From: Ulva prolifera | Lineage: Eukaryota > Chlorophyta > Ulvophyceae > Ulvales > Ulvaceae | Assembly: GCA_023078555.1 (NCBI GenBank) | Contig: CM041203.1 | Location: 1,507,481-1,571,480 of the forward strand | Length of the DNA stretch: 64,000 nucleotides | Direction: 5' to 3' | Part shown: positions 1 through 64,000 of the stretch, in pieces | Layout: each line of letters opens with the position of its first letter | Numbering within the stretch: position 1 is the first letter of the stretch | Translations under genes and position numbers: made by a program | Notes under the pieces: generated by a model | Databases searched by the model: none | The model's input: the letters and a program-made list of their open reading frames with translations, nothing else | What the model was told of the DNA's origin: nothing

Positions 1-350
1 CATGCATGGACCCAGCAGCCCGGGCGCAAGGTCGCAGGCGGCAGTCCCAATCCGTGTGGGTCTGTACAGGCGGAACTGACGTGGTCCGCGGGACCGGCAG
101 AGGTGCGTCGCTGAAGCCTGCCACAGACCAGCTCGTAGCCACCGACACGTGTGCGTGCCACACCACAACGGCGGGCGATCACGGTGGATGGTCACGGCAG
201 ACAATCGCGCTAAGCTCGTAAGCTGTCTTGACCCGGATCAGGGTGGCCGTATCTCAGGCTCTGTCTTTGAAGCGCTAGCTCCCATAGACCGAGGCAGGTG
301 TGTCAGGGCAGGCAGGGAGGCGCATGGACGCCGCACAGCACGCAGCGCAC

Positions 351-1822
351 CTGCGTCGGGCGGCCGAGGAGGAGGTGCCCGAGGCCCTCGTGGAAGTCCC
401 CGCACTCCGCGCAAGCCTGCGCCGCAGCGACGGCCGGCCGCCGCAGCCCGAGCGACAGCCGCAGGCCGCCGTTGCACTCGCGCTGGTGCGCCTCCGCTGC
501 GGCGTGCACGCTGCGGCGGGACAGCATGCCCAGCGCGAGCGCGACCTGGAAGATGGCCGTGAAGGACCCTGCATGCATGGCTGCTGCTGCGGCAACTTGG
601 CAACCGTGCTGCGCTCCCGGTAAGTGTTATCAGCTGCACACATGCATGCATGTGCGGCATGCATGCATGCACGTATGCACGTGGTCAACCAAAAAACGTA
701 TGGGAGCAGTAGTCACATGCGGTGTCATCAGCGCCGCACGGCACGGCCAGCCGGGGCCCACACCTGAGGAGTTGCCGGGGACCTGCTCGAGGCGCTCTGC
801 CGCCTGCAGCATGCGGACGCTGAGGGCGTGGTACGGCGAGCTCTGCGGCAGCGGCTCGCCGCGGAGGTACGCGGCCAGCATCGCCTGGAACGCCGGCTCC
901 CCCCCCTCCACAAGCTCCTCCAGCCCCTCCCAGTGCCACCCCTTCTCCTTACGCAGCCGCTCGTCCGGGTCACTCACCGGCGTCGCGGCCGGGGGCAGCC
1001 CCTCGAAGCCCTTGGCCACATCCGCGGCGAGCGCGGCCTCCCACTCGGCGGCGGTGGGGATCGTGCCAGTGTCGATGGTGGTGGCTAGAGGGGCACAGGA
1101 CTCGCAGGGGCCGGTGCAGGTGAGCGGCTGCTTGGGCGCGCCGCGGCGGCCGCGGAAAGTGTCGTAGTTGGTGGCGTAGGCGGCCGGTTCCCAGATCGGC
1201 GCGCGCCACAGCTTGATCGAGGCCGTCGCAGGCAGCCCTGCAGCGGTGGTTCTTTTGTTGCAGCTGTAGTGCACCAGTCAGGCCTACGACTGCAAGGCTC
1301 ATTCACTGTATGTCTTCACCAAGATGTGCAGTGAAAATCGGCGGCTGGGGGGAGCGTATGTCACAGCAACCCGGAAGAGGATGCGGTGGCGGGAGCGCCT
1401 CGGCGAGCGTGTGGAGGGGCGGAGTTTGGCACAGAGTGCGTGAGAATGAGGTGGGAGTTTACCTTCTTCGACAGCTGTTTGGAGTTGCTGCCAGCGGTAT
1501 TCCACTTCCCACTCACAGGAGATGATCTGAGCCCCAGAGGCTTCCACGAGCTGCAGGAGGTTGGACACGGTGTCTCCCGTGCGGATGACCATCGGGATGC
1601 GGAGCTCCTCCATGCGCTGCTGGAGGCTGAGGACTGCTCCTCGTGCGGCTTGAGGGCCCCAGAGGGTGGTGGTCTGGTCGGAGAGGCTGTGTGGGTCAAA
1701 GCAGAAGAAGGCAATGACTGGCCTCGACTCGTTCAGGGCCTTGGAGAGCCCGGGGTGGTCGTGCGTCCTGAGGTCGTGTTTGAACCACAGGATGACTGGT
1801 GCCTTGGAAGCGGGCTCTGCGC
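351..1822 (-). CDS. Photolyase-like / alpha-beta hydrolase protein, partial
   Basis: Three exons join in frame on the minus strand: about 1822-1463, 1237-764 and 568-351. The first opens with VILWFKHDLRTHDHPGL, the N-terminal signature of the photolyase/cryptochrome Rossmann domain, and runs on to an EVEYRW-like segment. The second contains the TASIKLWRAPIWEP and PKQPLT blocks that end this domain. The third carries LALGMLSRRSVHAAAEAHQ, part of the short helical linker in plant At4g25290-type proteins, where the photolyase N-domain is joined to an alpha/beta hydrolase. Donors are GTAAAC, GTGTGG and GTGCGC; acceptors end in CAG, and phases match (1, 1, 0). The hydrolase part should lie to the left and is not in the window; I found no convincing exon at 1-350. 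The FAD-binding domain of true photolyases is absent, as expected for this family. The 5' end is uncertain: a transit-like reading starts near 2100, but its join to exon 1 was not resolved. Confidence 0.7.
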
Positions 1823-2602
1823 CGTTGCCATTGGTCTGAGCCTGGACCAGTGTCGCCGGTCAGCGTATGCAAGTGCGCTGTGGCAGTGCGGTCTTGGCAG
1901 CCACAAGGCACCGCCGTCGGCAGTCCGAGCCAGCCTATTCCTCGAGAGGAGGCCATATGAACACACCTGGGCTGAGATTTGACGTGGAGTAGTCGTGTGC
2001 GGCTGGGCGGTCTGCGCTGAGAGGCCACGTTGTCGAGTAGCACATCGCTGGGCCTGGGGCGACCTTGGGCGTGCCTGTGGCACGCTACGCGCAACCCCAT
2101 GGCAACATACTTGCTTATGTAGCTTTGTCATTCCGGATACGCGGTGGATCGGGGCCTATCACCACTTTCACAGCGATTCGTTCGTTGCCACAATTGCGCT
2201 TCCGGTGTCCGCTGACATGGAGTTGCGCTGGCGTCGAACTGATTGTCCACACTAGCCGCGCTGCTGTATTCAACGCGTGTGCTCTCTTGTTTGTCACCGG
2301 GTGCATTGTGACGCCCGCAGTGGTATTGCATCTTGGGTGCACCATAGCCGCGAGCGCACCAGCCACGCTGCGGATGCACCGGCATGGCCGGCAGTGGCGC
2401 CCAGCAGCAGTGACGTACCGTGAGCCGCTGAAAATTGCCTGCTTTATATCATGGGCACGTCTGCTTCTGCACCCTCTCATGCGATGCCTTCAGAACGTGG
2501 GACTGCACCCAGGCGTTGTGTTGTCCAACATCCGGTCTTTCCTGTTCTTCCGTTGCTGCCCCAACCCGCGTCTAAAATGACAAACCATCAATAATATATC
2601 GT
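1823..2602. promoter_or_regulatory. Divergent intergenic region
   Basis: This spacer separates the head-to-head starts of the photolyase-like gene (minus) and HST (plus). It may include the first exon of the photolyase-like gene, since a basic, Arg/Ser-rich reading begins at about 2100 on the minus strand. I see no other coding signal. Both neighbours are plausibly light- or plastid-related, so a shared promoter is possible, but no motif was recognised. Confidence 0.3.
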
Positions 2603-3703
2603 ATGAAACCGGCCATGCAAGGCCGTAGGGCGGTTGCGGCCTCGCAATCGCACCGCGCACCGCTCGCCCAAGGTCACCAGCTCGCCCAACGCACCGCCAA
2701 ACGCACCACCGTCAGAACCACGTCACAAGCCTCATCCTGGCCTACGGGAAAGTCTGACGATGCAGTCCCGCCAGGCGACGCCTCCACCGAGGCCTTCAAC
2801 CTCGGCACCTTCCTCGACTCAGCCTGGAAGTTCACCCGGCCACATACCATCCGAGGCACGCTCCTCGGCACCACCGCCCTAGTCACCAAGGCCCTGCTCG
2901 AGAACTCCGCCCTCATAGACTGGGCCCTCCTCCCCCGTGCCCTCATGGGCCTCCTCGCCCTCCTCTGCGGCAACGGCTACATCGTCGGCATCAACCAGAT
3001 CTACGACGTCGACATCGACTCGGTCAATAAGCCCTTCCTCCCCATCGCCTCCGGCGCCCTCACCACCGAGGCCGGCTGGCTCCTCTGCTCGGCCTTCGCC
3101 GTCGTCGGCATGGGCCTCACCACCGTCTTCTACGACCGCCTCATCGCCACCCTCTACGCATTCGGCCTCTTCCTCGGCACCGTGTACTCCGTCCCCCCCC
3201 TCCGCCTCAAGCGCTTCGCCATCCCCGCCTTCCTCATCATCGCCACCGTCCGCGGCGTCCTCCTCAACTTCGGCGTCTACCACGCCACCCGCGCCGCCCT
3301 CGGCCTGCCCTTCGCGTGGTCCCCACCCATCGCCTTCATCACCTGCTTCGTGACCCTCTTCGCGTGCGCAATCGCCATCACAAAGGACCTCCCGGACATC
3401 GAGGGCGACAAGAAGTACGGCATCAACACGTTTGCGACGGCGATGGGCGTCCGCCGCATCACTGCCCTCGGCAGCGGCATCATCCTGCTGAACTACGCCG
3501 GCGCGATCACGGCCGCCATCAAATACAGCACCGCGTTCAACGCGCCGCTGATGATCGGCGCGCACGCGGTGCTCGCGGCCGCGCTCGTGTGGATGACCGC
3601 GCGGCTGGACCGCCGAGGGTACTCCCCGGCTGCGATCCGGGACTACTACCGCTGGGTCTGGAACCTGTTCTACTCTGAGTATTTCCTGCTGCCGTTCCTG
3701 TGA
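2603..3703 (+). CDS. HST: Homogentisate solanesyltransferase (plastoquinone synthesis)
   Basis: A single uninterrupted 366-residue frame. It belongs to the UbiA membrane prenyltransferases, which attach an all-trans solanesyl chain to homogentisate in the first committed step of plastoquinone synthesis at the plastid envelope. Residues 1-60 are Ser/Thr/Arg/Ala-rich and look like a transit peptide. The first prenyl-diphosphate/Mg motif is NQIYDVDID (131-139), followed by [10 protein letters not shown]. The second is [13 protein letters not shown] (about 255). The block [20 protein letters not shown] and the C-terminal [19 protein letters not shown] match plant HST rather than homogentisate phytyltransferase (HPT/VTE2). 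Many hydrophobic segments fit the usual 7-9 membrane helices. Length is normal for the family. The gene has no intron although most neighbours are split, and codons are strongly C-ended in the first two thirds. Confidence 0.93.
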
Positions 3704-4866
3704 GGCGGGGTTAGAGGGGGCTGCGGTGTGGGCGAGGCGTGTGCCGTGGCCGGCGGCAGTTGTAATATCGAGGTAGTACCACGGGCCGTCTCACTGCTGA
3801 CTGTGCTTGCTGCGGGGAGGATGCCTCGGGCAGCGATCACTGTGAAACCGGCCGCTGCTTGCTCTGCGTGGAGTCTTGTTACGGGTGTCCGGGGACCAGC
3901 GTGATGGCACGTAGCATGCGCGAAGGTGTGCCATCGTCTGTACATTCCGTGTTGCATGCGGGGAGCTGCTGCACGATGCAACCTCCACACGTCCTTACAA
4001 TCATACGTTGCCATGTTAAGGCAGAACACGGGTACTAGAAATGAAGAGCCGTCTGGGCCTCAGCCATGCCATGCAGTCCTGCTACACAGCTAGCGCAAGA
4101 CCAAGGTATACGGAGCAGACAAGCACCGCACGATCGAGATTTTCACATGCCTGTGTTGCGGTGCAGACATCACTGATCACGTTATTTCCTGGTGTGTGCT
4201 TTACATGGTCATTCCCAAAACGCACTGATGCCATCACTCCCTGAGCCTGCCTCCTGATGATACCCTCCAGTGTCATACATGGTGCATGACATCTACTCAG
4301 CCCGAGGTAGTGAGGGAAGTGCATCCGAACTGATCATGTATGCAGCCGTTGTGCTGAAACGGTTTACAATGATCGCGCCAGGGACGTCCTGCGTGATATA
4401 TACTGTGACTCCTGGTGGCCTCATGAAGCCTGACAACGACTGCAGAGTCAGATAATCCACCAGGCGCTGGTGCCTGCCAAGCTGCCTTCGTCTGAGCAGT
4501 CGACACGCAGGCGCAACACCCCCATCCATCGACTGGACACCTCATCTCTAACGGCCCACACCATCCGTGCCGCACCGGTACTGCCTGAGCGCTTACTTGA
4601 ACTCCGCGCTTGCGCGTCAGAAAATATTCCTACCATCAGCTGCGGCTGGGGTCAATATGCCAGCTTCACATAGGCCCAAGAAAGCCATGCCACGCAACCA
4701 GCCTACATCATTACCACGGCTGCTACACATCACCGACCAACCGAAGATCTTTCTGTCGCACATCTGCAAGCTAAACAGCTCTCCTGACTAGCGTAGCGGC
4801 CACACGTGACACCAAATGAACCTGTGCCAGAGGCACACACAGCCACCACCTGTGGCTTCGGCCCGG
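3704..4866. other. Intergenic, no gene seen
   Basis: This stretch lies between the converging 3' ends of HST (plus) and the LRAT-like gene (minus). All open frames are short and lack recognisable motifs. It probably holds the two 3' untranslated regions. No tRNA, repeat or mobile element was recognised. Confidence 0.4.
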
Positions 4867-6915
4867 TCATCTCCCAATGCATCGTGCCCTCGCCGTCCCC
4901 CGGTCATGGCCCTGGCCCACATGCTGCCCGACTGCACGGCGCGCCGCAGCGCCAGCGCTCGGGCAGCGTGCAGTGACCGGCTTGACACGCCGCGGCCGTG
5001 CCGGCGCCATCAACATCCCAGGGCGGTCGGTTCCACTGAAGCCGGGGAGAATGTCGCTGCCACTTGCTGCGAGATCGACGGGGGTGGCGGCGGAGAGCGA
5101 GGCCAGTCTCGAGCTCAGGCCGAACTTGAACGGCGCGAGGGGCCCGAGCAGTCCGTGCGCGACGGAGCGGGCGTGCCCAGCGCATGCTGTGGCCGCGCTG
5201 TGCATGCGGTGCACGCTGTGCGCGATGCCACCGGCGACCGCGGCCCGCGCCTCCTCGGCCGTGTGCAGCGGGCTGTGCAGCGCCGGCGCGGCCGCGCCGC
5301 CGGCGCCGGCGAGCGTCACCGCGGCCGACGAGAGCAGCGCGCGCTTGCGCGCCGCGGCGGCCGCCGCGACCGCGGCGACGGCGTGCGCCGCGCGCTGCAT
5401 GGCGGCCGAGGCCGCGAGGCTCTGCACGGCGGTCGCCGCGAGCGCCGACGTGGACGCGAGCGGAGGCAGCAGCACGGGGTGGCCGGCCGCGAGCAGCACG
5501 GCGACGCCGGCGGCGTGCAGGGACTGCTGCACGCGCGACCAGTTGTCCGGGTCGGTGAGGCGCTGCACCGGCGGCAGCAGGAGGTCGACCGGCTTGGGCG
5601 TGTCACTGCGGCGGCGCGCAAAGCGGTGCTGCAGCAGGCACGTCGTCGCGTTCGCCACCCCTGCACACATCGACTCATCATGCCGTCCTGCACAAACTGT
5701 GTGCAGCGGTCTCACTCAGCACTTGGACATAGGGCTGGTATGGGGCCAGGCAAGAGGAACGAAGGCGCAGGGAAAGGCGAGCGGCACTCAAACGCGTTCC
5801 CCTCATGACGCGGCACACACACACGCGCCAGGCTCGCAGGCATGCGACAGAAAGGAGGGGGGAAGGCGTACCGGTGGTGAGGTGTGCGAGCTGGTTGACG
5901 TAGTGGCGGCAGTCGTTGACGTTGAGCTCGTAGAGGACGCTGCGGTGCTGGTTGAAGGCATGCACGTCCGCGAGGGACACGGTCGCGCTGCCGAGGTGCA
6001 CGCATGACTCCGGCAGGGCCGCGATCTGCATGCATCCGAGGCGTGAGGCCAGGCGCGCCCGGGTGTGAGTCGCGGGCGAGGCCGACACCGCAGCGGGCGG
6101 CAGGCGTGTGGGTGTGTGCGGGCCAGGACGAAGCACAGGCTAGTCCAGGTGACAGGGACAACACCAGAAACTACACATCGAGCACTATCGGATGCATGCA
6201 AGCTGTCAGTCTGTGTTGCCGTAGGCGCTATGGCTCTGATGTTCAAGGGGTGCAACAGATGGTGGAACACGAGAGGGATGATGCATTGACGGTGGGTGGC
6301 GGTGAGAACTGTAACAGATTCCGCATGTTCGTGGCTGTGACCAGGTTTGCGGGATCAAGTGTGATCTAACCGACACAAATACACGGCGACAAAGTCGTGT
6401 TGGCCGGATCAAATCAAGCTGTTTCGATTGTCTGCAGTTGCATGCGAGTCTGGCAGCTGAACAGCACCGAGGATACAACTTGACACCATGGTAGATACTG
6501 CGCAGCAAGAGTGGATGAGCGGACCTCTGTGGTTCTGATTTCTCCAGCGACGGTTTTGGACTTGGGCTGTTTGGTGGGGGATTGGAGGTCTGGGCCTCCC
6601 ACGTGAACGTCTCCGCCAATTGGGCCAAAGTCAAACATTGTCAGGCTGCCCTGAATGTCCTCGAAGATGAGCATGTAGTGGCACACGCCGATGTCGACCA
6701 TGAGCTCCTTAGCGCTGCTAGGGAGGCGCTGCATGAGGTCGCCTCCAAATTGTGTGAAAGGGCGAGCTGCAACATACACTTGCATTGCGCACTGGCGAGC
6801 AGTTGTGTGATCCCGGATGTCTCCCCATGGTGCCATGACCAGCCTGCAGTAGCGCAAAGAGCTTGACGAGGTGGTGGAAGCTGGAGTCGCGCCGGGCGAC
6901 AAGCAGGCGTGCTAT
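4867..6915 (-). CDS. LRAT / permuted-papain-like protein
   Basis: Exons on the minus strand: a probable first exon ending near 6850, then 6766-6525, 6025-5872 and 5660-4867, joined in phase (1, 0, 1) with donors GTCCGC and GTACGC and CAG acceptors. The conserved core has two parts. VDIGVCHYMLIFED carries a His preceding a beta-strand region, and LYELNVNDCRHYVNQL carries a Cys in an N-D-C-R-H-Y-V context. The His-then-N-C-x-H-F/Y-V arrangement resembles the catalytic pair of LRAT/HRASLS acyltransferases and of permuted papain-like (NlpC/P60, DeSI) proteases. Between them lie MFDFGPIGGDVHVGGP and a basic PKSKTVAGEIR segment. The last exon adds about 260 residues that are very Ala-rich with hydrophobic stretches, possibly membrane-associated. 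I do not know the substrate. The start exon and the end of the Ala-rich tail are uncertain. Confidence 0.55.
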
Positions 6916-8362
6916 CTTGCCAACACTTGGATGGACGAGGTGGTGGTGATGCGGAATGACGCTCGCAGAGTGGACGGGGGGCATTGACTGTGGAAACACA
7001 CAGCTAGTCCCAGTGATCGAAGGCTATACTGTTCAGAAATGCGAATATGAGGGCATCTTTCAGTCGGCATGTTCCAGACGCATATTCGCCCATCGATGTC
7101 AGAATATGCCGAGAAGCTCCCGCCCGACTCGAGGACACGCGACTCTAATGCCACCCAAAACAACACAGTAGGCATCTGTCAGCAGTTTGAGGCTGCTGCT
7201 GTGGGGACGTGCGCCTGGGCGCCGTATCTGTCCATGCAGCCAAGACGTCTGCTTTCTTGCTAACAGCCAGCGGCACTGAGCAACCTCAAGTCAAGGCCCG
7301 GGTGCTTTGACCACCATGCAAGCATCACACGACATGAAAATAGTCATTTTATTGCGCAGTGGGGCTTTGACAAATCTGGAAAGAGGTGTTCACCTTTACG
7401 TCGTCTTCCCGCACTGTCCCCCCGCCGCAGCCACCACTCACAAAGCGGAAACGGCCTGAGCCACTCGATTCCAAACTATCAGAGTCTTCACGCGATTGGT
7501 GTGGACGCTCGTTGAGGCACGTACGTGCCCACTAGAGCCGTTTCAGAATGAGTCTCGGGAAAGCAGTACAGGGGCCGCATACGCCAGAACAAACTGCAGA
7601 TCGTGGAGGCATGCCCTACGTTTGATTTTTTGTAAAGCGCGGGATCGCTGCCCATGTGGCGGAGTCCATTTTTCCTGTCAGACCTGCCGAGAGCTAAGAG
7701 TCTTGCATGCATCTTCGCCTCGCACCGACGCGTCAGCTCGCCATTCGTGGATTGTCGTCGTCGATCCACAAATGAGCCGTACATCAGCAGATAAGCAACA
7801 CGCATGCTTATCCACATCACTGGGGATGCGTGCAATGTGGCATTTGCCGGCAACTGGCAGGCGTTCGTCGAGGTTGACGTACCTGGGCATTGCCGCAGAA
7901 GTCTGCTCGTCGACAAAGCTTGACCGAAGCGTTGGCTGTATTCCACAGGAAATGATTGTACAGCACAGTATGCCACAACACATGCGTCTAGACTGGGGCG
8001 ACATCGTTCCGACTCGGGCAGTGACTCAATTCACGGCAGTTCGAAGTACACACTGTCCAGGACTTCAGGTCAGAAGGGCTTACAGACGCAACTGCAAGCT
8101 TAAGGGCCTACAGCCTGGCAGAGAGCCACATGATACTGCGGAGGACGGCCGCACTGCCAGACCACCTTGCTCAAAATGCTACCCAGAGCTGAATGTTTTC
8201 TACAACCTCAGTCTACCTACGACTATGGAAACCAGCCTGGCTTGCCTGGACCCCTCCCTGGCAGCAACGATGACTGCCACATCACAGAGTGGCAGCCACG
8301 ACCTCCTAACACTAATCCATCAAATCATGCTCCTGTCCTTCACGGAGCCATGCTCAAGTCAA
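6916..8362. other. Intergenic, no gene seen
   Basis: This stretch is upstream of the LRAT-like gene and downstream of the coiled-coil gene, both on the minus strand. A first exon or 5' leader of the LRAT-like gene may start here (about 6900-7170). A plus-strand frame at 7496-8557 is long but has no family motif and odd composition. No repeat or RNA gene was recognised. Confidence 0.35.
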
Positions 8363-11300
8363 TCACGAAGGGGATGCAGCAGGGGCCGCCTGTGGACGCA
8401 CTGCGGTGGCCTGCCCGCCTGGCGAGTGATGCCGCGCCACGGGATTCGGCCGCTTCCACGGCCACGCCCCCCAGGCGTCATCGTCGTCGTCGCGCTCGTG
8501 CGTGTTGCTCTCCCGCTCCCGCTCCTGCAGCTCCGCGTTCTCCACCAGCAGGCGTAACTGCACAGATCCAGAGCTGAGACTGGGGCCTTCCACGGCATTG
8601 CTGCGGGACCAAGAACCCCCCAAGCACCTGAAAACTGGCTCGGATATCCAAGTGACCGGGTCCGCCCACCTGCCATCACACACCAGCGCCATGAGCTGTT
8701 GCCACAGCACCACTGCAGCCGAAGCGTGCGAGGCAAGCCCCACAGGCCACGCACCATCCACGTGGTCCATCGCGACCGAAGCCGGCGCACAACACTCACG
8801 CACGCAACACAGCAGGCCACAGCGCACAGCACAGCATGCCCCTTGCCACCCAGCATGCTCATTCGCTGTGGCGACCGGTCTGCTAGCGCGAAGATGCCTG
8901 CACTCAACACTGGCCAAAAGAAACACACATAGCCGCGCCGCAGGCGGCACCGCTGCAGTGTCAACAATGGCAGGAAGGGACAGTCGATGGGCACCCAAGG
9001 CATGCATGAGGCAGGGGGGGGGCAGGAGCAGCACCTTCTCCTCAGCGACCTCCGCGATCTTCGCGGTGAGGTCGCGCACCGATGCCTGCGCAGCCGCGAG
9101 CTCCTGCGCCGCCGCCGCGAGCTCGCCGCGCGTCTTGTCCAGCGCCGCGGCCGTGTCGCGCTGCGCCTCTTCGGCTTCGCCGAGCCGCCGCTCTGCGGCG
9201 GCGCGCGCCTCCGCGGCTTCCGCGGCGCGAGCCTCAGCACCTGCGGCGGCCTCCGCCTCTGCCTCACGCTCCTGCACGGCACTGCTGTGTCACCAGGCGG
9301 CCGCCCCGTCCAGCATCTATCTCGCTATTGCCTCACAACCCAAGAGTACAGGCTGGCGGCCACAACATGGCTGTGATCGCCGGGATCCTCCTGCACTGCT
9401 GCAGCTGCAAAGATGCACATCTGTGCAAGCTCACACCAGCACACCTCCTGCCGCCCTCTGCGTTTACTAGGCTACAGCATCTTCAGCGGTGCTCTTTTCA
9501 TAACTTGAGGCATGCACTCGCTCCGTGCCGATGCCGCATACACAACTGTTGCACCGCAAGCAAGAGTGGCCACAGGCTGCAGCCCTGCATCGACACCAGC
9601 GTCGGAGACGCCAGAGCTGACTACACCGTGACCACATACTCCTCCTGTCTACTGCATCGTCTCGGATGGCATGCAGCCAGAGCGCGCAATCCATTTCGTC
9701 AGCTCAGCATGGAGAGTATTCCGAGAAGCTCGTTCAGGATCTCGCAACCCCCTGCCGGCAAACCATTGCCGCAGCAGACGGCCGTGTACAACGGCGCCAG
9801 GCGGACAAGCGCACCAGCAGTTGCTGCCGCAGCTGCTTCTGCAGCTCGTGGCCGGCAGAGAGGTCGGCCTCGAGCGCACGGCAGCGCTGGTCTGCAGCCT
9901 CGCACGCCTCCCGCGCTGCGGCGGCGGCGGCGGCCTCCTCCTGCCGCTTGTGCTCTGACTGCTGATGTGCGTCCTGCAGGGGCACGGAGGCGGATCACTG
10001 CATGGGCGAGAGCCTCGCCGCGGGTGGAGGGCTACACCAGGGATCGATGCGCTGAGCGCGGCATCAGCGATTCCTGGTGTACGTGCGAGTGCATGATTGC
10101 CTCGCCTTGTCCGCTGGGGCATCGGCAACTGTGGAGACAGGCGCTGAGCGAGGCATCCAGCCCACGTGCTGCTGCAAGCATGGGGCAGTGGCCGCATTAG
10201 GATGTGGAGACTCACAGGCCCCTCGGTGTCCTGCGCCCTGGATTGAGGGGCGTCAGAGGGGTACTCTCTATCTGATGTGAGCTGGGCATGGGCATGGAAC
10301 GGGGGGGCGGAGGATCACGTGACACAAGGATCACGAGACGCCTGCATTTGTCAGCCCGTCACAGCAGTCATGAGGTGGGAGAGTCAGTATGACATCAGCT
10401 GAGGCCTCTGGCTCGTGTTGATGGGCTACTGGGACATGGCGAAATTGGCCTGTTGGCGCCGTCCAGCGCAGGATGGGGGGGATGGGATGGAGGGGGGTGC
10501 AGAGAAGGCGTAGGCAGGTGCAGCTGCCAACAGTGACATTGCGAATGACTCAGTGATGGCCGTAGAGGAGTCAGTGCCTGACTCAAACGGATTGCTCAGC
10601 AGTGCGGGGCCTGGGCAGGTGGGACATGCAGGACGAGCTGCAGGATGAGGCACGCACAGAGGCACTGCTGTGGGCCTCTCGCTCAAGCTCCAGAGCGGCC
10701 TTGGTCTCCCGCAGATCCAATCGCAGCTGCGGGACCTGGGCAGCGACCTCTGCTTCGCGGCGCAGCGCATCTGTCTCTTCCTGAAGGCTGGCCAAGCGCT
10801 GGCGGAGCACTTCTGCTGCACTCTGCTCAGCCCTGAGCTCTGCGTCCTTCTGTGCCAGCGAGCCTTCAAGGGCAGAGGCTCTCTCGTGCAGTCGGGAGCC
10901 CTCTACTTCGGCTCGGTCTCGTGCTTGCATTGCCTCTACCGCCTGTTTCTGGTAGAAGCTGCGCTCATCCTCAATCCGCCAGATCTTCTTGGTTGCCTGC
11001 GCGAACGGCAGTACCGCTTCACAGCCGGGAGCTGGGCCGTTTCCCGCCGAAACATCAAATCAAGCATAACTAGTAGCGTAGCATGGTCGAGCGGGTTTGA
11101 GTGAGCGAGCTGCGCATTCCACATTGCCTCGCCAGCCGCGGCTCTTCAGTGTGTAACCACAGGATGGCGAGCTGGCCTTGCGGGCGTGCGAAACTCGCCA
11201 ATCATCTTCCAAATTCCGACAGAAGAAGCACCAGAGACCATGAACACGACGTCAGCTTTGAATCGTTTGGAGACGCACCTCTCTGCCGGATTGATCCGAG

Positions 11301-11647
11301 AGTCGTTTCGCCTCCTTCAACTTGGCAAAGTCGTCTGAAAGGCTGTCATGACTCACCGACAGGTGCTTGAAAGAAGTGCGTAGCCTTTCGAGCTGCGCTT
11401 CTGCATCTATGGCGCGCTGTTGGAGCAAGCCCGTGGCGTCCCACGTCAAGTTGGCGCTTGCTCCAGTGTAAGACTCTAGTTCACGAAGCAAGTCCGCTCG
11501 CTGGGCCTCAGCCTTTTCCAGCTGAAGCTCAAGATCATTGGCATACGCAAACAGTTCATGCGGGGACAGCTCTCGGCGATCTACCGGCTTGCGGTCAGCA
11601 GAAGGACTTGACGACTCCGGCTTCTTGTTGGGCCACAGGAAGTTCAT
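8363..11647 (-). CDS. Coiled-coil protein of unknown function
   Basis: Five exons on the minus strand: 11647-11279, 10996-10658, 9973-9815, 9271-9035 and 8557-8363. They give 432 residues. Every junction is phase 0, and every exon is a multiple of three. The chosen start begins MNFLWPNKKPESSS; an upstream in-frame ATG at 11767 is possible. Residues from about 30 to 370 are almost continuous heptad-type coiled coil rich in Glu, Ala, Arg and Leu, for example RRELSPHELFAYANDLELQL, KKIWRIEDERSFYQKQAVEA and ALDKTRGELAAAAQELAAA. The tail carries an acidic patch (HERDDDDDAWGAW) and a Pro/Ala-rich end. I see no catalytic domain. It could be a structural, tethering or cytoskeletal protein; the short N-terminal block before the coil may be the family signature, but I do not recognise it. 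Donors are GTGCGT, GTGCGT, GTGCGC and GTGCTG. Confidence 0.65.
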
Positions 11648-12540
11648 ACCGACGCTACCAGCAACGAGTTCAGAGCCACCAACGCAGAAATTAGGGCAAT
11701 AGTCGTAGCCAAGAAATCCGCTGAAGATGCTGGGTGGGCAAACGGAGTGCCGCGTCAGCACGAGCACCAGGCGACTACTGTAAACGCAACATACATGACC
11801 ACCCTCCAGCCGCTAGTACCACATATCCTGTCACGAATTGTTGCAGGTGACCTTGATCAAGTCGCACTGGACAGGGCGTCACGCTTGAGTTTGTGCACCG
11901 CCACTTCAGCGAGCTGCAAGCCACCGCGGCGCGCACAACCCGCCCATGTAGCTACCCTTGCTGCTCAGCAGAATTAGACTATCGTCACACGCCACAGAAG
12001 CAGATTTCCGTCCCGGTTCATCGCAAGATCTCGCATAGATCCGCGGTCAACAGCAGCTCAGCCGCGAAGGCGATACGGCCCGAGCCCAAGATGTGCAAAT
12101 ATACGACCTGCACGCCCAAGCACGTGGGATGATGCGAGACAATGCTCACCTAGAGGACTGGAGACAGTGTGTGACACGTCTCATAGAATAACAACCTCGC
12201 GCTGGTGACGGGTACGCCCGATCATGTGTGCAAAGCCGCTGTTCAGCACTACGTCTGGTGATTTGGTCGAGCCAGACCGGGAGGTGTGTTTTCATCCGGT
12301 CAGTGCGTTCGCAGTGCACGCACGTGCGCATATTAGTCCGGCGCGCCACGCTGCCAGTTCACAGCATCATCGGATGACGACTGAGAGCACGCGGAGGGGA
12401 CCGGGCGTGCATCCATGTCCGCAAGGGCATCAGGCGTCAGCGCTCCTGGGGGCCACGCAGCATGCCACAACAGCAGTGGGGGAGGGGGGGCATACTGGTT
12501 ATGGCATACAGCGGCTTCAGTGGCTCCGGGGTGGCTTGGA
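11648..12540. other. Intergenic, no gene seen
   Basis: This is the upstream region of the coiled-coil gene up to the organelle-like insert. It probably contains that gene's promoter and 5' leader. No motif, repeat or RNA gene was recognised. Confidence 0.35.
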
Positions 12541-12712
12541 CCCGGTAGTAAAAGAGAGCGATAATAGTTTAATGGTAAAATTTTTGATTTGTAATCAAAC
12601 GTTGTGAGTTCAAGTCCCACTTATCGCTAGATTAGCCTCTGAATTAATCTTTATAGATAATTATTTTTCTAATATATTATTAATTTATTGGCAAAGAAGC
12701 CAAACCTTTCAA
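12541..12712 (+). other. AT-rich organelle-like insertion (probable NUMT)
   Basis: About 170 bases of strongly AT-rich sequence sit abruptly in GC-rich DNA. They begin around a tRNA gene and continue as an A/T spacer containing a small inverted repeat, TTGGC-AAAGAA-GCCAA (about 12688-12703), of the kind found between organelle genes. The composition and the tRNA suggest transfer from mitochondrial DNA. The tRNA does not resemble the plastid trnT-UGU I know from green algae, so mitochondrial origin is the better guess. Confidence 0.55.
12558..12628 (+). tRNA. Organelle-type tRNA-Thr (anticodon UGU)
   Basis: A cloverleaf can be drawn directly. The acceptor stem GCGATAA (12558-12564) pairs with TTATCGC (12621-12627), followed by discriminator T. 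The D-loop contains GG (AATGGTAA). The anticodon stem TTTGA/TCAAA encloses loop TTTGTAA with anticodon TGT. The T-arm is GTGAG-TTCAAGT-CCCAC with one A·C mismatch. There is no internal intron. The low GC and weak D-stem point to an organelle gene inside the inserted fragment, so nuclear expression is doubtful. Confidence 0.7.
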
Positions 12713-12904
12713 AGATGTGTGGCGTGTGCTCCTGTTCGGTTCCTCCGGCGCGACCTGCATCTCCGCCTTGACCGCTGCAGCTTTGATGGGGGCGCCGGCA
12801 CGGCACAGCGGTGGCCGCAGCACACGCCACATATGCCCCACCACCGCAGCACAGCTCTCCGGGAGAGCCTGTCCCGGTGCCACTGGACGGCGGCTAGGCA
12901 GGCG

Positions 12905-13027
12905 CACTGCGGCGGGCGTGGTGGGTGTCGCGTGCGTGGGTGTCTGTGTGTTTGCTTCGTTTGTTTGCTTCTTTCGCGGTGCTGCCCGCCTTGCTGCCTT
13001 TGTCCTTGTAACACTGCGCCGGGCGTG
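12905..13027 (+). repeat. Dispersed SINE-like element, copy 1
   Basis: The insert (12921-13011) ends in the shared 3' block GGTGCTGCC…TTGTCCTTGTAA. It is flanked by near-identical direct repeats, CACTGCGGCGGGCGTG at 12905-12920 and CACTGCGCCGGGCGTG at 13012-13027 (one mismatch). Confidence 0.65.
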
Positions 13028-13192
13028 TCCCCGGCTGCTCCGGTCACCGATGATCTCGAGTACGACGCAGCGGCGCGGCGCTTGCGGAGCACAATTCGGC
13101 GACCACGAGCGTGACACGGCGAAGGCGTATGCTGAGTGTGCAAGGCCAAGCACGCAGGCCGGGTCCGCCACGTGCGGCGGAAATCATTTACA

Positions 13193-13300
13193 TTAATGTC
13201 AATGATTGATGAAAACACATTGATTGATGAAAACATTGATTGATGACACACATTGATGACACGCATTGATGACACACATTGATTGATGAAAACACACAGA
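13193..13300. repeat. TTGATGA minisatellite
   Basis: Irregular tandem units built on (CA)CATTGAT(TGAT)GA, alternating ACAC and AAAACAC linkers, fill this stretch. No coding potential is credited to the frames that cross it. Confidence 0.7.
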
Positions 13301-13302
13301 AA

Positions 13303-13450
13303 TTTCTGTGTGTTACAAGGGTGAAGGCGGCGGGGTGGGCTGCACCGCGAAACCAGCAAGCACCGCACAAACACCACCACCAGCCCGGTCCAATGCGCCC
13401 ACGCCACAGCTGTAAACATCGTTGAAGAAGATTTGTCCCGTTTCTGTGTG
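13303..13450 (-). repeat. Dispersed SINE-like element, copy 2
   Basis: An inverted copy that begins TTACAAGG and continues GGGCTGCACCGCGAAACCAGCAAG. Its insert is 13313-13440. TTTCTGTGTG occurs on both sides (13303-13312 and 13441-13450), consistent with a target-site duplication. Confidence 0.6.
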
Positions 13451-13455
13451 CGTTT

Positions 13456-13459
<4 letters not shown>

Positions 13460-13544
<85 letters not shown>
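13460..13544. repeat. (AT)n microsatellite
   Basis: Eighty-five bases of uninterrupted alternating A and T. It lies just beyond the right-hand flank of SINE-like copy 2. Such a run is prone to length change and cruciform extrusion. Confidence 0.95.
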
Positions 13545-13547
<3 letters not shown>

Positions 13548-15215
13548 GCTGATCACACGAGGTGTAACGGTGTGTTGATTCGCGATGCCTGGAAAGGCTA
13601 GCTGTCGCATGAGCAACGGGGCATGTGGCAGTCCAATGGCACGTTTTCACGATGTGCAAGGATCCAGTGTGTATTGCGGCCGTATCAATGGGTCGCCAAA
13701 CTATCCTCTCGAAACGCTGATGACTCGTGAGTCGTGATGCATGTGTGCAGGGCAACTATCCTCTCGAGAGTGCCCGTGGTGTAGAGATAGCGGCAGCCGC
13801 ACGATCAAGCCTATAGTACACAGGCTCTAGGCCGGGCAGCAAGCCGAAAGAGACCTGTGGCACTGACTGGCTCAGTCCGACTCCTGAGGTGCCTAGCTAA
13901 ACCAGGCTATGACAGTCACAGCTGTGACAGTCACTGAGTACACAACCGGACGTGATTCGATAGAATTGTGTCATTTTATTTGAATCAGCTGTCACCCGCT
14001 CTTGCCTGGTGCAAATTGACTCCTGTCCCGCTCAAGGCGCTTGACATGCTCAGCACTTGCGGTGTGTTGATCACAAGTCGCTGTATCTCGCCTGAGTGCG
14101 CCGAATTCGCGGGGGTTGTGGCCCAAGCAAACACGAGACAGCGCGCGGCTGACCCGCACCGTGAACAGGATACACCCGACATCAGGAGATGACAGAACAC
14201 TACTTCTGCGCGAAGGTAAGGATCTCCTTGCCTCGTCGAATCTAAATCGCCAGCGCTCAAACGCTGTTGCCGAGCCTGCAAAATCCGCCTCTTGTGCGAG
14301 TATGATCATCACTTGGAAAGGCACAGATCACCGCTCAACATCCTGACCTGACATAATTTGTTGCTGAGTGGATGCTGTGCAGCCGGAGCTAGGTTCAAAC
14401 ATCGGATCTGAATGACACCTGCGGTCTCATAGCAGTGGATGCCTGCGCTCCAGCGCAGCTGAACGTCATGGTAAGTGAGAATTCTTCGTCCCAAACATGC
14501 TTTCAAATCAATCTCAAGGTCTGACGGTAATGGTTCCGGCATAAGACGATGGCACAGCAAGTCTACATTGGGGTGTACGTGCAGGGACCATGCCTGGACC
14601 TCACACGCCCCACGTTGGAAGTTGGAGTAAAGTGTATTCCGGAGCATCTATTCTGGGAAGCTTTGCCTGAACAGGCAATATCAGCTTTGGCAGCGCCTTC
14701 AAAGGGTAGCAGCAGCAGTACAGTCCATGATGCCCAGGTTCATACGATGCGGTCAGTGCTTGGCAGCTTCTCCACGGAGGCCCACATCGTAGAGCAGCTG
14801 GCGAGTTTTGCTCGGTGTGTAGTCCGTCCTACACACTGCAGTGCCGGCCACGCCAAGCCGTGCCAGCAGATGAGCGCATGGCAGCTTGCAAAGCTCCTCA
14901 ACCATATCCAAGCTTGCGCAGGGTTGGAGCTTTTGCATTTGCTAGCGGCAGCAGCATGGCGATCATTGGAGGGAGGCAAACAGCTCGAGTTGCAGTGACA
15001 GCAGATTCGCTGAAGCAGCCCGATGACGAGCCCCACGCCAACCAGGAAGTGGTGCACCTACAAAACCTCCAGGCCAGGTCTGATCATGATCCATGTATCG
15101 AACGTGCGTGCTTGTTGGAGCTGCTGTCATCCTGAGTCTACACGATGAAGCACATGGCAACAGTGCTTCTGCACCTGCATCTCATTGGTGAGGTGCCCTG
15201 ATATGCAGGACAGGT
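13545..15215. other. Intergenic, no certain gene
   Basis: No gene can be supported here. A plus-strand frame at 14549-14998 has a helical, Leu/Ala-rich C-terminal half (MSAWQLAKLLNHIQACAGLE), but its start and splice partners are unclear. The rest shows only short frames. The right end should contain the promoter of the Kelch/BTB gene. Confidence 0.3.
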
Positions 15216-18200
15216 GTGGTCACGGAGAAGCGAAAGATGGGCGGCAAGAGAAACGACCCCGACAAGAAGGTCAAGCTCAAGTCAGACGAGCAGTGGGTGT
15301 GGGAGCAGTCCCGAGAAGCCGACGAGTCGAGCATCACGGACATCTGCAAGTCCCATGCCTGCAACAACCACATCGTGATCTCTGATGTGCGGGAGCGCGT
15401 CCGCTCTGGGCGTCCAAAGCTTGAGACCGTGGCTGTGCGGCTCCTTGCTCCTGGCGTGTGTAATCACGGATGACCCACCACCGCCTCTGCAGCCTGATGC
15501 TCCCAGAGCTTCAGGACCATGTGGCCAGGGCTGCCCCGTCATGTCCACACCATCTCGTGAACACTCAGGCAGCTGTTCTTGAGCATGCGAGTTGCACATG
15601 TGCTCCTGACCGAGTGCAGTCGTGCAGGCAGGCCAAACGTTCCACAAGTCTCGGGACACCTCTGCGATGCTGGACGGGATGCTGGTGATATACAGTCGCC
15701 ATACATCATCGCTGACCGTGTTCCACCTCGACACCCATCCTGGTGCTGCTTCAAGCAGTGCGTATCTGCCGTGGGAGACCTGTGCGATGCCAGCTTCACC
15801 AGCCGCTGCCCCTGTTGCGGCGCTACCTGCAGCATGCGGGACATCCAGGCCTGCCCTGGAGTCAAATGAGAACCGCCCTCAAGGGCTCAATCAGTCCGCC
15901 ACACCACACGCACAAAGTGTCAGGGCTGCTCTCCCGACACAGCCGAACCAGCCGATTGCTGCTGCTGATACGACTGCGTTCTACCAAAACTCTTCGGGCG
16001 AAGCTGTGCCAGCTGCCCGAGCTCGCGATGCAGCTGCGGCGGCAGTCGCGAATGCAGGCCCTGCTGCAAGCCGGCTGTGGCGGCAGAGCGACCTTGAGCT
16101 AGCGGAGCCATCGTTAGAGCAAGCGCATCTCAACTCGAAGGCATGCATGATCAGTGCAGAGTCTGGGGCCCTGCCACCCAGCAGCTCCTGCTGGAGTGCG
16201 ATGGCGTCAGATGCGGCTAGAAACAGGTGAGGAGGCTGTCTGATTGACTGCTTGACACGGCCGCAAAACCTTCAGAGCAGGATTGATGTTGGTGTGGCAG
16301 CTACGGGCGAGATTGGTGATCCGCCGCCCCACCGTATGAGCAGGATTGATGTTGGTGAACCAGCATTGGACAACTTCGGTGTAGGGCTGCTTTTTCAATG
16401 GCTGTGGGGGTGTCTTGCAATGTACAAGCGCACCAGTGGTGCCTCACAAGACACATTTATTCTTAAACAATTACATCCACTCGTTGTTTCCCAATGCCAT
16501 ACATAGGGATCTATGCCTCGAAATGCAGATTGCTGAAGGTAGGCCGCTGTGTAGGTTCATCGTGTTGCAAGGTGACCGCCGCTGTAAGCATTGGCAGCCA
16601 TTCGAGTTCGTGCCCAAGAAGCCCATGGAGGCCTCTCCTGATCTACCGCTCGTACAGGCATGTCGAAGGAACTACCGCTTCTTGTCGCGCCCAATCTCGG
16701 TATGCCTTGGTCCTCAGGCAGCAGCACCCCGGGTGGTCATGTCATCACATTGCAATCGATGGCAATGCACCCGATTGCATGGCCACAGATCGACTTGTCG
16801 CACACCCTTCCGCGCTCCAGATTTGAGCAGCCTCGATGCCACGTGGCACCCAGGGACTGCTGTTGCACGCTATGTACTCTGCACAATTCAAAAAGAAAGG
16901 CAGTGGCTGGAAGTCATACAGACATGGCGCGGTGACTGCCTGTGGGAGGTGGTGCAGGGGTGCTCCGGGAGGACGATATCCGTGAGGTACAGCATCCAGT
17001 ACACGCTCGTGCACGCAGACGTGCTGTTCGCCATCGTGTGCCCTGACGCATCGACCGCCGCCACCCAGCGGCCACAGGCGCTGCGGGTGTACAGCTTGGA
17101 CCTGAGCACCCTCGTCTGGAGCCTCATCAGCCCCAGCAAGCACGACGATCCCAAGATGCAGTACCCGATACCCCGGAACCAGGCAGCGTGCACGCACAAG
17201 GGACGTACGGTGTGGCCGCCTGCACAGACACCAGCAAACCCCTGCTGTGTTTGCTGTTGTGTGGTTCCTCGTGGTTAACTGTGTCCCGTACAATGGCGCT
17301 GCCTCACTTCAAATGAAACAGACGGGACAGGAGTACTCACGTTCATTGATACACGTCGCTGTGTTGGATACCTTGGCCGTTGTTTTTTGTTCGGCATTGA
17401 ATGCAACAGAGGAAGCCTTGCAGGTGTACCTGCATGGCGGCAATGCTGTCGCAACAGGCCATGGCTGCTTAAACGACCTGTGGCAGTTTGATGTGCGCAA
17501 ACACACCTGGACTCGAGTGCCCGTGGCAGCATCCAGGCAACACATCTCTGACAAGCTCGCGTCAGTCTCTACGTCCGTGGCGTCCTCCTGCCAGCACACC
17601 CTCGCTGTGGACTCGTCTGGCTCGTTTATCATCCATGGGGGCTCCTCCAGCCGTGGAGACCTGAACCGAACGCTCCAGGTGGTGACGCAGCTCGTCAGCA
17701 ATGTCCCCGGGGGCGCCCCCAACAACATGGCGATGGCCTCTCGCCTCCGGCCCGCGGGCACCGTCGCAGCTCTTGCCATGTGTCGGTACAGCCCAGCTAG
17801 CTCCACCCTGCTCCGCCTGCGTGTCCCATGAACATGGTAGTTGCAACGCAAACTGGCAGTGTGATGACCAGGCAATTAGAAGGACTTAACTGCAGTTGCA
17901 TGCACTTCACACCCATTGTTGTGCGGATCTGAGTTATCTTAGTTGGCCTACTTGCCTTGGGCACTGCCGAGCATTGGACTTTCGCCATGCATGTGCTTCT
18001 CGAAAGCTGGATACAGAGTCTTCCATCAGGTGCATTGCCTGCATGCTCACTCGGACAACATGCGCATCTGAGATGGCCTGAGCTGCTGCGCAGGGCACAG
18101 ATCGCCCGTGCAGTGCTGGCCGTGAATAAGGCCTCCGCGGTCATCTGCATTCGCAACGCTCACGCCGAGCAGAGAATCGCTGCGCCCATTCTCGTGCTGC

Positions 18201-18890
18201 AGCTGTACTCCGGGATGCTCTTCGACATGGTCCAGGATGGCATCTTTGAGGGCTCGCTGTCGGGCGCGGATGCCGCGCCTGCGGTGCTGCCGGTCAACCC
18301 GCGGCATGACCCCGCGGCCGTGCAGATGGCGCTGCGGTGGGTGATGGGGATGGCCACGATGCTGCCGCTGGACGTGCATCCCTGCGCCGAGGTCCTGCGG
18401 TAACGCCCCCCCCTGCCCATAGATGATCACCTCAGCATGCTTCGACACTGTGTGATGTGGCATGCAACAATTATCAGATTTCCAGTCGATGGCGGTCGCA
18501 TTCCGATGGCTGTTGCATGTCAGAGCAGCTGCATGTCTACAGACAGCACTCCACAAAACAGAGCGCTGGAGCGGTGCGTGTGACAGTGTTCATGGACGGC
18601 CAGGCCGTTTGCATGCACGGGCGCAGCCTTGCACAATGGCGGTCCCTCTGAGCAGCCTTCAGCGGTGCAGCAGTCCGCGGCGTGCATCCCCACGGCCGGC
18701 CAGGCATGCTCACCCCAGAGCATGGTGCAGGGTGGCGGAGTTCTTCATGATGAGGTCGCTGCGGGCCGAGGCGCTGTGCGTGATCTGCCAGAAGGCGACC
18801 GCCAAGCACCTGCCGCTCCTCAAGGACCTCCAGGACACGCTCACCGTGCCCGAGCTCGCCCCGGTCATCCTCAGGCTGCAGCTCCGCTGA
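15216..18890 (+). CDS. Kelch-repeat / BTB-domain protein
   Basis: A multi-exon plus-strand gene. A basic first exon (MGGKRNDPDKKVKLK…) ends near 15385. An exon near 15631 has a Kelch-like blade (RDTSAMLDGMLVIYSRHTSS). One exon ending at 17204 gives RVYSLDLSTLVWSLI. It joins at 17410 to a clear blade, VYLHGGN…LNDLWQFDVRKHTWTRV. C-terminal exons ending at 18399 and starting at 18731 (phase 2, donor GTAACG) encode a BTB fold: APILVLQLYSGMLFDMVQDG, then AEVLRVAEFFMMRSLRAEAL, with a stop at 18890. In this family the BTB part usually binds Cullin-3 and the Kelch propeller binds a substrate. That role is inferred. The middle exons and the first exon's membership are not fully resolved; a 20-bp direct repeat lies in the intron near 16.3 kb. 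Confidence 0.6.
16275..16357. repeat. 20-bp direct repeat, spacing 63
   Basis: GAGCAGGATTGATGTTGGTG occurs exactly at 16275-16294 and again at 16338-16357, inside a predicted intron of the Kelch/BTB gene. The unit between could be a small insertion with its target duplication, or half of a tandem repeat. Confidence 0.8.
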
Positions 18891-19237
18891 CGCGATCACC
18901 AACAAATGGGGTCGAGGGGCTCTCACAGGGGTTGCCTGATGTGCGCCCTCAATGCATGCGGCGGCGCAAGCTCCATGCCGCGTGTGAGTGTGCTAGGTGA
19001 TTGGGGGTGGGAAATGCAATGCACCGAGGCCACGACCAAACAGTTGAGAGGGGCCGATCGGATCGCGCTTTTGCATCACGCTTCATGGTGACGATTGTAA
19101 TGATTGCTGCTGTGGGCGCACTCGCTGGAGGCCTCAGTATCGTCGACTTTGCAGTGCCTCGTTGGGATATAATATTGGGTAGTGTGCGGTTGTACCTCGC
19201 CCCCCTCTTTGCAGCCGATTGCGATATCGCAAGTATG

Positions 19238-19384
19238 CACATGCATCGTGTGTTACAAGGACAAAGCAAGCAAGGCAGGTTGCACCGCGAGCAGCAACCA
19301 GGGGAACCGCACACCACGCAACAAGCCACACGCAGCACACCCCCATGCACCACCAGCACCCGCGCCGGCCACATGCATCGTGTG
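19238..19384 (-). repeat. Dispersed SINE-like element, copy 3
   Basis: The insert 19253-19369 begins TTACAAGGACAAAGCAAGCA. It is flanked by a perfect 15-bp direct repeat, CACATGCATCGTGTG, at 19238-19252 and 19370-19384. Over about 85 bp it is nearly identical, in reverse complement, to copy 7. Confidence 0.85.
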
Positions 19385-19686
19385 TGTCTGCCACTCGAAT
19401 GCGCCCCCACTGTTGACAGTGGCCGCTCCCGCAAAGAAGCCTTGCATAGCTGAGTGCCGTCACTCAGCTTCACGCTTTCTACGCCTGGAACATTCATCCC
19501 TCAGCTGAGCTCAGCATGCCGCCGCCACGGCTCTCTGCTCAAAGGCTGCTTCAATTCCAATGCTCCAAACCTGAATCCATGTGCTTCAGCAGGCTCTTCG
19601 TTCAGCAGCTCCAGTGATCCAACCCTCGCGCAGACAAAGTCGACATTGTAGTGTATGTATGGCCACAGCCACAGGCCAGTAGTCAT

Positions 19687-19762
19687 ACGGTCGGTGCAAC
19701 CTGCCTTGCTGGCTTTGCCCTTGTAATTACAAGGGCAAAGCCAGCAAGGCACACGGTCGGTG
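19687..19762. repeat. SINE-like element, copy 4 (palindromic)
   Basis: Between two copies of ACGGTCGGTG (19687-19696 and 19753-19762) lies a 56-bp insert. It is a near-perfect palindrome of the element's 3' end: TGCCTTGCTGGC…CTTGTAA followed by TTACAAG…GCCAGCAAGGCA. It looks like two 3' ends joined head to head. Confidence 0.8.
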
Positions 19763-20963
19763 AGTCGGTGCCCTGTGTGTGCGAGCATTATGTACTGGGC
19801 GGTGCATGAGGGGGCAATCCCTCGAGATGCTGCGGGACTCGGCTGTGTCCACGTGTACGGGGTGCGTGTGGGCGCCATGCGTTTGAGAGCTACCTTTCCA
19901 AGGAAGCGCACTGCCGGGCCAGCCCGCATATTCAAGACTGCAGGTGCACGTCAAGATGTGGCTCATAATCACATCATATTTTCTCTTTCGCTCGGGACGG
20001 CTTACATCGGTAGCTGCAGTCTGTGAGGAGTCCGGATTTTGAATAGCCGCGCGCTCTTGGACTTCGGAAGTGCCCATGGGACACGTTGACGCCCACCCGC
20101 CATTCGATCTACCCGGTATGTAACCTTGTCAGCTTGATGGCATATTTGAGTGTGGCATGGATGTGCGCGGTGCTGTGCGTTTCGGGGCCGATCCGCCTGT
20201 GTGACAAATTTCGAATCTGGAACACTGGGCCAAAAACGCCGACGGCCGGTCGAAGTCAAGCACACCCCATCTTCGCTGCAGTTCAGGATCTGCGGTATAG
20301 GCTGTCCTCAGATGTGGGCATATCTCGTGAGATAATTGTACTGTACACGTTGAGAATCGACGATTCCGAAATGCTGAGCTTTCTGAAGCTGCTGCGTGAC
20401 CTCCGGCAGATGTCGATCGAGCTCCGTGTCGAAACCTTCAGCTCTGGATAGCGCTACACATACATTTGAACAGCTCGTCAAGATAGCTGCGCAGACTCTC
20501 TCATTATCACCGCCGAGCCATGTGCGATAGACCGTCTCGGCGGTCGCGCTGCTGAGCAAATGAATTGCTCCCGTGCCCTGCACACCTCATGAACCGGCAA
20601 GACCGGCAAATACACCTGCATCGCTACATCTGGCGTATTCGACGCAAACGTTGCTTGGCATATTTCGTTAGTAGCGCATGGTGCCGCTAGCAGGCGGCAG
20701 GAGACAATCCATGCACCCAGCTGCAACGTGTGACGACAGGCGCGACATCGACATGCGGTCCGGAACACACACAGACACACCCGCCGTGGACGCCAGGGGC
20801 GAATGCATGCTGAGCCTTCTGTTCCGTCTGTTGTAGACGGTACTCTTGCGTAGCCAGATGCCATGCCGCGGAGTCCTCCTGATGCTCATGTTCGCGCGCA
20901 CAAGTCGCGCACAGGTCGACCATATGATCTGCGTGCGACATGGCCATGTGGCGTGGCGTGGCC

Positions 20964-21033
20964 ATGTGCATTGGCGTTCAGTGTTTGTTTTCTCCCGTTC
21001 ACTCTTCTGTCATCCCCGATGTGCATTGGCGTT
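20964..21033. repeat. Short insert with 15-bp target duplication
   Basis: ATGTGCATTGGCGTT occurs at 20964-20978 and again at 21019-21033. The 40 bp between contain TCTCCCGTTCACTCTTCTGT, a block that recurs in a similar form near 23173-23194. Confidence 0.65.
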
Positions 21034-21305
21034 GCTGCTGGCCGGCGCCAGCGCTAGCAGCAACGCCACGGCGCAATCTGCCTCTAGAGGATCTCCACTG
21101 AAACATGCAAACATATGTGCACATCATGATGCACACTTGAAACAACCTGCATCGCCTGGCGTTTGAACATTCTATAGTACGCACTGCTGCAGCTAGTACT
21201 TCTCAGTTGCTGCGGTGGCAAATTCACAGTCTGCCTCTGCAGATATCTACGTGCACAAACATCTTGCAATTGTTTGAAACGAGGACATGCATGCACATCT
21301 GTTGC

Positions 21306-21643
21306 ACATGCACCATATGTGGGGCCGGCGCCGGCCGGGCCGCTGCGTGGGGCTGCTGCTGCCGCGCGGGCGGCGGGGTCGTGTAGCGTGTTGGCGTGTG
21401 GGTGTGTGTGTTGGGGGTCGGGTCTGGGCCGCGTGCGGGTGCGTGGGTGCGTGGGTCGGGTGTCAGTGAGTGGTTCGTGTGGTAGTGTGTGGGAGCGTGG
21501 GGGTGTGTGTGTGCTCGTTGTGCCTTGGCGTTGGCTGTTGCTCTCCTGCTGCGTGCGCATTGCGTTTCTTCTGCTCTCCCTTTTGGTCCTGGCGGTGCTA
21601 CCTGCCCCTCCAGCTTTTTCCTTTGTAACACATGCACCATATG
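21306..21643 (+). repeat. Dispersed SINE-like element, copy 5 (longest)
   Basis: The 310-bp insert (21320-21629) is GT-rich and ends GGTGCTACCTGCCCCTCCAG…CCTTTGTA. It is flanked by a perfect 14-bp direct repeat, ACATGCACCATATG, at 21306-21319 and 21630-21643. Confidence 0.75.
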
Positions 21644-21801
21644 CCCGTTGGACCACCGTACGTACGCCAGCTGAACGTCACTGCACTGCTCCTCCCGTTC
21701 CTCTGGCGTGTTGCCAAGGCCCTGCACGTGCGGGTTCGCCGCTGGTCAGTCCATGCCACTGTCCCTAACGTAGCTGCTCACTGTCGCTGGCTGGGTCTGC
21801 A

Positions 21802-22080
21802 GGCACGCATCCGATGGAAGACCACTCGGATCCAGAGTTCAGCATGGGGAGCCTCCTCTACGCTGCAGCAGCCTGGGTTTCATACTGGCCGCACACCCTG
21901 GCCATCGTGACCCTGGCCTGCACTCTGCTGGCCGTACACCTCCGGAAGTGCGCCCGCCTTGCTCCCCCTCATGCATTGTGCGCCATGGCTGCAAGCCGGA
22001 GCTCTGCAGAGGGCCGGCGAGCTACTTCCGCCATCGTTTGCACAGCGCTCGACCTTGAGATCAAGACACATGCATGTAGG
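21802..22080 (+). other. Candidate exon with a membrane helix
   Basis: After a good acceptor (GGGTCTGCAG) a frame reads MEDHSDPEFSMGSLLYAAAA and then a strongly hydrophobic stretch, PHTLAIVTLACTLLAVHL, likely one transmembrane helix. It could be an extra N-terminal exon of the dioxygenase downstream, but I could not join it in frame, and the dioxygenase is full length without it. Confidence 0.25.
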
Positions 22081-22156
22081 TCATGACCCACCTGATTGAC
22101 CAGCTGCACACCACACATGCATTGGTGTGCTGGGCTGTGCTGCGTGCCGGTGGTGG

Positions 22157-22244
22157 CATATGCATGGGTGTGCAGCGCCTCCGTTTGTGGCCTGCGGTGC
22201 TACCTGCCTCGCTGGCCTTGCCCTTGTAACACACCACATATGCA
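22157..22244 (+). repeat. Dispersed SINE-like element, copy 6
   Basis: A short copy ending GCGGTGCTACCTGCCTCGCT…CCCTTGTAA, with CATATGCA on both sides (22157-22164 and 22237-22244). The duplication is short, so the boundaries are approximate. Confidence 0.55.
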
Positions 22245-22482
22245 GCGACCACGTTCAGCTGAAGCATACGTGTATATGAGCCACCGATTGCAAGCGCTGG
22301 ACTGCCAAACACGCCGCACGTGCTTGCTGTTGTGTCTGCAGATGAACAACTCAAGAGCATCGGCACCTTGTGCCACAGGCTGTCATGAACAGGCTCAGAG
22401 CTCTAGCTGCAAAGGTAGCGTGTATTGATATCATATGCCTCCACCCGCCTGAGCCGAGGCTGACGGTGCCTGCAGGGCCATC

Positions 22483-25400
22483 ATGACGGTGGTGTTTGAG
22501 GCGCTGCAGCGGACTCACGCCGGCGTCGGGGGCGTCTTCCACACCGGCCTCTTCCAGCCCACCCCCCACGAGCTCCACATCACAAAACCCCTGCCGGTTC
22601 TGTCAGGCTGCGTCCCGTCTGAGCTAGACGGCTACTACATGCGGACTGGGCCGAACCCCCAGTTCGATCCGATCGGTGGGTGCGAACTTGACCCAGTGCT
22701 GACACATATGAAGCACCGCCGCATTTATACCTCGGTTCAAGCCGCAAGCCACAGGTGCTAGAGGCTCAGGCAGCGCAGCTGCGATGTGGTCGGTGTGGTG
22801 GACTGGAGCAACGGTGGCGGTGTGGGTTTGTAGGTACCACCTGTTTGATGGGGAGGCGATGATTCACTGCGTTCAGTTCAAGGAGGGCGCGGCGACGGCG
22901 TACTGCAACCACTGGGTGCGCTGCGAGCGGTTCGAGAACGAGAGGAAGGCTGGGCACAACATCTACATCCGGGTGCGCCCCCTGTGTGCCGCGCTCTAGA
23001 GATCTCCCCCGGCCCTGCTGGTGTCTGGCTGTGGCTGCAGGTGCAAACCGCTGATCTGGGTGCCGATGGTGTGTCGAGGTTTCCTTAGAGCCTCCCCGAC
23101 TAGCCCTCACCCCAGAGCCCCTGGTACTCGTGCTCATGCTCGTCGAAATTTTTTTTCCCGACGCACGAGAGTACCCGTTCACTCACACTTCTGTAACACA
23201 TGTCGAGTCGGGATCCTCGACGTGGTGCATGAACACCACTCCCTCGTTTTCAAAACACCCGTTTCCAAATGGGCCCATATATATGGTTTAATATTAAACC
23301 TATATACAGATTGGGGACATGCGGGGCCTCCAAGGCCTCTTCATGATCATCGTGATGTACCTCTGCCCCTTCAACCTCCCAGGCAAAAAGTACAAAGGCA
23401 AGGAGCAGGCTGCGATGGGCAACACCGCCATCGCATGCCACCGCGGCCGCCTCCTGGCGCTGAACGAGGCAGGCTACCCGATCGAGGTCAAGCTGAGCAG
23501 CGAGGGCAGTATGAGCACGGGGGAGGTGGTGCGATACGACGGCCGCCTCGACCACCCGTTCACTGCCCACCCGAAGATCGACCCTGCCACCAATGAGATG
23601 TGCTTCTTTGGCTACGAGTGCGTTTTCCACCAGCCCTGGGCTTGCATGAGCCACGAAGCGCTGTTCTGCTGTACCTCAGAGTTCAAGGATTCACTGCAGA
23701 TGTGTGGTAGGCAGCGAAGTGTACAACAGATATATCGCGATGTGCCATCACACACTATATGTGGGTAGATATCTATCGATATACCAGCAATATAACACGC
23801 CTGTACACGTCGTTGCACGCAGGCTTCTGTAGACTCTCAATGACTTGTGGACACTGTTTTGCAAACTGAGTTTGCTGTGATATCATTGAGCGAGGATTTT
23901 TGTTTTCAAGTTGCAAATTCAATTGCAAGGCGTGTCCACGGGGACATTCGCGCTGTGACAGGTGGCGCCACAGCCCAAGCCACACACCGTGGCTCTGCGT
24001 GCAGGATCGGCCTCACTTCTCCTGTGACCTACAGCACCGTGTCGGCTGACGGCCGCCTCTCGAAGGGCACAGCTATCGACGTGCAGAAGGCTCAGCTGAT
24101 GCATGACTTTGGCATCACACCCAACTACGCGGTGTTCATCGACCAGAACCTCGTCATGACGCCACAGGCACTTTCCTTTCTCTCAGCACAGTTATGTGTA
24201 TATCGTGATTTTTTCAGAATTCAAATATTGAACATGTTTGTTAGCTTGCACTGCTCATCGTGGAGCGCATGCTGTAGAGGCTCTCGCACTATGTGAACTC
24301 AGTCCATGCGCAGTTCTGAGATGCGCTGAATCCTGCCGAAACGTTCCAGACCTCATACATTTATACGCACACTAGCGTCCTCGGACCCCCGCAGAGAGGC
24401 AGGAGAGGCGCAGCGCGTGCAGGCGCTCATGAAGCCGTGCAAGAAGCTGCCGTTTGCAATCGAGAACGGCTTCAACGGCCGCCTCGGGCTGTTGCGGCGC
24501 AGCGCCCCCGGGGCCGGCGTGGCGTGGTTCGACCTCGGCCGCCCCGTCGGCTGGGCGGCGCACGTCGGCAACGCATGGGAGGACGCCGATGGCAGCCGAG
24601 TCCACATCGTCATCACTCAGTGCGCCGCCCCCTACGCCTTTGCCTCCTATGTGTATATACCGCGAAACAGTAGCCAATCTGTCGGGCGTGAAACCCAAAT
24701 CGGTCCTTGGATCGCTGAGAGTGACTGTCAATCCTTGGCATTGAGTACGGTGTACATGGGTTAGTGTGATCATGTGTCAACTGATGTGTGCAAGACGACC
24801 TCCCTCAGCCTGCCATGCATGCATGTAGTTACAAAGGACAGAGGCCGGGCAACGAGCCGTTTCTCGGAATCCACTCGCAAATCCAGTCACTCAGTCATGG
24901 CACTAGGCCGCGCACGAGCGCGCACCACCGCCCTGGCGGTAGTTCCAGCCAGCGATTGAAGCCCTGCACGGAGCGCATGAGCCTGCATGCATGTATTTAC
25001 GATCGCATGATGACACAGCCTCAGGGAACTGCATTCGCATCTGCGGTGATGCCCCGCAGACTGCATGACGCCGTATCACCGCAGCACGCAGCCGAAGCCG
25101 TTTGAAGCAAGTGTGCGACAGGTCGGCGGCGATGCGTCCCGACGTCTCCGAGGGTCGCACGCATCCCCTCTAGACACACAGCAGCCCCCCAGCGCATGCA
25201 TGCAGGTATGATCAGCTGGACCTATCAGCCGAGGAGTTCACGCTCGGAGGCGGCATCGCGCGCCTCGTGCGGCTGTCCGTGCACGTCGCCTCTGGCCGCG
25301 TGGAGTGGACTCAGCTCGTGACCGACCCCCACCTGCACTTCGAGTTCCCCGTCATCTCCGCGAAGAACGTGGGCCAGGGTTGCCGCTACATGTATGCGGT

Positions 25401-26625
25401 CTACTCGGACATCCGGTACGGCCCGCCTCTCACGTGCCCGGATCCGGATCCGGATCGATCCAGCTTGATATGTACTATCAAGCTCGGTGCCGTCCTGACA
25501 ACACACCGCGGCGGAATCACTCCCCGACGCTGTGAGGTGGCTGAGCGCCGCAAGGCCCGCATGAGTGTGTGTGCGCCACATGGCTTCTGCGAGCGCGGTG
25601 GTCGGCGGCGCTGACGCCGTCTGACGGCAACGCGGCCGCGCATGCGTGGCAATGACCGGGCTCTCGCCGGTGTGTGGACCCCGTACCTGCACACATGCCT
25701 GTAATCGTCCAAGACGTTTCAGCTGATCATGCTGGCCAGATCCGGCCGCAGGTGCGACCAGCTCGAGCGACACATGTTTACATTGTCGTACCGACGTCTG
25801 ACGTAAGAAAGAATCACAGGTGCCGGGTCGGCTGCAGGTACTCCCACACGCGGGTCGCCTTTGACGGCATCGCACGGATCGACATGCATGCCCAGGCGGG
25901 CGAGGGCCTGCAGGGCCGCACTGCCTTTCCGGACGGGTTCAAGGGCGGAGAGTTCTCGTTCGTGCCGCGCAAGCTGGCCGCGGCTGCCTTGGGGCCCCGC
26001 GACAGCGAAGACGGCTACATTGTCGGGTTCATCACGAATGAGGAGACGCAGCAGTCCCGCCTCGCGGTGCGCACAGAACACCACCTGAACGGAAAGCGAA
26101 TTCGTTTAAACAACCCCACCTGAAAGGAAAACGAAAAAACCCACCTGAAGCGTTGCCTGTCAACGCGTGGCCGCAGGTCGGTATGCATGAAAATATATGG
26201 CCATGTACGTACAGACACTGACCACTCTGACTGCGGGGACCCGAGTGTGTGCATCGCTCCAGAAATATATTCCTGCACGTCGCGCCTGCTGTCAGGCAAA
26301 GCAGCAAGGCTGTCACACATGCAGCGCATGCATGTGCATCATTTGCAAGCAAGGACTCCGTGCGTAGACGTATGCCGGGCCGGGTCCCACATTGCGAACA
26401 GTTCCAAATGCTTGCGTGTACGTCTACGTGGATTGCAGCCCACATCATGCAGCGGGGCGGCCAAACACCGGGGCTGTGCAGGTGTATGACACATTCTTCA
26501 CCTTTGAGGACCCATCCTTCCCAGACCCACCCGGCCCCGCGATGATTCAGATGCCTCACCGCATCCCCCTCGGCTTCCACGGGCTGTTTGTGAGGCAGGA
26601 CGAGCTCGGAGGCAAGCACGTCTAG
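22483..26625 (+). CDS. Carotenoid cleavage dioxygenase (CCD1/NCED-like)
   Basis: Eight exons join in frame: 22483-22679, 22834-22972, 23310-23617, 24005-24190, 24395-24619, 25206-25415, 25838-26066 and 26482-26625, giving 545 residues, normal for CCD1. The enzyme cleaves a carotenoid double bond with O2 and a non-haem Fe(II). The four iron-binding His are visible: His199 in FTAHPKID, His248 in LMHDFGIT, His333 in AAHVGNAWED and His531 in LGFHGLFV; their spacing matches RPE65-type enzymes. Other family blocks are ELDGYYMRTGPNPQFDPIGG, YHLFDGEAMIH and IGDMRGLQG. The start at 22483 follows an in-frame reading from an acceptor at 22475, so a further 5' exon cannot be excluded. No clear transit peptide is seen, which suits a cytosolic CCD1. 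Donors are mainly GTGCG. Substrate and cleavage site cannot be told from sequence. Confidence 0.88.
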
Positions 26626-28466
26626 GGCCCGCTTGTGGGTCGCTCGGGTGTGCTGTGATTTTGATAAATGTGGCAATAATTGCAACGATGCACAAGTCGT
26701 CGTCTGCCTCGTAGTGCTTTGAGGACTTTTTCCTACAGTTCAATATCTTCATGTGATGTTTGTGAGTACCCAGTGTGTGCGACACACTGGGAGCCACCTG
26801 ATGCCTGTAGAGGTTTGACTGTCATACCTTGACCTGTTGAGAGGATCCTCTCGAGTTACGTACCGAGACGCTTGGAGTGGCCATGCTGAGTGCTGGAGGT
26901 AGGGATTTGGCACAAGTATTATTGGTGGACAGTACAAGCCTGTGTGCACTATCAGACTGTGGACAGTTTTTCAACACATGACGCAACACATAACTGTGGG
27001 TGTGTGTGATCGTATGGCTGTGACCGGCGCGAGTGCTGGCGGTATGTTTGTGTGTGATGCGTGTGGCTTGTTGCGTGGTGTGCGATTCCCCTGGTTGCTG
27101 CTCGCGGTGCTACCTGCCTTGCTTGCTTTGTCCTTGTAACACACGACACATAACACAGTCAATGTACAATAGGATACGGCTCAGTAAATTCAGATTTACT
27201 TTACTTCACACAGTTCAAGCCCCTTCACTGCCTGTCCATGTCGAGGACGTGCCTGGTGACGTGCAGCAGGGCAGTGATCTCTGCCAAGCTCCATCACCAA
27301 AGTCCCTCGCATGATGTTTCAGCAAGCCTGGGATGCTGCAGAGCACCGAGCGTCTGTGTGAGGACATTTGATTGCAATGATGGCGGTTGACATGGCAATG
27401 GTGAAGATTCAGTGGTGGCTGCGCCACCTGGGGTGGAAGGTGCCCAGCGGTGTACGTTTGCGGTGCTGCATATTCTCACTGATGCACAACTCGCGGTAGC
27501 TGTCATGCTGCCCTTGCATTGATAGACAGACCGTGCCTCACCACGCACGCGCACAATTTGGACACAATGTACGTACATGATTGCCTTCAAACCAAGCAGC
27601 CACTGTCGGTGAGACAGCATACCCGTTTCAATGGCTCAGGTAAGTGTTGCGAGGCAGGCCAGCTTTGCCACACTGCGAAACCTACCTGCAGTAATGCATA
27701 CAACGGCGACGACCAATTGAAGTGGCAACACGGACTAGCGCATCGGGTGTCATGGTACAATGCAAGGGTGAGCCCGTACAGGTGATGGAGCAGCATGAGT
27801 ACGAGCTGTCATGCCTGTGCATAACACAACGAGCATACAGAGTGGATTCTGGTGCAAGAGCGGGACCCCAGTCATCCCGTTCCTGGCAACACATGGTCAC
27901 AGCCGTGGGTTGAATGCAGTGCTGCACTTGCCATGTCCAAGTGCCGACACGAGTGCAGACGCCTCCGAACAGCAACCTGGAACGTCTGATATACAAAGGA
28001 AATCTGCGAAAAAGACAATTGGAGCGATCTCTGGCGATCGAGCATAACAGCAGACAAATCAAGGTGTTGCAACGGCATACTTCCGGCCACGGCCACATGC
28101 CGGCCGCCCCGCTGGCCGCGTTGCAACAGCCACTGGGTCAAACTGGCAGCCGCGGCTACGCACATCTCTCTCAAACGAGGGTGTCTCCATCCAACGGAAT
28201 GGCCGGGGCCACGGTACATGCATGCGCTCTTCCTACTAAGAGCTTCTCAAGACGCTTCCCGCGCACCTCCCCCCCCCTTCCCCAAAGCCACACAACAGGA
28301 ACATCATCGGCAAACGCCACCCGCACAACCCCCCGGGCGGACAGGGCGTCGACGGGCCGTGCAGGGCCGCTGCGGGACCCCTTTCGGGCCCGGGCGGGTG
28401 GCGTATCGGCGCCACAGTGGCATGCATGTGGGCGCCGCACAGGCTACCATGGGGGACTCCCGCACG
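26626..28466. other. Intergenic between converging genes
   Basis: This stretch lies between the stops of the dioxygenase (plus) and the PP2C gene (minus). It contains SINE-like copy 7 and otherwise only short frames without family motifs. Confidence 0.4.
26996..27154 (+). repeat. Dispersed SINE-like element, copy 7
   Basis: The insert 27005-27145 ends GGTGCTACCTGCCTTGCTTG…TCCTTGTAACACACG and is flanked by ACACATAAC on both sides (26996-27004 and 27146-27154). Its core, GTGTGGCTTGTTGCGTGGTG onward, matches copy 3 almost base for base. Confidence 0.8.
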
Positions 28467-30134
28467 CTACCACGCTCGCGTCGTGGCGGCATGGAATCGT
28501 ATGACAACGCAGGAGATGTTGTCGGCGCTGCCCCGGCGGAACGCCTCATCTGTCAGCTGCCGCGCCGCCAGCTTGACGTTCCTCTGCTCTCGGACCATGT
28601 CGGCGGCCTCCTGCACCGCGCGGAGCAGCTCTAGAGCAGCCAGAGCCCCGTCCACAGAGATCCAGGCAGTCTGCGTGAGTGGCTACATGCAACAACGCAC
28701 CCAGGAAGCGCGGGCTGCGGCGTTGAGGCAAGATGTGGCCGGTGGCTGCTGCGCTCTGTATGAAAACCTGCTCTGCGTCGCTGCTGGCAGCCAAGCAGGG
28801 TGATGCGAGTGTCCTCGCCAAGACGGGGCGCTGTCATCGGGCCCGATCCCCAAGGCATGGCATGCGATGCAACCTTGGGTTGGGATCGACTCCCCGGGCA
28901 CGGGCAGGTTTGGCAGCGGGAGAGCCAGCCACGACGGGGGGCACACCTTGTTTGACACCACGTCCCATAGACCATCGCTGGCGAGAATGATGCTCTCTTC
29001 CCCTGAGTCCAGATTATCGTGGCGCACGTCTGGGCACGCGATGACGTAGCGCTTGAGGGGGCGATCGCCAAAGGCACGGGACACGGCGAGAACCCCCCCT
29101 ACACGCCATGTTCCGGCCCAGATCACCACTCCGCCCTCTGACTCGATGCGCTTGCGCTCACGCTCCTGGTTTGGCTTGTGGTCCTCAGTCAGTGCGACCA
29201 CTGCATTTGTGCCCGTCATGTTGGGCCAAATGCGGCTCCCAGGAGCAAAGCGGCAGGCACAGGATGATGGAGGTGTGGAGAGATATGCTGCAATGGGAGA
29301 ATAAGCTGTATGGGTAGAGCGATTGGGCCGAACCTGCGCCGTTGGATTTGCATAGAATTGCACGAGAGTCTCCAACGTGTGCCACCCACACCTGACGATC
29401 CCGCACGACTGCAGTCACCCCTGTGCACCTGCAAGCCGGATTCATCAGAATAAAGCCATAAGCAGGCGTTGTGCTCGTGCGATGCTGTCTAGAGTGGTCG
29501 GACGTGAACGAGTGGGCACCAGTCACTGGGACCATCTACAGCTCAGCATACCCGTCATCACAGAAATCTGCCGCAGTCTTTTTGAGATAATCTTCATCTG
29601 TGGCCTCATACGCACTTTCTGCATCACACAAGAGAGTTCAGCGGTCAACATGGACCGTGGCGCTTGCAGACATTCAGCAGTGCCACAGATGAGCAGCGTC
29701 TGGGGCGCACTCAATGCTGTGGACATGTCTGTGGGGAAGCTGGGGTGCCCCTCCAGCTTGATGAATAGGTGAGATTTGACAAATTCCGCTGCTCCCGGGC
29801 CACCGTGCCCGTCGAATACTCCAAAGAATCCAAACTGCTCCCCATTGCTGCACCTCTTGAACTGCAAGCAGATCACTCAGGTGATGACGATACGAGGACG
29901 TGGCCAACATCAACACCGAACTGAAACTGAGTCATGGCGTACCTGTGCAAAGGTAAAGTCTTCCATGTTGCCGCGTCGGCCTTGCTTAGCCGCGAACGCG
30001 TATGTGACTTGTTTGTCATCCCTGCGCACAAGGTTGGAGTAGTCATGCTGCTCCACGAAACGGCCGCCAAGCAGATGAGTGCCTATATTCTGACGATTCC
30101 GGGCGTTGAATGCACTTGAGAGGCTATTTCGCAT
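28467..30134 (-). CDS. PP2C-type Ser/Thr protein phosphatase
   Basis: Six exons join in frame on the minus strand: 30134-29943, 29861-29711, 29618-29552, 29428-29334, 29200-28947 and 28610-28467, giving 300 residues, the size of a bare PP2C catalytic domain. PP2C enzymes remove phosphate from Ser/Thr using two Mg/Mn ions. Metal-binding and core motifs are all present in order: [10 protein letters not shown] (Glu58, Asp59), [11 protein letters not shown] (Asp81), [11 protein letters not shown] (from 156), [13 protein letters not shown] (Asp214), ASDGLWDV (Asp244) and [13 protein letters not shown] (Asp283). It should be catalytically active. There is no long N-terminal extension, receptor or membrane segment. 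Donors are GTACGC, GTGCGC, GTATGC, GTTCGG and GTGTGC. The start was chosen as the ATG that opens the only frame leading into RGNMED. The biological target cannot be inferred. Confidence 0.9.
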
Positions 30135-31065
30135 TGCAGCTCGTACCGCTTCCCTCCACCTACTTCGACAACGTCGTCAAGCGAAACCTGTTGGCTCAGT
30201 TGAGAGCCCTGCGTCCCTGTCCCAATGATGACGTTTCGCAAGAAATCCATCACTTCCGGCAGCGCATGAGGGCTCTCAACGATGGCAGCGCTTCAATCAA
30301 CCGCCGTGGTCTGGACGATGCTTTGTGTCGAAACACACTCTCCGGAGTGTCGACAACACCACAGGCGGGCGTAAGCTGTGCCGAAAGAGGACACGTACGG
30401 TATATCAATGCAAATACCAGGAAGATCGTCGCAGACTAGATCGTCGCGCTCTGTAAGACACACTGCGATGACGTTTGTCGATGTGCATGTACACCCGATA
30501 TCATGATGCACTGGTAGTTAACAGTAGACTTCGTGTGGGTCCGACAGCGACAGCATTGCTGCATTGGCCGATTGGAAGCAGCACAGTGGAGTGGCGAAGG
30601 TGCCACGGTCTTTGTGCTTCGCGATTCCGGATCCATGCAATCGCACCACCCCAGCTGGGCCCAGTTCAGAATTCCACGGAAGCCAGGAGCTTCCGGATTC
30701 TGTGTCTAATTGCCGACTGGTTGTGTCTCAACCTGCTCCCAATATCACGGCCCGCCCCGCTGCTTCCACACTGGCGTCCGAGACCTATTCTTGTCTTGTT
30801 GAAAACGTGTGACTCCGTATACATTGATCACTTGTGAAGTTGTTCCATATGGCGCAGCTAGTAGCTCGAGGATTGCGCCCTGTTGGATTCAGCAAGCCAC
30901 ACCACACCAACCATGCAAGGGTCATTCAGAGCCAGGTGCGAACTTCGTCCACAATTGTACAAAGAGTAATAAGATACACATGGCGGGGGTCATTGGGGTC
31001 ATCGTGAGTCAGTTGTCGATGCTGGCACCAGTTCCAGCGCTGATGCGAAATACCAATGCATTAGC
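30135..31065. other. Divergent intergenic region
   Basis: This stretch lies between the starts of the PP2C gene (minus) and the ketopantoate-reductase-like gene (plus). It should hold both promoters. I saw no coding signal, repeat or RNA gene. Confidence 0.35.
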
Positions 31066-32428
31066 ATGCAGCCCTTTGCACTGCAGAGGCACCTGGTGGG
31101 TCAAACCTCTGCCATGCAGGCGATTACTATCGTGGGTGGTGGACGTGTTGGCAGCGCCCTGATGGACATGGGGGGCTCTGAAAAGGTAGCATTCCATCGA
31201 TGGATCCTCTACAGGGTGCTGAAACGACATGAGTGTCACCTCTGCCCAATGACTCAGGGCCAGCACTGACAGCAAGCACCACCCTGCAGGTCCTTGTGAA
31301 ACGAGGTGATAGCATCACTACACCGGAAGGGCCCATCATCGTTTGCACACGCAACGACGCGCTTGCAGGGATCGTTGAGCGCACGCCGATGGAGAGGCGG
31401 AAAGGTGTGTGACGCAGGGCCCCCCTGGTAATGCCGATCTACAACAGCCGCCCACGCCTGCATCATTCACAGGCCGTATGCGCCTGCTGATTCTGAGAGG
31501 CGACCTGGCAGACAGCAGACAGCAGTGTGCAGATCCCTGCCCTGCTCACAGCTCCAACTTTTGAAGTCTGAAGTGCTCATGCAGATCTCGTTTTCATTCA
31601 GAATGGTATGCTGCAGCCCTGGCTGGACGGGCAAGGGCTCGGCGACTGCACCCAGGCCCTGATCTACTTTGCGGTTGCCAAGATGGGTGAGAGCCCTGTC
31701 GATGGCAAGACCAGGACCGATCCCGAGGGCCTCACAGCTGGTGTGGTCGCAGCCGATGTGGTGTGAGTGTATGACACACCATGGCCGGCCATTGCCAAAG
31801 CTTCACTTGCAGGTGTGTCTTGTTCATGCAGTGTGCGGCATCCATGCGGGCGCGGTCAGTGAGCTTCTGCAGAGCGGAGGCCTGAGCTGCAAGACCCTAG
31901 ACCGCACGGAGTACACAAAGTGCATGCTAGAGAAGCTGATCTGGATCTGGTGCGGCCCCCCGTGTCTGCATGAGCCTTGCCAGTCCTCACAATGCATGTC
32001 ATAGACACTGTCTGAGGTGCCACCTGATTTGTTTGCAGTGCATTCATGCTGGTTGGGGTACGGAACGGAGGGTGCTCGGTTGGTGATGTTGCTTCTGAGC
32101 ATACAGCAGAGGTGCGATGCAACTGTCTGCTGGCGCCTGTTATTGTGAGTGCCAGGGCACAGCTCAACATCCCAACTGCGTGCAGGTTGGGAAGCTGATC
32201 ACAGAATTGGCATCTGCGGGAGAGCAAGAACTAGGGATCACGCTTGATGGTGACCTGGTAGATAGACTGTGTGCATACGGCGAGTCCGTTGCATCGTTCC
32301 CAACGGCATTAAAGGAACAAGAGTGGAGAAATGGCTGGTTTTTGAGTCTCTCCAACAAGGCCCTCACAAACGGGGAAGCTGACCCATGCCCTCTACACTC
32401 GCAGTGGCTTGCCGAGGCGTCGGCGTAG
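31066..32428 (+). CDS. Ketopantoate-reductase-like NAD(P)-binding protein
   Basis: Six exons join in frame: 31066-31185, 31290-31404, 31585-31740, 31832-31949, 32039-32111 and 32186-32428, giving 274 residues (258 if the second ATG at 31114 is used). MQAITIVGGGRVGSALMDMG is a Rossmann dinucleotide-binding motif. DLVFIQNGMLQPWLDGQGLG and PEGLTA follow as in a conserved plant/algal family. The second half, CKTLDRTEYTKCMLEKLIWI, AFMLVGVRN and LCAYGESVASFPTALKEQEW, matches the helical C-domain of ApbA/PanE-like reductases, including the conserved Lys-Leu-Trp region. I therefore call it a 2-dehydropantoate-2-reductase-like oxidoreductase. The family's real substrate in algae is unknown to me, and the typical PanE residues are only partly kept. 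Splice phases are 0, 1, 1, 2 and 0. Confidence 0.78.
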
Positions 32429-32512
32429 TTGTGGCCAGCTTGTGCATGCTGCAACCCCGTGTTGCTTTGGCCTTGCAGACACAGAGTGGTGCACCAGCGC
32501 ATGTACATATAC

Positions 32513-33308
32513 TTACATAATCTCCCACATCCTGTCTGTAAGGTCGTTGTCTCCCTCTGCTGTCAAATCTAGTGGCATCAGGCCATGAACGCTGGAGTTT
32601 AGCACACCTACAGCTCTGTGATGGCTGGAGCTTGATGTCAGGTTTACCGGCGCGACATGGTGGAAAACAGCTAGGCCGTTCCTGTAAGCACACAGAGACA
32701 TTGGGCAGAATTTGATAGCAATCCAACAGCATCTGTGACTGCCACGCATGAAGTCTGCTGTGACATGAGAATCCACAAGCGTCACCTCACAAGACAGGGA
32801 GCAGCGTACCTCACGCTGTCAATTTCCGCTTGCCGTTGCTGCTGCGCTTCCATTAGCGTCTCTAAAGTCCGGCGACCCATCGCACGCCTGTCTTCGTGCT
32901 TCTTCTGCTCTGTATACGTATCGCGACGAGTTTGAACATGATTTACCCACAACCATACACGGGGTACATTGAAAAGCGCAGAAGAGAAACGCATCTAGCC
33001 GCGATTTGCATAGAGCGCCTCCTTTGCCTTGTCGCTGTCTTCTTATCTTGCAAGTCGGCGACTGTAGAAGACAGGTCCTGGACGTCTCCTTTGACAGCTG
33101 CAGATTGGGCGCGGTCAGCTTCAAGCAATTGAAGGCAGCAGCATGGAATAGTAATTTTGCCGTGAGTCACCTGACACTTCACGCTTGATCTGTTTTATGC
33201 TGTTGTGGCACTTGCGCTGTGTGGAGTGGCACACGTCCAGCGTCTCTCGCACGTAGCAGACACCTTCATCTTCTGTATACCAATTACTAACATCTATGAG
33301 AACGTTCA
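32513..33308 (-). CDS. Possible small coiled-coil protein gene
   Basis: On the minus strand several short helical exons lie in order. They are GVCYVRETLDVCHSTQRK (about 33270-33170), AAVKGDVQDLSSTVADLQDK (about 33110-33000), KKHEDRRAMGRRTLETLMEA (about 32905-32812, donor GTACGC) and NGLAVFHHVAPV (about 32680). The third joins in phase to the fourth. The last exon is unclear: one frame ends LMPLDLTAEGDNDLTDRM, but a donor GTAAAC lies just before it. The heptad-like pattern suggests a coiled-coil subunit of a larger complex, but no family was recognised. Confidence 0.35.
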
Positions 33309-35104
33309 TGTGTTGCTTGTGGCTTTCCTGGCCTTTGTCACTTACAGCAGGCATGTTCAGTATTGCCTGAGACGCGCGAACTTAGAAGTTGGCCAGTTTC
33401 CGACGCAAAAACAGTCACCTCACAATACGAATTGTGTCTCCAGCAAATTGCTGCAATTGTTTATGCTGCCCTGCAAAGCGCGACTGATCTGGGCATCCTA
33501 CAAGCCACAGCCACTCGGTAACAATGGAAGCTTCGGGCCTCAATGCCATCGCGGTCGTCATCGAGCCAACTTGGCGACGAGATACGCGTCCCTCCGGCTA
33601 TGATGTGAACCTGAGTTGTTCAACTGGGCGACACGCACCTGTAGCCAGCGCACTGTGCAGCATGCAGTCAGACGCAGCTGGGCATGCAAGCATGTGTGAA
33701 GCAGACTTAAATGTACTGAGCCGTATCCTGAAGGACATTGACAACTCCGAATCAACGGGACCACATGTGCCGAAGCTATTGTGTAGACCAACGCATCGCC
33801 AGACAACAGCTGTGGCCACACCCCAGCATCGGGCTCCTGCATCCTCAAACAGGTTCAGGTGTGAGAAGAGCATCGATTACCTGACCCTCCTATCACGCCC
33901 TGGCTGCAATTGCTGGTTGCATTGAGTACAGGGCTGCATGGTATGATTACCATATGATACCAGGTCGGTCGTGTCTTGCATGCAGCTGGCCTACACCCTG
34001 CATTGCCGACTTCAGTGCACGAATGCGGACGCATCGCAGTGCACAGTGCCTGTAGTATGCTGTAAAAAAGTTGCTCACGTGCTGGAGCCCACTGACTGCC
34101 TATGATCATCGTCCAGGTACCAAACGCTCCACGGGTGATTAGCAAGGTGTCGCATGGACCATGTGGCTCACATTCACAGCCTCAACCCCTTCACACCTCC
34201 GTGGGAGGCAGAACTGTGATCACTCTTCCCACCCTCACTACAGTTCCCCAAACCTGCTGTCGTAGCCTCGCCTCGAACCCAGACATCCGCAACTTCCACG
34301 CTATTCTCGACACTACACAATCTGCACAACGCTCCAGCCAATTGATTGCTGCCCATGACTAGCAATGACACGCATTGTCCGTCCGAGTCCCACACTGAGG
34401 CCTTCAGGCCACAAGGGCTGCCTGAGCTGGAGCTGACGGCGCGAACCCTACTGTCCCACTACTGGCGTGCCCCAAGCTGACAGCCTGCCTATGTCAAGAT
34501 GACCACGCTCACGCCGTGCCAACATCAACACGTCCTTGCCTGCTGAGCGTGACAACGGAGGCACACACTCAGAAGCGCGCGCGCGCCTCGGCCTCCGCTG
34601 TTTCACATCTGCATTCCTCCGGCAGCCGCTGGCTGTCCAGTTTCGGAGGAAGCCGCGTAAGGTGCTGAAGTGCAGCACACTTGTGTGAGACAGCTTGCAA
34701 GCCGACAGCCCGATCGCGGCCGATCTGCAGACCCGCCTGACGCAGCCCCTCACACTGTCCCAGCTCACACACACAGGGTCATGGGACACGCCCGAGGCCG
34801 CCACACGGGGTGAACCGCGTTCCCCTTTTCCGCTGCCGCACAGGCTTGCGCACGCCTCGATGCACACGCCGCGCTGCCCTGACCCTCGTACCGACACGGG
34901 CAATTGCACATACAACCCACCCCAAGCCTCCGCTATGAAGGAGGTCCTTGGTTCAGCACTGCGCTGCCGCAGTGATGATATCGATGATAATAATAGTTCA
35001 CGCGCCAGATGTCGCTCTGCCGCACAACTTGGCATACTCACAGCCTCACTGGCGAGTGCGTCCCGGAGGGTGTGGGAGCTGCTCGCTCCCGCGCGCACCG
35101 CGGC
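33309..35104. other. Intergenic, no gene seen
   Basis: No supported gene. The small coiled-coil gene may extend into its left part. A minus-strand frame at 34448-35098 is open for 216 codons but has a Ser/Arg-rich, motif-free translation and is probably chance. The right end is the 3' flank of FAD-oxidoreductase copy A. Confidence 0.35.
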
Positions 35105-37437
35105 TCACAGCGCAAACGCGTCCGCGTAGTCCGGGAGGGGGCGGCCGTGCAGCAGCTGCGCGGCGAGCTCCGCGGTGCTGAGGGCCATCGTCAGGCCGGA
35201 GCCCTCGTGGCCGGCCGCCATCACGAGGCCGGCGCAGCCCGGCACGCGGCCGATGTACGGCTGCCCGCGGCTGCTCGCGGGCCGCGGGCCGCTGCGTGTG
35301 CGGGCGGCTGCGGCGGCGCCGCGCAGGTGGGGGCCCAGGGCGGGCAGGAAGCGGCAAGCCTCCTCCACGATCGCCGCCGCGACCGCCGCCTCGTCCACAC
35401 TCGCCATCGACGAACACTCATGCCATGAACTGCCTGTAGCGCGAGACAGAGGTGCTTGAAGAGGGCCGCATTGGCCTCGATGGTGCGCGTATACGGCAGC
35501 ATGAAATGTGCCGGACAGACGATTTCAATGGGCACTGGCCTGCCAAACATGCATGCACATCATGCATGCCGCCCTGACACACGAATTCGGTCACAGTGTG
35601 CGAGGACTCCGCAACATGTCTAATACACCTGTAACAATGCTCCAGGTGTCCGCGGGAAGACACCCCAGGAACACCAGACAGTACACGGGCGATCTGTGCA
35701 GCTGTGCGTGTGGCTTGGGGGTGCGGCGAACCTAGAAGCAGGCTGCCACTGGAGCTGGTGCACGCTGTGAAGGACACGTCATCCGAACCTTCCGGAACGC
35801 TCCGCACCGGCGGTGGCGCAAGCGCGGCCCCGTCCTCCGGCGCCGCCGCCACCGCCCGCCCCATGAGTGACACGTCCATCGTGCCGTGCCGCAGCGGCGG
35901 CGTGCCGTCAGGGTACGGCACCTCCAGCAGCATCCCCCAGCGCGTGCGCAGCAGCTCGAGGTAGTACCGATCATAGAAGCTGTCGACCATGAGCTGTGCC
36001 GACGCGCAGCCCATCGCGATGACCGCTCCCTTCCTGCATGCTGCGTGCTGCGTGCTGCGTGAGATGCGCGCTGGGGGCATGGTGCCGCGCGGCTGCTGTG
36101 GCCTCCGTCTCGAGCATGCGTGCATGCGATTCATGCATGCGTCTCCCCGCATTAGACAAATAATCAAGATCAGAAACTTCCAGCCCTCAGCTATGGCAGG
36201 GTAGGCTGAGGTCCCCGCGGTTTTCTGCATGCCAAGGTGGGGAGGGCGGCAAGGAGCAGCTACAAGGTGCTGCTCCTGGCTGGCGGGGATGGAAGGCTGC
36301 ACTAGTGTACCGGGTTGGGCCTGTGTCCGGTAGCTAAGGCTGCATGGGCTGCGATACGGGTGTAAACCGTGGATGCATGCCGGGCTGTGAACGCATGAGC
36401 AGCAGATCAAGCGGCGGCCACGCACATGGTGCGGACTTTGCCGCCAGAGGTGATGACGCTCGCGCACGCCCCGGAGCAGCAGTCCATCGCGATGTGATGC
36501 ACCCGGCAGCTGAAGTGCATGTGGAAGCGGCCACCGGCGGCGCCGAGGTCGTGGCACCGCTGCAGCAAGTACTCGCTGGCACTGCGGGCGTCGAGCTGGA
36601 AGTCTGTGGCCACACGCAGGCCGGCGCCGGTGTCTGGCACGTGGAGCAGCGGCTCGAGGTCCGCACACTGCGCGGGGGTGAGCATGGCGGCGTCGATGCC
36701 TTCTGCGGAGAGCTCAGCGGCGCGCTGCTCCAGCATGCATGCGGTCTCGGCGTCACGGCTGATGACGAGGCTGCCTTGGGGAGTGAACTTTTTCCCGAGT
36801 GACCTGCAGCAGTGACTACTTGAGGCAGGTGATATGCGTTACTAACACGATTGATATTTGTTTGAAGTGTGGGCAAGGAGAGGGGGAGGGTTGGTGCGGA
36901 AGCAGTGACCCGACATCGACATCAGCTCCTTGAAAAAGCATATGCGAATGCAGCGAGTGCTTGCTGAGCAAACGTACGCATCTACAGAGCCAGCTTCTGC
37001 TTCCCATAGAGCAGCTCCTCGCGCTGCTAGCCTCCACATGTCGACGTTTCTGGGGTCTCGGTGGCCCATCCAGACGTAGCTGCACGCACACTTCTCGTGA
37101 ACAGGCCGAGAATGGCGGTTCGACACCGCAGAGAGACGCTGTGAATCGTAAAGTACCCTTGACCTGCGCCAGTGGCAGCTCCTGTAGCTTGCGAGCATAG
37201 CTCGTCCGCCTGTTCTACGACTGTGACCGAGGCGTTCGGGTCGCTCTGCAGCAACTCCCTCGCGCACGCGAGGCCGATGATCCCCGCGCCAAGAACCACA
37301 AAGTCGGTATCACACTGTTCGAATTTCTGCGCGCTGACTCTACTCTGGCGTGCAGCATCGGCTCGGGCGTGCAGTGCTCTGCCGCGGGCGTAAGCGTAAC
37401 GGAGGCCAAACGCAGCAACCATAGCACCGGCAGTCAC
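35105..37437 (-). CDS. FAD-dependent oxidoreductase (DAO family), copy A
   Basis: Five exons on the minus strand: 37437-37157, 37079-36978, 36803-36426, 36033-35732 and 35433-35105, giving 463 residues, phases 2, 2, 2, 1. The fold is the D-amino-acid-oxidase/glycine-oxidase type. VVLGAGIIGLACARELL is the FAD Rossmann motif (GxGxxG at 50-55). It is followed by GATGAGQG/YVWMGHRDP, GSLVISRD, PDTGAGLRVATDFQLDARSA, AMGCASAQLM, LRHGTMD and the C-terminal RGQPYIGRVPGCAGLVMAAG plus HEGSGLTMALSTAEL. Blocks and order match plant At5g48440. The first 40 residues are Arg/Ala-rich and could target an organelle. Substrate is unknown. At the last junction the protein reads SSWHECSS where copy B has SSRHECSS; plants have Arg here, so the Trp is unusual. 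It lies in tandem with copy B 845 bp upstream. Confidence 0.82.
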
Positions 37438-38281
37438 TGATATCGACTTACAGTAGCATGAAGCCGTCGTTGGATGCTATTTCATAGCTCGAGGCACGGC
37501 CAGCGCTGCTGCAGGCAGCGTGGAGGAGGTACAGGTCAACGAAAGTGTTCACGCAATGTTGGCATAGGAGGCTCCGCCGCGCAGACAGGTTCAGGCAACC
37601 ACACATCGAGTTACAAAGAGACCGGCAAATGCCGACAAAGTCTTTCAAATCTCACCTCCGCTTCTGCGTGGATTCCAGCGACACCTCAATGTTATTAGCC
37701 ACGTCGAAATGCATGGGAGCAGCATCGTAGGCTGAATGCTGGCGCCTCGCCGAGCAGGCGTGCGCTTATCAGCATACACGCACACACTCCAACATCATGT
37801 GCGGAAGGGCAACACCTGCGAGCGGGAAGGAGGTGAAACTCTCCCGACGTCGCGGCGTGTACAGGTCCTCCTCGACAGCCGTTGAAAAACGGTCAAATGC
37901 ACCATCTCGATGCAAACGCAAGAAGCTCCGCAACTCTCGCCCGCACCTCCGACAGCACACTGCGCGAATGTACCGTCGCCAGCCATCACAATTGTGTGCA
38001 CACCTAGGGAGCACATGGCTCTTTATGTTGGCTGCAAATCCCTCAAGCATGCATGGCATATCGCGGCCACACCGCCTAGCCCGCAGCCGCCGCCATTGCA
38101 TGCCCCTTGCCCAGACGCCGGCCTCTCCACATCATCCCAGCAGCACTTGCCGCCGGCGGCCCCTCAGCATAGCATGGCATATACATCACCCGTCTCCGCC
38201 ACAGCACTCGATCAACGATCCATGCACGACATGCTCAGCAGACGTCTCCTGGCTCATGCGCGTGCGGGCCGCAAGCGCAGG
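37438..38281. other. Spacer between tandem paralogues
   Basis: This stretch holds the 3' flank of copy B and the promoter of copy A. A plus-strand frame starting MCGRATPASGK at 37797 recalls the start of SRAP proteins, but the rest does not fit and it is not called. No repeat was recognised. Confidence 0.35.
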
Positions 38282-40716
38282 TCAAATCGCAAACGCGTCC
38301 GCGTAGTCCGGGAGGGGGCGGCCGTGCAGCAGCTGCACGGCAAGCTCTGCGGTGCTGAGGGCCATCGTCAGGCCGGAGCCCTCGTGGCCGGCCGCCATCA
38401 CGAGGCCGGCGCAGCCCGGCACGCGGCCGATGTACGGCTGCCCACGGCTGCTCGCGGGGCGGGGGCCGCTGCGCGTGCGTGCGGCTGCGGTGGCGCCGCG
38501 CAGGTGGGGGCCCAGGGCGGGCAGGAAGCGGCAGGCCTCCTCCACGATCGCCTCCGCCACCGCCGCCTCGTCCACACTCGCCATCGACGAACACTCGTGC
38601 CTCGAGCTCCCTGTAGACACCAAGTAAGTTACTTGAAGTAACCCATGCTCTCTCACGCGTGGCACCACGCACACTGATGCGAGATCACAGACGCGTGAGC
38701 GACAAGAGCCAACGCAACAGCAGAGCGCTACAGCAAGGGCGCTCTAGCCATGGCATGGCTCACAGGGAGGCTGCAGCAAGAAGAACACGGCGCAACGCTG
38801 CGCGCCGCGGTGTGCAATGATCCGGCCAATGCATGATCACAGCAGCGGCAGTCTGCCAGTGCGTCACACAACGCACCCAGCAGCAGGTTCCCATCGAGAC
38901 TTGTGCACGCGGTGAAGGTGATATCTTCCACTCCCCCCGCCGCAGTCACCGCGCCCCCTCCCCCGCCCCTGTCCGTGGGGGCCTGCGCCTTGTAATGAGA
39001 CATGTACGACATATCCATCGTGCCGTGCCGCAGCGGCGCCATGCCGTCAGGGTACGGCACCTCCAGCAGCAGCCCCCAGCGCTTGCGCAGCAGCTGCGCG
39101 TAGTGCTGGTCGTAGAAACTGTCCGCGATGACTTGTGCCGACGCGCAGCCCATCGCGATCACCGCGCCCTTCCTGCATGCCGCGTGCTGTGTGCTGTGGT
39201 GCAAAGGGGGCCTGGTGGCACTCCGGCAGCTCGGGGACACGAGCGGCGCTGACCTCTCTTGCGGAGTTCGAGTTTGATGGGATCGGGCGCTGCAGATGTG
39301 ATGCAATCGGGTGCTGTACACGTCACATTGAAGCCTGACGTCGATCAGGGGTAACGAGTTTAGAAAAATGGACAAATCGGACGGACGGACGCTTCGGGCG
39401 CAGGAGCTGGTAATCAATGCGCACTGCTGCTGCTGGTGTCGTTGTCTGTTCAAAGCTTGGAGGCAATGCGGGCGTCGTGCTGCGTGGTGCGGAGGTGCCT
39501 CCGCTGGCAACGTGCAGCGCTGAGCGAGGCAGCACTGCATCTAGAAGAGAGGCTCCATGCACCGTGCATGTGCGGCAGGCAGCATGCTCGTAGCTAGATA
39601 CCTGGTTAGATGGCACAAGCAGCCCCTGATCCTTGATCCGCAGAATCGGATAAAAATAACGTACATACACACGGACATGCAACGTCCTTCGTGCCATCGG
39701 CTGCAGCCGGAAGCAGCACCGGCCACGCGTGGGCGTGCCGGAGCTAGAGGGCGCACTCAGCGATGACGTCGCCGCGGGATGTCGTGACGCCAGAGACGCC
39801 TCCCGTGCAGCAGTCCATTGCGATCCGGCCGACAGTGCACCCAAACCGCACTCTGAAGCGGTTCCGGGCTGCACCGAGCTCCTCACAGCATTGCAGCAGG
39901 TAGGCACTCGCACTGCGGGCGTCGATCTGGAAGTCGCCGGCCACGCGTAGGCCAGCTCCGGTGTCGGGGATGTGGAGCAGCGGCTCGAGCTCAGTGCACT
40001 GCTCGGGACTGAGGACGTCGGCTGCGATGCCCTCGCTGGAGAGCTCTGCTGCACGCTGCTGCAGCAAGGCTGTGGCCCCAGGGTCACGGCTGATGATGAG
40101 GCTGCCCTGAGGCATGTACCCGAGGCGGTTTGGCCTGCAGGATGCTTGAGTGTTGACCAGCGGATGTCCATATTGTGCTCGAGGTAGCAGAGGTGTTATG
40201 CCTGGAGCACACCTGGCCAGGGCTGCGGTCTCGTCCTTCCACAAAGCCACGCCTCTGGCTGCGAGCTTCCAGATGGCATCGTTCTTGGGGTCGCGATGGC
40301 CCATCCAGATGTACCTGCAGCGGCGACAGCCAGTACGTGTGGCCAGTATGAGTGGCTCACGGCAGGTTTGAAATTTTGGCAAGATGAGAGCCTGGACGCG
40401 AAACGCACCCCTGGCCTGCACCGGTAGCAGTAGTTGTATTTTGCAGATGGAGCCGGCTGTCTGCGCCATTGCTGTTTGAGGTGTTGAAGGCAGGCTCTGC
40501 TTGCTCCAGCACGGTCACTGACGCCTCGGGGTCGGATTGCAGCAAAGCACGAGCACAAGAGAGGCCTATAATTCCAGCACCGAGGACCACATAGTCGCTG
40601 CGTATGGTTTCACCCGGAGCAGCACTGTGCGCTCTGACAGCTCTCCTTCGTCCAGACAAACGACCGCACGCTGGCCGCTGTACAACACCACAGCGCGGTG
40701 GCGCCACAGCCTTCAT
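38282..40716 (-). CDS. FAD-dependent oxidoreductase (DAO family), copy B
   Basis: Five exons on the minus strand: 40716-40409, 40314-40213, 40134-39757, 39172-38877 and 38610-38282, giving 470 residues. Exons 2, 3 and 5 have exactly the lengths of copy A (102, 378 and 329 nt), and all junction phases agree, so the two are tandem duplicates. The FAD motif is YVVLGAGIIGLSCARALL (GxGxxG at 46-51), followed by ATGAGQG/YIWMGHRDP, GSLIISRDPGATALLQQR, AMGCASAQVIADSFYDQHY, SRHECSSM and HEGSGLTMALSTAEL. Exon 1 has an extra 13 or so residues (FNTSNSNGADSRLHLQNTT region) just before GAGQG, absent from copy A. The N-terminus (RRRAVRAHS) is basic and transit-like. The function is inferred from the plant At5g48440 family; the substrate is unknown. 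Confidence 0.82.
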
Positions 40717-41244
40717 GCAGCGTTCCTCAGTTACCTCGTTCGATTAGTGCAAGCGAAGAGGGCTACAAGGTGTGCGTGTGCTGGAAGGAATCTGCGCATA
40801 GGCACACGAATCGGCCGCTAGTTAGGTTCGACGCTATGCGTGTATGGAATGGAGACAAGTCGCAGGGCGGGACGAAAAGGCACGACTGTCATGCACATCG
40901 TGGGTTATCGTCAACCGCTACTATACGTGCTGATTTATGTTGCAAGGCCGATCGCATGGTCATGACCAGGGCTGGATCCGCGACAGTGCCGGTGAGCTTG
41001 CGTGTGCTTCATGCACACGCCTTGCACGGCTCTCCAACGCTTTAGCGTAGAAGACCTCTCGGCGGTGCACCTGAAGCACAGCTGCTCGACTGTAGTATGG
41101 GACATTCGGAAGCAACGGTTCTTCGCCTGCGGCCGTCGCTTGTAGTTGCTATGCTTACTCTCGTGAATTCAATCGTCCTGCTGCGATGGTGCCCGGCACA
41201 GTGTCCTTTGATCGCTGCATCCAGACACAACACATAAGGTAGTC
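40717..41244. promoter_or_regulatory. Divergent intergenic region
   Basis: This is the head-to-head spacer between FAD-oxidoreductase copy B (minus) and TTI1 (plus). It should contain both promoters; I recognised no motif. Confidence 0.3.
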
Positions 41245-44200
41245 ATGAAGAGCAAGCCGTCAGATGAGCAGCGCGCTGTGTTTATCACGCTGCAGCCCAT
41301 CCTCCAGCAGCTGCTGCAGGCAGCAAACGACCCGGACCGGCTGTGCGTGCTGCTGAAGACATTCACCGACCTCCTGAAGAGCACTCCATTCCTGCGACTG
41401 CATCTGCAATCATGCTTCGACTACGTCTGGCTCCCGTTCCAGTACATGCTGGCCTCTGTCGCACACACACGCAAGCTTCGAGACCTGCCACCGAAGCCAT
41501 CCGCTCAGGCCTCCGCCCCAGTACCAGCCATCGCGTCGCAGCTCGTCGCAGAGAAGGCAATGCAGTCCATTCAGGCGATCCTCGAGGTCGCAGGTCCCGC
41601 CGAGCTCTCCGCACTGCTGACCATTCTGACACCACTGGCAGAGCTCACCCACCTGGACCCAGCCACCAGCAACGAACACATCATGCTCAGCGTCCTCGCC
41701 AGCGTCTCCGCCATCCTCGCACGTATCTCAGCAGCTCTCCAGAGTCCACAGCCTTCTGCGCCCGAAACGCGGGCCTCCTGGGCGGTCACTGCAGGGCTGC
41801 TGTTCCATGGCCTGCTTAACACCACAGAAGCAGAACGGGCAGGCACAGGCTTCGGTGCGTCGCAGCTACTACCACAACTACGACCTTTTCATCTCGCTCT
41901 CCTCCTCTCTCAGCCTCGGTAGAGCTCCCCGATAGCAGCACGGACCATGCGCTTGAACGCAGCTCGTGCGCCACAACACAACAATGCACACCAGTCGCAT
42001 CTTGTCTAGCTCACGTGCAGATGTACCGCCCGTGCAGGAGCGCCGAAGCTTGCAACCGCAGCTCTACGAGCCACAGACGCAGTCGTGCAAGCCCTGCGCA
42101 CCCAGCCGGACCGTGTTGCCTTCTACCTACCGGGCCTGGTCTCCAAAACCACAGCCCTCCTCTCGCAGTCCCCGTCCAGCCTCCCGCCCAGCGCCCACAC
42201 CGCTGCGTGCTGCGTGCTGCGCTCCGTGCTCAGCATCACGCTGGACCCGGCCACGCTGCCGTCCGGAACGCTCCGGGCCGCCGAGTCCGCCGGCGCACCC
42301 GCCGGCGGTGTAGCCACCCCTCCGGACACTCCGAACACGCCCCTCGCAGCGTTGAGAGCGCTCGCACGCGCCGGCGGCACGGGCCCCCCGGCGCAGCCGC
42401 CGGGCGCCGAGGCCGCTGCGGCAGCTGCGGCAGCTGCGCCCGCGGCAGCGGCGCCTGCGGAGGCTTTTGCCTGTGATCGGGATGCCGCCTGGCTGCGCGA
42501 TACCACAGCCACGCTGCAATCGCGGCTGGAGGCCGCACTCGCCGCGCTGCGGTGCCGCAGGAGTCCGAAGACCCGCGCAGCGTCCGCCGCGCTGGCCACA
42601 GCAGCCCTCCGCCGCTGCGCCGGCCCCCTCGGCCCCCCCATCACCCTCCTCCTCATGCGCCACGTGCTGCTGCTCTCCGCAGACTCCGCTCAGGCGGTGT
42701 CTGAGCCATGCATGGATCTCATGCATGAGGCCGCGACAGCGGACGGTGGCGGGGGGTGGGTGCGGCGCGCGGCCGCGCAGATCAAAGCGCAATGCATCGT
42801 GAGCCTGCGCCGCGCAGAGGCGTTGCTAGAGGTGGAGCTGCAGGAGTGCTGTCGGTCGCTGGCTGCCGCGATTCGCGCGCAGCCACCGGGGGACGCTGTG
42901 CAAGAGGGCCCGGGCGCGCTGCTGGGCCTCGTTGGGCGGCTGCTGGAGGTGGACGTCGCTGCCGCAGAATTGTGGCTACAGGGGCACAGTGGCGTAGGGG
43001 CGCCCGGGGGTGGCGCTTTGGTCGCGCGGTCAGCGCAGGGCCCGGCCACGGCGGTGCAGAGCCTGCTGACGTCCGCGTTGGCCGGTGACGCGGCGTCGCC
43101 AGGTGCAGATGGTGGGGAGGGGGATGCGCAGGGGTTGGCAGCTGCGACGGCGGCAAAGGCAGCTGCAGCGGCTGCGCTGGCGAGTGTGCCGAGTGGATCT
43201 GGTGGGGACATGCCACCGGGCTTGAAGCTTGTGCAAACTGAGCAGGCGTTTCGGGCGGTGGAAGGCGTGGGCCGTGCTGTGGGCTGGGCGTGCTCCGCGC
43301 TGGCCGGAGCGCCCAGGGACGGGGGGCCTGGGGACGGGGGGGCCGCGGCAGTGGCGGCTGTCGACTCGGTGCGGGTCAGGGTGGAGGACGCGGTGCCGGC
43401 GTGGCGCCAAGGCGACGGTGCGGCTCTGAGCGCGACCAGCCACAGTGCTGTGTGCTGTGCGCTGTGCGCTGCAATCAATGCACGAAGCATGACGGCTCGG
43501 TGAGGATGCTGCAGAGTGGCAGGACTCCGAGCTCAACTGCTAGTCGTCCTGTCCAGCCCTGCAGCGGTGTACGCTGTACCGTAAACCCCTAGCGCATCGC
43601 GATTTTTCAACATGTCTGTCCGTATGTGTGCTGATTGATGTGGGATCACAGCTACTTGCATGGGCCGTATCGCCTTCAGACTGTGTTCGGAGTGTGTCAT
43701 CCTGGCAGCCCTCCGCTTTCGCTTCAACGCGTTGCCTGCTGGTGAAGCACAAACCTGCCTTGCATGGGTGCCTGTCACCGTGCTGTGCGAGCTATGACGT
43801 GCACTGGGGTCATGCTGCGCCGCCGTTCCACAGCACGCAGTCATCAGCGCGGCCGTCGACCTGATTCGCGCGGGTGTGGCTACAGGTGATACGACGCTCA
43901 CAGAGGGGCTCCTGCAGCAGGCGCAGGCTCTGGGCTCCTGGGTGGCGTTCGTGCGAGGCTGTGCAGCACAGCACACAGCACAGCACGCAGCACGACACGT
44001 CGACTCATCGGAGGTGCGTGCCCCTCGCGCGTGCGCGCACTGCCACGGTAGCCAAGCATTAACTTGGTCTGGAGCAGAGCTGTAGGTCCATGTGCAAGGA
44101 CGTGTGTTAGGGTTCTGACGGCCAAAGTGCATGCTGCGGCGTGCTGTGGCGTGCTGTGGCGAGGTGTGTGTGCGGTGCAGGGGGAGAATGGCAAGGGCGC

Positions 44201-46697
44201 GGTGGCTGCAGGGGGCAGCAAGCCTCAGGCCGGCGGGGGGGGTCAGGATGCCAGCGCAGACGGCCGGGGAGAGGAGGAAGGGGGGGCTCCAGACAATAGC
44301 GGAAGCGGCAGCGGCAGCGCTGCAGATGCGCTGTGGAGCGTGCTGCGCCTTGGTACGCGCAGCATAGTCAGCGCAGCATCCAAGGCACGCCCCGTCTTCT
44401 TGTCATGCATGATGTGTGCCCATGCAAACGTTTCTTCTTCACCTGCGTTTCGCGACTACACCCATCTGCGGAAACCGTGCATGCATCGGCTGCTGGCTGG
44501 GGTTGATGCATGGAGAGCGGCTGTCGCACCATGGCTTCGTAATGCATGTGCTGACCATCGACAACGGCTTCCCTGCAGGCTCTGCAAGCGGGTGAGCAGG
44601 CAGTTGCCGCGCTTGATGCTGAAGAAGCCGATACGGCCGCCGCCGAGAACTGGCTGGCGGGCGGGCGCGAGCTTCGCACCGCGGCCGCCGTGCACGCACA
44701 TGCGTTCACCACCGCCATCGCCGCACTCGCATGCCACGCACCAGCCGCCGTCCGCGCGGACCCTGCCGTGCTGCGTGCTGCGCTGCTGCCCCTGCTGCAA
44801 TCCGCCGCCTCGGGCCCCCCGTTTGTCGTGGCCGAGACATCGTCGGCCCTCAGCGCCCTGTGCACATGTACGCTTTCGCATGCATGCAAGCCCCTGTGCT
44901 ATGTCCCTTCACCTTCCAGCCGGCATGTATGCATGGCGTACGGTTGCGAACAGTGCAAACACCACCACATCCCAGCCAAGACCTGTTGAGCCGTGTCTTG
45001 GCCGATGCCGTGCTGCCCCGCAGCAATGGTGCGCAGCTGCCAGCCGTTCAACAGGCGATGCAATCGCTCCAGCATTTGTGCGGCGACCGCGCTGAATCTG
45101 TGCAGGTCTCGACCACGAGAGCTGGCCGGAGCTCGTCAGCGCAAACCTGGACTACGTCGTGGATGGCCTCATGAGACAGATCCAGCAGCCAGACGTCTAC
45201 CCCCGTGCGCCGCACCTTCTCGCCGCCCTCTTCTCCTCCTCGCACGTCACCCGCGCGCTGCTCCCAGCGCTCGCCGAGCCCGCGGCGGCCGCCGTGCAGA
45301 ACCTCTCGATCCTCTCGCGTGCTGCGCACCCCCGCCACACCGCTGCCTACCTGCAAGCGCTGGCCCCTGTCGCGGCCGCAGCCGCGCAGGAGGGTGCTGC
45401 GCTCCGCGCGGCGGCCTCCGCCGCCGTCGCGGCCGTGCGGCAGCGCGCCGACGCGGCGGAAGCCGCCGCGCGCGGAGCGCGCAGCGCTCGGCTCGAGGCC
45501 GCCGCCGATGCAGCGGCCGGCAGCGGCGGCAGCGCGGAGGCGTACTTTGAAGCGTACAATCAAGGGGCCGGAGGAGAGGGGGAAGGGCCCGGGGGCAAGC
45601 TGCGGCTGACAGCCGAGGAGACTGCGGCGCTGGAGGCGCGGCGGTGGGCGACCTACTCTGCGGCGGAGCTCGCATCAAGCGTGTGCTCTGCGGCCGCGCC
45701 GCTGCTGGTGGCGGAAGACCTGCGGGTCGCGCTCGCAGCACACACCACGGTGACAGTGCGACGCCCGTGTCTCCATACCGTAGCCTCCCTCAGATCTTCA
45801 CAGCATTGCACTGCCGTCAGCAGTCACGCTTGACAGCTCGTCTTTCTCCGTGCTGTGCTGCGACGCGGTCGCAGCATGGCCCTCACCCGGCACATGACCT
45901 GATGCTGTAGAGAGGTCGCTACGATTGTGCTTCGCGCTTCTCCCATGCTGACTGTGCTGTGCTGAGCGTGCTGTGCTGAGCGTGGCGTGCTGGCGCAGGA
46001 GGCGCTTGTCGCGCTGTCGCATCTCACCGATGCGGACGACTTTGACGGCAGGGAGCTCGTCGAGGGGCTCGAGCTGAAGAACCTCGCGCCGCTTCCTGGC
46101 GAGCCGGAGCGGCTGCTGCCGCAAGTCCACGCCACGTGGGGGTTCATGGTTCCGGGCCTGCGGACGCGCGCAGAGGCTGCGCGGCTAGAGGCGGCGCTTC
46201 AGCTGCTCGTGCGAGTTGCGCAACTCGCTGGGGACTTCATCTTGCGGCGGTACAAGGCCGACGCGCTGCCCGCGCTGCGGCCGCTGCTGCGCGGAGCCGC
46301 GGCAGTCGGCGTGCGTGCCGCACAGGGTGGGGGGGCCATCACAGAGGGTGCCGCGGCCGGCACGGTTGCGCGCGGCCAGGACGCCGCGCTGCGTGCTATG
46401 GCCGCGATGTGCGAGGACCCACACAGCGCGGCGGTGGTCGCGGGGGGTATGGAGGTGGCGGGGGACACGGTGGCGGCGATGTGCGCTGCGGGGGCGCCGG
46501 CGTCGGCCGCGGCGGCGGTGCGGGCGCTCGCGCGGGTCGACGCCGATGCTGTGTGGCTACGAGTTCACAGAGCGGCGGAGCGAGCTGGGCCGCGGACGCG
46601 CGGCGCGTTTGAGCGGTTGCTGGCGGACATCGAGGCCTTGCCGGTGCCGTGGCATGGTCAATTCAGGCAGCGGTGTGGGGCGGTGGTAGTAGAGTAG
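41245..46697 (+). CDS. TTI1: TELO2-interacting protein 1 homologue (TTI1)
   Basis: A large HEAT-repeat protein of the TTT complex (TELO2-TTI1-TTI2), which helps fold PIKK kinases such as TOR and ATM. Exon 1 (41245-41854) starts MKSKPSDEQRAVFITLQPIL and joins 42038 as GFG-APKLATAALRATDAVV. Exon 2 runs to about 43420 with DAAWLRDTTATLQSRLEAAL and TLLLMRHVLLLSADSA. Later exons lie at 43886-43970, 44181-44352 (Gly/Ser/acidic linker), 44581-44867, about 44987-45100, about 45103-45740 (SANLDYVVDGLMRQIQQPDV, a strong TTI1 signature) and about 45999-46697 (LLPQVHATWGFMVPGLRTRA, GDFILRRYKADALPALRPLL). The stop is at 46697. Ala runs in exon 2 are low-complexity. The junction near 45.1 kb was not resolved in frame. 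Confidence 0.75.
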
Positions 46698-47952
46698 ACG
46701 CCCTGTGGCGATTTCCTTGTAGTTGGGAGGTGTATCAGGCATATTGATGACACGTGTGCATGTGTCATGGTGCTATTTGCTGCTATCAGCTCACGGTTCC
46801 CGGTGTGCTTCGATTCGGGCTCTGCCACGATCGGCAGACATGCACCAAAACATTAGATCTGCCACCTCAAGCGTTTACACATGATGCCGGGCAGGCATGT
46901 CAGCCATCATGACAAGAGCGGCAGGCCAAACGTCTCATGCTTCGTCACTCACATCTCAATTCACTTTGTCAATTGACCCGAACTTGGAGAGTTGAGGCAC
47001 TACTTTCGCAGCGTACAGACGCCAGTGCAGGCTTATCTTCCTCAGACATACTCCAGTGAGTTTCTACAAGTTGTCGCCAACACAACCCCACGGGCGGCTC
47101 CGTGCCAACGCAGCACGCACACCGTTCCACCGCCATAATCTGCGGGGCCCGCCTGGACTCTGTATAGTCTGCCGAGCGGCCAATGCCGCATATGCATGAG
47201 CCTTGTGTGCAGTACACTGAGCTCCAAACGTTCCTCCCGCCTCACCGCCCCTGTGGCTGTGGTTCATGGAGTAGGTACTCCCGCCGCGCACCCACCCGGC
47301 CCTGGCTGCCCGGACCGCTGTCCATTACACCAGCGCACACATCCACAGCCCTGCTACGACATCATGCCGCAATCTCTGCCAGCAGTCAGCAGCCGCATCT
47401 TGGACGGGGCTTGACAGCACGCCAGCTCAGACCGCCCCCCCGTCACAGGACGCAGCCTTGTTGCGTCCCGCACGGAGGGCATGGGACAAAGCACCGGCAG
47501 CCGGGCTCGCAGCAGAGGTACGGATGCGGGCTCCAAGCGGCAGGCCCGTGTCCATTGCCGTGCACCTCCATGCAACCGTATCGCTGCGGCCCGCGAGCTC
47601 TGGCACACCGCCGCCGTCAGCGGCTCAAGACTTCCGTCGGCTAAGCTCAGCTCGCCGGACCGGCTGACGTGAACGCACCCACCAGAGTGTGTCTGATACT
47701 TGACTGTCACGACGGTGAGCCGGCCCTGTGGGGGAGCATCATGCAGATTCTCTCCGTCGGCCTCGGGTCAACCCTCTCAGCGGCCGCTACTCCCGCATGA
47801 TTCCCGAGAGCCATCACAGCGACACACCGTCACCGTCGGAGCGCGTGGGCGCTCGATACGGATGGAGGCGCAAAACCCGTCGCCGGCTGCCCCCGTTTCA
47901 CGAGCAGCGTAGCTCCGGCAGCATTGCCATGTGAGCGCAGGCCCTCTGGGCA
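46698..47952. other. Intergenic between converging genes
   Basis: This stretch lies between the 3' ends of TTI1 (plus) and the CCDC97-like gene (minus). Open frames are short and lack motifs. No repeat or RNA gene was recognised. Confidence 0.4.
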
Positions 47953-50074
47953 TCAGCCGACGTCATCAAAGTACTTCTCCTGCGCGTCCAGGGCCTCCTC
48001 CCGCGCCCAGAACTCGTCGAGCGCGGTGTCGGCGTCGATCGCGGCGTAGTCCACGAACTCCGCGTCGCCGCCGGCGAGGAAGCGCTGCCGCATGAACGCC
48101 TCAAAGGCAGCCACCTGCAGGCGCACTTTCGCGTTGGACTCCTCCGCCTGGCCTTCGCCCGCCGCCGCCTGCACACCGCCTTTCCGACGTTTATCCTTCC
48201 TATTTCAAAAGAGGGTTTTACAGGAGATAGGGACAGTGGGAGTCTCGTTGATCCATTCATGCGTGTCACTGAGTAGATGACGAGGCATTTGGCTGCCTTG
48301 AGAGAGTCATAGTGCAACGGCCGTGTGCAACTGTCGTGTGCAATTGTTGTTGTGCACGACACCCCCCCGGCTGCTGCCCGTGCTGATTCGCCTCAGGTGT
48401 GGCTTGGGCAGCGCAGGCTTGACAGAAGACTGACGAGGGGCAACCAGGCATCCGACGCAACACGTCAAAACTACTGCTTGAACCCCTTTGGACGCATGCA
48501 GCACATGAGGTGTGTTCACATGCATGGGAGTGACAGCCGGGGCCGACACCGACCGAGACCCCGTGCAACTGTGCTCGGAGTGGTAGTACGGCGCAATGCA
48601 TGGGCGCCTGACAGTAATGTAGCCCGGCGGCACCGGAGGCAGCGGAAGGCCCTGGTACGGGCAGCTGCTCACAAACGCCAGAGCTGTCCAGGAGCAGTAG
48701 CTGAAGGGAGGTGGTGAATGAGGGCTAGTGGGGGCAGATCAAGGACGAAGGGGGGGCCCACCGAGTCGGGGTCTCCGCGGGGGGATTCCGGGTCTTCCTG
48801 TGGCGGCGGCCGTTCAGGGGGGGGGCCAGCACTGCCCTCAAAGACGGTCTGCAGAGGCACCGCCTCCCGGGCGGCCCGGCTGCTGCTCTGATCCTGCAGA
48901 GAAGAGCCCAGGAGTCTCAGAACCGCGTCACAAGGGCGCACGTGTGGCTATGGCTAACGGTCGGGAGCAGGTCAACCCGGTGTGCAAGAAAGTCCGCAGA
49001 CGCTGGCCTTGTGGTGCGCGGCGAGTCGTCTATCTGGCAAGTGCTCCAGGATGCTCGGAGGTGAGAACGCGCTACGAGGACTTAGCCAGCACATTTGTTC
49101 AAAACGGTCTTGGCCACACGAGTAGCATACATGCTGCTTCGGTGTGTGGGTATGTGGGGAGCTTCTCGAGTGTTGCGTTTGGCCAAGCGTCTGGCTATGC
49201 TGTGGGCTCTTGTGTTGCTGCGCAGGTCTACCCACTGGAACGGCAGGGATCTCTTATGATAGCACTGCCTGGCAATGAGCTTGTGCAGGCAGCACCATGG
49301 GGCCGTGTGTGACGTGTGGTTCAAGCTGGCCTGGCACAGGGACTGTATTGCTGGACGTCTCCGTGCAGCAGAGGCACGCCTGCGTGAAGTTGGCGGAGGA
49401 GGTGCTTAGGCGCTTTGGATGGATAGATGCAGTACCTCCTTCAGCGTTGCAGCCTGTAAGCACCGGGCTTGCTCAAGCCCTTCGTGCTGGCGCATTATTC
49501 GCTCCGACAGCTTGCAGTCTCCTGGCCCTTCATTGCTGTCGTCCATGCCAGGCCATGGCAGCCTTCCAATGTATTGGTGATACAGGATGGGGTCTCGCTG
49601 GCGCATGCTCTCCATGCTGAAGAAGCTGCCACCAGTGTCCTGCATACGAGCACACTGTGCTCAGCAATTGCACTGGACCACTTGTCCAGAGAAAGGCGTT
49701 CTAGGGACTAGACACACCAGCTTTTTCATCATTGCGAATCGTCTGTTCTTTACCGCTTTCGACACGCCCACTTTTGGTGCCGACTGGGTCACGTCAGTGC
49801 ACTGCCTCACGTAGTGCTGCACCGCGCTGTCGTCGATGGCCTTGAATACATGCAGTTCTTGAGCAGATATCACCATTCCGTAACGCTCGAGGAAAATTCC
49901 GGGTTCTCTGCGCAGGAGACTGTCCAAGTGTGCGTGTAGCACACCAGGATCTCTGGCGTTTGCAGTGCTCCTTAGGAAGTGGGCCGAAACGGGCAATTCC
50001 GCATCATGGGATAGCCTATCCAGCATCTTACGAATGTCTTGATTCTCAGCCAGTACTTTTACTGGGGCGGCCAT
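47953..50074 (-). CDS. CCDC97-like protein (DUF2052)
   Basis: Minus-strand exons 50074-49718 and 49639-49436 join in phase 0, and the C-terminal exon is 48168-47953. The N-terminal part has LPVSAHFLRSTANARDPGVL, EPGIFLERYG and KNRRFAMMKKL. It continues into GSFFSMESMRQRDPILYHQY, the family's hallmark (FS-x-E-x-M-R-x-R-x-P-x-L-Y-x-x-Y-I-G). The last exon reads FEAFMRQRFLAGGDAEFVDY and ALDAQEKYFDDVG, as in the conserved acidic C-terminus of CCDC97. Middle exons are less sure: 48893 to about 48680 (acidic, Pro-rich) and one near 48660-48530. CCDC97 proteins are reported with the SF3B part of the U2 snRNP in animals; here the role is inferred. The start was taken at MAAPVKVL; an in-frame ATG at 50200 would add 42 basic residues. 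Confidence 0.72.
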
Positions 50075-50829
50075 GAGCGTAGCCTTCGATGATCGATCCG
50101 ACAGGAACACGCGTTCAGTGACACGACGACCTGCTGTCCTGCGATCGACAACACACCTCCTTAGCGTGAATCTCTGAGGAATCACACCTGACGACTGCAA
50201 ATGTTTCCGTCACGGCTGCACATCATCAGGCGCGAAGAGAAATTAGCCATGATGCGCCACGACACCATCGCAAAATGGTGGCTTGAGTGCCTTCGCACCT
50301 GTGTACAATGGCTCGTCAACTGCCAAGGGACATGTATGGTTCATGCAGTAGCCACCCCGATCATAATACAAGCCCGGACCATCTTCCATGGTACTTTTAC
50401 TGGACAGTGGAGTGCAATCAAGTACTGTAAACTGTAAGAAATCGGAATCACCAGCGATACATTTCGATCGAGCGAGATTAACAGTGGCAGCAGGCAGCGT
50501 CATTCGTGTTCCAAACATTGAACGTTGTGGCATCAGTGTCTCGCACATCAATTGCACCACGTGACAAAGCTGCCGCCTCGACTTTCTGCACACACGGAGC
50601 AGCACCAGAACTGCTCTGCAAATGCACCGAAGCACTTGCACCGCCACCGGCAGACCACCATGGCCACCTCTCCCCAGCAACAGGCATTGTCCATATCTCG
50701 GCCTGAAGGTCGCAGCCAGAAGCCATGCTTCACGTTACAAATACACAAACACCACATCCGCAGTCTATGCCACAATACACCAGCCACAACAAGATGGCCA
50801 CGCCGCTGAAACACCACCCCTCTACAAAT
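50075..50829. other. Intergenic, no gene seen
   Basis: This is the promoter side of the CCDC97-like gene and the 3' flank of the CPBP gene. Only short frames occur. No repeat or RNA gene was recognised. Confidence 0.4.
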
Positions 50830-51892
50830 TCACCCGTCAACGTTCTCCGGGTGCACGATCTCCTTGTACGCCTCCAGCGGCTGCGTGTGTATCCACGTCG
50901 CTGCAGAGGTCAAGTTCCCTACAGCATGGGCGACTGCTGCAGCAAGCACTGACCCGGTGTTGATGTACACAAAGCCGTAGGCCAGCCCCGCAGCTCCAGC
51001 AAACACGCCCGAGGCGTAGTTCCTCGGCCCAGAGATGTGGAGGTACCCGAAGATGAGGGCTGCGAGTGCTACAGCCCCGGGTGTGCCGCCAAGGTTTCCC
51101 ACGACAGCCCCTCGGAAGAGGATCTCCTCTGTCGCAGCTGGGAGGCTCGCAACCAATGCTACATCACGACTCCTCATCTCCGGAATGGTTGTGAGGATCT
51201 GCATGGCCAGAGCTGAGGTTGCCTTTCGTCCTTGGCACGATTGAATTAGTTCAGGTCAGATGATGTGGAATCAGGCGAACATTTGACCAACATATGGGAG
51301 CCAGTTGTGAGAGATCTGCTTGTGTAGAGGATGTAGAGGATGTAGAGGAGCATGTAGAGGATTAGGGATGTACCTGGAGGTTTGCAGCGTCGGTGCTTTC
51401 TTTGAGATCGGACCAAACCAGCATCAGTGCAAATCTGGCTGCGGTGACCAGACAGCCTGAGCCAGCGGCGATGAGAAGCTCAGAAGGGGATGGCACGGTC
51501 AACAGCGTCTCGCTGGCGACACTTTCTATGCTGGACCCAACAAGCTTGAGGAGCGGTGCCGTTGCAAAGCAGCCTGCCACGCCAAGCACGGCCATGGCTG
51601 CACTGGTCGCCAGGCACAAGTCCAGGACTTTGTCTCGAGGCAGGACGTCAACGGACTGCACATCTGCATCATTGCTAGCTTGCGGCGGGGATTGCGGCTG
51701 AGCTTGTGGCTGACCACCAAAACCTTTGCCACCTGAGTTGTGCTGACGAGGCTCAGCTGTGGCATGAACGGGGCAGGGCCGAGGAGACGGGCGCGACAGA
51801 GCTCTGTTCATCCCATAGCACATCCTCGGTTGAGCTGTGGCATTTTCGTGCATGCTGGAGTTGGATAGCATATTCAATCCGATGCTCGACAT
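50830..51892 (-). CDS. CPBP-family intramembrane metalloprotease
   Basis: Two exons, 51892-51374 and 51198-50830, join in phase 0 (donor GTACAT, acceptor CATGCAG) to give 295 residues. CPBP (Abi/CAAX) proteins are multi-pass membrane proteases. All diagnostic motifs are in exon 2: the Glu-Glu-x3-Arg motif in ATEEILFRGAVVG, Phe-x3-His in IFGYLHISGP, and the C-terminal His in VAHAVGN. Exon 1 supplies a Ser/Arg/Pro-rich leader that resembles a plastid transit peptide, a Gln/Pro-rich linker and two hydrophobic helices (TSAAMAVLGVAGCFATAPLL, AGSGCLVTAARFALMLVW). Plastid location is inferred. Plant relatives include chlorophyll-metabolism scaffolds, but no specific orthology is claimed. Confidence 0.85.
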
Positions 51893-52287
51893 GTCTCGAC
51901 TTCAGCACGGACGACACGCACCAGTCACGAACACAGGTAGCAGAACTTGCTCGAGATTACAGAGACCCATGCATCTGTTGCCGGTCTGACAGCGTTCTGT
52001 TCCTGCAGGCGTGATCGCAATGCCATGACGCCACCGAGCGGATGGTGCTCTGGTGCATGGTGGTCACAGGTGCTTTGCAAACAGCAGCGTTCACGAACCC
52101 TCCGTGGCATATCTCTGAGATGGTTGCCATCAGCCTACCTCTTGTATTTGTCAATGGGGAAAGCAGCCAATTTCGGCGTGTGCGGCGCGGAGCAATCAAA
52201 GAGCACTGTAGAGTCGGCCATCACTGCACTGGACTTCTCCCGGACTGAATAACGATCTATCCTTGCAGAGAGAAGCTTTGCGATGTA
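51893..52287. promoter_or_regulatory. Divergent promoter region, CPBP / URM1
   Basis: Less than 400 bp separates the start codons of the CPBP gene (minus) and URM1 (plus), so both promoters must share this space unless URM1 has a 5' non-coding exon. A good acceptor (CCTTGCAG, about 52261-52268) 20 bp before the URM1 ATG suggests a spliced leader exon. No TATA-like motif was seen. Confidence 0.4.
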
Positions 52288-52587
52288 ATGGTGCACGTGA
52301 AGGTCGAGTTTGCTGGGGGTATGGATTTGCTATTTGGGGGTACAAAGGAGGCAGACATCGAAGTGCATAGTTCCGGTGACCAGCCTGTGACCATCGTGGA
52401 CGTCATGGTCCATTGCCGGGACAAGCTCCTCACGGAGCGGCCTGAGTTGTTTATGAAGGGTGAATCTGTGAGGCCTGGAATTCTAGTGCTGATCAATGAC
52501 GCAGACTGGGAGCTGATGGGCACCACTGATGCAGAGGTAGATGAAGGGGACAGCATTGTGTTCATCAGTACGTTACATGGAGGCTGA
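52288..52587 (+). CDS. URM1: Ubiquitin-related modifier 1
   Basis: A 99-residue protein in one exon. URM1 is a sulphur carrier activated at its C-terminal Gly-Gly by an E1 (Uba4/MOCS3 type). It supplies sulphur for 2-thiolation of tRNA wobble uridine and can also be conjugated to proteins. The sequence opens VHVKVEFAGGMDLLFGGTKE, includes PGILVLINDADWELMG and DEGDSIVFISTLHGG, and ends exactly in GG as required for activation. Length equals the family's usual size. The ATG chosen lies just after a CAG acceptor, so a 5' untranslated exon is likely. The stop is TGA. Confidence 0.95.
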   Translation: MVHVKVEFAGGMDLLFGGTKEADIEVHSSGDQPVTIVDVMVHCRDKLLTERPELFMKGESVRPGILVLINDADWELMGTTDAEVDEGDSIVFISTLHGG

Positions 52588-52877
52588 TAGCTCTGATTTG
52601 CGTTGCCTAGCACCGCCCGTCTGTAAGGATCGATTATTAATTGCTCATATTAAAACATGCCATCAAATGTCCGCAGCCCTGAATGGCTGCTAACTGTCAT
52701 ACGTTGGCAGGGGCCCTGCCACATTATGAGAGGCATACCGCCTAAACAATACCCACAAGGTGCACACCACGCTGTGCGTTGCTGCATGGCTGGACTCCAC
52801 AGCCACACTGGAACCTCTACATGCCTGAGGGCAGCGATTGGGTCACCCTTCGCCCCGCCCCATCACCCCTTCACGCC

Positions 52878-55558
52878 TCACACACTCCCGCTGCAGCAAT
52901 GCCCGGCATAGTACGCCTTCTGCGCAGAGCTGCACACCGCCGAAGTGCCGTCAAACTCGTTCGCATGCTCAAAGTCAGCCATCACCGACCCGTCTCTGAG
53001 GTCGAGGTGCTGCTTCTTCCCGTACTGCTGCACATACTTCGCCGTGAAGATGCCCGACGGCAGGTTGATCTTCCGGCTCGTGTAGTCCTCCAGCGAGCGC
53101 GTCACGTAGTGGAACAGCACGAGGCTGTGCTCCTCGGTGATCGTGCTGTTGTAGGTGTCGTGGTCGAGGTGGCCGCGGTACGTGCGGCTGTCCCCGAGGG
53201 CGCTGTCGTTCTGCGGGTTCGTCATGCCGGTGTTCTGGTACAGGTGCAGAGGCGTGCCGTCGGTCAAAGTCACCGGCGGGTTCTGCACGTCTGCGGCATC
53301 CTCCAGCCTGCACCGCGAAACACTCATGGCGTGCAGAGCGATACAGCGAAACGGCATGCATGCGGGAGGGAAGGGGTGCCACTGCATTAGCAGCGGGACC
53401 TCACGCACGAAGCAATTAACCGCAGAGAACAGATACGCTTTGAGAGGCTGCTGGTCATGCATTGCTGCGGGGCCAGAGCCAGCGGGGGGGGGGTCACTGA
53501 GCCCGAGCGGCTACCCAGCCGGCTACATGCATGCAACACATGCACCTGCCTCCAGGATGCTGAATGCAGCCAGCTAAGCACTGGCTGTCACAGACCCGGT
53601 ACACAACAAATGTTGCCTGGCCCGCTGCAGACTGCGTTCGGCGTCCCGGCCACCAAATTCAGATGCGACATAGCGCCACCTACATTTCACAAGTGCCACC
53701 CAAGGGGGGGGGGGGGGGGGGGGGCGCACTTGTACGTGCAGTCGTGGACGGTGTTGCCCACCATCATGTGGTGTGTGGCGTGGTACATGTTTGCCATGCA
53801 CTTCATCTGGAAGCTGAGGTGGCCTGTGCACTTGTGGTAGTGCGCCAGGGGCCCCCCCGGCGTCGGCCGCTTCTTGTGCCCGCTCGACCCAAACAGCACC
53901 CACTGCATACTCAGGCCGGCGTTGCCCTTGAACGACTCCAGAACGCCCTTCAGGTTCGGGTTCTTTGACGCCAGGCCCCTGCACCCATGCAGCATATCAG
54001 CACCACGTGCCCCCTGACCACCCCGCGCCTGATGCATCATGATTCGCACGCTGCATCTGGGGCCCGATGCCGCGGCTGTTGGATGCCGTCTGCCCCATGT
54101 CACTGAGCGCGTGCGTGGCCACAGCAGGTTTGCTTCGCGTGCATCCAGAGCGGCTATGGTGCTCACACCCTCCCATGCCTCACGCAACGCCCACCCAAGC
54201 CCGCCCTCGCGCCCGCAGCCATCCACTGCCTGCCGCCCCAGCACGCGGCAACACTCATGCGAGCTAGCGCCACCTGGCGGACTCGACCTGCGCTGTCGGA
54301 CCATGCTGCTACTGTGCACACCCGCCGTACTGCTGGGATCGGGAGGCCGAGGGCATGCACATCATGCATGGCAGGCCGCACCTGTCCATGACAACCATGA
54401 ACTCGTCGAGGTCGATGAAGGCCACCCAGCTGTGCTCGCCCGCCATGTCGGGCTTGCTGCAGCGGTTGTACCACCGGTTCTGCAGCGGGTGCTTCGCTCC
54501 GGGCATCGGGGCGAGGTCTAGGAAGCCCGCGTCGATCATGCCCTGCACCCGCGGCATCAGGGCCGCCGGCAGCGCCGCCGCATTCTCCCGTAGAAACACC
54601 TTGTCCACCCCTAGCCACCTGCACACAGCTCCCCACGCGTCCGACCGGGATGCAGGCTGCTATGCCTGTCAGGACCTTCATGGCTCTGAAGGTCTGTCGC
54701 TGCTTGTGTACAGTTGTCAGCTGGTCCCCAACGTCAAATGACTGAGCGCATTGCTGCAGTAGAACTAGTTGCGCAGCACAATCGGAGGGGGGGGAGGGGT
54801 GGCACATGGCTCCGCATGCTCACTGCACAGCTACACGCCAAATAGTACACAGTGGCGGGGAGGGGGGGAATGGGAGGCTGGCATGCGCACATGTGGTATT
54901 TCAGCCATTGAACAACGTCGTCCGGGTGTTCACCCTTCATGATTGCACAGATCGCGAGGGTGTTGGGCCACTCATCCGACGCCGGATCAATTTTCTCTGT
55001 GAAATTCCACGTCGAGGCGTCCCACACCGGCTGGTTGGGCAGCCGGTCGCTATCCCCGGGCATCCCCAGCTTCTGTGCTTCTGCCAATGGCATTTTGGAC
55101 TTTGCCACCTTTGGAGGCGCCATGCGCATCGCCCGCGTGGTGGCAGCCTCATGTGAGTGCACAGGATCTCGAGTCCCGGAACTCAAATCTCCGCTTCTCG
55201 CCGCTGGGGCAAAAGGCCCTATGTGATGTGCAATGCTCCGCCACAGCACAAAGCCGTGTAACAGACACCCTGCTATCAGGCCGACCATTATGAACACCAT
55301 CAACCGCCGATGCAACGGGGCAACGGACCGGAGCAGCGAAGGCGGAGGTCTGGGGATCGGAGGCATCTTGCCATATGACACCCGCCTCAGGTGCACGTAT
55401 GTATCTGGTGCATTACTGGATGGCTCCCTGTTCCAAGGTACGCCAGAGATCGGGCTGTTCTCAGGTGAGGTGTGGCTAGAGGCCCCATTGCATCCGCTGG
55501 TATCCAATGCACATACTGCAGAACTGGATCTTGCGCGCGATTGCAAGCCTTGAGGCAT
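52878..55558 (-). CDS. Family 92 (DUF23) glycosyltransferase, type II membrane
   Basis: Four exons on the minus strand: 55558-54891, 54618-54382, about 53979-53730 and 53307-52878, all at phase 2 (donors GTGCGC, GTGCGG, GTGCGC). The protein has a cytosolic N-terminus, one signal anchor (RLMVFIMVGLIAGCLLHGFV), a stem, then the GT92 domain. That domain starts with AICAIMKGEHPDDVVQWLKY, continues KHPLQNRWYNRCSK and contains SWVAFIDLDEFMVV, where Asp-Leu-Asp is the DxD metal/sugar-nucleotide motif. It goes on with HKCTGHLSFQMKCMANMYHA and ends with TYNSTITEEHSLVLFHYVTR. Golgi location and galactosyl- or similar transfer are inferred from the family. The ATG at 55558 was used; MPPIPRPPP at residue 64 is an alternative start. 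Exon 3 boundaries may be off by one base. A 21-G tract lies just inside the following intron. Confidence 0.82.
53704..53724. repeat. Poly-G tract
   Basis: Twenty-one consecutive G on the plus strand, i.e. poly-C in the transcript, a few bases after the 5' splice site of intron 3 of the glycosyltransferase gene. It can form G-quadruplex DNA and is a likely site of sequencing or length error. Confidence 0.85.
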
Positions 55559-58500
55559 CCCCCGGCCTGAAAAACATGGGTGTTTTTCAGCTCTGCCTGC
55601 AGTGTCATGACTTGCTACCTGGGTCGGGCTTCATACCAAGTGTGTCGAAACACGTGTCTTACGGAATCCCACCTTGGTTGGTTAACGTGGGCGTTGTATG
55701 CGCTGGATATGGATCCATGCTGCCGTCATCACTACCTTGGCTGAAGGTAGGGCGTAGCTGCGAGGCACGGACACTGGCCGAAGGATATGGGCTCGAGTCT
55801 GGAAGAGAGCCCACGCTCAACCTACAGAAGCATACGGTGACTTCAGATCAAAGGTGCAGATCCACAGGCACCAACGCGTTTCCTTGCGTGCACGCACTGA
55901 AGGCTACCGTGGTGAGCCGGACTCACGCAGCGAATGTCGAGGAACGAAAGAATCTTGGAGACATCAGCTTTCAGCTAGCTGCATTGTAGAATCGCATATT
56001 AGCTGGCGACTGATAACGGCGGCAAGGAGCTGGACTGCATAAGTGCGCGCATGGCAGAGGGGTTTGGCCGCAGATTGCCCATGCAACAACACGACCACGA
56101 TGGTACGATGATCACAGGTGTCATCGATATAATGAGGATGAGAGCTATACATGCGAGCATCAGACGACGGGCCAGGCCGCAGCAAGCAGGAACGGGCGAA
56201 TATTGTTTGTAGCGCTTGGCGATATGATAAGATTGATTGTTGAATACCTTCGGCGATGCAAATGTAAATCAAATGCAAAGCTAGTCGTCGACGGCCCGCG
56301 ACAGCTCAGATGTGCTTGTGTCTGGGCATTCTTCGATGTGGAATCACAACGAACAGCGAACAGGCTGGTATCTGTAACGCAAGCGGTTCGCACCACACGA
56401 AGACGGCCTCATTACATTCATATTAACGACGCATACACAACGTGACCTTTTACCGGCATGTGACTTTTATTTGACGCTTCGCGGCCGGGATCTCTCGACT
56501 GCGACATGGACACTCGGTCGATGCGCAACAACTCATGCAAAGCGATTTCTCAGGCTCAAAGCTACCAGAATCATGATAAATACATTGAGAATGTCGGAAA
56601 GGAAGGGCTTTCCAGACGCACACGAAGTGGCATGTGCTTCCAGCAACTCACCTGTGAGGTCGTCCATTCGCAGTCATCCGAGCCTGCTTCCTTAGCCCGC
56701 GGAATTTTGCAAGGAGGCAGCCACGATCCCTATCGAGACCCGCTCAGGCGTCTTGATGCGCTCGCATTGGCTGGAACGTGCCAGCTCTTGCAAGCATTGC
56801 GCTGAGCTGGGCCGGATAGCCAATGCCCTGGCAATCGCAGTGAGAGGAGAGTCAATCAATTCTGAGCAGTATCAGCGTGATGGTGCACAGCGCTACCTAG
56901 GCACAACAACGCCTATGTGTCCTCTCGCAACTGATACACGGAAACGCGAAGATGCTCGACAGATCGCATGAGCCACTGCCTTGGTGATGATGTTCTTGTA
57001 CTGGCTTGCCACAGACGCTACGCTATTCTAGCTACGTCGCGTGCCGTCGCGGCACTGTTGCCCGTTATGCCGACCCAGATGGCCTCAGTTAGCAATGCCC
57101 TGGCCAGGACGGCGCCGCCCTTGCGGCAGACTGGAAGCTCGTTGGAGTCGACACGCAGCTGAGCTGACTGACTGAACGGCTCTGCACGAGCTCGTCACGG
57201 AAAAGCATTCTGACTGTGACCGATGCTCGGTAAATGTGCGTTCTACCAGGACTCCCCGACCTGGCTGTTCGACCCGCACACGAGTACGTTCACGTGAGGC
57301 GAGAACCCGCAAAATTTTGAAGCATCGACTGCATGCGCACGACATGACTCATGAGATCATGAGTTCGTAATCATTGCATGCTGCGGCCTGTCTTGAAACA
57401 TCGCGAACATGCATCGGCAGGATCATCACCAGAACGCCCGGCGGAATCGCCCACAAGGCTTCCGAGACGTTCGGCCAGCCCTGCTCAGACTATCAGATTG
57501 CACGGGCGCAAAGATGTACGACACAAGAGTCTCTCACCATCTGGACCGCTTTCTGCACTTCGTGGCCATGTATGTCGCCATGCATGCAGGCATTAATTGA
57601 ACACACGCCATCTTCTCTAGAAGGAGCTGGTGTCGGAATGCATCTATCATGCATCAGTTAGTGCATGCTCGGTGGAAAGGTTTGTGTGACCTGCGCCTCT
57701 CAGTTGCATGCAGATCGCTGTGCGCACTGTTCCTGCACATGTGCAGCGCTGCATGTATACAACGTACCACGCCACGTGCACGTGCACAGGCGAGCCATTG
57801 CGCCCGTGGCACCAGGACTAACATGCTGCGAGAGCTAGAGATGTCTGTGCTGTGTTCAGACCTGATGAGCCTGAGAGAGGTGAACGAAGCACCAACGAGA
57901 CGCTGCGCTGATCAATAGAAGGCCAACCTCGAAGGGTCGAGCGGCCATCAGTCACGCGTGCTCGCCTCGTTGCGTCGCCGTCTGTCCGATTTCGAACGTC
58001 GAGCGGCGCACATTCGGCGTGCCTAGGATGCGGAGCCCTCAACGCGTCGGACAGTACGTGCCGTCCTCTTGAGGCGTCGCCGTCCTCTGGCTGTTGCCAT
58101 GCGTGGGATTCTCGTTACCGCCACCGAGGACACGCAGCCCGACGTCGATGTACATGTCGTATACGTAGGGCCCATCACATACCAACGCGAGCAACATGTA
58201 CTGCTGACCAGATGTATGGGAGCTACAGAATTCAGGCTGACTAGCACTTTATTATGAATGTTGTGCGTGGCAGTAGTTTTTCGAAGCTCTGTGTCGCTGC
58301 CTCTCCCGCTGTTCTCTATGTGTCGCGCTGTCAACAGTACTGGCGAGGCCACGGCCGTGTAATCATGCCTATCCGCTTTTAAACAAGCTTACTGACGATG
58401 CCGTGCGCCGTGGCTTGGACGTCATCAGGCGTCGTGATGCTGTCGCGTCAAGCTCGTCCTCCGCTGCACGCATCCGAGCCCAGCTTGAGCAAGACTCCCC

Positions 58501-59671
58501 GCAAACACAACGCATTCTTCCTCACGATGGGACAGGTGGCGCCGTCCCAAACCTGTGGCGCAGTCTCCCGTCACAGCAAAGATCGCTGTCCTTGCATGCG
58601 GCCAGTCTGCTCTGTGTGCACCATGGGTCTCCATGCGGCAGAGCCAAGGTTAGACACAGCAGGCCACGGATGCAGCTTCCGCATGCTCAGTGTTGGTCAA
58701 CTCGCTCATGTGTCAGGACTTACACACGCATAAGCGCAAGACATAGCCTGTGTCATGCTGTGCACACTATCAAATCACTTGCAGTGGGCCTCATGCCTGG
58801 TGTGGCCCACATGCCTCTGTCCCTGTGCATACAAGTACAGCTGCAGGACATCATGCTATGGTAAGTGGCATGTGGGCTTGCAGCAGCAGCTGCGCCAGGT
58901 TCAAGGTGGCACAGTTGTCTGTGAATGTCAAGTCAATGTTTTTCTGGGCCAGGGGACTCAGAGCTACAACACCTCCCCATATGGTGCATATGCATCATAT
59001 AATATCAGGTGACAAGACCTAATCTGAGGGCATGCTGGCAGGAGCTGGCAGGAGCATTGGCGGTATGATTCCAAAGAGCAAGTCTCCAAGGAGCAAGTCT
59101 GCTAGGCAGCCACATCTGCAGACAATCACTGACACCATCACAAAAACCTGCGCGACCGAAGCTCAGCCAAGCTGAAGTACCTCAGCCAGCTGCCGTTTGG
59201 GGCAATCGAATTTCTGTTCACATGCTGCACGTCTGTCGTTTTCTATCTGTCGTTTTCTGCACGTCTGTCGTCTGGCCTTTTCGTCGTTGGTTCTGTGAGT
59301 ACAATGTGTTAACATGCAGCAGCAGAGCTCTGGAGCACCCCACAGAGATGCATGGTCTGATGGACATTAATGTCAGTCATATGAATCATCCTTCGTCGTC
59401 CCCCCATTCCACTCTCTGGCCCTCTTGACATTGCAACACATTGTGCCCTGTTCTTGGAACAGTTATCACCCCGAATCATCGTTGTCCGGGTTGCTTGCTG
59501 GGGCGAGCTTTGGGTGGTTGCTTGTGTGGCAGCCAGTCACTGGTTTGGCTTGGTGTGTTTGCTTTGCCATACAATGGCCAGGTATGTGTGACTTGTGAAC
59601 CCCGAATCATGGCGCCCTGCGTGCATGTCGAGAAGCAGCATCTTGAGACGCGTTGTCGCCGCGTGCTCTAC

Positions 59672-59862
59672 AAACCGATCGGTTTCCCGGAAAAAAAATT
59701 GAAAAAACTGGGGAAACGGACGGCCAGGGAAGGGAGTCGTCGGTTTTCCCGCGGACGCGGAGGGGGTCTCGCGGTGCAAACCGATCGTTTTCCCGCCAGA
59801 TTTCGAAAATCTCGGCCAAATCCCGACGGCTCGCTTCGCTCGCCGTCGGTTTTCCCGCCAGG
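59672..59862. promoter_or_regulatory. Cluster of E2F-like TTTCCCGC sites with hairpin
   Basis: Three or four copies of CGGTTTTCCCGC or a close variant occur in about 190 bp (near 59683, 59742, 59786 and 59848). TTTCCCGC is the established E2F/DP core. Also present are AAACCGATCGGTTT, a perfect palindrome at the left edge, and an 8-bp hairpin, CCGACGGC…GCCGTCGG (59823-59830 / 59842-59849). No downstream S-phase gene was recognised, so function is uncertain. Confidence 0.35.
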
Positions 59863-60105
59863 AAAAATCCAACTGTACATCACTCCAAGAGCACACACGT
59901 GCGACTCGCATGGGGTGCCCCGCGCTGCGTGCAAGCTAGCGCAGCTGCGCTCGCCGTCATGACGCGTCAGCCGCTAAACAAATCGTCCCCGCGAGCACCG
60001 GTAATGCAGCGGAGCCCCGGTAATCAAGGGCCGTTCTCCGCGGCCGGCCTCGCAGTGCGCAGATCGTGAGCCCGTGGCACTACAAGGATGGTAGGCACGC
60101 CAGCG

Positions 60106-62447
60106 TGTACATTAGCGACACTCGTTTTGCTCGCCGGCACATTCGCGCACATTTCACGGACTCTTTAGACACATTCCGTGACTGGGTGAACTGCGTTCGA
60201 AACGTGTACATGGGATGTGTTGCCCACGTGGTGTCGCGGTGCGCACCTGCAGCGCATCTCAACGTGTGGAATGCAGATGCCGCAAACGCGCTTTCATGCT
60301 CCTGCGAACAGCACATCAGCTGATAGGCTGCGTGTGCTCGTCATGTACACGTCCAGCACTCGGCAGCTTCTGATGATGTACATTCCACGAACGCGCTCCG
60401 ACGCTCCACCGAAGTGTGCAGTTCCGTGGCTGGTGTACTTGTCGAGCACATGTTTGACCCACGCCACGACCGCGCAAGCTGCTAGCAAATGTACACGAAC
60501 AGCACATTTCAGCTGATGTGCTCCTTTTTCAGTTTTCAGTTTTAGTTCGCTCGTTTCGGGTTGCCTGCTATCAGTAGCCTGCTGTTGGCAGCTCAATTCG
60601 TAGAGCCGTTGCTGTACGCTAGGACAGATTGCGATATCAACACGTTCTTCAAATATACTGCATCTATCAGTTGTTCGATTCCAAGATCCGCGAACACGAT
60701 GTACTTGAGGTGATGCTGTCAGCGTGTTACAAATGGCGCGGTAGGACGTTCACGTTTGCAGAAACCAGAATCATTTCGCCTGATCCGCGACGACAATGTA
60801 CAACTCTATATGTCTTTGATTGTTGTAGAGTACTATGCTATCAGGCCTCTTACAGCTTTCGCTGCATACCACTCTGCACAAGCACGACAAGTGCGCAGCA
60901 GAGTCGCGGCGTCGTCTGAAATGTCAACTCGATAACAGAAGCATGATACTCAACGAAGGTGAAAATCGTGTTACATTGCTACCTGCATATTACTGTTTGC
61001 TGAACGAGGCGCTCACTGCGCTCCATTGTGGTTTTGTTACGCCAATACTGGTTTGATCGCGGAAGTGTGACCTGCTGGTTGTGCTCGTCACTATTGCGCA
61101 TAGTATACATCAAAGGAAAGATCAAAGATTGAGCCAGTGTTTTAATCAACGATAGTAATTGATTTGACGGTCAACGCTGACGACAAGTGTCAGGTGAACG
61201 TCGGCAGGCATGAGAAAATTCGCTCAAGGCACTGTTATGTCGATTGCATTTCTCTCATCTACAGCTAGTCCTCTTGCGGTAGGCATAGCATAATGTCGAA
61301 TGCTTGTGATCGTGCAGCGTCGATCTGCTACGTACGGCCACACGCCGTCGGTTGTCCTGTGAAGGCACAATGCACATATGTGCTGCACTGGTAGCAGCTG
61401 ACAAATACAATACTTTGCTGCACTGTGACTGGGGATGCACGATATCGTGCATATGCAGACATTGTATCTGCAGCTGTACGTTCCGTCTTGTCCACAGTGT
61501 ACACATCCGCATGCTCAGCCCTGCTCAAGAACAGCATCAAGCACAACAGTCTGTATTCAGCAGCAATTTGTCTGGTTAGTTGTCGGTGTCGCTGCTGTTT
61601 CGTCGTGCCGTGGTCAACAACTCTGATGCCGTGTTGGCACGCGCAGTGCAGCTGCCTGTGCAGCGTGCCAAACACTTTGCATAGCTGCTCCGCATGTTTA
61701 GCGTTAGTAAGTGCACATAATGTATACCTATGTTGACTGCGCCATGTTCCGGAGAGCCGGGTACCTCAGCGGATGCCAGTGCGACGGCACGGACACTAGT
61801 GCCAGATCTGGAGTGGCCTGATATGATCGGCATTAACTATTGTCCGTACAATAGAAGATCATGTTAAGCAGCTGCAGCCTACACACGGACCGCATGACCG
61901 GGTATCTGCTATCGCATTTCGTGTGCACCAACTGTACATCATTGTGGTATAACAGCACTCGTAGCCTACGCCTGACGAGCACATTATTCATGAAAGAGTG
62001 TCAGTAATGTGCCGATTTTTAAGGACGTGAACACGCCACGCGAGGAATGTACACGACGAGCGCATCTTGCCGGTCCACTTGCACTGCATGATGCAGGCCG
62101 AAGTACTTGCACGTGCACATCATCCAGGTGAACATTTCACAGGATTGAATGGGCAGCTCGCGCACTCGTCGCACAGAAGTGTACATTGTCCACAGTCGCA
62201 GCGCGTCGACCGTGCAACACCACCGTTCACATCCCTGTCAAACAGCACGTTAGCTGTACAGCACTCGGCCACTCCTGCGTCGATCGCCATACAGTTCATA
62301 CACATCTGGACACTGTTTGCCTACTGTTCAGCCGGCAATGGGTCACTGATAATGTACAGCATCACCTGCCTACCATCCTTGTAGTGTGGCCACCGGTGCA
62401 CGAGCGCTGGCGCGTCACGCAACATGAGACCAACAGCTGTCTGTACA
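60106..62447. repeat. Cluster of TGTACA palindromes
   Basis: Thirteen exact TGTACA hexamers lie at 60106, 60205, 60344, 60377, 60490, 60797, 61498, 61933, 62048, 62180, 62255, 62353 and 62442. The word AACAGCAC(A/G)T with AGCTG recurs at about 60306, 60499 and 62240. This suggests decayed copies of a common unit. Confidence 0.6.
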
Positions 62448-63334
62448 GCCGTACACCGCAGGCCCCCCGGCCACCACCTTGCCTTGGCTCAGTTTACCAA
62501 AGCATGCCCAGCATGCGGCGGAGCGGGCACAGCACCTTGCACATGACCCTGCAATGTGAGGGCCCGGGCCTTGCAAGCACATGTGCAACGTGGCTGCGGC
62601 TGCTGATCCCAAACAGCTGATCGTCCAGTGCGCGTGCACCCACACGCCACCACTCCGATCCGCTCTCATCACATCAAAGGCCTGTTCTTTGTTTGGGCTC
62701 CGAGTGTGAAGTACACCAGTCCGACACATGCATACCATGTGTCCATGCATTGTGATACGTATGCTTGTGTACCGTGTTAGGTGCTGCATGCGGCGCTGTG
62801 TGCTGCGATGACCTGCGCCTTGCGCTGCGCAGTGCAGCGCTCTGTGATGCCATGTGCTGCGCTCTAGTGCTACGCTTGGGTTTACTCTACGTAAAGTACT
62901 TTACTTTGCCAAGCCGTGTGATTAAACCGCACCCCGCACCCCACGACCAACTCCGGACCTCGTTCCGGACCTTCATCCTGACCTCCCCCTCCCCCCCTAA
63001 CACCGTGGCAGTGCTGCATGCCGGCCTCACCGCCTTTCTCCTTATGACACGCGCACACACCCCCGCGCATGCATGTTTGTAAACCCCCCACCCACAAAAA
63101 CATGCACCCATACCAGCCCACCAGCGCGCCCCCCCCCCCCCACGCAGCCGCGCTCGAGCGGGGCGGCGGCTCCGAGTCCCGCCCGGGTCCCTCAAGCGCC
63201 GGGGGCCCCGCCCCAATTGGTTCACCCCCGCCGTACACCGCCTGCAGAAGCTCCGGATCCCCACAGACCCACAGCATACCCGGCCGGCCTGGCGCACCGC
63301 GGCGCAGGCGCAGCCCGTCCAGCCTGAACCTCAT

Positions 63335-63414
63335 CTCATATGACTGGTGCACCAGTGACGACTTGAATTCAATCCTTAAGGCGATGTGACTCACCACCTC
63401 ATATGACTAGTGCA
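63335..63414. repeat. 17-bp direct repeat, spacing 63
   Basis: CTCATATGACTGGTGCA at 63335-63351 recurs as CTCATATGACTAGTGCA at 63398-63414 (one mismatch). The 46 bp between could be a small insert flanked by its target duplication. Confidence 0.75.
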
Positions 63415-64000
63415 TGGGCTGCATGTGTCCATGCGGTGCTGCTGGGATTCGATTCCTGCGGTGCCACAGCTGGGACTGAAGTTAACGTGTGCGAGGGTGT
63501 GGGCACGGGAGGGCGCATGGCAGTGCGGTGGAGCTCAGGCGCAAGTGGGAGTGTGCTGGAAGGCTGCGCCAGATCTCGAGTGGCTGGAGCGCAGCCGCCG
63601 CGGATGCGTAGCAGCTGTGTATAGGACCGCAGGAATCGCAGAGGAACAAAGCACAATTGTGTCCACCACCGCCACACCACACCACATGTGGAGCACGTGG
63701 TGCTGAGCGGCTACACAAGGCGGAACATCTCCAAGGAATCACGTGTGTAGCGTGGTGGCCTCGCATTTAAATTCGACCTCGTCCGCTCATGCCGCGGCCC
63801 TGAAGCTGCCGGGAATATTGACCGTCGTCGATGGAGCGTGTGACGCTCATGCATGGCCGCCGCCGTGGTCGTCGTTGCCTCTCACATACTACATGGCAAC
63901 CGCATCCTCGCACCACTGAAATGTCGGCTGGTGGAAGTCTGCTGCAGCATGTCGAAGGTACGTGATGTGGGAGCCGTGTGTTACGTTCCAGCATGTTTTC

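Follow-up and report, generated by a model that had tools for sequence, protein, structure and literature searches.

Short dispersed repeats in Ulva prolifera as probable 5'-truncated insertions of an RLE-encoding LINE group at a relaxed CACA target

The seven short repeats in a 64,000-nucleotide stretch of the Ulva prolifera genome (C8:1507481-1571480, hereafter the window) are very probably dead insertions, truncated at the 5' end, of RLE-B, a LINE group with a high copy number; they would have arisen by target-primed reverse transcription at a relaxed (TG)n-type target. We observed a fixed 3' end, a variable 5' end, duplications starting with CACA, identity to LINE 3' ends, and long frames homologous to reverse transcriptase (RT) and restriction-like endonuclease (RLE).

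All seven copies named in the original prediction were seen, sharing a 3' block, differing at their 5' ends and lying in both orientations. Their fixed 3' end reads …CCTTGTAA or …CCTTTGTAA. Direct repeats of 10-16 bp flank six of the seven, and copy 7 is flanked imperfectly. For copies 1, 2, 3, 5 and 6 the duplications measure 16, 10, 15, 15 and 15 bp, with 1, 0, 0, 0 and 1 mismatches, and all begin CAC. The features, in window positions, are as follows.

12905-12920, plus strand: copy 1 upstream target-site duplication, CACTGCGGCGGGCGTG (16 bp, 1 mismatch against 13012-13027)
12921-13011, plus strand: copy 1, 91 bp, 3' end of a C11-type RLE-LINE subfamily by its match to L002 on C11 (100% over 91 bp)
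13012-13027, plus strand: copy 1 downstream target-site duplication (re-measured)
13303-13312, minus strand: copy 2 3'-side target-site duplication, CACACAGAAA on the minus strand (10 bp, 0 mismatches)
13313-13440, minus strand: copy 2, 128 bp, with a LINE tail match in its 3' ~50 bp only (78%)
13441-13450, minus strand: copy 2 5'-side target-site duplication (re-measured)
19238-19252, minus strand: copy 3 3'-side target-site duplication, CACACGATGCATGTG on the minus strand (15 bp, 0 mismatches)
19253-19369, minus strand: copy 3, 117-bp LINE 3' end by its matches to L026 (95% over 79 bp) and the 1,535-codon LINE L087 (82% over 124 columns)
19370-19384, minus strand: copy 3 5'-side target-site duplication (re-measured)
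19687-19696, no strand assigned: copy 4 duplication, ACGGTCGGTG (CACCGACCGT on the minus strand; 10 bp)
19697-19752, no strand assigned: copy 4, an inverted pair of 3' ends that meet at their tails, with perfect arms of 25 bp
19753-19762, no strand assigned: copy 4 second duplication (10 bp)
21305-21319, plus strand: copy 5 upstream target-site duplication, CACATGCACCATATG (15 bp, 0 mismatches)
21320-21628, plus strand: copy 5, 309 bp, 3' UTR by its match to L086 (100% over 309 bp), an RLE-LINE whose open frame spans 1,556 codons
21629-21643, plus strand: copy 5 downstream target-site duplication (re-measured)
22107-22121, plus strand: copy 6 upstream target-site duplication, CACACCACACATGCA (15 bp, 1 mismatch)
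22122-22229, plus strand: copy 6, 108-bp LINE 3' end (its 63 bp at 22167-22229 are 79% identical to L087 and 78% to L026)
22230-22244, plus strand: copy 6 downstream target-site duplication (re-measured)
26986-26994, plus strand: copy 7 upstream 9-bp repeat, ACACATAAC, an imperfect duplication read from the sequence
27011-27139, plus strand: copy 7, about 129 bp, LINE 3' end by its matches to L087 (81% over 137 columns) and L026 (78% over 150 columns)
27146-27154, plus strand: copy 7 downstream 9-bp repeat, ACACATAAC, 6 bp past the 3' end

Several details of the earlier description changed on re-measurement. Copy 6, placed at 22165-22236 with an 8-bp repeat, exists but occupies 22122-22229 and has a 15-bp duplication with one mismatch; copy 5 keeps its start but ends at 21628, not 21629, and has a perfect 15-bp duplication. 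The flanking repeat of copy 7, described as clear, is exact over 9 bp but imperfect as a duplication, with 6 bp between repeat and 3' end. The 10-bp pair around copy 2 was recovered with 0 mismatches, and its membership of the family holds for the last ~50 bp, at 78%, but not for the remainder upstream, which has no match to the family; the 5' 78 bp has one other match in the genome. To call copies 3 and 7 near-identical was too strong, as they share 90.6% identity over 127 bp.

Copy 4, taken earlier for an ordinary copy, does have a 10-bp duplication, but inside it lies a tail-to-tail palindrome of two 3' ends with 25-bp arms; it is an aberrant insertion, and its exact sequence, CCTTGTAATTACAAGG, occurs nowhere else in the 88.9-Mb genome. 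A perfect palindrome with a flanking direct repeat is what would speak for MITE-like DNA transposons with terminal inverted repeats. We give this reading almost no credence, since the other window copies have a single fixed end, the palindrome occurs once in 88.9 Mb and duplication length varies. For the family as a whole this reading is refuted.

Copies of the truncated LINE are abundant genome-wide. A 23-base tail pattern (CCTTGCTNGCYTTGYCCTTGTAA, at most 2 mismatches) was searched in the window and in the genome (88.9 Mb, 44 contigs), and such pattern searches favour well-preserved tails. The window gave 6 matches, compared with 0 in 100 shuffles. The genome-wide search called for in the original prediction returned 1,787 matches (900 + 887; reversed control 0 + 0), and the tail of the copy-5 subfamily added a further 255 (control 0). 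A 64-kb stretch would be expected to contain 1.29 tails at the genome-wide density; the 6 window matches represent five insertions, a modest enrichment (Poisson P about 0.01) for a finding that was itself picked because of these matches.

Target-site duplications are likewise a genome-wide property. For 30 tails from the pattern search, we compared the sequence past the 3' end with 760 bp of upstream sequence. A duplication score of at least 10 was reached by 14 of them, but by only 4 of 300 control pairings in which the flank came from a different locus, so that flanking repeats do exceed chance. In 12 of these 14 the upstream duplicate and the point at which homology to other copies breaks off were no more than 8 bp apart; the two exceptions are L030, at 29 bp, and L035, at 441 bp, and because of the latter distance the L035 duplication is probably false or part of a compound insertion. 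Twenty-seven copies with a score of at least 9, among which L003 is doubtful, measure between 46 and 660 bp and as a set have no common start. Of the 47 junctions described below, 20 had no duplication above the score used. The longer copies reach up to ~660 bp upstream. In the copy-1 family, whose list was selected by match score and is hence biased, four copies (L003, L004, L007 and copy 1) stop at 91-109 bp, near a T-tract, possibly a preferred stop.

These data bear on the suggestion that the family could be either a SINE or a truncated LINE. A SINE would have its own polymerase III head and a tail borrowed from a LINE, and high copy number, short lengths, a ~35-bp tail common to subfamilies, the clustering of copy-1 family lengths at 91-109 bp and the joining of the copy 2 tail to unrelated sequence are all compatible with one. 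A 3' tail in common with a partner LINE, expected of a SINE, is present as well, yet copies other than copy 2 are LINE beyond the tail too. Moreover, the 27 copies with duplications have no common start, copy 5 is entirely LINE 3' UTR, and one tRNA gene, lying apart from the copies, was all that an Rfam scan of the window detected at the gathering threshold. Because no shared 5' head was seen and the longer copies continue into the LINE 3' UTR and coding end, we favour a truncated LINE and consider a SINE very unlikely.

Two loci, L026 and L002, extend into a reading frame. The L026 frame shows 43% identity over 139 residues to the C-terminus of the protein of element A, a LINE protein at L079 on C3, downstream of an APE-LINE; the L002 frame matches the same protein from residue 844 onward and retains the RLE coding sequence over its final ~110 codons. 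When the coding end of L026, itself a truncated copy, was used as a query against the genome, 150 of 1,499 candidates were scored, and at least six of these lay in open frames of 1,531-1,556 codons. The same six RLE-B frames match P0175, an RT protein with RVT_1 at 465-601, across residues 97-966 or 134-981. We read the 3' ends of three frames: L085 (C7:617742) and L086 (C3:5534747) end in ..TTTTTCCTTTGTAA, and L087 (C1:786446), a 1,535-codon frame from a further RLE-LINE lineage, the one that copies 3, 6 and 7 match, ends in ..GGTGCTACCTGCCTCGCTTGCTTTGTCCTTGTAA. A LINE with a matching 3' end, which the original prediction had sought, was thus found, and with long open frames.

Because the window copies match LINE 3' ends, copies 1 and 5 at 100%, the short copies are identified by sequence as LINE 3' ends, except the upstream part of copy 2. 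Copy 5 is also 98.7% identical to L085. Copies 3, 6 and 7 match their nearest LINE ends at 78-95% only, and therefore their exact source element was not found. Recent activity of RLE-B, argued earlier from copies 3 and 7, is supported not by that pair but by the identity of copies 1 and 5 to LINEs, which suggests recent transposition.

Element A has a LINE/R2-type RT (RVT_1, 5e-11; R2 profile match, 5e-29). Its residues D780, D794, K824 and E844, which we take to be the RLE motif D..D..K plus E, are conserved in at least 90% of 89 rows. Before the RLE lies a CCHC knuckle (C593, C595, H606 and C610) that is invariant in 11 rows comprising element A and relatives only, and an N-terminal zinc finger was seen by eye in the relatives P0123 and P0134. 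The structural model of element A aligns with R2 through to the C-terminus, and R2 (PDB 8gh6, 8ibw, 9dou, 9nl3) shows the same RT-linker-RLE order and fold, as judged on element A. From search matches and fragments, among them the homology to element A over 139 residues, RLE-B is predicted to carry an RT of the R2 type and an RLE at its C-terminus.

The autonomous partner might instead be a Dualen/RandI-type LINE with both APE and RLE. Dualen LINEs occur in Chlamydomonas and relatives (passages of PMC8226300) and have an APE endonuclease besides the RLE (passages of PMC4640811), and they resemble RLE-B, as those passages describe them, in being green-algal LINEs with an RLE. In addition, the RLE-B frames, at 1,531-1,556 codons against ~1,200 for element A, leave room for an extra N-terminal domain. 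However, none of 25 Exo_endo_phos_2 places falls in the six RLE-B frames, the relatives P0123 and P0175 have RVT_1 only in Pfam, and the best profile matches are to R2. We regard a Dualen-type partner as unlikely and an RLE-only LINE of the R2 group as more probable.

The insertion site was read from 47 junctions: 30 tails from the pattern search, 7 of the copy-1 family, 6 window copies (copy 4 omitted), one nested copy in L019 and 3 full-frame LINEs. Two pairs among them are non-independent, L009/L010 lying in duplicated blocks and L027/L036 having a common flank. Past the 3' end, C occupies both +1 and +3 in all 47, and A stands at +2 in 43 and at +4 in 42. CACA follows directly in 38 of 47, compared with a background of 1.2% in the flanks. 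The upstream duplicate likewise starts with C (25/27), A (24/27), C (25/27) and A (24/27), preceded by C in 15/27 and A in 16/27. Since the upstream duplicate carries CACA as well, CACA belongs to the target and not to the element, and the target is CA|CACA. One copy, L019b, instead has CCCA as its target, and its duplication is perfect over 14 bp. At most three CA units follow in 42 of 47 junctions; at the other extreme, at least 148 follow the full-length L085. Across the genome the tail followed by CAC was found at 1,655 places, against 1,787 for the tail alone (both with at most 2 mismatches; the share is approximate).

The fixed 3' end, variable 5' end, excess of duplications and matching LINEs all agree with the target-primed reverse transcription originally proposed. 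The RLE would nick the TG-rich strand at a short CA/TG run, opposite CA|CACA, leaving ...TGTG-3'OH as a primer. The reverse transcriptase would then begin at the fixed RNA 3' end (..CCTTGTAA or ..CCTTTGTAA), with cDNA that would begin TTACAAGG after the nick at TGTG, and copying would frequently halt early, within the 3' UTR. A second-strand cut roughly 10-20 bp off would duplicate the target. We infer the nick, the second-strand steps and any present-day activity of RLE-B.

Insert length may also depend on the target, although the data are suggestive only. An RLE coding match 100-1,300 bp upstream was present for 7 of 45 tails followed by (CA)7 and for 2 of 100 listed zero-mismatch tails (Fisher P = 0.004), a comparison confounded by scores for only 150 of the 1,499 coding candidates, by a slight difference between the two patterns and by a zero-mismatch list that covers C1-C4 only. 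The copy-5 subfamily is longer by itself (13 of its own 39 listed zero-mismatch places), which confounds the test further. Just one of the three full-frame LINEs read sits within a long run of CA; after the other two come CACATCCCCAAA(CA)n and CT(CA)n, both modest in length. We tentatively entertain, while thinking it doubtful, that RLE-B stands midway between site-specific and free-ranging LINEs, its endonuclease needing two or three CA units and the type of site setting the product. If so, long (CA)n runs would receive long or full-length copies and isolated CACA sites mostly short, dead 3' fragments, and target sequence would govern the extent of reverse transcription or the timing of the second-strand cut.

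RLE-B is a further RLE-LINE of a known kind; microsatellite-targeting relatives are already known, and here the target is short and relaxed. According to passages of PMC4640811, RLE-LINEs comprise the CRE, R2, R4, NeSL and HERO clades and are mostly confined to one repetitive target; HERO includes many non-specific families and some microsatellite-specific ones, and the Togen families of fish are RLE-encoding and (TG)n-specific. Going by these descriptions, HERO resembles RLE-B as an RLE-LINE with dispersed copies and a microsatellite preference, and Togen resembles it in RLE type and TG/CA dinucleotide target, on these features alone. In contrast to Togen, RLE-B resides in a green alga, most of its 47 junctions lie at a 4-6 bp CACA core and not in a long microsatellite, and 3' fragments make up most of the copies sampled. 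R2 inserts at one 28S rDNA site, whereas RLE-B inserts at dispersed CACA sites; nevertheless, some R2 families lack site specificity (passages of PMC5035012), and R2-like non-site-specific elements and 5'-truncated R2 copies, truncated as RLE-B copies are, appear in passages of PMC7650587. Table 3 of PMC3747384 records (CTTGTAA)n as the 3' repeat of a green-algal RTEX LINE, and (CATA)n and (CA)n as those of L1s. RTEX has the same CTTGTAA heptamer at its 3' end, but in tandem, while RLE-B has a single CTTGTAA and an ORF ending in the RLE; no tandem CTTGTAA occurs in the 47 junctions, where the end is followed by C-N-C. Transposable elements of Ulva partita are counted, with LINE families unnamed, in passages of PMC5601483. 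The titles and abstracts listed, outside most subscription papers and Repbase, contain no description of the RLE-B family, which does not imply absence from print.

As a recently active group with about two thousand 3' ends and a readable 4-6 bp target rule, RLE-B offers a way to study how the target of a site-specific LINE becomes relaxed, and why the majority of insertions are dead from the start. If polymorphic, the copies may serve as presence/absence markers for Ulva populations.

Other candidates were rejected as the source. An RVT_1 search (150 of 452 candidates scored) gave six smaller regions, none of them the source; the family tail is absent from all six, two contain the unrelated CTTTGTAA, and the two frames translated from them resemble Ty3/Gypsy polyproteins by eye. 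The 3' end of an APE-LINE of 1,574 codons, read once at L083, has the ORF followed by CATA repeats, without the family tail. In favour of a putative RNA hairpin at the 3' end, 74% of cells pair, compared with 30-52% in slid versions, and its 3 two-sided changes were reached by 13 of 500 shuffles; against it, 145 of 500 shuffles reached its covariation score, and only one of 6 tails folds clearly better than its own shuffles (z -2.4).

The window also holds a prenyltransferase ORF at 2603-3700, 80% identical to an Ulva mutabilis protein (closer matches exist), and, near 22.5-24.3 kb, a reading frame judged by eye to be carotenoid-oxygenase-like.

Element A, a second LINE with a restriction-like endonuclease (RLE), is about 1,200 codons long, is distinct from the RLE-LINE group that gave rise to the copies in the window, and has 49 scored places in the genome (identity 92–100%). 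At one locus it lies within the tail of an APE-LINE, whose ORF carries another type of endonuclease:

C3:1727278-1737901, element A and APE-LINE locus (loci L077, L083 and L079)

Here, element A lies in the CATA repeat directly 3' of the APE-LINE ORF. On the same strand and no more than 13 kb downstream, element A was found at 7 of 21 APE-LINE places, a count from which the four lowest of 25 were omitted. Eight element A pairs are arranged head-to-tail with a spacing of 3.2–4.3 kb. Together with these pairs, the positions within or after APE-LINE tails suggest that element A may be one LINE homing to the tail of another.

Copy 4 (window 19687-19762, duplications included) comprises two LINE 3' ends, joined as a tail-to-tail palindrome inside one duplication and perhaps produced by a snap-back or double-priming accident; the exact palindrome occurs nowhere else in the genome. 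At its 5' end, copy 2 carries 78 bp (window 13363-13440) that show no relationship to the LINE ends with which they were compared and match only one other place in the genome (C9:3305609, 81%). This segment may stem from an old subfamily, or the copy may be a chimeric cDNA. Tandem repeats of the TTGATTGATGA type flank copy 2, as does an (AT)42 run (window 13203-13544). At locus L006 (C2:10924948), a T-tract and GGGCGT precede the 3' UTR start and resemble a piece of the element's own 3' UTR; this 5' junction has the appearance of a template jump.

A tRNA-Thr (TGT) gene (window 12557-12629) precedes copy 1 by about 290 bp. Elsewhere, two tail copies near the C1 start (L009, C1:44610; L010, C1:59402) reside in near-duplicate blocks (92%) of a ~120-bp tandem repeat, perhaps subtelomeric. 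A 1.4-Mb stretch, C7:3.6-5.0 Mb, possibly a centromere or mating-type region, contains 24 of the 150 scored matches to the reverse transcriptase domain RVT_1.
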